Part shown: piece after piece, positions 1-27,166 of the stretch | Layout: each line of letters begins with the position of its first letter | Numbering within the stretch: the stretch's first letter is position 1 | Assembly: GCA_949935685.1 (NCBI GenBank) | Contig: CATLGN010000001.1 | Span: forward strand, 1 to 27,166 | Reading direction: 5' to 3' | Origin: an uncultured Lachnospiraceae bacterium | GTDB lineage: Bacteria > Bacillota > Clostridia > Lachnospirales > Lachnospiraceae | DNA: 27,166 nt | Program-made: the position numbers and the translations under genes | Notes under the pieces: model-generated | Told to the model about the DNA's origin: nothing | What the model saw: only the letters and a program-made list of their open reading frames with translations | Databases searched by the model: none

Positions 1-74
1 ATGGTATTTCTTGGATCAACAGGCTTCGGCCGTCTTACATTAAGTCCTGAAACGGAAAGTTTCATCCATCCTAT

Positions 75-94
75 CCTCTGCCGGCAGGCGGAGG
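75..94 (+). terminator. possible terminator hairpin of an upstream gene
   Basis: An 8-bp stem, CCTCTGCC (75-82) with GGCGGAGG (87-94), containing one G.U pair, closes a GGCA loop. It is followed by GTGTGTCTT rather than a clean T-run, so it could be a terminator, another RNA hairpin or chance. Confidence 0.35.
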
Positions 95-152
95 GTGTGT
101 CTTAAAGCTTAGGTGTATACACAAAGCGTCAAATTTTCCCGATATTTCTTAA

Positions 153-161
153 TGTTATAAT
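153..161 (+). promoter_or_regulatory. candidate extended -10 promoter for the 340-555 gene
   Basis: TGTTATAAT is an exact extended -10 match (TGn plus TATAAT). No good -35 lies upstream; the best is TTTTCC at 134-139. Initiation near 168 would give a leader of about 170 nt before the GTG at 340. Confidence 0.4.
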
Positions 162-339
162 TCAAATTTCCACAACACAGTATTTCTTTTATGTTATGTC
201 ATAATACATGTCTGTGCATCTCGTCAGTGCTGTTTTCATACCGCCGTTATCCGAAAACTTTATGAAAATCCGCAGGAATAATATATCACGGTAATTTTTT
301 GGTCTCCGGGTTTTCAAAGAATGAAGGGAGGGATGAGGT

Positions 340-555
340 GTGTTACGAAAAGAAGAGTTGCAAGACATGAGAGAACGTCTGGAAGGTATCGCAAGGGATG
401 GTACGGATTTGTATCTGGACGGCAGGAAAGTATCTGCCGCAGAGCTGGCGTGGGTCTGCTGTGTCAGTGAAGAAACCGTTTATATGCCTGACTATGTGAC
501 CAATCAGGACGGAAGGCTGACAGAGCTCAGATATGATAAAGTACGTCTGACCTGA
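340..555 (+). CDS. small conserved-looking hypothetical protein (71 aa)
   Basis: A 71-residue protein that I cannot assign to a family. The GTG start at 340 follows a strong purine-rich ribosome site (GGGAGGGA at 326-333), which is the best argument that it is translated. The protein is soluble and charged, with no signal peptide or membrane segment. It has a helical-looking N-terminus (LRKEELQDMRERLEGI), a short LYLDGRKVS strand-turn, an AELAWVCCVSEETVYMPDYV centre with two adjacent cysteines, and an ELRYDKVRL end. It stands alone, 198 bases before the GH18 gene, which has its own promoter. Function unknown; a small regulator is only a guess. Confidence 0.6.
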   Translation: MLRKEELQDMRERLEGIARDGTDLYLDGRKVSAAELAWVCCVSEETVYMPDYVTNQDGRLTELRYDKVRLT

Positions 556-693
556 TGCGGCCAGTTGTGGTCTGCTGCAAAACGGGAACGCTGCAAAAAG
601 GTATTTGATCAACCGGGAAACGGAACACAGGAGCCTTTACGCTGACAAACGCAGATTACCCGTTAAATTTACAAAAAACGTCGAAAATTGGTA

Positions 694-722
694 ATGACGG
701 TATGGAAATAGTCTGGTATAAT
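694..722 (+). promoter_or_regulatory. sigma-A type promoter for the GH18 gene
   Basis: ATGACG at 694-699, a 17-bp spacer, and TATAAT at 717-722 preceded by TGG, which makes an extended -10. Predicted initiation is near 729, giving a leader of about 24 nt before the TTG start at 753. Confidence 0.7.
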
Positions 723-752
723 GGGGACGGTTGAAAGGGGGCTGGAGCGGAA

Positions 753-2609
753 TTGAAGGAACCGAAACGACTGAAAAAGTCGAAGAAATCAAACAGATTG
801 CAGAAATCTGACAGAATAACGAAAGCGGAGAGAACGAGGAAATCCGGGCGGGCGGGGAAAGCGGAGAGCGCGAGGAGAGCAGAGAGAGCCAAAAAAGCAA
901 AGAGAGGAAAGAAATCGAAAGGGCTGAAAAAGCTGATTCCGATATTCGTTGCAATCGTCCTTATATTTATTATTGTTGCCGCCAGCGCGGGTATGAAACT
1001 GATAGAGAAATATTCTTATTCAAAGGAGAAAGCCGATCTGGATCAATATTTTGATCTGGGAACGGAAGAAGAGGTGGCGATTGTCCTCCAGGACGAGATG
1101 CTGGAAGAGAAAGCGCTTCTGTTGGACGGGACATATTATTTTTCTCTGGATATGATACATCGGTATCTGAACGAGCGCTTTTATGAGGACCGGGGAGAGG
1201 GACTTTTGCTCTATACCACGCCGGATGACATCATACGGGCGGGAATCGGTGTGACGGAGTTTACACAGGGCGGTCAATCACAGGACGCCGGATATGTAAT
1301 CGCACGTTATGAAGGAGATTCCCTGTATGTTGCGGCGGATTATGTCAAAAAATTTACCAATTTTTCGTATGAACCGTTCACCGGGCCGAACCGTATGCAG
1401 ATTTATACCGCATGGGGAGAACAGACGCTGGCGGAAATCAGTAAAGATACCCAGATTCGGTATCAGGGCGGTATCAAGAGCGAAATATTGAAAGAGGTGA
1501 CAGAGGGAGAACCGGTTGTCGTATTGGAAGAGATGGAGAACTGGGTTCGGGTAAAATCAGAGGCGTTTATCGGGTATGTGGAGAAGAAGCGTCTGGGCAA
1601 TTTTCACACGGAGACAATGACGGCAGTCACAGATTATACGGAACCGGTCTATACGAATATTTCCAGAGACGGAAAGGTATGCATGGCGTGGCATCAGGTG
1701 ACAAATCCGACCGCGAATGCGTATCTGGCTGATGTTGTGGCCGGAGCGGAGGGGTTGAATACGATTTCTCCGACCTGGTTTTCTCTGAGCGATAATGAGG
1801 GCAATTTTACAAGCATTGCTTCCACCGATTATGTGGCGCAGGCTCACCAGATGGGACTGGAAGTCTGGGGGCTGATTGATAATTTTCGGGATGAAGTGGA
1901 TTCTTACGCCGTGCTGTCATCGACGTCAAAACGGACGCATCTGATTGAGGGATTGATGCAGGCCGCGGCTGCCTGCGGCATGGACGGCATTAATATTGAC
2001 TTTGAACAGTTGTCGGAAGCGACAGGGGAACATTTCGTACAGTTTATCCGGGAATTGTCCATTTCCTGTCGGGCGAATGGCATTGTCCTTTCCATTGATA
2101 ATTACGTTCCGGTTGGCAATACCGGACATTACGGACGGGCAGAGCAGGGCAGAGTGGCGGATTATGTCATTATTATGGGATATGATGAACATTGGTCGGG
2201 CAGCGAGACGGCGGGCAGTGTGGCGTCGATTGACTTCGTGGAGACCGGGATTGAGAAAACGCTGGAGGAGGTACCGGCGGAGAAAGTGATCAATGCGGTT
2301 CCCTTTTATACAAGGGTATGGAAGTCGGAGGGCGGCAGTCTGACGAGCGATGCGGTCGGGATGGATTCGGCGGATCAGTTTCTGGCTCAAAATAATATCT
2401 CGCCGGCCTGGGATGAACAGACCTGCCAGAATTATGCGGAATTTGAGGTGGACAACGCCTATTATCAGGTATGGCTGGAAGACGAACAGTCCATTGAGGT
2501 GAAGCTGAATGTGATGGCGCAATATAACATTGCCGGTGTGGGCGCCTGGAAACTGGGATTGGAACGACCGTCAGTCTGGAATGTTATCGACCAGTATCTG
2601 AACGGATAA
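753..2609 (+). CDS. membrane-anchored glycoside hydrolase family 18 protein with SH3-like domain
   Basis: A 618-residue cell-surface protein probably acting on peptidoglycan, like the YaaH/YdhD/SleL group of GH18 N-acetylglucosaminidases. Residues 1-60 form a very basic cytoplasmic tail (28 Lys/Arg), and 62-80 are one membrane segment, so the rest faces outward. About 100-220 resembles a copper-amine-oxidase N-terminal-like domain, 235-283 is a bacterial SH3-like wall-binding domain, and about 310-615 is the GH18 barrel. The catalytic signature DGINIDFE lies at 411-418, with Glu418 the expected acid. The TTG start is chosen because an in-frame stop lies just upstream (732-734), GGAG sits at 744-747, and the next Met is after the membrane segment. 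Exact substrate is inferred. Confidence 0.9.
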   Translation: MKEPKRLKKSKKSNRLQKSDRITKAERTRKSGRAGKAESARRAERAKKAKRGKKSKGLKKLIPIFVAIVLIFIIVAASAGMKLIEKYSYSKEKADLDQYFDLGTEEEVAIVLQDEMLEEKALLLDGTYYFSLDMIHRYLNERFYEDRGEGLLLYTTPDDIIRAGIGVTEFTQGGQSQDAGYVIARYEGDSLYVAADYVKKFTNFSYEPFTGPNRMQIYTAWGEQTLAEISKDTQIRYQGGIKSEILKEVTEGEPVVVLEEMENWVRVKSEAFIGYVEKKRLGNFHTETMTAVTDYTEPVYTNISRDGKVCMAWHQVTNPTANAYLADVVAGAEGLNTISPTWFSLSDNEGNFTSIASTDYVAQAHQMGLEVWGLIDNFRDEVDSYAVLSSTSKRTHLIEGLMQAAAACGMDGINIDFEQLSEATGEHFVQFIRELSISCRANGIVLSIDNYVPVGNTGHYGRAEQGRVADYVIIMGYDEHWSGSETAGSVASIDFVETGIEKTLEEVPAEKVINAVPFYTRVWKSEGGSLTSDAVGMDSADQFLAQNNISPAWDEQTCQNYAEFEVDNAYYQVWLEDEQSIEVKLNVMAQYNIAGVGAWKLGLERPSVWNVIDQYLNG

Positions 2610-2623
2610 GACGGCAGGAAGAA

Positions 2624-2666
2624 GAATCGTGCAGGCGGGGAATCCCGCAGACGCGATTCTTTTTTT
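2624..2666 (+). terminator. rho-independent terminator after the GH18 gene
   Basis: An outer stem GAATCG (2624-2629) pairs with CGATTC (2654-2659), and an inner stem GCGGG (2635-2639) pairs with CCCGC (2644-2648). A run of seven T follows at once. Confidence 0.85.
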
Positions 2667-2683
2667 ATTTTTTTATTCATAAG

Positions 2684-3427
2684 ATGATAAAAAACGCGGG
2701 ATGCGGGATGATGATGGAAAAAAAGAGAGACAGACACCGCCTGGAAGAGGGGGCGGTATATGCGGCTATGTTTGCCATGCTGGCAGCAGCGGGGCTGATG
2801 GCTGTAAAAGGGACGGTGGCATTTGTCAATAACAGTCATGTGGAACAGCAGCGGCGCATTGTGATCGACGCGGGACACGGCGGGGATGATCCGGGGAAGG
2901 TGGGAATCAATGGCGCGTTGGAAAAAGACATCAACTTACAGATTGCGCAGAAGGTTCGGAAGTATCTGGAATATGAAGGCATAGAGGTTGTAATGACACG
3001 CACGGACGGTGCGGGCCTGTACGACAGTGAGGCGGAAAATAAAAAAGTACAGGATATGAAACGGCGGATTGTTGTGATTGAGGAAGCGGCGCCCGCTATG
3101 ACTGTCAGCATTCATCAGAACAGTTATCCTGAGGAATATGTAAAAGGGGCTCAGGTATTTTATTATAAAGACAGCGCCGAAAGCCAGACGGCTGCCGAAA
3201 TTATGCAGGAAAGCCTGCGGGAGCGGCTCGATACGGAAAATAAAAGAGAGGCGAAAGCGAACGCGAGTTATTATCTTCTCAAGAAGACATCTTCGCCGGT
3301 CATTATTGTGGAATGTGGATTTTTGTCCAATTCCGATGAGGCGGCAAAGCTGAGTGAAGACGTATATCAGGAACGGGTGGCTTGGGCTGTTTTTATGGGG
3401 ATTATGCGGTATCTGAACGGATATTGA
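2684..3427 (+). CDS. cwlD: N-acetylmuramoyl-L-alanine amidase, CwlD-like
   Basis: A zinc amidase (Amidase_3 family) that cuts the amide bond between MurNAc and the stem peptide. The size (247 aa), single N-terminal membrane anchor (about 24-46) and short catalytic domain fit CwlD, which is needed to make muramic-delta-lactam in spore cortex. Zinc ligands are His65 (DAGHGG), Glu80 (LEKDIN) and His144 (SIHQNS); Glu210 in VIIVECGF is the catalytic acid. The start is uncertain: ATG at 2684 lies just after the preceding terminator and has no ribosome site, while ATG triplets at 2708, 2711 and 2714 follow a weak GCGGG. No promoter is evident between terminator and gene, so readthrough or a sporulation promoter is possible. 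CwlD rather than another amidase is inferred from architecture. Confidence 0.88.
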   Translation: MIKNAGCGMMMEKKRDRHRLEEGAVYAAMFAMLAAAGLMAVKGTVAFVNNSHVEQQRRIVIDAGHGGDDPGKVGINGALEKDINLQIAQKVRKYLEYEGIEVVMTRTDGAGLYDSEAENKKVQDMKRRIVVIEEAAPAMTVSIHQNSYPEEYVKGAQVFYYKDSAESQTAAEIMQESLRERLDTENKREAKANASYYLLKKTSSPVIIVECGFLSNSDEAAKLSEDVYQERVAWAVFMGIMRYLNGY

Positions 3428-3455
3428 AAAACCCCTTTTCTGCCCAGTCGGACTG

Positions 3456-3464
3456 TGTTATACT
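3456..3464 (+). promoter_or_regulatory. extended -10 promoter for the sua5-rpiB-upp-dCMP deaminase run
   Basis: TGTTATACT is a near-perfect extended -10 (TGn plus TATACT). The -35 region (TTTTCT at 3436-3441) is poor, as is common with extended -10 promoters. Initiation near 3471 leaves only about 15 nt before the ATG, including the GAGG ribosome site. Confidence 0.6.
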
Positions 3465-3485
3465 AAACTATTGAGGTAGGCTTTT

Positions 3486-4538
3486 ATGAAAAAGACAATA
3501 TTTGCCGCGCTGGATGGAAACAATCCGGATCGGAACATAATAGAAGAAGCGGGCGTTATCATAAAAAACGGCGGTCTGGTTGCTTTTCCCACGGAAACGG
3601 TATACGGATTGGGAGGCGATGCGCTGCAGAGCGCTTCCTCCCGGAAGATTTATGCGGCCAAAGGCAGACCGAGCGATAATCCGCTGATCGTCCATATCTG
3701 CCGGTGGGAAGATATGGAACGGATTGTCGTACGCATCCCGGCGGCGGCCGTGAAGCTGGCAGATGCCTTCTGGCCGGGTCCGCTCACCATGATTCTGGAG
3801 AAGTCGGATGCGGTGCCGGCGGAGACAACGGGCGGACTTTCCACGGTGGCGGTTCGTATGCCGGCGCATCCGGCAGCGCTGGCGCTGATCGCAGCGGCGG
3901 GCGGTTATGTGGCGGCGCCGAGCGCGAATACTTCCGGCAGGCCAAGTCCCACGCGGGCAGAACATGTCAGAGAGGATATGGACGGCCGGATCGATATGAT
4001 TGTGGACGGCGGGGGCACGGAAATCGGCCTGGAATCGACGATCGTGGATTTGACAGGGAATGTCCCCGTCATTTTGCGGCCCGGATTTATTACAAAAGAG
4101 ATGATAGAGGAAACCTTGCAGACGGCAGTGGAAGCAGACCGGTCGCTGCCGGCGGCGGGACAGGCTCCCAAAGCGCCGGGAATGAAATACCGGCACTATG
4201 CGCCGAGAGGAGAAATGACAGTTGTGTCGGGAAACAGAGAGGCCGTTACCCGCACAATCGTCCGGCTGGCGGCGGAAAAACGGAGGGTCGGAGAAAAAGT
4301 GGGTATTATCTGTACCGATGAAACACGTTCGTTTTATGACGCGGACTGCGTTGCCAGCGCCGGCGGCGGTACGGATGCGGAGACAGTGGCCCGGCATTTG
4401 TATGAAATTCTGCGATCGTTTGACAGCCGGCAAGTGACTTGTATCTATTCCGAGGCATTTTCCGGGGAAGGAATCGGACAGGCTGTTATGAACCGCCTGC
4501 TGAAAGCGGCGGGGCATCATATATTGGAAGTCTCATAA
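3486..4538 (+). CDS. sua5: L-threonylcarbamoyladenylate synthase (Sua5/YwlC)
   Basis: Makes threonylcarbamoyl-AMP from threonine, bicarbonate and ATP, the first step of the universal tRNA t6A37 modification; the TsaBD proteins then transfer the group. At 350 residues it is the long Sua5 form, with an N-terminal YrdC domain (about 20-205) plus the C-terminal Sua5 domain, not the short TsaC form. Visible YrdC motifs include FPTETVYGLG, KGRPSDNPLIVHI, FWPGPLTMIL and APSANTSGRPSPT. KAPGMKYRHYAP is the conserved linker between domains. The ATG at 3486 follows GAGGTAGG. It heads a same-strand run with rpiB 27 bases downstream. Confidence 0.95.
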   Translation: MKKTIFAALDGNNPDRNIIEEAGVIIKNGGLVAFPTETVYGLGGDALQSASSRKIYAAKGRPSDNPLIVHICRWEDMERIVVRIPAAAVKLADAFWPGPLTMILEKSDAVPAETTGGLSTVAVRMPAHPAALALIAAAGGYVAAPSANTSGRPSPTRAEHVREDMDGRIDMIVDGGGTEIGLESTIVDLTGNVPVILRPGFITKEMIEETLQTAVEADRSLPAAGQAPKAPGMKYRHYAPRGEMTVVSGNREAVTRTIVRLAAEKRRVGEKVGIICTDETRSFYDADCVASAGGGTDAETVARHLYEILRSFDSRQVTCIYSEAFSGEGIGQAVMNRLLKAAGHHILEVS

Positions 4539-4565
4539 TCAGAGAGGAAAAACGGAGGGAAAAAC

Positions 4566-4997
4566 ATGATAGCATTGGGCAGTGATCATGGCGGTTATGA
4601 TCTGAAACAGGAGGTTAAAAAGTATCTGGAAGGGGCAGGCTATGCATACCGGGATTTCGGATGTGACGACAAATCATCCTGCGATTACCCGGTCTATGGC
4701 CGGGCGGCTGCGGAAGCGGTGGCGGACGGCACATGTGAAAAAGGGATTGTAATCTGTACGACGGGAATCGGCATTTCTATCACGGCGAACAAGGTGCCGG
4801 GCATCCGGTGCGCGCTGTGCGCGGACTCCACGTCGGCCAGACTGACAAGACTGCATAACAACGCCAATGTGCTGGCGCTCGGCGCGGGCATCGTGGGCAG
4901 CAATCTGGCGCTGGAAATCGTAAAGAATTTTCTGGAGACGGAATTTTCGGGAGAAGAGAGACACCAGAGAAGGATTGACCTGATCGAGAAAGCGTGA
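4566..4997 (+). CDS. rpiB: ribose 5-phosphate isomerase B
   Basis: A 143-residue RpiB/LacAB-family sugar isomerase that interconverts ribose 5-phosphate and ribulose 5-phosphate in the pentose phosphate pathway. The start IALGSDHGGYDLK carries the family Asp and His phosphate/ring-opening residues. Cys64 in the ICTTGIGISITANK loop is the expected catalytic base. Most RpiB sequences I know read CGTG here; this one reads CTTG, a small deviation. Length is normal. An ATG preceded by GGAGGG gives a clear start. The neighbours sua5 and upp place it in a translation and nucleotide supply cluster. Confidence 0.94.
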   Translation: MIALGSDHGGYDLKQEVKKYLEGAGYAYRDFGCDDKSSCDYPVYGRAAAEAVADGTCEKGIVICTTGIGISITANKVPGIRCALCADSTSARLTRLHNNANVLALGAGIVGSNLALEIVKNFLETEFSGEERHQRRIDLIEKA

Positions 4998-5660
<663 letters not shown>

Positions 5661-5673
5661 TCGGGGCGGGATA

Positions 5674-6153
5674 ATGAAACGAGAAGACTATATTTCCTGG
5701 GACGAATATTTTATGGGCATATCCAAATTGTCGGGAATGCGTTCCAAAGACCCCAATACACAAGTGGGCGCCTGCATTGTGAGCGAAGACAATAAAATAC
5801 TTTCCATGGGATATAACGGATTCCCTGCGGGCTGTTCGGACGACGCATTTCCCTGGGAGCGGGAAGGCGATATGCTGCATACGAAATATGCTTATGTGAC
5901 GCACAGCGAGCTAAATGCGATTTTGAATTACCGGGGAGGCAGTCTGGCAGGCGCTAAGCTGTATGTGTCGCTCTTTCCCTGCCATGAGTGTGCGAAAGCG
6001 ATTATTCAGGCGGGTATCAAAACGGTTGTATATGAGTGTGACAAATATGCGGATACGCCGTCGGCCATTGCCTCAAGAAAGATGCTGGATGCGGCGGGCG
6101 TGCACTGCCGCCGGTATCAGTCTGCCGGGAGAACGGTAACGCTGGAACTGTAA
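5674..6153 (+). CDS. comEB: deoxycytidylate (dCMP) deaminase, ComEB-like
   Basis: A zinc deaminase converting dCMP to dUMP, feeding thymidylate synthesis. It is 159 residues long. Zinc ligands are His77 (HSELNAIL), Cys103 and Cys106 (PCHEC), and Glu79 is the proton shuttle. RSKDPNTQVGACIV near the N-terminus is typical of the family. I chose the ATG at 5674 because CGGGGCGGG lies just upstream and the family begins at this point; the longer in-frame reading from 5596 would overlap upp. The family also includes the competence-named ComEB of Bacillus, but nothing here implies a competence role. Confidence 0.93.
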   Translation: MKREDYISWDEYFMGISKLSGMRSKDPNTQVGACIVSEDNKILSMGYNGFPAGCSDDAFPWEREGDMLHTKYAYVTHSELNAILNYRGGSLAGAKLYVSLFPCHECAKAIIQAGIKTVVYECDKYADTPSAIASRKMLDAAGVHCRRYQSAGRTVTLEL

Positions 6154-6219
6154 TGGCGTCGGCGGTTGCGGTTTGTGCCGCCGGTTATACGGTGGGGAGC
6201 CGCAGGGGGAGGAAAGAGG

Positions 6220-7374
6220 ATGAAACGTGCCGTCAGACAGGTTGCCATCGTGCTTTTTATGGTAATGCTGGTCGCCAGTGCGCCGAAAACGGTTCGTGCC
6301 ACGAGCACACAGGAAAAACTGGATAAGGCAAAAGAGGAAAAGAAACAGACGCAGTCTGCGCTGGAGCAGACAAAAGAGAATATACAGGGAATGCAGGGCG
6401 CCAAAAATTCCCTGCAGGGCCAGCTTTCCGAACTGAACGACAATTTGGAGGAGGTCAGCGAACATCTGAGTGAGCTGGAGGACAATATTGCCGACAAAGA
6501 ACAGGAAATTGCCGATACGGAGGCGGCATTGCAGGAGGCGGAAGAAACGGTTGCCTGGCAGTACGAATGCATGAAAAAGAGGATTAAGTTCATGTATGAA
6601 AGGAGCGACGCCCTGTATCTGGAGATGCTTTTTTCTGCCGAAGGCCTGGGCGATTTTCTGAATAAAAACGAATACATAGAACAAATAGCGGAATATGACC
6701 ACAGAATGCTGGAGGAATATAAGCAGACACAGCAACTGATCCGGGAAACGAAGGAACAGCTTGTCGCGCAAAAGGAAGAATTGGACGGATTGCGGGAGGA
6801 GACCAAACGACAGCAGGATCAGGTGGCCGGCATGGTAAAAAGCACGGCGAATAATATCGCGGGATATGCCGATCAGATTTCGGAAGCGGAGAATGTGGCC
6901 CATGCCTATGAGGCCAAAGTCAAAGAGCAGGAGGCCAATATCGCGGCGCTGCAAAAACAGCTCGCGGAAGAGCAGGCCATGTCCAGACTGGCATCCAAAT
7001 CTGCAAAACGGGATATTTCCGAAGTGACATTTGCCGAGGGGGACCGAGAACTGTTGGCGCAGCTCATATATTGTGAGGCGGGGGCGGAGCCGTATGAGGG
7101 CAAGGTCGCCGTCGGTGCGGTTGTAATCAACCGGGTGCTGAGTTCCGTATATCCCGATACCATGGTGGGCGTAATTTATCAAAACAAGCAGTTTTCGCCG
7201 GTCGGCAGCGGCAGGCTGGCATTGGCGCTGGCGGAAGGGCGGGCGACGCCAGCCTGCTATCAGGCCGCGGACGAAGCGATGAGCGGCGTCAGCAATGTGG
7301 GAAACTGCGTGTACTTCCGAACGCCGATACCCGGTTTGACCGGCATTGCCATCGGCGGTCATATCTTTTATTAG
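6220..7374 (+). CDS. secreted coiled-coil cell wall hydrolase with C-terminal SleB domain
   Basis: A 384-residue exported protein. Residues 1-26 form a signal peptide, with likely cleavage after VRA. About 30-235 is a long coiled coil rich in Glu, Gln and Lys, like the N-terminal parts of PcsB- and EnvC-type regulators. About 275-384 is a Hydrolase_2 (SleB) domain, a lytic-transglycosylase-like fold, in which Glu286 (IYCEAGAEP) is the expected catalytic acid. AVGAVVINRVLS and the FSPVGSG stretch support the family. The ATG at 6220 is preferred over one at 6166 because a strong GGGGGAGGAAAG site precedes it and the signal peptide starts there. It may remodel vegetative wall rather than spore cortex; that is inference. 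Confidence 0.88.
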   Translation: MKRAVRQVAIVLFMVMLVASAPKTVRATSTQEKLDKAKEEKKQTQSALEQTKENIQGMQGAKNSLQGQLSELNDNLEEVSEHLSELEDNIADKEQEIADTEAALQEAEETVAWQYECMKKRIKFMYERSDALYLEMLFSAEGLGDFLNKNEYIEQIAEYDHRMLEEYKQTQQLIRETKEQLVAQKEELDGLREETKRQQDQVAGMVKSTANNIAGYADQISEAENVAHAYEAKVKEQEANIAALQKQLAEEQAMSRLASKSAKRDISEVTFAEGDRELLAQLIYCEAGAEPYEGKVAVGAVVINRVLSSVYPDTMVGVIYQNKQFSPVGSGRLALALAEGRATPACYQAADEAMSGVSNVGNCVYFRTPIPGLTGIAIGGHIFY

Positions 7375-7391
7375 GCGACGGGTTTTCTGCC

Positions 7392-7427
7392 AATACCCGG
7401 ATGCTGTCAGAGAAAGTGCAGGGTATT
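7392..7427 (+). promoter_or_regulatory. inverted repeat over the mod ribosome-binding region
   Basis: AATACCC (7392-7398) and GGGTATT (7421-7427) form a 7-bp stem that ends one base before the mod ATG and encloses the purine-rich AGAGAAAG. In RNA it could hinder ribosome access. This could be chance. Confidence 0.35.
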
Positions 7428-7428
7428 T

Positions 7429-9300
7429 ATGGATAAAAATCAGGCGGCATATATCATTGATCTGCTGCAAAGAGGCGAGTCAATACCGGAGGATATGAAG
7501 CATGTTCTCTTTCCGCCGCGGAAGGCGGAGTATGAACTCACATATGCGGGAAAGATGCGGCGGGAAGACATACTGGCCGGTGCGGATGAGGTATTGCCCG
7601 TGCCGCTGCAGCAGGAGCACGTCTATGGAGAGACTTCGGGCTGGCGTAATATGCTTGTCTTCGGGGACAATCTGCAGTTTTTGAAGACGGTTTATGAGGA
7701 CCGGGACCCGCTTTTGCGGGGTAAGGTAAAAGGCAAAGTGAAGATGATCTACATCGATCCGCCGTTTGCCACGGAATATGATTTCAGCGGGAAAGAGGGC
7801 GAAAAGTCCTATACGGATAAACGCGCCGGCGCGGAATTTATCGAATTTCTGCGGCGGCGGCTGATTGTCGCCCGGGAGATTCTCGCGCCGGACGGCGTAA
7901 TCTATGTTCACCTTGACTGGAAAAAGGTGCATTATATCAAGCTTGTTATGGATGAGGTTTTCGGGGAAAATCATTTTAAAAACGAGATTATCTGGAAGTA
8001 TTTCGGCCCTACCAGCACGTCAAAAAACTATCCCCGAAAGCACGAGGTCATTTTATTTTATTCCAATTCGGACGACTATTATTTTGACAGCAATGCGACG
8101 CTGATTGCCTATGATGAAAAGGCGGTCAAACGGTATGACCGCAGGGATGAGAACGGGGAAGCCTATAAGATTTACTATGAGGAGGACGGCCGGGAGCGGC
8201 GGGCCTATATGAAGGACGGAAAGCCCACGGACGTGTTTCAGATTCCTTTTGTGCAGGGGACGGCCAGAGAGCGGCTCGGTTATCCGACGCAGAAGCCGGA
8301 GGCGCTGATCGAGCGGTTTATCCGGGCATCAACACGTCCCGGCGATCTGGTGATGGACTTTTTCGCCGGATCGGGCACGACGCTGGCCGTTGCGGAAAAA
8401 CTGGGCCGGCGGTGGATCGGCTGTGACATCGGGAAGTTTTCGTATTATCTGATTCAGAAGCGGCTGTTGCAGATCGGGGAGAGCAAATCACTGCAGTCCA
8501 AAAAGAAATACGGCAAGAACTGCAGCCCGTTTATAACCTGTACGCTGGGAGCGTATGAGTTACGGAAAGCGTTGCAACTGGCCTGGGATGATTATAAAGT
8601 CTTTGCGGCCGGATTGTTCGGCGTTACGCTGCAGGAACGGACAGTGCGGGGCGTTCGCTTTGAGGGAGAACTGCGCGGTTGCTGCGTCAAGTTTTTTAAT
8701 TATCAGCAGTTCACAGGCAGCGCGGTGGACGAGGCATATCTGCAAGAAATCGAAGCGGCGGCCGGCGGCAGTCTTGGCAGCCGGGTCTATATTATCGCGC
8801 CCGCGAATTATATCGAATTTTTTTCGGATTATTATGAAACCGGCGAGACCCGTTACTATTTTCTGAAGATTCCCTATCAGATGATTCGGGAATTGCATCA
8901 GACGGCTTTCGCGCAGGCGAGACAGCCAAAGAGCAAACATGAGACGAACGGCGTGGAAGAAATCCGCGGGTTTCATTTCAACCGGACGCCGGACGTGCAG
9001 GCGGAATATGTGGCGGAGGGCGGCGGCATCACGATAACGATTGTGGATTTTGTATGCAACGAGCCGGACACGATCAAATCGGACCGGGAAAAAACGGCAA
9101 CGGGAATCGAACTGCTGTCCGCGGTCATGGTGGATACGGCATATAACGGCCGCTATTTTTCCGTGTCGCATGTGTTTTATCAGGATGAGATCGGTGATGC
9201 GATCTGCGTGCCGCTGGAGAGCGGCGCGGGCGTCGTTATGGTGAAATATATTGATATTTATGGAAATGAGTTCACAGAGAAAGTACAGGTAGACGGTTAA
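7429..9300 (+). CDS. mod: type III restriction-modification DNA methyltransferase (Mod)
   Basis: A 623-residue adenine-N6 (N6_N4_Mtase) methyltransferase. The catalytic motif IV, DPPF at 110-113, comes before the SAM-binding FAGSG at 312-316. This is the beta-class order found in type III Mod subunits such as EcoP15I Mod. Residues about 175-290 between them should hold the target-recognition region. YPTQKPEALIERFI and GRRWIGCDI are conserved parts of the family. About 350-623 is a further region I cannot assign. The res gene starts inside the stop codon (TAATG), so the two are translationally coupled, as expected for subunits of one complex. No simple-sequence repeat suggests phase variation. 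There is no promoter in the 54-base gap upstream, only an inverted repeat. Confidence 0.92.
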   Translation: MDKNQAAYIIDLLQRGESIPEDMKHVLFPPRKAEYELTYAGKMRREDILAGADEVLPVPLQQEHVYGETSGWRNMLVFGDNLQFLKTVYEDRDPLLRGKVKGKVKMIYIDPPFATEYDFSGKEGEKSYTDKRAGAEFIEFLRRRLIVAREILAPDGVIYVHLDWKKVHYIKLVMDEVFGENHFKNEIIWKYFGPTSTSKNYPRKHEVILFYSNSDDYYFDSNATLIAYDEKAVKRYDRRDENGEAYKIYYEEDGRERRAYMKDGKPTDVFQIPFVQGTARERLGYPTQKPEALIERFIRASTRPGDLVMDFFAGSGTTLAVAEKLGRRWIGCDIGKFSYYLIQKRLLQIGESKSLQSKKKYGKNCSPFITCTLGAYELRKALQLAWDDYKVFAAGLFGVTLQERTVRGVRFEGELRGCCVKFFNYQQFTGSAVDEAYLQEIEAAAGGSLGSRVYIIAPANYIEFFSDYYETGETRYYFLKIPYQMIRELHQTAFAQARQPKSKHETNGVEEIRGFHFNRTPDVQAEYVAEGGGITITIVDFVCNEPDTIKSDREKTATGIELLSAVMVDTAYNGRYFSVSHVFYQDEIGDAICVPLESGAGVVMVKYIDIYGNEFTEKVQVDG

Positions 9301-11918
9301 TGGAAGAAAGGCTTGTTTTTGAGCAGAAAGCGCTTGTCCTGAAAGTAAATCCGAATTATGATCCCGGCAGACTGCGTTTCCGGGAATGGGAGGCTTTTAT
9401 GGCCGGGCTGTGCGGGGACAGGACGTATCAGGCCGAAGCCATGCAAAGCGCTGTGCTGTACCTTCTGTCGGGGCGTTATGGATGTACGGAAGATCTGGTA
9501 GCGGAAAATTACAACCGTAACGGTGAACTGGCAAAGCGGTTCGGAACGCTGGAGGAGTATTACCGGCATCTGCAGCTTCCGGGGAAGTTGTACGCTTCCA
9601 TCGATCTGGCGACGGGAACCGGAAAATCGTATGTGATATACGGGATCGCCCGTATTATGCTGGGACTGGGAGCAGTGGATAAGGTGCTGGTGCTCTGTCC
9701 TTCCGTTACGATTGAGCGGGAATTGAAACAAAAGTTCGTGCAGCTCGGCGGGGACCGGCGGTTAAACGATCTGGTTCCGCAGGACGCCGTGTATGCGAAT
9801 CCGGGGATTGTGAACGGTACGCAGACGGTTGTGGCGGGAAACATCTGTGTGGAAAATATCCATGCCGTATACGAGGGGACCGGCAGTTCCATAGCGGACA
9901 GCTTCCGGGGACAGGGGGAGCGGACGCTTGTGCTCAACGATGAAGTGCATCATGTGTTTAACAAAACGGGCGGCAATGATACGGAGAGCCGGAATATTAA
10001 AAAGTGGAAGGCTTTTTTGCTGGACGAAAGCTATGGCTTTCGGTATATTCTTGGCTTTACCGGGACAGCTTATATCGAGAACGCCTATTTTGCGGACGTC
10101 ATTTATCGATATTCCCTGCGCAGGGCGATAGAAGACCGCGTTGTGAAAAATATCGAATATATTCAGAAAGACGACAGCATCGACGAAAACGAGAAATTTC
10201 AGAAAATTTATGAAAATCACCGTTATAACAAAGATAGATACGCGCTTGTCAAACCGCTGACGATTCTCGTGACAAAGGACATCCGCAGCGCGGAGCGGCT
10301 GCGGGAAGATCTGACGGACTTTCTGGCCAAGACGGAGCGGCGGGAGACGGCTGCGGTGGAACAGAAAGTGCTCATTGTGACATCGCATAAGAAACACAAA
10401 GCCAACGTGGCCAGGCTGCGGTATGTGGACAGCCGGGACGACAGCATCGAGTGGATTATTTCGGTCTCCATGCTGACGGAGGGATGGGACGTGAAAAATG
10501 TGTTCCAGATCGTTCCCTGGGAGGACCGGGCGTTTAACTCCCGGCTGCTGATCGCACAGGTACTGGGGCGGGGCCTGCGCCTTCCGATCGAGTATGTCAG
10601 TCCGCCGCCGAAGGTGATCGTCTTTAATCACGATGCGTGGAGCCGCAATATCAGGGAGCTTGTGCTGGAGATTCTGGAGATGGAGATCCGCATTGCCAGC
10701 CGCGTCATTACGGAGGGCGAGCGGGAGAAATACCATTTTGCGCTGCATCATTTTCAATATGCGCGCAGAGAGGAAGAAACGCAGCGAAAGCAGCGGAGCG
10801 ATACGTTTGACTTCAGCAGGCTGCAGCAGGAAGGAATCCGTCTGGAGTCGCAGGTGCTGGAGGCGGAAAAAGGTTCTGTCTATGAGACCGCGGTGGGGAT
10901 TGCAGGCGGCCCCCGTGAAAAAAACTATCTGATACAATATGACAGCTATCCGGTGTCGGAGGTGATCGACAGGCTGTATGCGGAGCTCACGGTGCGCGAC
11001 TGGGAAGGGCGCATTCTGAAGCTGGGCGACGAGGCGTATACGAGAGACCGGCTTCCGCCGCGGGAGGAGATCGAGCGGATTGTCGTGATGTCGCTGGAGC
11101 GGGTCGGCGTCACGGACGGCCGGGTTACGGAAAAGAACCGCAACCGCATTCTCAACGCGTTTTCCACGTTGCTGCGCAAAACCGGCAAAACGGTTGTGCA
11201 GACGGTTGTCACAGAAAAGCCGTATACGATCAGTACCCGGGATATGGAACCGTATTCTTACGGTATCGGGAGCCTTCGCAGCGGCAGTTCCGTGTTTTAC
11301 AGCAGCGACTGGGAAGCGGAAATTACGGATCCGGAGCGGCGGAAAATTCTGGAGACGATAATCGAAGACGATATGCTGCCCAAGCGCGCCACAAAGGAGA
11401 TCGGCGCATACCGGTTTAAAACGCCGGTCGATCTGGTCGTGACAGCCCAGAAGCCGGAAATGACGTTTGTGGACGCTCTGTGCAGGGACAAAACGGCAGA
11501 AGTGACAACGGCATGGATCAAATCCCGTGACCGGAACTTTTATGCCATTCCCTATGCGCTCAAATACGGCGGCCGGGAGAGTAAGACAAGGACCTACTCG
11601 CACAAGCAGTTCAGTCCCGACTTTTTTATCCGTGTCGAAAAAGATACGATGGCCTATACGATTGTGGTGGAAACAAAGGATGACAGAGATGTCTCGGATA
11701 TGAATCTGGCAAAATACAAGGCGGGAAAACGGCATTTTCAGGAATTGAATCATAAGCTGGAACATGCCGGTATCACGCACCGGTATCTGTTTCATTTTCT
11801 GAGCCCGGTTTCCTACCCGGAATTTTTTGCCTATGTCAGAGACGGCAGACTGTTCGACGGAACGTTTCGGAGCGAGCTGGAAGCGCTCCTGGAAGAATAT
11901 GACGGAAGCGAAACTTAG
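9300..11918 (+). CDS. res: type III restriction enzyme helicase-nuclease subunit (Res)
   Basis: An 872-residue ATP-dependent translocase and nuclease that works with Mod to cut unmethylated DNA. Superfamily 2 motifs run in order: Walker A GTGKS at 106-110, the DEAD-like box DEVHH at 214-218 (most relatives have DEAHH or similar), LGFTGTAY (motif III), and SMLTEGWDVKNVFQIVPW followed by QVLGRGLRLP (motifs V and VI). The C-terminal PD-(D/E)xK nuclease is complete: PDF with Asp774, then Glu791 and Lys793 in VVETKD. All active sites look intact, so the enzyme is probably functional. It is somewhat shorter than EcoP15I Res (about 970 aa). The ATG overlaps the mod stop by one base. The gene ends 30 bases from the convergent DUF402 gene. 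Confidence 0.93.
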   Translation: MEERLVFEQKALVLKVNPNYDPGRLRFREWEAFMAGLCGDRTYQAEAMQSAVLYLLSGRYGCTEDLVAENYNRNGELAKRFGTLEEYYRHLQLPGKLYASIDLATGTGKSYVIYGIARIMLGLGAVDKVLVLCPSVTIERELKQKFVQLGGDRRLNDLVPQDAVYANPGIVNGTQTVVAGNICVENIHAVYEGTGSSIADSFRGQGERTLVLNDEVHHVFNKTGGNDTESRNIKKWKAFLLDESYGFRYILGFTGTAYIENAYFADVIYRYSLRRAIEDRVVKNIEYIQKDDSIDENEKFQKIYENHRYNKDRYALVKPLTILVTKDIRSAERLREDLTDFLAKTERRETAAVEQKVLIVTSHKKHKANVARLRYVDSRDDSIEWIISVSMLTEGWDVKNVFQIVPWEDRAFNSRLLIAQVLGRGLRLPIEYVSPPPKVIVFNHDAWSRNIRELVLEILEMEIRIASRVITEGEREKYHFALHHFQYARREEETQRKQRSDTFDFSRLQQEGIRLESQVLEAEKGSVYETAVGIAGGPREKNYLIQYDSYPVSEVIDRLYAELTVRDWEGRILKLGDEAYTRDRLPPREEIERIVVMSLERVGVTDGRVTEKNRNRILNAFSTLLRKTGKTVVQTVVTEKPYTISTRDMEPYSYGIGSLRSGSSVFYSSDWEAEITDPERRKILETIIEDDMLPKRATKEIGAYRFKTPVDLVVTAQKPEMTFVDALCRDKTAEVTTAWIKSRDRNFYAIPYALKYGGRESKTRTYSHKQFSPDFFIRVEKDTMAYTIVVETKDDRDVSDMNLAKYKAGKRHFQELNHKLEHAGITHRYLFHFLSPVSYPEFFAYVRDGRLFDGTFRSELEALLEEYDGSET

Positions 11919-11948
11919 CGAAAGACTGGGGCGGCAGCTATATGGCGG

Positions 11949-12428
11949 TTATCGCTCGTATTGCTCGATATATTTTGTCAGTTCCGGCAGACGGCCGTCA
12001 TAAATGACAGAAAGCAGGCTGTTGCAGGAGAGCAGGGCGCGTTTTAACTCATCCATGGTGATGCCGCCCTGTTCCAGCGCGGGTACCATCTCGTCGAGAT
12101 CGACGACTTTTACAAAACCGTCCGGATACACGATCACGTCAGCCAGCAGGTCAGTGACGATAAATCGGCGGCCGTCCGGGATATATTCGGTGGTGATAAT
12201 ATCACAATAATAATACAGAAGGGAACCGTCTGCACGATAAAATTTGCTGACTTTGTATCCCTCTTTCAGAAAATAACAGGAATAGCCGTGATGCAGATCC
12301 TTTCGCGGCTTCAGCGCGTGCCAGCCGGTGACGATGCGGTTTTCATCCCACGACAAAATCGTATCATCTTTGAGTAAAATGCATTCGTCCGGGATGATTC
12401 GTTTCCGGTAAAGCAAAGGATAATTCAT
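11949..12428 (-). CDS. DUF402 family protein (possible nucleotide phosphatase)
   Basis: A 159-residue DUF402 protein. Characterised members of the family include nucleoside tri-/diphosphatases and FomD; the substrate here is unknown. Visible features are WDENRIVTGWHALKPRKD, the DGSLLYYYCDI strand pair, and the acidic core FIVTDLLADVIVYPDG with KVVDLDEM, whose carboxylates bind metal in the family. The start at 12428 is set by GGAGG ten bases upstream on the minus strand; a reading from 12485 would overlap its own promoter. The gene is convergent with res, with no clear terminator between them, and divergent from the atp operon. Confidence 0.85.
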   Translation of the reverse strand: MNYPLLYRKRIIPDECILLKDDTILSWDENRIVTGWHALKPRKDLHHGYSCYFLKEGYKVSKFYRADGSLLYYYCDIITTEYIPDGRRFIVTDLLADVIVYPDGFVKVVDLDEMVPALEQGGITMDELKRALLSCNSLLSVIYDGRLPELTKYIEQYER

Positions 12429-12456
12429 GGGCAGCCTCCGTTTCTGTATATGTAAA

Positions 12457-12485
12457 ATGCTACACGCGGGACAGGTAAAAGTCAA
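12457..12485 (-). promoter_or_regulatory. promoter for the DUF402 gene
   Basis: On the minus strand TTGACT (12480-12485), a 17-bp spacer and TAGCAT (12457-12462) form a plausible sigma-A promoter about 30 bases ahead of the ATG. It lies back to back with the atp promoter. Confidence 0.6.
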
Positions 12486-12505
12486 CAGGTTTTTTCAGGT
12501 TTGGC

Positions 12506-12534
12506 TTTACAGAAAGACAATAATTGGATATAAT
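12506..12534 (+). promoter_or_regulatory. promoter of the ATP synthase operon
   Basis: TTTACA (12506-12511), exactly 17 bp, then TATAAT (12529-12534): a near-consensus sigma-A promoter. Initiation near 12541 puts the start of transcription 12 bases before the atpZ ATG, leaving room for only the ribosome site and little scope for leader-based control. Confidence 0.85.
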
Positions 12535-12552
12535 GCAGAATGGGAGTGTGAA

Positions 12553-12846
12553 ATGAGGAAAAGGGAAAATCAAAGGAAAGGTAAGAAAACTGATAAATCA
12601 GTATATCAGGCGCTTACGACGATCAGTCAGTTTGGTATCTATATGCTCGTCCCCATTTTTCTATGTTCTTTTTTCGGCATCCTGTTAGATAGAAAAATGG
12701 GGACGTCCTGTTTTTTTATGATTGTCCTGTTTTTTGCGGGGGCATTGGCCGGATTTCGCAATGTGTTTCTGCTGGCGAAGCGGATTTACAGTGGCAAGGA
12801 GGAACGGACACCGTATGGAGAAAAAAAGCAAAACGGAGATTCCTGA
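12553..12846 (+). CDS. atpZ: AtpZ/AtpI-family protein
   Basis: A 97-residue membrane protein of the ATPase_gene1 (AtpZ/AtpI) family. A basic N-terminus (RKRENQRKGKKTDKS) precedes two membrane helices, about 26-45 and 54-72. The hairpin FGILLDRKMG and the end AGFRNVFLL are family hallmarks. Bacterial AtpZ and AtpI have been linked to rotor assembly and to Mg2+/Ca2+ supply for the ATP synthase; which applies here is unknown. GGGAGTG at 12542-12548 supports the ATG at 12553. Its 3' end overlaps atpI by 32 bases, which suggests coupled translation. Confidence 0.85.
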   Translation: MRKRENQRKGKKTDKSVYQALTTISQFGIYMLVPIFLCSFFGILLDRKMGTSCFFMIVLFFAGALAGFRNVFLLAKRIYSGKEERTPYGEKKQNGDS

Positions 12847-13216
12847 TACGCTGAAAGAACTGTTTGCCGGTATTCTCGCAGCCCTGCTCCTGTTTCAGGC
12901 GACGATCGTCTGGTTTGTGAGGGACAGACTTTCCTACAGTCTGGGACTGTGGATCGGCGGCGCGCTCGCGGCGGCGCTGGCATGGCATATGTGGAAGACG
13001 CTCGATCGGGCGCTTTCGATGGGCGAGGCGGGGGCACAGAAAACAATGCGCCGGCAGTCGGCGGTCCGTTATGGTATGATTGTGGTAATACTGGGCATTC
13101 TGATGATTACGGAGGCGGCGAATCCGCTTGCGGCTTTTCTGGGCATTATGACACTGAAAGTAGCGGCATATATACAGCCGATTACCCATAATGTTATATT
13201 CAGGTTAAGGAGGTGA
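12815..13216 (+). CDS. atpI: ATP synthase subunit I
   Basis: A 133-residue membrane protein in the position of AtpI, directly before atpB. Four helices are visible: about 16-33, 41-58, 86-104 and a last one near 105-125. Similarity to AtpI is by topology and context more than by clear motifs. The ATG at 12815 follows AAGGAGG (12796-12802) at a rather long spacing of 12 bases and lies inside the atpZ reading frame; in-frame codons further upstream look unlike the family. AtpI helps assemble the c-ring in several bacteria. Confidence 0.78.
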   Translation: MEKKSKTEIPDTLKELFAGILAALLLFQATIVWFVRDRLSYSLGLWIGGALAAALAWHMWKTLDRALSMGEAGAQKTMRRQSAVRYGMIVVILGILMITEAANPLAAFLGIMTLKVAAYIQPITHNVIFRLRR

Positions 13217-13220
13217 ATCT

Positions 13221-14218
<998 letters not shown>

Positions 14219-14255
14219 AAGTCTCTTTTACAAAATCTTATGAAAGGAGGCAGAC

Positions 14256-14761
14256 ATGGACTCATATTTATTTGACCTGACACCACAGCTTCTGCATGAT
14301 GCGGTTTTGAGCATGATTGCGGTTTTCACGCTGTTTCTGGTGGCGTCGCATTTGCTGTTCAATCCCATCCGGGATATGCTGAAAAAGCGCCGGGAAAAGA
14401 TCCAGAGCGAGCTCAGCGATGCGAAGCAGAGCCGCGATGAAGCGCTCAGCCTGAAAGAAACATATGAAGAAAAGCTGAAGGGAATCGAGAAGGAAGCGGA
14501 AGAAATACTGAGTGCTGCCAGAAAGAAAGCGCTGGCAAACGAGGCGAAGATTATTGCGGAAGCCAAGGAAGAAGCGGCAAGAATCCGGGAGCGCGCCGTT
14601 ACGGAAGCGGAACTGGAGAAAAAGAAAGCGGCCGACGATGTGAAAAGAGAGATGGTTTCCATCGCGTCGATTATGGCAGGCAAGGTGGTTGCCGCATCCA
14701 TTGATACGGCGGTTCAGGACAGCCTGATAGAGGAAACGTTGAAGGAAATAGGTGATACTAC

Positions 14762-14774
<13 letters not shown>
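14256..14774 (+). CDS. atpF: F-type ATP synthase subunit b
   Basis: Peripheral stalk subunit of 172 residues. One N-terminal membrane helix (about 12-35) is followed by FNPIRDMLKKRREKI and then a long, highly charged helix to about residue 140 that dimerises and reaches F1. GAAAGGAGG sits eight bases before the ATG. The 3' end overlaps atpH by 13 bases, a common coupling in this operon. Confidence 0.95.
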
Positions 14775-16835
<2,061 letters not shown>

Positions 16836-16854
16836 GTGGAAAGGGTGATATGTT

Positions 16855-17712
16855 ATGGCCTCGATGATAGACATCAAACGACGCAAAGTCAGTATTCAGA
16901 GTACTCAACAGATTACCAAAGCCATGAAGCTTGTATCCACGGTAAAGCTCCAGCGTGCGAAACTGCGCGCGGAGCAGTCGAAAGCATATTTTGACTGTAT
17001 GTACGAGACCGTTACCTCCATGCTTGCGAAAACCGGTCACAGCGACCATCCGTATCTGAAAGGCGGCGGAGGCAAAAAGGCTGTGGTTGTTATCACTTCC
17101 AACAGAGGGCTTGCAGGCGGGTATAATTCCAATGTGATCAAACTGATCACCAATGGAACGCTGCGGAAAGAGGAACTGCTGATCTATGCAGTGGGAAAGA
17201 AAGGCAGAGATCTCCTTTCCCGCCGCGGGTATGAGATCGCAGGCGATTTTTCCGATATGATAGAGGAACCGCAGTATCCGGACGCGCTGCGTCTGGCAGG
17301 CACGCTGCTGGCGGATTTTGCGGAAGGAAAGATCGGGGAGATTTATCTGGCTTATACCGTATTCAAAAATACGGTCAGTCATATTCCGACGCTCCTGAAA
17401 CTGCTTCCCGTAGAGGGGACGGCCGTGGATGCAGCGGAAGACAAGACGGCGCAGGTTCCGATGAATTTTGAACCGGAAGACGACGAGGCGCTGGATTTGA
17501 TCATTCCGAAGTATATTACCAGTCTGCTTTACGGAGGACTGGTGGAAGCGGCGGCCAGTGAAAACGGTGCGAGGATGCAGGCGATGGATTCGGCGACAAG
17601 CAATGCGGAAGAAATAATCAGCCATCTGACGCTCCTGTATAACAGAGCGCGCCAGGGTTCTATTACGCAGGAATTGACGGAAATCATAGCTGGTGCGGAG
17701 GCAATCAGTTAG
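16855..17712 (+). CDS. atpG: F-type ATP synthase subunit gamma
   Basis: Central rotor shaft, 285 residues. The N-terminal helix (DIKRRKVSIQSTQQITKAMK) and C-terminal helix (ATSNAEEIISHLTLLYNRAR) that form the coiled coil are conserved, as is the Rossmann-like centre with VVITSNRGLAGGYN. GGAAAGGGTGAT lies before the ATG. Confidence 0.97.
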   Translation: MASMIDIKRRKVSIQSTQQITKAMKLVSTVKLQRAKLRAEQSKAYFDCMYETVTSMLAKTGHSDHPYLKGGGGKKAVVVITSNRGLAGGYNSNVIKLITNGTLRKEELLIYAVGKKGRDLLSRRGYEIAGDFSDMIEEPQYPDALRLAGTLLADFAEGKIGEIYLAYTVFKNTVSHIPTLLKLLPVEGTAVDAAEDKTAQVPMNFEPEDDEALDLIIPKYITSLLYGGLVEAAASENGARMQAMDSATSNAEEIISHLTLLYNRARQGSITQELTEIIAGAEAIS

Positions 17713-17748
17713 TGGTATATAAGAAATCCCGATAAAATAAAGGAGTGA

Positions 17749-19149
<1,401 letters not shown>

Positions 19150-19162
19150 GGGGTGAGAGCGG

Positions 19163-19567
19163 ATGGCGGAAGGAAATACATTTTTATTAAAAATTATTAC
19201 GCCCGACAGGATTTTTTATGAAGGGGATGCTTCGATGGTAGAGTTTAATACGACCGAGGGTGAAATCGGTATCTACCGGGAGCATGTTCCCACGACGGTG
19301 ATTGTCGCGCCGGGAATTCTGACGATCACCGAAGAAGGCGGCGAAAAAGATGCGGCGCTGCATGCGGGGTTTGCCGAGATTCTGCAGGATAAAGTGACGA
19401 TTATGGCCGAGGTGATCGAGTGGCCGGCCGAAATCGATCTTGAGCGCGCCGAGGAGGCGCGCCGCAGAGCGGAGGAACGTCTTGCTTCCAAAACGCCCGA
19501 GACCGATGTGGCGCGGGCAGAAACTGCTCTGCAGAGAGCGATTGCACGAATTTCGGTGAAAAAATAG
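19163..19567 (+). CDS. atpC: F-type ATP synthase subunit epsilon
   Basis: A 134-residue rotor foot and regulatory subunit. An N-terminal beta-sandwich (LLKIITPDRIFYEGDASMVE, then TTEGEIGIYREHVP) is followed by a C-terminal two-helix region (about 92-134, AEEARRRAEERLASK and ARAETALQRAIARIS). That region is full length, so the helical domain that can inhibit ATP hydrolysis in other species is present. It is the last gene of the operon; a strong hairpin follows 26 bases downstream. Confidence 0.95.
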   Translation: MAEGNTFLLKIITPDRIFYEGDASMVEFNTTEGEIGIYREHVPTTVIVAPGILTITEEGGEKDAALHAGFAEILQDKVTIMAEVIEWPAEIDLERAEEARRRAEERLASKTPETDVARAETALQRAIARISVKK

Positions 19568-19590
19568 AAAATTTGGAATTGTGGCGAAAC

Positions 19591-19641
19591 TATAATGCCG
19601 GGATATGGATGATGATAGGGCATCCGTATCCCGGCATTGTA
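19591..19641. terminator. long hairpin between convergent genes
   Basis: AATGCCGGGATATGGATG (19594-19611) pairs with CATCCGTATCCCGGCATT (19621-19638), 18 pairs with a single T.G, extended by three more pairs outside. The loop is nine bases. It lies between atpC and the minus-strand membrane gene and can serve both, though neither side has a long T-run. Confidence 0.7.
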
Positions 19642-19660
19642 TCATTGTGTGGTATGCGTC

Positions 19661-21430
19661 CTATCGTTCCAATAAATATCCGTCCATGCGGAAGTCGATG
19701 AAGCAGTCTGTTTCCGCATCGTAGGTAAAGGATATGGTTCCCAGATACAACGCGTGGTTTTCATCTGTTTCATAGAGTTGATGCGCGGCAAAGGCGTCGC
19801 CAATAACGCCGTTACTGTCGGCTTGTTTCATATAATAGGTAAAGAGTCCGCCCAGATCAATGGTAAAGTCCGGTTTTTGGGCGGGGAGTAACGGATAGTG
19901 GGCGAGAAAATCCTGTTTGCCCGGTATATCTTCGAGATCATGATAAGAATCCCGCCAGGAGGCGGCTTCAACAGGATAGCAATAGCGATACCCTTCGACG
20001 GATATTTTATCTGTGGAAGCCGAAGTATGATAATGCATGGCGGCAGCGGCTGCATCATAATCATTGTAGGATAAGAGTGCCTCGAGGCGCTCCGTATCCG
20101 CTTCGCTGAGCGTATCCAGATATTTTCGGCCGGAATATTCATAACGCAGAAAGGCGTAAGCGCCGCCATAGCGGTCGCGGAGTTGCCGAAAGCGATCGGC
20201 CTGTTCCGGCGGCAGGGATGCGGCGCCGCTGTCGTTTTGTATGCGGATAATGCGCGTCTGTTCTTCCGCCGGCAGTGCCAGAAAACGTTCCACTGCCGAT
20301 CGCTGACTGAGACAGGAGAGCGCGTTCATATTGACAAAAGGCGCAAACACGGCAATCAAAATAAACGATGCCAGCAGGGGCAGCAGTATATGCAGTTTGG
20401 AGCGTTGGAAGCGGTACATGGCCAGAAAAATACATTCAAAGATCAGAAAGACAACCGCCGCATAGCGCAGCGGGGTAACGCCGTTTTGCCGGAGCCGGAT
20501 GCCGATGGAATATATCTGCAACGGCAGAAACGGCAGAAATAAATACGGCATGATCTGCATAATCCGGTGCAGCGGGTTATGCTCCCGATAACAGGAAGCC
20601 ATAAGGCAGACCGGCGTTCCGATCACAAAAAACTGTCCCGTAATGCGGAAGATGGCGTTGGACGGGATTTCCCGCAGCACAAGTATTTTGAGCAGATAAC
20701 AGTAAATGACAGCGCAGGTGATGACGACCATGCCCGAGAGGACATACTTTATGAGCAGGCCGGCAAAACCGTCTTCCGGCTCATCCACATATGGTTCATT
20801 GTTTTGTGCGGCGTTCTGCGGATAAAAAGAGAGCAGAAAGGAGGACATATAGTACAGGCCGAACAGTAGCATTTGTACCTCGATGGAAATGTCCCATGGC
20901 AGGCCAAAAAGAATCTGCAAAATACCGGTGATCAGAGAGACACCGGCCATGAGCAGAAACCAGGTCAGATGGTATCGGATCGCCCTGCCGAAGACACGTG
21001 TAAGATACACTTCCAGGGAACAGGACAGTTGTCGATAGCAAAGCCATACACCGGACAGAAAACAGATCAGAAAATAAGCAGCCGTATAGCGAAATACCAG
21101 CGTGCTCCATGCAGGGGTCTCCCAGCCTGCCGGATTGCCGATACGGGAGAAACACCAGGACAGCGTTGACAATAGCAGATTAAGCCCCATGGCAGCGGCA
21201 TATTGTTTTTTGCGGTCACGATTCAGAAAGAACGCTTCGGCCAAAAAGCTGCCGCTTCCGAAATAAAAGAGAAAGAGCAGCATTTTTTCGACAATCTGTT
21301 GGTCATCTTCCGCGATAAAGGCGCCGGTGACAACAAATGTGAAAAGCCAGATTGCGCCCAGTGTGGCCGGAAAGCGGCGGAGAGAAGGCGGGATACGGAC
21401 CGGCAATGGTTTTTTGTTTTTTTCTGTCAT
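19661..21430 (-). CDS. polytopic membrane protein, DUF4153-like
   Basis: A 589-residue membrane protein resembling DUF4153 proteins, whose function is unknown. The N-terminal two thirds hold about ten hydrophobic helices, the first near LGAIWLFTFVVTGAFIA. The last 190 or so residues, from FLALPAEEQTRIIR on, are soluble, with TERLEALLSYNDYDAAAAAM and a Tyr-rich end, and probably lie outside the membrane. The start at 21430 is preferred over one at 21466 because AAAGGATG lies about eight bases upstream. It is transcribed alone from a good promoter, divergent from the methyltransferase gene. Family naming rests on overall layout. Confidence 0.75.
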   Translation of the reverse strand: MTEKNKKPLPVRIPPSLRRFPATLGAIWLFTFVVTGAFIAEDDQQIVEKMLLFLFYFGSGSFLAEAFFLNRDRKKQYAAAMGLNLLLSTLSWCFSRIGNPAGWETPAWSTLVFRYTAAYFLICFLSGVWLCYRQLSCSLEVYLTRVFGRAIRYHLTWFLLMAGVSLITGILQILFGLPWDISIEVQMLLFGLYYMSSFLLSFYPQNAAQNNEPYVDEPEDGFAGLLIKYVLSGMVVITCAVIYCYLLKILVLREIPSNAIFRITGQFFVIGTPVCLMASCYREHNPLHRIMQIMPYLFLPFLPLQIYSIGIRLRQNGVTPLRYAAVVFLIFECIFLAMYRFQRSKLHILLPLLASFILIAVFAPFVNMNALSCLSQRSAVERFLALPAEEQTRIIRIQNDSGAASLPPEQADRFRQLRDRYGGAYAFLRYEYSGRKYLDTLSEADTERLEALLSYNDYDAAAAAMHYHTSASTDKISVEGYRYCYPVEAASWRDSYHDLEDIPGKQDFLAHYPLLPAQKPDFTIDLGGLFTYYMKQADSNGVIGDAFAAHQLYETDENHALYLGTISFTYDAETDCFIDFRMDGYLLER

Positions 21431-21486
21431 GAAAACATCCTTTCTGCCCGGCGGCGGGGGATTCATCTGTGCGTTCGTTCAGGAAA

Positions 21487-21515
21487 ATTATATCACATGT
21501 GCCGGGCGCTGTCCG
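21487..21515 (-). promoter_or_regulatory. promoter for the DUF4153-like gene
   Basis: On the minus strand CGGACA (21510-21515), 17 bp, and TATAAT (21487-21492) preceded by TGA, an extended -10. It sits about 57 bases upstream of the ATG. Confidence 0.65.
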
Positions 21516-21536
21516 GCAGTATGATAAAATTTCAGG

Positions 21537-21565
21537 TTGTTCTTTGCGCGGAAAAACAGTAGAAT
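21537..21565 (+). promoter_or_regulatory. promoter for the methyltransferase gene
   Basis: TTGTTC (21537-21542), 17 bp, TAGAAT (21560-21565). Initiation near 21572 leaves about 27 nt of leader with an AGGAG ribosome site. Confidence 0.6.
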
Positions 21566-21598
21566 AGAAAGGAAACGAAAAACAGGAGATGGTATTTT

Positions 21599-22771
21599 AT
21601 GGAACGGCTGGAAGATATTTTACGGCAGTCGGCGGAAGAAGGATTGTATCAGATTGTGGTCAGCGGTCCCCGCAGGAAGGGCGGAGCGGAAAAGATAAAG
21701 ATACGGCCGGTTATGCTGCAGGGCAGGCTGTGCTATCAGGAAAGCCGTTTTATGGGGACGAAGGTATTTCATGAGAACAGGACTGCGGAGGAAATGATCC
21801 GGTCGGCTGCGGAAATGATGGACGGCGGGTTCCGCCAGATGCAGATTCATGCGAAGGGCTGGCAGGCAACCGCGCTGGCAGGAAAAAAAGGGAATATTAC
21901 AATCAGGAAACGGCTTATGGAAACGGATTTTACGCCGGAGCTTTCCCATAACAGAAAAAAGAAATATATTCTGGATGAAACGATTCCGGTCGGATTTTTG
22001 CAGGATCTGGGCGTACAGACGCGGGATGGCCGGATTGTGAAAAGCCGTTATGATAAATTCCGGCAGATCAACCGCTTTCTGGAGCTGATCGAAGATATTC
22101 TGCCGGCGCTGCCACAGGAAGGGCCGGTACGGATTGTGGATTTCGGCTGCGGGAAATCCTATCTTACGTTTGCCATGTATTATTATCTGAAAGTACTCAA
22201 ACACTATGATGTGAAAATTTCCGGCCTGGACCTGAAGGCGGACGTCATTCGCACCTGTAACGGGCTGTGTGAAAAATACGGCTATCGGGATCTGCATTTT
22301 TATCAGGGTGATATTAGAGATTTTGACAGAGCGGAATGCGTGGATATGGTGGTATCGCTCCATGCCTGTGATACGGCTACGGACTATGCGCTTTTTCGGG
22401 CAGTCAAATGGAATGCAAAAGTAATTATGGCCGTGCCCTGCTGCCAGCATGAACTGAACCGGCAGATGACGTGCGAGCCGCTGACGGAAGTATTTTCCTA
22501 TGGCCTGCTCCGGGAACGGGCGGCGGCGCTGTTTACCGATGCCCTGCGGGGAAAGCTGCTGGAAGCGCAGGGGTATGATACGCAGATACTGGAGTTTATC
22601 GATATGGAGCATACGCCGAAGAATATTATGATTCGGGCCGTTCGCTGCGCACAGTGCGGGGAGAAGGATGCCGGGCCGGGCAGAGAACGGAATAAGAAAG
22701 AAAAGGCGGACGCACTGATGGCATTCCTCGGAGTGCAGCCGACATTGGAATTGCTTTTACGGGAGTTATAG
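21599..22771 (+). CDS. class I SAM-dependent methyltransferase (Methyltransf_32 type)
   Basis: A 390-residue protein with a Rossmann methyltransferase core in its second half. The SAM-binding motif I is VDFGCGKSYLTFA (Asp181 to Gly185 lead it). It continues with KISGLDLKAD (acidic end of beta-2), VVSLHACDTATDYAL and VIMAVPCCQHEL. The LHAC and PCC pair recalls METTL25 and GSTCD and their bacterial relatives. Residues 1-170 form an extra N-terminal domain that may bind an RNA or other substrate. The target is not known. GGAG ten bases upstream supports the ATG. The next gene starts three bases after the stop, so both are probably on one message. Confidence 0.85.
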   Translation: MERLEDILRQSAEEGLYQIVVSGPRRKGGAEKIKIRPVMLQGRLCYQESRFMGTKVFHENRTAEEMIRSAAEMMDGGFRQMQIHAKGWQATALAGKKGNITIRKRLMETDFTPELSHNRKKKYILDETIPVGFLQDLGVQTRDGRIVKSRYDKFRQINRFLELIEDILPALPQEGPVRIVDFGCGKSYLTFAMYYYLKVLKHYDVKISGLDLKADVIRTCNGLCEKYGYRDLHFYQGDIRDFDRAECVDMVVSLHACDTATDYALFRAVKWNAKVIMAVPCCQHELNRQMTCEPLTEVFSYGLLRERAAALFTDALRGKLLEAQGYDTQILEFIDMEHTPKNIMIRAVRCAQCGEKDAGPGRERNKKEKADALMAFLGVQPTLELLLREL

Positions 22772-22774
22772 AGT

Positions 22775-25306
22775 ATGAAGAAGATAATCGTAAAGATCGC
22801 AATATGGCTTGCTACTTTTTTTCTTTCCATATTAATCGTGGGCCGCTTTATGAATCAGGGCAATACAGATATGACAGTGGAAATGGGGCCTGCCACGCTT
22901 CCGCTTGTCTATATGAGTCAGGGGGATGAGCGTGTCAATTGCCTGTACGGATATGTGAAAGAGATGCAGGGCAGTACAATGCGGGATACGATCACACCGC
23001 TCGCAGCAGGGAGAAAGCTGTCCATTACCATTGAAAAGATGGGATGCCGCATCAGAAGTCTGCGCTTTGAAGTGCGGAGTGTGGATGGAAAGCGGCTGGT
23101 GGAAGCCACGGATCTGACGCAGTACGACGAGGACGATGAGCGCATTACGGCTGATTTTACCATAAAAGATCTGATTGAGACAAATATGGAATATAATCTG
23201 ATTTTGCTGGTAGAAGACACAGATGGACGTTTGATTCGTTATTACACGAGAATTATACAGGCGGACGATTATCATGCGGCGGAGAAGCTTGCCTTTGTCA
23301 AAAATTTTCACCGGCAGACCTTTGACAAGGAGGCGGCGCGGGCTTTGACCACGTATCTGGAGTCCAATGCGGAAGGAGATAACAGTACGTATCACCATGT
23401 CGATATTCACAGCAGCTTTGACCAGATTACATGGGGGGATCTGGCAGTGCGGGAAGAGGTGGAACCGATCTATGCGATCCGGGAACTGGGATCTTCCGTC
23501 GCCAATATCAAAGTCTCCACGATCGTCAGTACCGGGCAGGGAAAAGGAAAATCTTATTATAATGTGGAGGAATATTTCCGTGTCCGCTATACGGAGGAGC
23601 GAATCTATCTGCTCAATTACGAGCGGGATATGAATCAGATTTTTGAACCAAAGAGTGACCATGCGTTTGCCAATAATAAGATTATGCTTGGCATTCACAG
23701 TGCGGATATGGAGATGGCGGAGAGCGACGGGGGAAATGTGCTTGCCTTTGTCAATGAAAACCGTCTGTATACGTATAATGTTAGCGATAATAAATTTGCC
23801 GCATTGTTCGGATTTTATGATGCGGAAAACGGAGATATGAGGACGCTGAATCCTTCGCATGATATTCGCATTTTGAATGTGGATGAAACCGAAAATGTGC
23901 TGTTTCTGGTTTATGGTTATATGAACCGGGGGCGGCACGAAGGAGAGGTCGGTCTTCAGGTATATTATTATAACAGTATGCTCAATACGATTGAGGAGAT
24001 GGCTTTTATACCGGATAATCGCTCTTATGAGCGGGTAAAGGCGGATATAGAGCAGCTTTGTTATGTTGACAATGGAAATCTGCTGTATGTCATGCTTTCG
24101 GGCAACGTATATGAGATCAGTTTGGAGCGAAAGAATTACAGGACGATTATATCGGATCTGAGAGAGGACTCTTATCAGATTTCAGAGAGTAACCGGATGA
24201 TTGCATGGCGGAGTGCAGTGGAGGCAGAGAGCAGCGAACTCACGCTTTTGAATCTCAGTTCCAAAAAGCAGACGGAAATGAAGCAGGGAAGCAATATTCT
24301 GCTGACGCCGCTTGGTTTTATGGGAGAAGATCTGATTTACGGCCTGACACGCATGTCGGATATTGAAAAGGATGAGAGCGGTAAGGTTGTCATTCCGATG
24401 TATGAGATCCGCATTCAGAATGAAAATGACGAGATTTTGAAGAAATATGCACAGGAAGGCGTCTATGTTGTCGATGCGGAAATCCGCGAAAACCAGATCA
24501 TTTTGAAACGCGTGGAGCGGGACGCGGAATCGATGCAGTATACGCCGGTCAGCGACGATCAGATTATGAACAATGAAGAAGTTGTCACGGGCGACAATAC
24601 GATTGAGCTGGCGGTGACAGAGGAATTTGAGACTGTTGTGCAGATTGGGGTTAAGAAATCGATTGACAAAAACAGCATTAAATTTCTGACGCCGCGGGAA
24701 GTGCTGTTTGAAGGGGGCCGTGAGGTGCCGATTGAGCCGCCGGCGTCCGATACCGAGCATTATTATGTCTATGGCGTGCGGGATATTGAGGGCATTTATA
24801 CGGATGCGGGAAACGCCGTGACCCATGGCGCCGCTATTTCCGGCGTGGTTGTAAATGATGCGGGCGCTCATGTCTGGAAGGCCGGGGACAGAAGTGTGAA
24901 AAACCAGATTATGAAGATAACCGGCGATCTGGCGGATGAAGAAAGAAACAGTCTTGCCGTGTGCCTGGACACGGTTCTTGCCTATGAGGGCGTGCAGAGA
25001 AACACGGCGTATATGTTGCAGCGCGGTATGACTGTGGTGGAAATTTTGCGGAATAATCTGCCCGACGCGCAGATATTGGAACTGTCCGGCTGTTCATTGA
25101 ACGCCGTTCTGTATTATGTCAACAGGGACATCCCGGTTCTCGCCATGCTGAACGATGGCAATGCGGTACTGATCGTCGGGTTTAACGAACTGAACACGGT
25201 TTTGATGGACCCGCTGACCGGGGAAGTGTACAAGAAAGGGATGAACGATTCCACGGAATGGTTTGAGGAGAACGGGAACAGCTTTATTACGTATATTCGC
25301 GAATGA
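22775..25306 (+). CDS. membrane-anchored extracellular protein with degenerate C39-like domain
   Basis: An 843-residue protein. A lysine-led N-terminal helix (about 7-24) anchors it, and the remainder should be extracellular. The long middle (about 30-700) is beta-rich with repeated strand pairs such as NVLAFVNENRLYTYNVS, NLLYVMLSGNVYEIS and SELTLLNLSSKKQ, suggesting a propeller-like fold. Residues about 712-843 look like a C39-type papain-fold domain (LDTVLAYEG, VLIVGFNELNTVLMDPLTG). Ser726 appears to stand where the catalytic Cys is expected, and Asn796 replaces the His, while Asp812 is kept. The domain is thus likely non-catalytic. GGGAG lies before the ATG. Function unknown; a wall or peptide-binding role is a guess. 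Confidence 0.82.
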   Translation: MKKIIVKIAIWLATFFLSILIVGRFMNQGNTDMTVEMGPATLPLVYMSQGDERVNCLYGYVKEMQGSTMRDTITPLAAGRKLSITIEKMGCRIRSLRFEVRSVDGKRLVEATDLTQYDEDDERITADFTIKDLIETNMEYNLILLVEDTDGRLIRYYTRIIQADDYHAAEKLAFVKNFHRQTFDKEAARALTTYLESNAEGDNSTYHHVDIHSSFDQITWGDLAVREEVEPIYAIRELGSSVANIKVSTIVSTGQGKGKSYYNVEEYFRVRYTEERIYLLNYERDMNQIFEPKSDHAFANNKIMLGIHSADMEMAESDGGNVLAFVNENRLYTYNVSDNKFAALFGFYDAENGDMRTLNPSHDIRILNVDETENVLFLVYGYMNRGRHEGEVGLQVYYYNSMLNTIEEMAFIPDNRSYERVKADIEQLCYVDNGNLLYVMLSGNVYEISLERKNYRTIISDLREDSYQISESNRMIAWRSAVEAESSELTLLNLSSKKQTEMKQGSNILLTPLGFMGEDLIYGLTRMSDIEKDESGKVVIPMYEIRIQNENDEILKKYAQEGVYVVDAEIRENQIILKRVERDAESMQYTPVSDDQIMNNEEVVTGDNTIELAVTEEFETVVQIGVKKSIDKNSIKFLTPREVLFEGGREVPIEPPASDTEHYYVYGVRDIEGIYTDAGNAVTHGAAISGVVVNDAGAHVWKAGDRSVKNQIMKITGDLADEERNSLAVCLDTVLAYEGVQRNTAYMLQRGMTVVEILRNNLPDAQILELSGCSLNAVLYYVNRDIPVLAMLNDGNAVLIVGFNELNTVLMDPLTGEVYKKGMNDSTEWFEENGNSFITYIRE

Positions 25307-25348
25307 GAGCGGAAGAAAAGGAATCGCCTGTCGATTGCGGACATTTTT

Positions 25349-25380
25349 GGGGCGATTCATGCGCGGCGCCCCCTTTTTTT
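25349..25380 (+). terminator. terminator after the C39-like gene
   Basis: GGGGCG (25349-25354) pairs with CGCCCC (25367-25372), followed by C and seven T. A second arm, GAATCGCC at 25321-25328, could instead pair with GGCGATTC at 25351-25358, and the two structures exclude each other. Confidence 0.7.
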
Positions 25381-25447
25381 GTCGGCAGCATGTATCATAA
25401 TACGGGAACGTTACTCTCTGTTAATCAGACGAAGAAAGGAAAAAAAC

Positions 25448-26209
25448 ATGAGCAAAAAAAGAATTGTATCCGTATTGCTAAGCCTTCTGTTGCTGTGCTG
25501 CAATACCATCCCGGTTGCCGCCGCCGGGGAATCCAAAGCTATCAACGCTGCCTTTATAACTGTTGACGCGCCTGCAACGGGGAATATCCCTGCGGCGACA
25601 GCCAGCCTTTCCGCCGGTTCGAACGGCACGGTCAACTCTGTCGTTCAAAACGTAGCCTGGAGCGGGCAAATGGACGTCAATGGCACGTTTATGCCCCGGG
25701 TGAAATATACCGTTACCTTTACGCTGGGGATCGCCCCGGGTTCCGACTATTATTTTTCTGACAAAGAGAATTCCTTTACCGCCACAGTCAATGGCAAAGA
25801 GGCAGATGAGGTTCTCTGGTATGCCAATGACCGGATCGAGGTCATCTATACATTCCCCGCTTTTGGCACCGGGAATATTATTACCAAAGCCAACATTACA
25901 ATGGCGACTCCGGAGGCCGGGAAGACACCTGCGCTGGAGGCCCATATTCCCGCAACGGCCAGCACCTATGTAAAGAGTATTTTCTGGGAGGGGCCTCTTG
26001 ACGGCAATGGCTGTTTCCAGCCCGGTACGGAATACACTGCTTATCTGACGCTGGGTATCAAAGAAAAGGGGCGGAGATTTTCTAAAAAGAGTTTTGATGC
26101 CATTGTCAACGGCGTCACCATTGACAGCGTAGTCCGCAACTCCGACACGGAAATTATCATTCCTGTGGAATTTGAAGCAACTCCAATTCCTGCGCCCGCG
26201 GCGCCATAA
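25448..26209 (+). CDS. secreted protein with two tandem beta-rich repeats
   Basis: A 253-residue exported protein of unknown function. Residues 1-26 are a signal peptide ending VAAA. Two copies of a domain of about 95-100 residues follow, at about 37-138 and 150-244. Both copies show IT, then P..G..PA, then W.G..D.NG.F.P...YT....TLGI, then F.A.VNG. The spacing suggests Ig-like beta-sandwiches as found in clostridial surface proteins. There is no LPXTG, SLH or wall-binding motif, and the end is Pro/Ala-rich (TPIPAPAAP), so it may be released or anchored by a partner. The ATG at 25448 is chosen for its signal peptide and the GAAGAAAGGAAA upstream; a reading from 25379 would begin in the terminator. 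Confidence 0.8.
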   Translation: MSKKRIVSVLLSLLLLCCNTIPVAAAGESKAINAAFITVDAPATGNIPAATASLSAGSNGTVNSVVQNVAWSGQMDVNGTFMPRVKYTVTFTLGIAPGSDYYFSDKENSFTATVNGKEADEVLWYANDRIEVIYTFPAFGTGNIITKANITMATPEAGKTPALEAHIPATASTYVKSIFWEGPLDGNGCFQPGTEYTAYLTLGIKEKGRRFSKKSFDAIVNGVTIDSVVRNSDTEIIIPVEFEATPIPAPAAP

Positions 26210-26224
26210 CAGTCCGTTATGTCC

Positions 26225-26256
26225 GAGCCTCTTGCTTTGCAAGAGGCTCGTTTGAT
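26225..26256 (+). terminator. terminator after the secreted repeat protein
   Basis: A perfect 11-bp stem, GAGCCTCTTGC (26225-26235) with GCAAGAGGCTC (26239-26249), closes a TTT loop. It is followed by GTTTGATTTCGTT. Confidence 0.8.
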
Positions 26257-26372
26257 TTCGTTGCACATACCGCAATAACCACGACAAACGCACGAATGAA
26301 CAAACTGTAAACGGTGCATAAACTGAGATGAACAGAAGCGGAAAAGCCCTGCGGTACAATATACTTCCGACC

Positions 26373-26400
26373 TTGACTTTTTCCCAATTCGCTGTATAAT
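26373..26400 (+). promoter_or_regulatory. promoter of the queT transcript
   Basis: TTGACT (26373-26378), 16 bp, TATAAT (26395-26400). Initiation near 26407 gives a leader of about 180 nt before the ATG at 26589, unusually long for this window. The stretch 26257-26372 between terminator and promoter shows nothing else. Confidence 0.8.
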
Positions 26401-26406
26401 AAAATT

Positions 26407-26588
26407 TCGGAAAAAGCCGCAAAAAACAAGGTTTTTCCCATATCATAACGTCAGTTCGAGACCTTCCTGACGTCAGTCACAGGCAAAGCCTGCAACTGGC
26501 GCGGCGCTCGTCGAGTTTTCGTTCATGCAGGGCATGACGAAAGTTCTCCTCGCTGCCCGCGCAAAACAAAACTAAAGGAGACAAAAAA
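26407..26588 (+). promoter_or_regulatory. structured 5' leader of queT, candidate riboswitch
   Basis: Four hairpins lie in series. A: GGAAAAA (26409-26415) with TTTTTCC (26432-26438). B: ACGTCAG (26448-26454) with CTGACGT (26467-26473). C: CAGGC AAA GCCTG (26480-26492) inside CAGT/ACTG (26474-26498). D: a 64-nt stem whose base is GCGCGG (26499-26504) with CCGCGC (26557-26562) and whose tip is TTTCG-T-TCATGC, loop AGG, GCATGACGAAA (26517-26542). A tail AAAACAAAACTAAAGGAG runs into the ribosome site. QueT genes are commonly under preQ1 riboswitches and the tail resembles the A-rich preQ1-I end, but the preQ1-I core is not recognisable. Class II, class III or another RNA remains possible. Confidence 0.5.
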
Positions 26589-27080
26589 ATGAATAACAAA
26601 AAAGTACTGTTCCTGACACAGGCAGCGATGGTTGCTGCCCTTTATGTCGTATTGACGCTGACAGCCAATCTGTTCGGTCTGGCGTCCGGGGCGATTCAGA
26701 TACGCCTGTCCGAGATGCTCGCCGTTCTTCCGGTATTTACGCCCGCTGCGGTTCCGGGACTGTTTATCGGCTGTTTTTTGAGCAATCTGTTGACCGGATG
26801 CTGCATTCTCGACATTGTTATGGGAAGTCTGGCAACTTTGCTCGGCGCGGCCGGCGCCTGGCTGCTTCGCCGCTGGAAATGGGCTTCGCCGGTTCCGACG
26901 ATCGTGGCCAACGCCGTGATTGTTCCCTGGGTGCTCACATCGCCGTATGGCTATGGGCTTACCGACGCCTGGTGGTATCTGGTGGCCACCGTGGGAGCGG
27001 GAGAGATTATTTCGTGCGGGATCCTGGGCACTGTGCTGCTTTTTGCCCTGGAGAAATACGGCCGGCGTATCTTTGTCTGA
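26589..27080 (+). CDS. queT: QueT-family transporter (probable queuosine precursor uptake)
   Basis: A 163-residue membrane protein of the QueT family (PF06177, formerly DUF988), taken to be the substrate-binding S component of an ECF-type transporter for a queuosine precursor. About five helices are visible. The family core is clear: QIRLSEMLAVLPVFTPAAVP, followed by GLFIGCFLSNLLTG, then LDIVMGSLATLLGA. The N-terminus KKVLFLTQAAMVAALYVVLT is also typical. AAAGGAG precedes the ATG. No ECF ATPase or T component is seen here, so it would share an energising module encoded elsewhere. Substrate is inferred from the family and the leader. Confidence 0.87.
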   Translation: MNNKKVLFLTQAAMVAALYVVLTLTANLFGLASGAIQIRLSEMLAVLPVFTPAAVPGLFIGCFLSNLLTGCCILDIVMGSLATLLGAAGAWLLRRWKWASPVPTIVANAVIVPWVLTSPYGYGLTDAWWYLVATVGAGEIISCGILGTVLLFALEKYGRRIFV

Positions 27081-27111
27081 AAATATATTGTCGTTACCGG
27101 CCGTAGTGGAG

Positions 27112-27140
27112 TAGACAGATTGCGAATAATCCTATATAAT
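27112..27140 (+). promoter_or_regulatory. strong promoter reading out of the window
   Basis: TAGACA (27112-27117), 17 bp, TATAAT (27135-27140). Initiation near 27147 means the transcript lies almost wholly beyond the window end; its gene cannot be seen. Confidence 0.7.
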
Positions 27141-27166
27141 TTATACATATGATATTACTGTTGTTG

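Follow-up and report, generated by a model that had tools for sequence, protein, structure and literature searches.

A probable translational preQ1 class I riboswitch of queT, split by a dispersed structured repeat, in a gut Lachnospiraceae bacterium

In preQ1-II riboswitches, the loop that leads to the 3′ strand of the pseudoknot has a stem-loop embedded within it. Three-stemmed pseudoknots (PMC11262651) are likewise described with an extra stem-loop ahead of the 3′ pseudoknot strand. Class I riboswitches of type I (Rfam family RF00522) are represented by an example from Carnobacterium, in which a 12-nt UU...UC loop is combined with an A-rich L3 and a CUA tail at the Shine-Dalgarno (SD) sequence, and queT is among the targets listed there for this type (PMC8752633). 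Type I is recognized by three marks, a UU that tops the 5′ strand of P1, a UC that leads into its 3′ strand, and a C in the tail; in the class I mechanism, preQ1 allows the tail to pair with the P1 loop, and the first bases of the SD sequence are tied up (PMC11625349). The linker of the type III preQ1-I riboswitch of Escherichia coli is 8 nt (PMC10622847). A dispersed repeat within a riboswitch leader has been described for the pneumococcal trp operon, where a BOX element lies between two T-box riboswitches and the authors think that the leader still works (PMC3049150). The queT leader described here resembles the Carnobacterium riboswitch in its loop, L3, and tail, but 89 nt of structured sequence separate P1 from L3. 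It has in common with the three-stemmed pseudoknots an extra stem-loop before the 3′ pseudoknot strand; no sequence relation to these or to preQ1-II was found, however, and extra stems are sporadic among the leaders considered here. With BOX it has in common a dispersed repeat that is transcribed inside a riboswitch leader, with the difference that BOX sits between two aptamers and the present repeat inside one. The literature searched, which did not extend to the McCown 2014 survey, yielded no preQ1-I riboswitch split by a long insert, and the leader looks like a known riboswitch class in a new, interrupted form.

The window, i.e., the whole 27,166-nt stretch of DNA analyzed, belongs to genome G000 (69% complete), and its last gene is queT (26589-27080, forward strand, as are all features below unless stated), which encodes a 163-aa protein assigned by family to the preQ1/queuosine-precursor transporter subunits (Pfam QueT PF06177, 150.3 bits). 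The initial annotation had described a near-consensus promoter followed by four successive hairpins, and both were recovered. The promoter-like site TTGACT-16-TATAAT (26373-26400) agrees with the consensus at 11 of 12 positions and has similar boxes aligned with it before the leaders of two relatives, G006 and G007. The sequence from 26407 to 26600 folds at -61.7 kcal/mol, compared with -43.5 ± 4.1 kcal/mol for shuffled sequences (z = -4.47; 0 of 200 as good), into four hairpins in series at about 26409-26439 (H1), 26448-26473 (P1), 26474-26498 (H3), and 26499-26562 (H4). The tail that precedes queT reads AAAACUAAAGGAG and is joined to the SD sequence AAAGGAG (26574-26580), as in the published type I model (PMC11625349). 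H1, a predicted 5′ hairpin at the transcript start, is identical at 29 of 39 positions in G006 and again at 29 of 39 in G007; at its position 3′ of the promoter, hairpins with other sequences are seen by eye in several further relatives. Control of queT by a terminator was considered and rejected, as H4 is followed by A and not U; the sole terminator-like call in the leader, a weak one at 26497-26513, would break up H4. In the queT leader of locus L013, a 5′ hairpin directly upstream of the aptamer, AAAAGUCGGAAUCGC...GCGUUUCCGACUUUUU (about 1882-1925), looks like an intrinsic terminator.

It had been stated that no preQ1-I loop could be found in a paired context. The loop GUUCGAGACCUUCC (26454-26467) is nevertheless closed by the 7-bp hairpin ACGUCAG/CUGACGU at 26448-26473, which, with its 12-nt loop UUCGAGACCUUC, constitutes a type I P1 hairpin. 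The 3′ partner of this loop, AAAACAAAACUAAAGGAG (26563-26580), lies 89 nt beyond the hairpin rather than directly behind it, and begins with the A-rich L3 and the start of the 3′ strand of P2, AAAACAAAACU (26563-26573). All three type I features are present, namely the UU and UC of the loop (26448-26473: ...CAG-UU...UC-CUG...) and the C of the tail, as is the succession of A-rich L3, CUA, and SD sequence at 26563-26580. As to the remaining trait, a short linker between P1 and L3, the halves in this leader are in order but 89 nt apart; they are contiguous in G007 and in most of the leaders listed. A covariance model, R3, was built from compact queT leaders of relatives (30 of 34 distinct compact sequences, with L068, L086, L088, and L104 left out). 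Applied to the 27-kb window at E ≤ 10, it returned two matches, which are the two halves of the queT leader (26449-26473, 30.9 bits, E = 1.4e-6; 26551-26580, 25.0 bits, E = 4.2e-5). The earlier remark that the tail resembles a preQ1-I 3′ end is borne out, as is the broader proposal of a preQ1-type regulatory leader. On nine further loci, R3 gave the same two-part match in seven insert-bearing ones, one whole match in L005, which has a short insert (31.8 bits), and one in the G007 leader (L034; 68.7 bits).

Covariation among relatives, which the initial annotation had proposed to look for, is evident both in P1 and in the hairpins of the insert, the latter being treated below. Within the 30 compact leaders, five of the six P1 pairs show changes on both sides, 99.4% of P1 cells are paired (67.3% in shuffles), and the covariation score is 0.685 (0.147 when shuffled). 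When 75 distinct leaders are taken together, inserted ones included and only pattern matches with GG soon after AAACTA kept, their 23 distinct arm pairs reach 97% pairing, the comparison value being 66%. Rfam, on the other hand, gave no family at gathering score in the window, and the proposed scan with the three preQ1 models came back empty: no preQ1 family of class I, II, or III matches 26300-26650 even at E ≤ 10. RF00522 did not reach its gathering score in any of 20 loci searched whole, compact ones included; the compact leader of Acetobacterium (L019) spans the whole model at 26.0 bits (E = 0.0012), below a gathering score of 39 that is a detection threshold rather than a trait. A high-scoring match to a known model had been put forward as the mark of a known riboswitch, and since RF00522 misses the leader, this mark alone would have left the matter open.

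The initial annotation had offered a class II or class III element, a variant, or a new RNA class as possibilities. The leader does contain several hairpins, and classes II and III are known to act on queT (PMC11625349), but neither class matches 26300-26650 at E ≤ 10, the class I halves are identified by R3, and the loop, the tail, the compact relatives, and G007 in particular all point to class I, type I. A class II or III riboswitch or an unrelated new RNA is consequently an exceedingly improbable reading of this leader. The suggestion of a variant was correct as far as it went, the variation being an 89-nt insert from a dispersed repeat family. Judged on these motifs and models, membership of the leader in preQ1 class I, type I, is well supported. 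The insert holds no second aptamer discernible by eye, and R3 finds just the two halves. Leaders of queT in Enterococcus may resemble preQ1 class II; for one of them (L036), no Rfam family was found at gathering level.

A search with QueT gave matches in nine of the ten genomes of the window's genus and provided 33 loci in all, some being the same places. The compact leaders among them carry, immediately 5′ of queT, a motif of some 43 nt in which a hairpin of 6-7 bp with the loop UUCG..ACC.UC passes straight into a stretch like that at 26563-26580. The closest comparison is provided by G007, whose QueT is 83% identical to that of the window and whose aptamer halves are contiguous: the two flanking segments are identical to those of the window (26/26 and 18/18), and exactly 26474-26562 is missing. 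G006 shares the identical 18 nt at 26563-26580 and also carries the insert, which is identical to that of the window at 84 of 89 positions. Elsewhere these two genomes are far more diverged, with 356 of 489 positions identical in queT, 28 of 78 at its fourfold sites, and 18 of 95 in the stretch above the promoter; the contrast between insert and fourfold sites gives a Fisher p of 1.4e-16 when sites are treated as independent. The five differences between the two inserts are in loops or weaken pairs, so no compensation is visible from that pair alone, and the conservation of the insert could have a cause other than function, such as recent transfer.

The insert (26474-26562) consists of two hairpins. 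The first, H3 (26474-26498), has the form CAGU CA CAGGC AAA GCCUG CA ACUG, and both-sided changes occur at eight of its nine helix pairs in 13 copies of the repeat described below; the second, H4 (26499-26562), supported by folding, covariation, and homologues elsewhere, contains an internal loop with the strands CUCGUCGA and UUCUCCUCGCU. H3 and H4 abut P1, each other, and L3 with zero unpaired bases between, and the 89-nt linker as a whole folds at z = -4.75. A weak match to the repeat model R2 (see below) lies on the reverse strand at 26448-26498, across P1 and H3 (23.7 bits, E = 0.0043), and perhaps arises from a ACGUCAGU/CAGU palindrome common to the two.

Members of the same repeat family were found in other genomes by means of two covariance models. 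R1, made from the inserts of the window and G006, matched in 5 of 295 genomes, comprising the two queT leaders, G069 (one place), G145 (12), and G130 (one). R2 matched in 39 of 194 genomes around G069 and in 16 of 116 around G145, these two sets overlapping; many of its matches are single and weak (E of 1e-4 to 0.01), and some are therefore probably due to chance. The richest genomes are G528 (22 matches), G034 (16 and 20 in the two sets), G145 (15), and G582 (8). Within the window's own genus, G008 has nine matches, G005 and G003 one each, and G009 three weak ones, while G000 and G006 have the queT copy only, plus doubtful further matches. Copies are adjacent, i.e., in tandem, in G145, G582, and G008. 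In an alignment of 13 copies, which was fitted to the model and includes many close kin from G145, both-sided changes affect 21 of 34 pairs, compared with 9.4 ± 1.8 in shuffles and 2-5 in slid controls. In G069 the copy likewise interrupts the P1/L3 junction of a preQ1-I leader before queT, and so does an element in G589; these two genomes share a genus that is not the window's, and the insert thus occupies one junction in four species. Relative to the window, G069 shows both-sided changes at five of nine H3 pairs and at one H4 pair, the lower part of its H4 being partly unpaired; its leader has another P1 loop, yet the aptamer halves are recognizable and P1 is intact. The assignment of the insert to a dispersed repeat family of Lachnospiraceae, with covariation and in places tandem copies, is well supported. 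The family covaries strongly and was not recognized in the literature searched; in the loci searched against Rfam, it had no match at gathering level.

The copies elsewhere share the conserved internal loop of H4 and are often followed, in queT orientation, by AAA as in L3 (28 of 40 copies; the R2 collection holds 45 matches, the element tree 43 after removal of two weak reverse-strand ones, including that at 26448-26498, and the count of 40 also leaves out three inner copies of tandem arrays). In the queT leaders, the A-run after the element is L3 itself; in G145, it is often part of a structure, terminator-like by eye, in which the other strand of the hairpin has a T-run. Tandem and single copies in G145 (L126, L128-L137) stand beside such terminator-like hairpins, with truncated copies adjoining, and their orientation to neighboring genes is mostly opposite to that in queT. 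Cells of the A.C type outnumber those of the G.U type in queT orientation (93 vs 71 in 43 copies), and there is a mild lean toward the repeat's own RNA being on the reverse strand.

The repeat is likely to be mobile, to judge from its pattern of occurrence. Of the 22 places in G528, 16 were fetched, and 14 of these hold one 133-nt unit, AATCAAAG...GGGAATAAA, in unrelated flanks (13 with 0-1 mismatch and one of 132 nt; L180 and L182 are without a whole unit); such near-identity in unrelated flanks is the pattern that recent spread leaves. The 3′ half of this unit (L167-L181) is akin to the queT insert, and some of the units (L167, L170) end right at an SD-like sequence. Near-identical copies also occur in two genera (L127:1501-1581 in G130 and L142:1501-1581 in G548), directly before AAAUCAGAAAGGAG; a small gene that begins there (MANRKRTNPVQF...) is mobilization-gene-like by eye; in L127, a relaxase-like ORF is seen by eye downstream of that gene. 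A Y1 transposase of the IS200/IS605 kind as general mobilizer is not supported: Y1_Tnp was found in two of eight genomes tested (six in G034 and a fragment in G589), with none in the copy-rich G145, G528, and G582. No MITE-type target-site duplication was seen by eye in the 12-base flanks of the G528 units, and a scan of IMG/VR with the G145 core pattern gave no matches.

Like the present repeat, the CGTC-tagged REPs (PMC3733652) are dispersed palindromes with CGTC before a stem that opens with A-T pairs; the REPs have no transposase partner. The likeness is to the core of H4, and size and arrangement are different: their stems are of 8-9 bp with loops of 4-5 nt and their clusters are rare (Table 1 of that source), whereas the present repeat has two hairpins, about 80-90 nt, longer stems, and head-to-tail arrays (G145, G582, G008). 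That text makes no mention of Clostridia or Firmicutes. Kinship with Clostridiales-1 RNA (RF01699) was also considered; a match of 24.1 bits (E = 0.0025) on the reverse strand of a tandem array (L131:1320-1640 in G145) is half the gathering score of 48, and the copy in L128 gives none at E ≤ 1, the signal being weak and inconsistent between copies.

The P1/L3 junction has received other sequences as well. Pattern searches of 397 family genomes from 334 genera revealed hairpin inserts of other sequence there in at least 18, or at least 20 when G000 and G069 are added; the patterns are blind to some loop sequences and gaps, missing the window itself, so that these counts are minima. Fifteen of the 18 come from a search with 24 matches (15 hairpin inserts, eight compact leaders that have another AAACTA further on, and one chance match, G399), and G249, G083, and G390 from one with eight (these three, G309, which is in both, three compact leaders, and the ambiguous G296). 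A gap of 8-38 between the halves was found in 235 of the 397 genomes, nearly all of them compact among the matches listed. R2 had no match in 21 loci with other junction hairpins, and these inserts thus cannot be recognized as belonging to the repeat family. Among 77 genomes of the G069 genus, 12 have short hairpins at the junction, and some of these hairpins appear by eye to be mutual compensatory variants. Over 22 distinct linkers, with those of the window and G006 included, all folding z scores are negative (mean -2.6; combined Fisher p of 3e-17, assuming independence), although several are unremarkable singly (p of 0.28 and 0.32 for two, and 0.12 for L059). The association with queT is complete in the insert-bearing leaders (23 of 23, and likewise G069 and G589) and is found in at least 46 of 52 compact ones; L017, one of the remaining six, had been retrieved as a QueT relative. 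Compact preQ1-I-like motifs with the P1 arm CUGUC and tails ACUA(G/U)GGA, and with no QueT ORF directly behind, were observed in L067, L080, L083, L087, and L104 and are possibly transcriptional versions before other genes.

How the repeat came to be in four leaders can be approached through two trees. In the element tree, rooted at midpoint, the four queT-leader copies form one clade with a bootstrap support of 85, which we regard as moderate. In the QueT tree, the insert carriers do not stand apart from compact relatives: G007, which is compact, lies nearer to G000 than G006 does (G000, G007, and G006 together having a support of 99), and G069 and G589 are among five compact species of their genus. 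Together these trees leave three scenarios, i.e., either a single old insertion that was cleanly lost several times, or repeated entry of the same subfamily into the same spot, or exchange of leaders between lineages. A conjecture that goes further, and that we consider rather unlikely, is that the family prefers the A-rich L3 of preQ1-I as a target and moves scarlessly at the P1/L3 junction without harm to the pseudoknot, some copies being kept as a second domain to give a composite switch.

Taken as a whole, the leader is very probably a translational class I, type I, preQ1 riboswitch of queT, split at the P1/L3 junction by an 89-nt mobile-like structured repeat that leaves the parts of the pseudoknot intact. 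By analogy with the class I mechanism, plentiful preQ1 would bring about pairing between the loop of 26448-26473 and the tail near 26572-26580; an H-type pseudoknot formed around the ligand would occupy part of the SD sequence, and with the SD sequence partly tied up, less transporter would be made. The window leader is thus predicted to bind preQ1, two molecules being expected for type I, and queT to be repressed by it. As the insert enters exactly where the A-rich L3 begins at the foot of P1, the binding pocket and P2 need not be disturbed. Closed helices flush with P1, each other, and L3 keep the parts of the pseudoknot in order, and L3 may start next to P1. At least five A residues are found in L3 in 13 of 21 other hairpin-bearing leaders, whereas L3 here is as long as in compact ones (AAAACA before AAACUA); since it has gained no bases, a stack of P1, H3, and H4 would be required, so that L3 still starts near P1, and we infer such a three-helix stack. 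In pseudoknot-free folding, the SD sequence of the window is mostly paired with other partners (0.48-0.91 per base), which makes sequestration possible without ligand.

The same unextended L3 could be taken to mean that the riboswitch is broken, a parasitic repeat having parted its halves to leave queT constitutive or low, given that longer L3 in other leaders looks as if extra reach were needed and that the element comes from a multi-copy family. In each of the four insert-bearing species, however, including G069 with its other loop, the halves can be recognized and P1 is intact, which is unlike a dead switch, and we consider loss of function improbable. The split riboswitch would then still be functional, as its preserved parts suggest.

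The insert might alternatively have been domesticated as a second regulatory domain, making a two-input switch that acts by pairing with the SD sequence or by binding a protein or ligand. This idea draws on the identity of the insert between the window and G006 (84/89, against 28/78 at fourfold sites) and on the both-sided changes of G069 at five of nine H3 pairs and one H4 pair. In the SD form of the idea, a C-rich strand of H4, e.g., UCUCCU (26545-26550), would pair with AGGAGA (26576-26581); the forced fold is 3.5 kcal/mol above the best one in the window and 0.4 kcal/mol above it in G006, but the unforced ensemble gives this pairing at 0.2% and about 7%, respectively, so that such an anti-SD switch is possible and not favored. 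Moreover, the insert is absent from G007, a close relative, as it is from nearly all of the 235 of 397 family genomes with a gap of 8-38 among the matches listed, and the conserved internal loop also occurs in copies elsewhere, which means that its conservation is nothing peculiar to queT. A second input of either kind seems doubtful, though well short of implausible.

These observations suggest that an aptamer built on an H-type pseudoknot need not be the single compact unit it is taken for: folded domains can interrupt it at one junction, and their repeated occurrence there with unrelated sequences would mark where preQ1-I tolerates insertions. Split halves also explain why annotation by covariance models overlooks such riboswitches. 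The leader makes a case for measuring the effect that a dispersed repeat inside an aptamer has on a ligand-controlled gene, and, if the repeat has indeed been kept as a working part, the smallest natural aptamer would become a composite, two-domain switch.
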